Of a stretch of DNA of 7,292 nucleotides, positions 1-7,292 are shown in pieces. The stretch's first letter is position 1. Every line of letters begins with the position of its first letter. Position numbers and translations under genes: made by a program. The notes under the pieces were generated by a model. It did not search any database. It saw nothing but the letters and a program-made list of their open reading frames with translations, and was not told the DNA's origin. The stretch comes from Acidobacteriota bacterium (GTDB lineage Bacteria > Acidobacteriota > Terriglobia > Terriglobales > Acidobacteriaceae): contig JAJYBT010000109.1 in the NCBI GenBank assembly GCA_021778875.1, forward strand, positions 1 to 7,292. The letters run 5' to 3'.

Positions 1-450
1 CTTCTCTCCGGTCTCCTCGGCCTGCACGGCGGCCAGAAACAGGTCCTGAATGCCGCGCGGGTTGGCCACCGCGGGCCGGCGCAGCAGGGCCGGGCCAACC
101 TCGTCCGCCTGGCGCTCGCAGCGTTCAAAGTCAAAGAGCAACTGGCGGCGGATGGGGTCCACCATGGCGCCGTCGCAGCGGAAGGCCAGCCGCGTTCCGG
201 TTCGCACAAGGCTCGCCTCCACCAGGGGATTCGCCATGCCGGCCACGGCCTTCATGGCCACAATCGAGTGCCGGATGGAGGCAGCCGAGACCTCTTCCTC
301 GCGCAGGGCGCGCAGCGTCCGCAGCGAACCAAGGTCCTGGAATGTGTAGGCTTCCTGCTGGGGAATCAATCCGGCTCTTTCCCACCCCTGCAACTGGCGG
401 GAACTGATTTGCAGTATCCGCAATACGTCCTGGCGGCTATAGCTGGTCAC
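1..450 (-). CDS. MerR-type HTH regulator, N-terminal part (gene runs off the left edge)
   Basis: The minus strand is open from a GTG at 450 to the window edge, giving the first 150 codons. Residues 4-29 read as a MerR-like winged HTH (YSRQDVLRILQISSRQLQGW, then ERAGLI), and YTFQDL at 35-40 fits the wing. A helical stretch follows, then a segment around GTRLAF. From memory, acidobacterial proteins with this N-terminus continue into tetratricopeptide repeats; that part would lie outside the window, so it is inference. GTG was chosen because GGGGAG lies 9 nt upstream and no in-frame ATG lies nearby upstream. The start overlaps the stop of a three-codon reading frame (M-E-E-stop) as GTGA, so coupling is conceivable. 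The gene is divergent from the c-di-GMP gene across 463 bp. Its role is probably DNA binding; no target is visible. Confidence 0.72.
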   Translation of the reverse strand, partial: MTSYSRQDVLRILQISSRQLQGWERAGLIPQQEAYTFQDLGSLRTLRALREEEVSAASIRHSIVAMKAVAGMANPLVEASLVRTGTRLAFRCDGAMVDPIRRQLLFDFERCERQADEVGPALLRRPAVANPRGIQDLFLAAVQAEETGEK

Positions 451-595
451 TCTTCCATGCTCCCCTTGGTTGGTCCGGATCGGCCTCGGGTTCTGAGCGG
501 GCTTGCTGCACCCTGATTTCCCACTGCCGCTCCTGACGTGGCTAATGGAACAGCTACGGAGGAACCGCGCTTGCTGCGATTATGCCAAGAATATG

Positions 596-697
596 CGTGG
601 ATAAGCAGACCGGAATTACCGTTACAACAAAAAGTGGGTGGATAACTGGTGCCGGATTTGGTTCCTTTTTGCGGGCAGGCGGCGTTTCTGTGGAAAA
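596..697 (-). promoter_or_regulatory. Cluster of three DnaA-box-like sites
   Basis: Read on the minus strand, 604-596 is TTATCCACG, 645-637 is TTATCCACC and 697-689 is TTTTCCACA. Each has one mismatch to the consensus TTATCCACA, and all three share an orientation. A weaker plus-strand match, TTTTCCAAA, lies at 723-731. The first two also share a downstream CCGGA(A/T)TT, so the unit is partly duplicated. DnaA binding is inference. Another protein could recognise these repeats, or the cluster could be chance. Confidence 0.3.
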
Positions 698-751
698 GAC
701 GGTACGGTTTGCCGGGCTTAAATTTTCCAAAACAGACTCTTTCCGGGCAAA

Positions 752-792
752 TTCCCGTAATCGTCGGCGACGTCTGCGGCGGGATTACGGAA
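752..792. repeat. Inverted repeat / potential RNA hairpin in the leader of the c-di-GMP gene
   Basis: CCGTAATC at 755-762 pairs perfectly with GATTACGG at 783-790. The stem extends by two A-T pairs if C754 is bulged. The 20-nt interior overlaps an 11-nt palindrome, CGTCGGCGACG (762-772). A competing 4-bp stem (744-747 with 754-757) would exclude it. Neither strand shows a strong T-tract afterwards, so it does not look like a terminator. Operator or leader RNA structure are both possible. Confidence 0.4.
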
Positions 793-913
793 GTGAGTTG
801 TTTCTCCGGCACTGCGCCCGTATCCTAGTGCAGGTCTTTTTACTGCTGAATTGAATGCTCTGCCGCACCGGAATGCCGGTACGACTTGAACGAATCCGAA
901 GGACCGGGCCCTC

Positions 914-3900
914 ATGTCTGAAGCAACCTTTCGCATAGCGCGAAAAGGACAACCGCAACTCCTGTCAGTGACCGATGGTGTGGAGCCTCTGTTGGGCTAC
1001 ACGCCCGCGGAGTGGCTAAGCTCCGCCGTCCGGCTGGCAGACCGCATTCATCCGCACGACGCGGAGATTGCCGGCCAACTCTTCTCGCCCGCAGAGGACA
1101 GGGGCGCACAGCTCTTTAATCTGCGCATCCGGCATGCGGACGGCCGTATCCGGTGCCTGGCCTGCCGGACAGCGGTGGCGGAGTCAGCAGGGGACGGCTC
1201 CGTCCTGGAACTGACCCTGAGCGCCACGGCCAGTCTTGCGTACGGGGGCGATGCGGAACCGATCAACCTGCGCTCCGTGATGGAGTGCGCAGACGGGGGA
1301 GTCTTCGTCAAGGACCGGCACCACGTAATCCTAGGCGCAAACCGCCTTCACAGCCTGAGCTTCGCGGATGCGAGCGGGCAGCCGTGCAATCTGGCCGGCC
1401 TCACGGACTACGACCTCTATCCGGAAGAAGAGGCGGATCGCATCTACGCCGCGGAGCAGAGGCTCTTTGCCGGGCTGCCCATGGTTCAGGAGGAGCTGGA
1501 AGATGTGGATGCGCAGGGCCGGCGGTCCTGGACCGAGGTCCGCAAGTATCCGATAAGAAATGAGCAGGGGGAGATCCAGGGACTATTAGGGATCGCTCGG
1601 GATGTGACCCGGCGCGTGCTGGCCCAGCGCGAGTTGCAGCAGAGCCGGGAGATGCTGAAGCTGTTCATCGAGCATGCTCCAGCGGCGCTGGCCATGCTGG
1701 ACCGGGAGATGCGCTATCTGGCGGTGAGCCGCCGCTGGCTTGAGATTCATGATCTGAGCGGCGAAGACATCCTTGGCCGGTCGCATTACGACGTTCTGCC
1801 GGAGATCCCCGAGCGCTGGCGCTGGATGCATCGCCGGGCGATGGCCGGGGAGGCCATTGAGGCGGCGGAGGACTGCTTCACGCGCGCCGACGGGCAAACC
1901 CACTGGGTGCGTCGCCAACTGCGTCCCTGGCGGACGGGCGACGGCGAGATCGGCGGCATCATCGTGTTCGTGGAAGATGTGACGCTGCAACGAGATTCCG
2001 AAGACCGCCTGCATCTGGCCATGAGCGTATTCCGCCACGCGTCGGAAGGCATCCTGGTAACCGACGCGCAGGGCAACATCCTGGATGTGAACGATGCATT
2101 TACGCGCATCACCGGGTACTCGCGCGCCGAGGTGCTGGGGCGTAATCCAAAGCTTCTGAAGTCCGGCCACCAGAGCGACGAGTTTTACAAGAGGATGTGG
2201 CGCGAGCTCACAGAGAACGGCACGTGGCAGGGCGAGATATGGAACCGCGCCAAGAACGGCCACGTGTACGCGGAGATGCTGACCATCAGCGCCGTGCCGG
2301 ATGCCATGGGAAGGCCCAGGCAGTATGTCGCGCTGTTCTCGGACATTACTTCCTTGAAGGAGCAGGAAAGCAAGCTCGAGCGCATGACGCACTTTGATCT
2401 GCTGACCGGCCTGCCGAACCGCGTCCTGCTGGCGGACCGCATGCATCAGGCGATGGCGCAGACCCATCGTCACCGGCGTCCCGTGGTCATCGCCTGTCTT
2501 GATCTGGATAACTTCAAGGCGGTGAACGACGGCTACGGCCACATCTCCGGAGATCAGGTTCTCACCGCCGTAACCCAGCGCATGAAAAGCGTGCTCAAGG
2601 CGGACGATACGCTGGCGCGCCTGGGCGGGGACGAGTTCGTAGCTGTGATGCCCGGCCTGGACGACGTAGGATCAGCGGTTGCCGCTCTGGATGCCCTGTT
2701 GCGGGCCGTGGCGGAGCCCATCCAGGTGGCGGGCCGCAGCCTGCAGCTTTCCGTTAGCATCGGTGTCACGTTCTTTCCGCAGGCTGAGGATGTGGATGCC
2801 GATCAGCTCCTGCGCCAGGCCGATCAGGCCATGTATCGCGCCAAGCTGGAAGGCAAGAGCCGCTACCACTTCTTTGATCCGCGCTTTGACCGCAGCATTC
2901 GCGGATATCACGAGGACCTGGAACGGATTCGCCGCGCCCTGGAAGCCGATGAATTTGTGCTTCACTTCCAGCCCAAGGTCAACATGCGAACCGGCGCTCT
3001 GCTGGGTGTGGAGGCGCTCATCCGCTGGCAGCATCCGGAGCGCGGATTGCTCACGCCGGCGGAGTTTCTGCCCGTCATCGAAGGGCATCCTCTGGCAATG
3101 CGGCTGGACGAGTGGGTCATCCATCACGCGCTCATTCAGATGGAGCAGTGGCGCGGGCAGGGGCTGGATATTCCGGTCAGCATCAATATCGGCGCGCTGC
3201 ATTTGCAGAGCAGCGGGTTTGTGGACCAGCTGCGCACCCTTCTGGCGCAGCATCCGGATATCCCTCCGCAGCGGCTGGAACTGGAGGTGCTGGAGAGCAG
3301 CGCCTTGCGGGATGTCGCCTGCGTCTCGCAGGTCATTCGCGACTGCACGCAACTGGGCGTCACCTTTGCCCTGGACGACTTTGGCACCGGCTACGCGTCA
3401 CTTGCCTATCTGAAGCGCCTGCCTGTGGATGTGCTCAAAATCGACCAGACCTTTGTCCGCGAGATGCTGGAGGCTCCGGAGAACCTGACGATTCTGGAAG
3501 GCATCATCGGTCTGGCGGGAGCATTCCGGCGCATGGCAATCGCCGAGGGCGTGGAGACCGTGGAGCACGGCCGCATGCTGCTGCGGCTGGGGTGCGAGGC
3601 CGCGCAGGGCTACGGCATTGCCCGGCCCATGCCCGGCGACCAGTTGCCCGCGTGGCTGGCAACGTGGCGTCCTTATCCGCAATGGGTGGGCGTGGCTGCG
3701 CTTCGGCCGGGCGACCGGTCTCTGGTGCACGCCGCGGTTGAGCATCGCGCATGGGTTGCGGCCATTGAGTCGTTTGTGAGCGGAGCAAGACACGCGGCTC
3801 CTGAGCTGGATCATCTGCAATGCCGCTTCGGCCTGTGGCTCAGCTCTGAGGATTCCAGCCTGCTGCTCGACGCGCCGGATCGCCACCCCATCCATTCGCT

Positions 3901-4048
3901 GCATCAGAAGGTGCATGCGCTCGCCGCGGAGATCCTCGCGATGAAGGCGGAGGGGCGCGATATGCAGGCGCTCGGGCGGCTGGGCAGCCTCCACGTATTG
4001 CGGGATGAGTTGATCAATCAACTGCACGAATTGATAGACGCGGTATAA
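914..4048 (+). CDS. PAS(x4)-GGDEF-EAL-CZB bifunctional cyclic-di-GMP enzyme
   Basis: This 1044-residue cytoplasmic protein has no membrane segment. By known family function, GGDEF joins two GTP into c-di-GMP and EAL hydrolyses it to pGpG. PAS-like domains lie at about 1-110, 117-235, 247-358 and 370-490. The GGDEF domain (492-650) keeps D530, N538, D547 and GGDEF at 571-575; its I-site position reads K562-A-D-D565, with Lys for Arg. The EAL domain (about 668-915) keeps E700, N758, E791, D821, D822, K842, E878 and Q898, so both catalytic sites look complete. The C-terminus is a CZB zinc-binding domain: H944-x-x-W, C970-R-F-G-L-W, and H997/H1001. The ATG at 914 follows AAGGA by 10 nt. The PAS4-GGDEF-EAL-CZB part resembles proteobacterial enzymes, hinting at horizontal transfer (inference). 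Net direction of activity cannot be told from sequence. Confidence 0.95.
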   Translation: MSEATFRIARKGQPQLLSVTDGVEPLLGYTPAEWLSSAVRLADRIHPHDAEIAGQLFSPAEDRGAQLFNLRIRHADGRIRCLACRTAVAESAGDGSVLELTLSATASLAYGGDAEPINLRSVMECADGGVFVKDRHHVILGANRLHSLSFADASGQPCNLAGLTDYDLYPEEEADRIYAAEQRLFAGLPMVQEELEDVDAQGRRSWTEVRKYPIRNEQGEIQGLLGIARDVTRRVLAQRELQQSREMLKLFIEHAPAALAMLDREMRYLAVSRRWLEIHDLSGEDILGRSHYDVLPEIPERWRWMHRRAMAGEAIEAAEDCFTRADGQTHWVRRQLRPWRTGDGEIGGIIVFVEDVTLQRDSEDRLHLAMSVFRHASEGILVTDAQGNILDVNDAFTRITGYSRAEVLGRNPKLLKSGHQSDEFYKRMWRELTENGTWQGEIWNRAKNGHVYAEMLTISAVPDAMGRPRQYVALFSDITSLKEQESKLERMTHFDLLTGLPNRVLLADRMHQAMAQTHRHRRPVVIACLDLDNFKAVNDGYGHISGDQVLTAVTQRMKSVLKADDTLARLGGDEFVAVMPGLDDVGSAVAALDALLRAVAEPIQVAGRSLQLSVSIGVTFFPQAEDVDADQLLRQADQAMYRAKLEGKSRYHFFDPRFDRSIRGYHEDLERIRRALEADEFVLHFQPKVNMRTGALLGVEALIRWQHPERGLLTPAEFLPVIEGHPLAMRLDEWVIHHALIQMEQWRGQGLDIPVSINIGALHLQSSGFVDQLRTLLAQHPDIPPQRLELEVLESSALRDVACVSQVIRDCTQLGVTFALDDFGTGYASLAYLKRLPVDVLKIDQTFVREMLEAPENLTILEGIIGLAGAFRRMAIAEGVETVEHGRMLLRLGCEAAQGYGIARPMPGDQLPAWLATWRPYPQWVGVAALRPGDRSLVHAAVEHRAWVAAIESFVSGARHAAPELDHLQCRFGLWLSSEDSSLLLDAPDRHPIHSLHQKVHALAAEILAMKAEGRDMQALGRLGSLHVLRDELINQLHELIDAV

Positions 4049-4139
4049 ACGGCAAAACCGCGGCGAAGGCGTACAGGATGTTGAGACGGCGCGCAAGAAT
4101 CGATGAACCCGAATGGCGCGGGCATGAATCCTAATAAAC

Positions 4140-4144
4140 AGGAG
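4140..4144 (+). promoter_or_regulatory. Ribosome binding site that decides the kinase start
   Basis: AGGAG lies 9 nt before the GTG at 4154. The in-frame ATGs at 4103 and 4124 have no comparable site. This supports the shorter kinase and places the MNPN-repeat segment in the untranslated leader. Confidence 0.55.
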
Positions 4145-4153
4145 CCTGTTCAA

Positions 4154-4783
4154 GTGGAATATCGATTGTTGACCGTGAACCGTGAGTTCGGGAGCGGCGG
4201 GGGACATATCGCGCAGACCGTTGCCGAGTGGCTCGGCTGGAAGCTGCTGGACCGCGACATCATTGACGCCATCGCCTATGCAGCCCACGTCAACACGGAT
4301 GTTGTACGGCACTACGACGAGCATGTGACCTCGTGGCTGAGCCGCCTGAACCAGCAGACCATGCGCAGCGCCGCACTGGCGGCCGGGCTGGAACTGGGCG
4401 AAGATGCGGTGTTCGACGCCGATGAGATGGTCAAAATTACGCAGAAAGTGGTGGAGGAGGCGTACGCCGGAGGCAACTGCGTCATCGTGGGCCGCGGAGC
4501 CCAGTGCGTTCTGCAACACAAGCCCGGCGTCTTCCACGCTTTTGTCTATGCACCCTACAAGGAGCGCATCCTGCGCCTGCGCAAGCGCCTCAAGGACCCA
4601 TCGAGCGCGGAGCAGCGCATTCGCACCGTGGACGAGGAGCGCGCCAAGTATCTGCAGAAGTACTTCGGCAAATGCTGGAACGATCCGCATCTCTACGATC
4701 TGATGATCCGCTCCAGCGAGGATGAGGATGCCACGGCTCGCATCCTTCTGTACGCCATGACGGGCGAGCTGCACAAGGGCTGA
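4154..4783 (+). CDS. Cytidylate kinase-like family P-loop kinase
   Basis: The 209-residue product matches the cytidylate-kinase-like family: an opening strand and P-loop-like REFGSGGGHIA near the N-terminus, then WKLLDRDII, a central VIVGRGAQCVL, basic lid-like RILRLRKRLK, the segment RAKYLQKYFGKCW and a final YDLMIRSSE. By family it should transfer phosphate from a nucleoside triphosphate, but the substrate is unproven and it should not be read as the housekeeping Cmk. The P-loop lacks the usual GK[ST] lysine, as I recall is normal for this family. GTG at 4154 was chosen because AGGAG lies 9 nt upstream and family members begin just before this first strand. ATGs at 4103 and 4124 are in frame (226 or 219 residues) but have no clear ribosome binding site and encode a repeated MNPN. 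The gene lies 105 bp after the c-di-GMP gene with no evident terminator between, so co-transcription is plausible. Confidence 0.85.
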   Translation: MEYRLLTVNREFGSGGGHIAQTVAEWLGWKLLDRDIIDAIAYAAHVNTDVVRHYDEHVTSWLSRLNQQTMRSAALAAGLELGEDAVFDADEMVKITQKVVEEAYAGGNCVIVGRGAQCVLQHKPGVFHAFVYAPYKERILRLRKRLKDPSSAEQRIRTVDEERAKYLQKYFGKCWNDPHLYDLMIRSSEDEDATARILLYAMTGELHKG

Positions 4784-4828
4784 ATCGCCTGGTTTGCAGG
4801 CCATGGAGGCGGCCCCGGCAAGGCTGGT

Positions 4829-4834
4829 TATAAT
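4829..4834 (+). promoter_or_regulatory. Candidate -10 box for the CDGSH gene
   Basis: A perfect TATAAT lies 45 bp before the CDGSH start codon, in the 96-bp gap after the kinase. No good -35 hexamer sits 16-18 bp upstream; the nearest, TTGCAG at 4794-4799, is 29 bp away. There is no TGn extension in register. If used, it would let the CDGSH gene be transcribed alone, perhaps with an activator. Confidence 0.4.
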
Positions 4835-4879
4835 CAGACACGTCTGAGCCCGAACGTTATTCCCCAAGGAGAATCAGTC

Positions 4880-5119
4880 ATGTCAGAACCGGTGATTGCC
4901 CAGAAGAGCCCGTACCCCGTCCAGGTCGAAGCGGAAAAGACGTACTACTGGTGCGCCTGCGGACGCAGCGCCAAGCAGCCGTTCTGCGACGGCAGCCATA
5001 AAGGAACCGAGTTCACGCCCGTGAAGTACGAGGCCAAAGAGTCCAAGACGGTCTATTTCTGCGGCTGCAAGCACAGCGCCAACAAGCCCCTCTGCGACGG
5101 CACCCACTCACGGCTGTAG
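4880..5119 (+). CDS. Tandem CDGSH-type iron-sulfur protein
   Basis: This 79-residue soluble protein has two complete CDGSH motifs. The first is C25-A-C27-x8-C36-D-G-S-H40 and the second C61-G-C63-x8-C72-D-G-T-H76. In this family each three-Cys, one-His set binds a redox-active [2Fe-2S] cluster, so one chain should carry two clusters. There is no membrane anchor or signal peptide. Its physiological partner is not known from the sequence; electron or cluster transfer is the usual proposal. AAGGAG at 4866-4871, 8 nt before the ATG, is the best ribosome binding site in the window. The gene follows the kinase by 96 bp, has a candidate -10 box of its own and is closed by a strong terminator, so it may be both the last gene of the operon and independently expressed. 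Confidence 0.93.
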   Translation: MSEPVIAQKSPYPVQVEAEKTYYWCACGRSAKQPFCDGSHKGTEFTPVKYEAKESKTVYFCGCKHSANKPLCDGTHSRL

Positions 5120-5198
5120 TCGCAGGCCGCGTGCACGCAGGGGCCGGAACCGCGGAGTAATCGACGCGGGCTGTGTTCAACAAACGCGCAAGTTGTTG

Positions 5199-5232
5199 GG
5201 GGATGCTCTTTTGAGCATCCCCAATCTTTTCT
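5199..5232 (+). terminator. Rho-independent terminator after the CDGSH gene
   Basis: GGGGATGCTC (5199-5208) pairs perfectly with GAGCATCCCC (5213-5222) around a TTTT loop, and a T-rich tail with CTTTTCT follows. It lies 79 bp after the CDGSH stop. A weaker hairpin, CAACAA/TTGTTG (5178-5198), sits just before it. On the minus strand the stem is not followed by T residues, so it should act mainly on plus-strand transcripts, though it also sits at the end of the convergent ccdC-like gene. Confidence 0.88.
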
Positions 5233-5260
5233 ATGTCAGGCTAAATGCGGAGTTGCGGAA

Positions 5261-5734
5261 CTACTCGCTGGGCGCGGCTGTCAGCGCGCGGTACTCCAGG
5301 AACATGCTCATGCGCCAGCGCAGGATCATGCCGAAGGCCAGGACAAAAAACAACGCGCCGGTCTGCTCAATGGTGAGAATCCTGTCCAGATAGCCGCGCG
5401 CCAGAAAGCGGATGGCCGCCAGCACGATAATCACGGCAAAGAATGCCCCCGAGCGCTTCATCATGACGGTCTCTCCGATGAGCTCCAGGCGCGATGTGGC
5501 CAGCAGCGGATACGCCAGCGCAATGGCGCCCACCAGGAAGGCAATCACCAGCCAGCTCCACGGCACGCGGAAGTTCGGAACCAGAAACATGCAGAAGCCC
5601 GTCGCCATCCCCAGCGGAGGCATGATGATCTTCTTCACGGTGACGGCGCTGCGCCCCTCGCGCACGCGCCACACCAGAACGGCCAGCATGCCCGCCAACG
5701 AACCCACAGCCGACAAACCAGGGGATAGAACCAT
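5261..5734 (-). CDS. ccdC: CcdC-like integral membrane protein (DUF1453 family)
   Basis: The 157-residue hydrophobic protein has four or five predicted membrane helices. Landmarks match Bacillus CcdC (YneJ) as I remember it: KKIIMPPLGMATG near the N-terminus, TSRLEL in the middle, MMKRSGAFF before a helix, and FFVLAFGMILRWRMSM near the end. CcdC is encoded beside cytochrome c maturation genes in Bacillus, but its biochemical role is not settled. Here no ccdA, resA or other cytochrome genes are near, and the gene stands alone between the CDGSH terminator and tRNA-Thr. An ATG at 5734 preceded by GAGG with 9-nt spacing is preferred over an upstream TTG at 5749 (162 residues), which has no ribosome binding site. 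The symbol rests on similarity only. Confidence 0.8.
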   Translation of the reverse strand: MVLSPGLSAVGSLAGMLAVLVWRVREGRSAVTVKKIIMPPLGMATGFCMFLVPNFRVPWSWLVIAFLVGAIALAYPLLATSRLELIGETVMMKRSGAFFAVIIVLAAIRFLARGYLDRILTIEQTGALFFVLAFGMILRWRMSMFLEYRALTAAPSE

Positions 5735-5940
5735 TTCAATCAACCTCAATCAGGACTGCTATCGCGGCCTGCCGTAAACAGCCGCCGCCCTAGGATGAAT
5801 GCAGGACAACGCTTGTCTGCAGAATACCGGGGAATGTCTCGCAGGCCGCAGTGCGTGTCACCTGCCGGGCCGTAACGCGCGACTGGCTGCCGGGCAGGCG
5901 CTCAAACTATTGGACGCCGCACGTTGCGGAACGGTCGCAC

Positions 5941-5969
5941 AACGCGAAAGCCTCTCGCAAAGGAGAGGC
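5941..5969 (-). terminator. Terminator of the tRNA-Thr transcript
   Basis: On the minus strand, GCCTCTC (5969-5963) pairs perfectly with GAGAGGC (5956-5950) around a 6-nt loop and is followed by TTTCGCGTT. It begins 38 nt after the CCA end of the tRNA. The T-tract is short, so efficiency is uncertain, but position and orientation fit. Confidence 0.65.
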
Positions 5970-6007
5970 CGTGCCACTTGCGAACCGGTTTTCATGCTGC
6001 CAAAACG

Positions 6008-6083
6008 TGGAGCCGACGATCGGACTTGAACCGATGACCTGCTGATTACGAATCAGCTGCTCTACCAACTGAGCTACGTCGGC
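6008..6083 (-). tRNA. tRNA-Thr, anticodon CGU (DNA CGT)
   Basis: The 76-nt minus-strand sequence folds into a standard cloverleaf. The acceptor stem GCCGACG (6083-6077) pairs with CGTCGGC (6018-6012), followed by a T discriminator and an encoded CCA. The D arm has GCTC/GAGC stems around AGTTGGTA. The anticodon stem GCTGA/TCAGC encloses the loop TTCGTAA with CGT at 6050-6048. The variable region is AGGTC, and the T arm ATCGG/CCGAT carries TTCAAGT. The anticodon reads ACG threonine codons. It is a single tRNA with its own promoter and terminator. Confidence 0.97.
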
Positions 6084-6096
6084 ACGCTCCTCTGTG

Positions 6097-6125
6097 ATTG
6101 TATCGTTGCACGCGGGTTAGGTAAA
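6097..6125 (-). promoter_or_regulatory. Promoter of tRNA-Thr
   Basis: On the minus strand TTTACC (6125-6120) and TACAAT (6102-6097) are separated by exactly 17 bp. The expected start is near 6090, about 7 nt before the mature 5' end of the tRNA. The -10 box is 5 of 6 and the -35 box 4 of 6 against consensus. Confidence 0.65.
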
Positions 6126-6190
6126 GTTGAGCAGTCTCATGGGTCGCGATTCCGGTTCTGTGGCCCGGCGGCAGAGGAGGACCTTGGCGT

Positions 6191-6439
6191 ATGGACCAGA
6201 CAATCCAGCTCGCATACCGCATTGCCATCGTATGGGCCGCCGGCTTTCTGCTGGCGGTGGCTGTGCGCGCTCTGCTGCCGGATGGGGCGGGGATCACACT
6301 CCATGGCCATCAGAACGACCTCTTCATCTCCTTCAGCCGGCTGGGGTTCTGGACCTGCCTGTTTGCGGCCGTCACGGTGACGGCGCTGGTGGTGGGCCGC
6401 GCCATGCTGGCCGACATCGGCTGGGCCGGATTTCGCTAG
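6191..6439 (+). CDS. Small two-helix membrane protein of unknown function
   Basis: I do not recognise this 82-residue protein. It has two clear membrane segments, about residues 9-29 (RIAIVWAAGFLLAVAVRALL) and 51-72 (LGFWTCLFAAVTVTALVVGR). A polar loop of about 20 residues, HGHQNDLF within it, links them. A purine-rich GAGGAGG ends 10 nt before the ATG, and third codon positions are strongly G/C, as in neighbouring genes, which argues that it is real. A longer minus-strand frame over the same DNA has poor composition. The gene is divergent from tRNA-Thr and convergent with the candidate small RNA downstream. Nothing in the context suggests a role. Confidence 0.7.
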   Translation: MDQTIQLAYRIAIVWAAGFLLAVAVRALLPDGAGITLHGHQNDLFISFSRLGFWTCLFAAVTVTALVVGRAMLADIGWAGFR

Positions 6440-6477
6440 GACCGGTGCCAATCCGTTCCGCCCGCAAAACAGCCCGC

Positions 6478-6563
6478 AAAAACGGAAAGAGCCGCCCGGC
6501 AACAGGGCAGCTCCTTCCTCAGGGAGAATAGTTCCAACGGAGGCAAAACCATCAGAACTTTCT
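6478..6563 (-). ncRNA. Candidate small RNA of about 85 nt, family unknown
   Basis: A near-consensus promoter (6598-6570) predicts initiation near 6563, and a hairpin followed by TTTCCGTTTTT predicts an end near 6478. No annotatable protein gene fits between them. Within the transcript AGTTC and GAACT can close a 5-bp stem around a 20-nt loop. A purine-rich GAGGAAGGAG comes next and then the terminator stem. A 38-codon frame starting at ATG (MVLPPLELF...) runs through the terminator and has no ribosome binding site. I recognise no known RNA family: it is not tRNA, and I see no SRP, 6S or tmRNA signature. It is convergent with the small membrane protein gene. Confidence 0.5.
6489..6513 (-). terminator. 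Rho-independent terminator ending the candidate small RNA
   Basis: On the minus strand GAGC-T-GCCC (6513-6505) pairs with GGGC-G-GCTC (6497-6489) with one internal mismatch and a 7-nt loop, followed by TTTCCGTTTTT down to 6478. On the plus strand the same hairpin is followed by CTTCCTC, so it could weakly stop transcripts from the 6191-6439 gene as well. Confidence 0.68.
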
Positions 6564-6569
6564 GGCTGC

Positions 6570-6598
6570 ATAGTAGGTGCGGGGGAAGGGAGTGTCAA
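6570..6598 (-). promoter_or_regulatory. Strong sigma-70-type promoter for the candidate small RNA
   Basis: Minus-strand TTGACA (6598-6593) is a perfect -35 box. It is separated by exactly 17 bp from TACTAT (6575-6570), a 5-of-6 -10 box. The DNA upstream of the -35 box is AT-rich, like an UP element. This is the best promoter match I see in the window. A 7-bp inverted repeat brackets it. Confidence 0.72.
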
Positions 6599-6613
6599 GA
6601 ATAAATCCGCACC
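6576..6613. repeat. Operator-like inverted repeat across the small RNA promoter
   Basis: GGTGCGG (6576-6582) and CCGCACC (6607-6613) are perfect inverted copies separated by 24 nt, with centres 31 bp apart, about three helical turns. One arm abuts the -10 box; the other lies upstream of the -35 box. A dimeric regulator bound to both would cover the promoter. Two imperfect copies (6 of 7) occur nearby at 6678-6684 and 6785-6791. The regulator is unknown. Confidence 0.45.
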
Positions 6614-6701
6614 GAAATAAATCTATGTATATCTTGCAGATGCAGGAGATGTGTCCAACTTGGAGCAGCTTGAATATTCGCACCCTGTTCGCCTTTTTGT
6701 G

Positions 6702-6735
6702 CTCCGGAACTCTAGTGATTTCGGGGTGTTTTCTA
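6702..6735 (+). terminator. Weak terminator-like hairpin
   Basis: CTCCGGAA (6702-6709) can pair with TTTCGGGG (6719-6726) using two G-U pairs around a 9-nt loop, followed by TGTTTTCT. It would face plus-strand transcripts coming from the 6191-6439 side. The wobble pairs and its distance from any plus-strand gene keep confidence low. Confidence 0.25.
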
Positions 6736-6820
6736 GGGTTTTTGTCTAGTTTTCCACAGGGTTGGCGGCGACGTTAACGCTTCGGGTGCGCAGCCCGCAA
6801 TCTGGTTTGACTGCCCTAAA

Positions 6821-7292
6821 TTACTTTTCCAGATTCAGCCGGATGAACTCCGTCTCATACACCGAAGAGACCGGTTTGCCGCGGGCGATGCGGTAAAGCG
6901 CCCGGCCCCCGCCCAGGAAGAATCCCAGCAGGATGGCTGCCAGCGAGCCAATGCCCACCAGCGTAGCAATGCCAAACAGCAGGCGGCCGGTCTTGGCAAC
7001 CTCTGACTCCACCGGCTGCGGAATGGCGGTGAGGTCGGCGTCAAAGTGGACCTGCTCCAGCAGCTTGTGGCTTTCGTCGGGGATGGCGTCGCCGCTGACC
7101 AGGGCGACGAGCGGGCCGCTGCGGCGCACCTCCAGCGAGGCCAGGTCGGAGTCCTGCAGGGCCTTGGGCCAGGCGGGCTGGGCCGCACTGCCAGCCTTCA
7201 GGTAGGCGCGGATGCGAGCCTCCTGCGCCATGGCAAGCTGCGGGGTGGGGTAGTTGAAGATGGTGAGCGTGGCGGGCCCCGAGCGCAGAGAG
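6821..7292 (-). CDS. Membrane-anchored protein, C-terminal part (gene runs off the right edge)
   Basis: The minus strand is open from the window edge to TAA at 6821, giving the last 156 residues. An ATG at 7231 lies in this frame, but the reading frame continues upstream of it without a stop (GPATLTIFNYPTPQLAMAQE), so the true start is probably outside. The visible part has a soluble region rich in acidic residues, one strong membrane helix (about 6982-6905, LLFGIATLVGIGSLAAILLG) and a short basic tail (RALYRIARGK). That layout suggests an N-terminal domain outside the membrane and a cytoplasmic tail. The ATLTIFNYPTPQ segment recalls conserved acidobacterial proteins of the DUF6599 type; this is from memory and unverified. 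Function is unknown. No clear terminator follows. Confidence 0.72.
   Translation of the reverse strand, partial: SLRSGPATLTIFNYPTPQLAMAQEARIRAYLKAGSAAQPAWPKALQDSDLASLEVRRSGPLVALVSGDAIPDESHKLLEQVHFDADLTAIPQPVESEVAKTGRLLFGIATLVGIGSLAAILLGFFLGGGRALYRIARGKPVSSVYETEFIRLNLEK

Follow-up and report, generated by a model that had tools for sequence, protein, structure and literature searches.

In Bacillus subtilis the small RNAs RoxS and FsrA pair with Shine–Dalgarno (SD) sequences through a C-rich segment, and the G-rich sponge RosA pairs with that same segment; the sections on these RNAs in PMC8216469 add that the G-rich site of RosA may also serve a small ORF as its SD. The same sections describe the Staphylococcus aureus RNA RsaI (RsaOG), whose G-rich regions bind C-rich sRNAs and which also has a C-rich region (PMC8216469). 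Acidobacteria are abundant in many soils, according to a passage of PMC3174227, and the phylum is credited in a passage of a 2022 review with no more than 4 distinct annotated sRNAs (PMC9029176). Acido-1 and Acido-Lenti-1 (RF01686, RF01687) are listed as candidate noncoding RNAs of Acidobacteria in the part of PMC2864571 that deals with them.

The pair of RNAs analysed here would best be read as like RoxS/RosA of Bacillus in function. As in the account of RoxS/FsrA and RosA in the sections cited, a C-rich linker faces SDs, the G-rich partner is a separate RNA and its site is possibly the SD of a small ORF. Unlike RoxS/RosA, the pair belongs to another phylum, has one linker site and a Lys/Ala-rich ORF of 15–30 codons that some clades have lost, and co-varies between species; nothing in Rfam scored above threshold to link the sRNA or the partner to the RoxS/RsaE family by descent. 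The partner is also like RsaI in being G-rich against a C-rich sRNA and differs in that RsaI, in those sections, has a C-rich region too; neither RsaE nor RsaI gave an Rfam match here. Neither Acido-1 nor Acido-Lenti-1 matched the window or the eight relatives scanned. If the reading holds, the pair is likely the counterpart, by convergence, of RoxS/RosA, and its partner RNA a natural example of switching between the roles of messenger and sponge. It would also give one bacterial family a near-universal sRNA with a partner RNA, in which natural compensatory changes make the pairing directly testable.

The initial annotation of the window, the whole stretch of 7,292 nucleotides analysed here, had proposed an undescribed small RNA gene on the minus strand, with a TTGACA, 17 bp, TACTAT promoter, a hairpin plus T-tract terminator and an internal AGTTC/GAACT stem. 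We found promoter and terminator as described (Table 1), and the AGTTC/GAACT stem as part of a longer 15-pair hairpin. The promoter (6598–6570) has 10 of 12 consensus letters. By consensus counts the window held 2 promoter-like sites against a shuffle mean of 1.5, and 7 terminator-like sites against 5.2 in shuffles; promoter and terminator alone are thus not above chance, and the case rests on fold, conservation and the other evidence. When 88 nt (6563–6476) were folded, two hairpins formed at −42.5 kcal/mol (z −5.98), and 0 of 200 shuffles equalled this. The layout from 5′ to 3′ is hairpin, pyrimidine linker CUAUUCUCCCU and terminator; in sequence, the gene has the features of an independent promoter and an intrinsic terminator. 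A purine stretch, GAGGAAGGAG, had been suggested as a ribosome-binding-site (RBS) mimic. The stretch is present, and that role was rejected, since it makes up mostly the variable 5′ arm of the terminator, is paired in the fold and is replaced in relatives. It is the linker, and not this stretch, that is conserved. What the small RNA appears to carry is thereby the opposite of an RBS mimic, an anti-SD linker, and the RBS-like element sits on the partner RNA outside the window. The CCC of the small RNA is predicted to be open (0.76 unpaired); the linker as a whole averages only 0.42, because UUCU closes the hairpin.

Table 1. Features of the small RNA locus in the window
Feature	Position	Strand	Remarks
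−35 element TTGACA	6593..6598	minus	exact in 84/86 loci whose promoter region was read by script
−10 element TACTAT, 17-nt spacer	6570..6575	minus	−10-type hexamer assigned in 84/86 loci; spacer 17 in 56/84
Predicted small RNA, ~86 nt	6478..6563	minus	start inferred from promoter spacing, end from T-run
5′ hairpin	6525..6563	minus	15 pairs, one bulged A; loop length differs among relatives
Linker CUAUUCUCCCU, putative anti-SD pairing segment	6521..6531	minus	complementary to partner AGGGAGAAUAG; linker UUCU also closes 5′ hairpin
Intrinsic terminator stem-loop	6484..6518	minus	14 pairs, then GTTTTT (6483–6478); purine stretch in 5′ arm
DUF6599 (PF20244) gene	6821..7292	minus	cut by window end, upstream on RNA strand; Pfam match on full copy in L001

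We then compared the locus across genomes. The copy in an Acidobacteria metagenome-assembled genome (locus L001, genome G001) was 99.8% identical to the window, with an identical RNA. Among 11 genomes chosen via the kinase gene of the window and then checked for the small RNA, 8 contained it at E < 1e-50, at 100% identity in G001 and 93–97% in the seven others, whose kinase DNA was only 67–77% identical. In the family of G001, 178 of 200 genomes had a BLAST match (E ≤ 1e-4), many of these covering the RNA without its promoter, with one match per genome and two in G178, a copy number that is a lower bound, since no more than four candidates were scored in each genome. Re-examination of 20 of the 22 family genomes without a match, using covariance model R2, revealed a real RNA in G018, G024 and G066 and a real one cut by a contig end in G047; in 15 it was absent or unconvincing, and in G055 degenerate. 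Locus L162 (G055) represents a natural case of loss, in which the DUF6599 gene and TTGACA were retained while the RNA hairpin and linker had drifted beyond recognition. Conservation (178/200 family genomes; TTGACA in 84/86 loci) settles that the gene is real, and by this comparison it is nearly certain that the window holds a widely conserved small RNA gene.

The covariance search in relatives that the initial annotation had suggested recovered distant members from the class. Model R1, run over 399 of its genomes, left a gap between strong members and weak matches, and model R2, built from alignment A4, matched 120 of the 399 at E ≤ 3e-4. All 17 genomes with a best R2 score below 60 bits were read, and 14 proved to be members (L110, L111, L130, L159, L174–L183) and 3 not; the weak model matches L129, L131 and L184 were rejected as terminator-like only, showing neither a TTGACA promoter nor a DUF6599 gene. 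Across 297 genomes of the phylum a core pattern matched in 22, of which 21 were sRNA-like and one spurious; the pattern match L153 was rejected, its promoter or terminator context not being seen. There was no real match in a plasmid collection. No known family had been recognised from the sequence in the first place, and Rfam bore this out: nothing at E up to 5 overlapped the RNA in the window, no Rfam 15 family reached its gathering score in the window or eight relatives, and the sole overlap in the relatives' loci was rnk_pseudo on L174 (28 bits, where the gathering score is 55; E 0.64). We recognised no description of the RNA in the open-licence PMC literature. It is apparently an uncatalogued, Acidobacterial small RNA.

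Alignments of increasing depth supported the predicted structure. Among the 32 close sequences of A2, the 5′ hairpin had 14 of its 15 pairs constant, which made these uninformative, and the terminator stem showed double changes in 6 of 13 pairs. When divergent members were included (A4, 54 sequences), 98.3% of cells paired versus 93.8% in shuffles, and 6 of the 15 hairpin pairs were double-changed. With distant clades (A5, 40 sequences) the values were 96.5% versus 86.4%, with double changes in 10 of the 15 hairpin pairs and pairing in 94.0% of hairpin cells. Because A4 and A5 had been aligned to the model, they are biased towards the structure; slid controls dropped to 37–57%. The hairpin that contains AGTTC/GAACT therefore co-varies, as the initial annotation had anticipated for a true RNA. 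In the linker, CUCC was found in 86/86 loci of the first set (78 UUCUCC, 8 GCCUCCC) and was lost or altered in L159, L162, L176 and L182. The loop motif GCCUCC was considered as the main anti-SD element and rejected, as it is not retained in divergent members.

To find a partner, we searched 12 genomes for the linker complement GGGAGAATA lying no more than 11 nt from an ATG, using the reversed pattern as control. There were 43 matches versus 17 for the control, and one gene recurred in 10 of the 12 genomes, a mini-gene with the same micro-ORF. The promoter of this mini-gene is TTGACA/TATAC; a leader containing hairpins comes next, followed by AGGGAGAATAG and an ORF, of which MATKKAAKKAPAKKAAKKATKK is an example. 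The partner RNA has its own near-consensus promoter and terminator, and AGGGAGAAUAG precedes its Lys/Ala-rich ORF of 15–30 codons. The partner was present with a changed site in G467, and none was found by this search in G205. BLAST of one partner copy against the 200 family genomes gave 141 at E ≤ 0.01, which is not a partner count because many matches were only other Lys/Ala-rich coding sequence; the partner was found in 30/30 of loci L257–L286, including G001's own copy (L276). A peptide pattern, ATGGCNNYNAARAARGCNGC, was dropped as too noisy because of other Lys/Ala-rich genes. The sRNA and partner genes lay far apart on a shared contig (3.69 and 4.39 Mb in G405; 4.79 and 1.40 Mb in G169), the closest distance seen being ~15 kb in G075. 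In many divergent genomes no partner was read (only 12 of 38 read as partners). In G090, G193 and G206 a partner was read and no sRNA found, for which incomplete assemblies may account. In clade B (L174, L175, L177–L181, L183, L111 and L130; 10 aligned) the hairpin loop CCGCGCAU was invariant and the linker UCUCCCCUCUGG nearly so; no partner was found there with the pattern AGGGGAGAATMG, whose 18 places were the sRNA gene itself (9) and sites without common context (9). The Rfam scan of partners gave no match above threshold, with only a chance-level CsrC overlap near the partner of L201. Longer Lys/Ala-rich genes (L291, L292, L293, L288) had codon repeats in common with the micro-ORF; the two may be related, or the micro-ORF may have been copied from these genes.

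Pairing between linker and site was retained in 69/69 genomes in which both RNAs were read, with Watson–Crick pairs at all 11 positions in 58, one G·U in 4 and two G·U in G078; intact-site counts are biased upward, because the main partner loci were the best BLAST matches of a site-containing query. In a variant clade (6 of the 69) both sides were rewritten, to linker CUGCCUCCCA and partner site UGGGAGCGCAG, which pair with one bulged C; G185 and G199 carried the same variant. In G467 the sRNA reads CUGUUCUCCCU (A to G) and the partner AGGGAGAACAG (U to C), a clean Watson–Crick double change. Site-only duplexes of own pairs were predicted at −18.3 (main), −20.1 (G467) and −18.4 kcal/mol (variant), versus −10.2 for variant sRNA with main site and −9.2 for main sRNA with variant site. 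When the 256 possible letter sets were ranked for each linker, the actual site came in the top 4 with the main linker, the top 4 with that of G467 and the top 10 with the variant one, and the variant letters came last of all with the main linker. Between main and G467, each linker tolerated the other's site, partly through G·U. A gap-free alignment of 32 genomes, anchored on the site, showed no variation at 7 of the 11 site positions, against a commonest-base share of 0.31–0.56 in the 20 bases upstream. The site was predicted to be 0.61 unpaired versus 0.36 for the preceding leader. Long duplex predictions with the whole leader overlapped the site in 32/32; they add little, because mononucleotide shuffles often matched them (z −0.5 to −2.8; 0 to 27 of 100 shuffles as strong). 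The complementarity to a separately encoded RNA is thus conserved with compensatory change at the level of the letters, and that RNA carries a site for the sRNA seed, as a sponge would. Comparison of genomes establishes the small RNA gene, its structure, its synteny and this co-varying complementarity, and suggests that the small RNA likely base-pairs with a co-evolving partner RNA.

How might the pair work? We think it probable that the locus encodes an independently transcribed, trans-acting anti-SD sRNA of ~86 nt, and that its partner is an mRNA and most likely a sponge. The segment 6563–6478 (minus strand) would be transcribed on its own, and its linker CUAUUCUCCCU, with the CCC predicted open, would pair with AGGGAGAAUAG of the trans-encoded second RNA. 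As that site is, in 58 of the 69 genomes, the SD region of the micro-ORF, pairing would cover the SD and block micro-ORF translation; the partner, acting as a sponge, would tie up the sRNA by titration and so relieve other mRNAs. Transcription, the duplex in the cell, the direction of control and other targets are what we infer in this scheme. Hfq gave a strong match (88–101 bits) in 17/20 genomes; matches in the three clade B genomes tested were weak (G290 25.9 and G243 25.6, below the 27-bit cut-off; G298 30.4, just over it).

The partner could instead be a plain mRNA target, the sRNA silencing the Lys/Ala-rich micro-ORF by covering its SD and doing nothing else. This agrees with the position of the site, which in 58/69 genomes is the SD region of the micro-ORF, a few nt before its ATG. 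However, 13 genomes without the micro-ORF kept leader and site (8 of the variant clade, 4 of the G042 clade, and G177), the site still co-varying, and the ORF-less partners printed at length had a promoter and a terminator hairpin too. In a tree built from DUF6599 at 51 loci, the 7 tips of the variant clade and the 4 of the G042 clade formed two separate monophyletic groups, each with support 1.0. Because ORF-bearing genomes lie between the two clades in this tree, which is without G177, the micro-ORF was lost at least twice, unless it was regained. A site that stays in place and co-varies even without the ORF suggests that the partner also, and perhaps mainly, works as an RNA, and makes a plain target an unlikely account, at roughly one chance in five. 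Whether the partner acts at least partly as a sponge we would call about even. In the 13 ORF-less partner RNAs, GGCAA occurred 28 times versus 8.3 in shuffles, although these letters may be leftover Lys/Ala codons and the 13 sequences are related; such repeats could meet the sRNA loop UUUGCC in a second contact, which we regard as a lead only. A fuller picture, to which we give slightly less than an even chance, is that of a co-evolving pair in Acidobacteriaceae formed by an anti-SD sRNA and an SD-mimic RNA, the latter serving as a messenger in the majority of species and purely as a sponge elsewhere, its micro-ORF shed at least twice, with a UUUGCC–GGCAA contact that may add to the pairing.

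It is less probable still, and in our view improbable, that the RNA is an anti-SD sRNA acting globally on numerous mRNAs, the partner being one conserved site among many. The presence of CUCC in every first-set locus would suit such a regulator, as would the 43 pattern matches, only 10 of them the partner, versus 17 in the control. A second site, GGGAGAATATGTACAYCA, lies before a 507-aa ORF in L200 (G380) and L202 (G316), at locus position ~1501–1521, and is a possible further target. Yet among the matches read no other target recurred in more than 2 of the 12 genomes, and ordinary SDs by themselves would make GGGAG more frequent before ATG.

The trans-acting anti-SD sRNA that we favour lies next to a conserved gene, the neighbour upstream on the same strand encoding a DUF6599 protein in 35/38 first-set loci (L001 and L012 being one genome). 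The exceptions were L061, with a distant DUF6599 fragment only, and L042 and L057, without the gene. It was also upstream in 33/35 divergent members (not in L092, at a contig start, nor in L112), in L110, L111 and L130, in 10/10 further members (L174–L183) and in L156, L159 and L162, versus 0/2 spurious matches in the divergent-member set and 0/1 in the further set. Because the models did not use that gene, this synteny independently confirms the members. Among 7999 candidates scored, 3479 homologues of the DUF6599 protein passed E 0.001, and no paper was found under the name DUF6599 in the open-licence PMC literature. The constant neighbour raises the reading that there is no regulator at all, only the conserved 3′ end and terminator of a DUF6599 transcription unit, which would fit a scan that saw no terminator-like site on the RNA strand between DUF6599 and the RNA. 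We consider this very improbable, since the RNA has its own exact −35 in 84/86 loci, a near-invariant 5′ hairpin and linker would be superfluous for a terminator, and the RNA co-varies with a distant RNA gene. Furthermore, L042 (G188) kept the RNA (1497–1583) and the partner (L266) with no DUF6599 gene within 1.5 kb upstream. Type I sRNAs proximal to 3′ untranslated regions, for example MicL, have an internal promoter and lie just downstream of a protein gene. The sRNA described here resembles them in directly following a protein gene that shares its strand and in having a promoter of its own; it differs in that this promoter comes after the stop codon, beyond the coding region.

A small protein gene starting at an ATG in the hairpin, whose frame is open through the terminator in the main clade, was rejected as the least credible reading of all, since the ATG occurs in only 61/86 loci, ORF lengths, frames and ends differ, the hairpin loop varies in length and compensatory changes track RNA pairing; no ORF is conserved. 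Downstream of the RNA, the window contains tRNA-Thr(CGT) at 6008–6083, and the same tRNA was found in 33/60 loci scanned; the other downstream genes varied between loci. Elsewhere in the window, positions 4880–5119 encode a small protein with a tandem pair of CDGSH iron–sulphur motifs.
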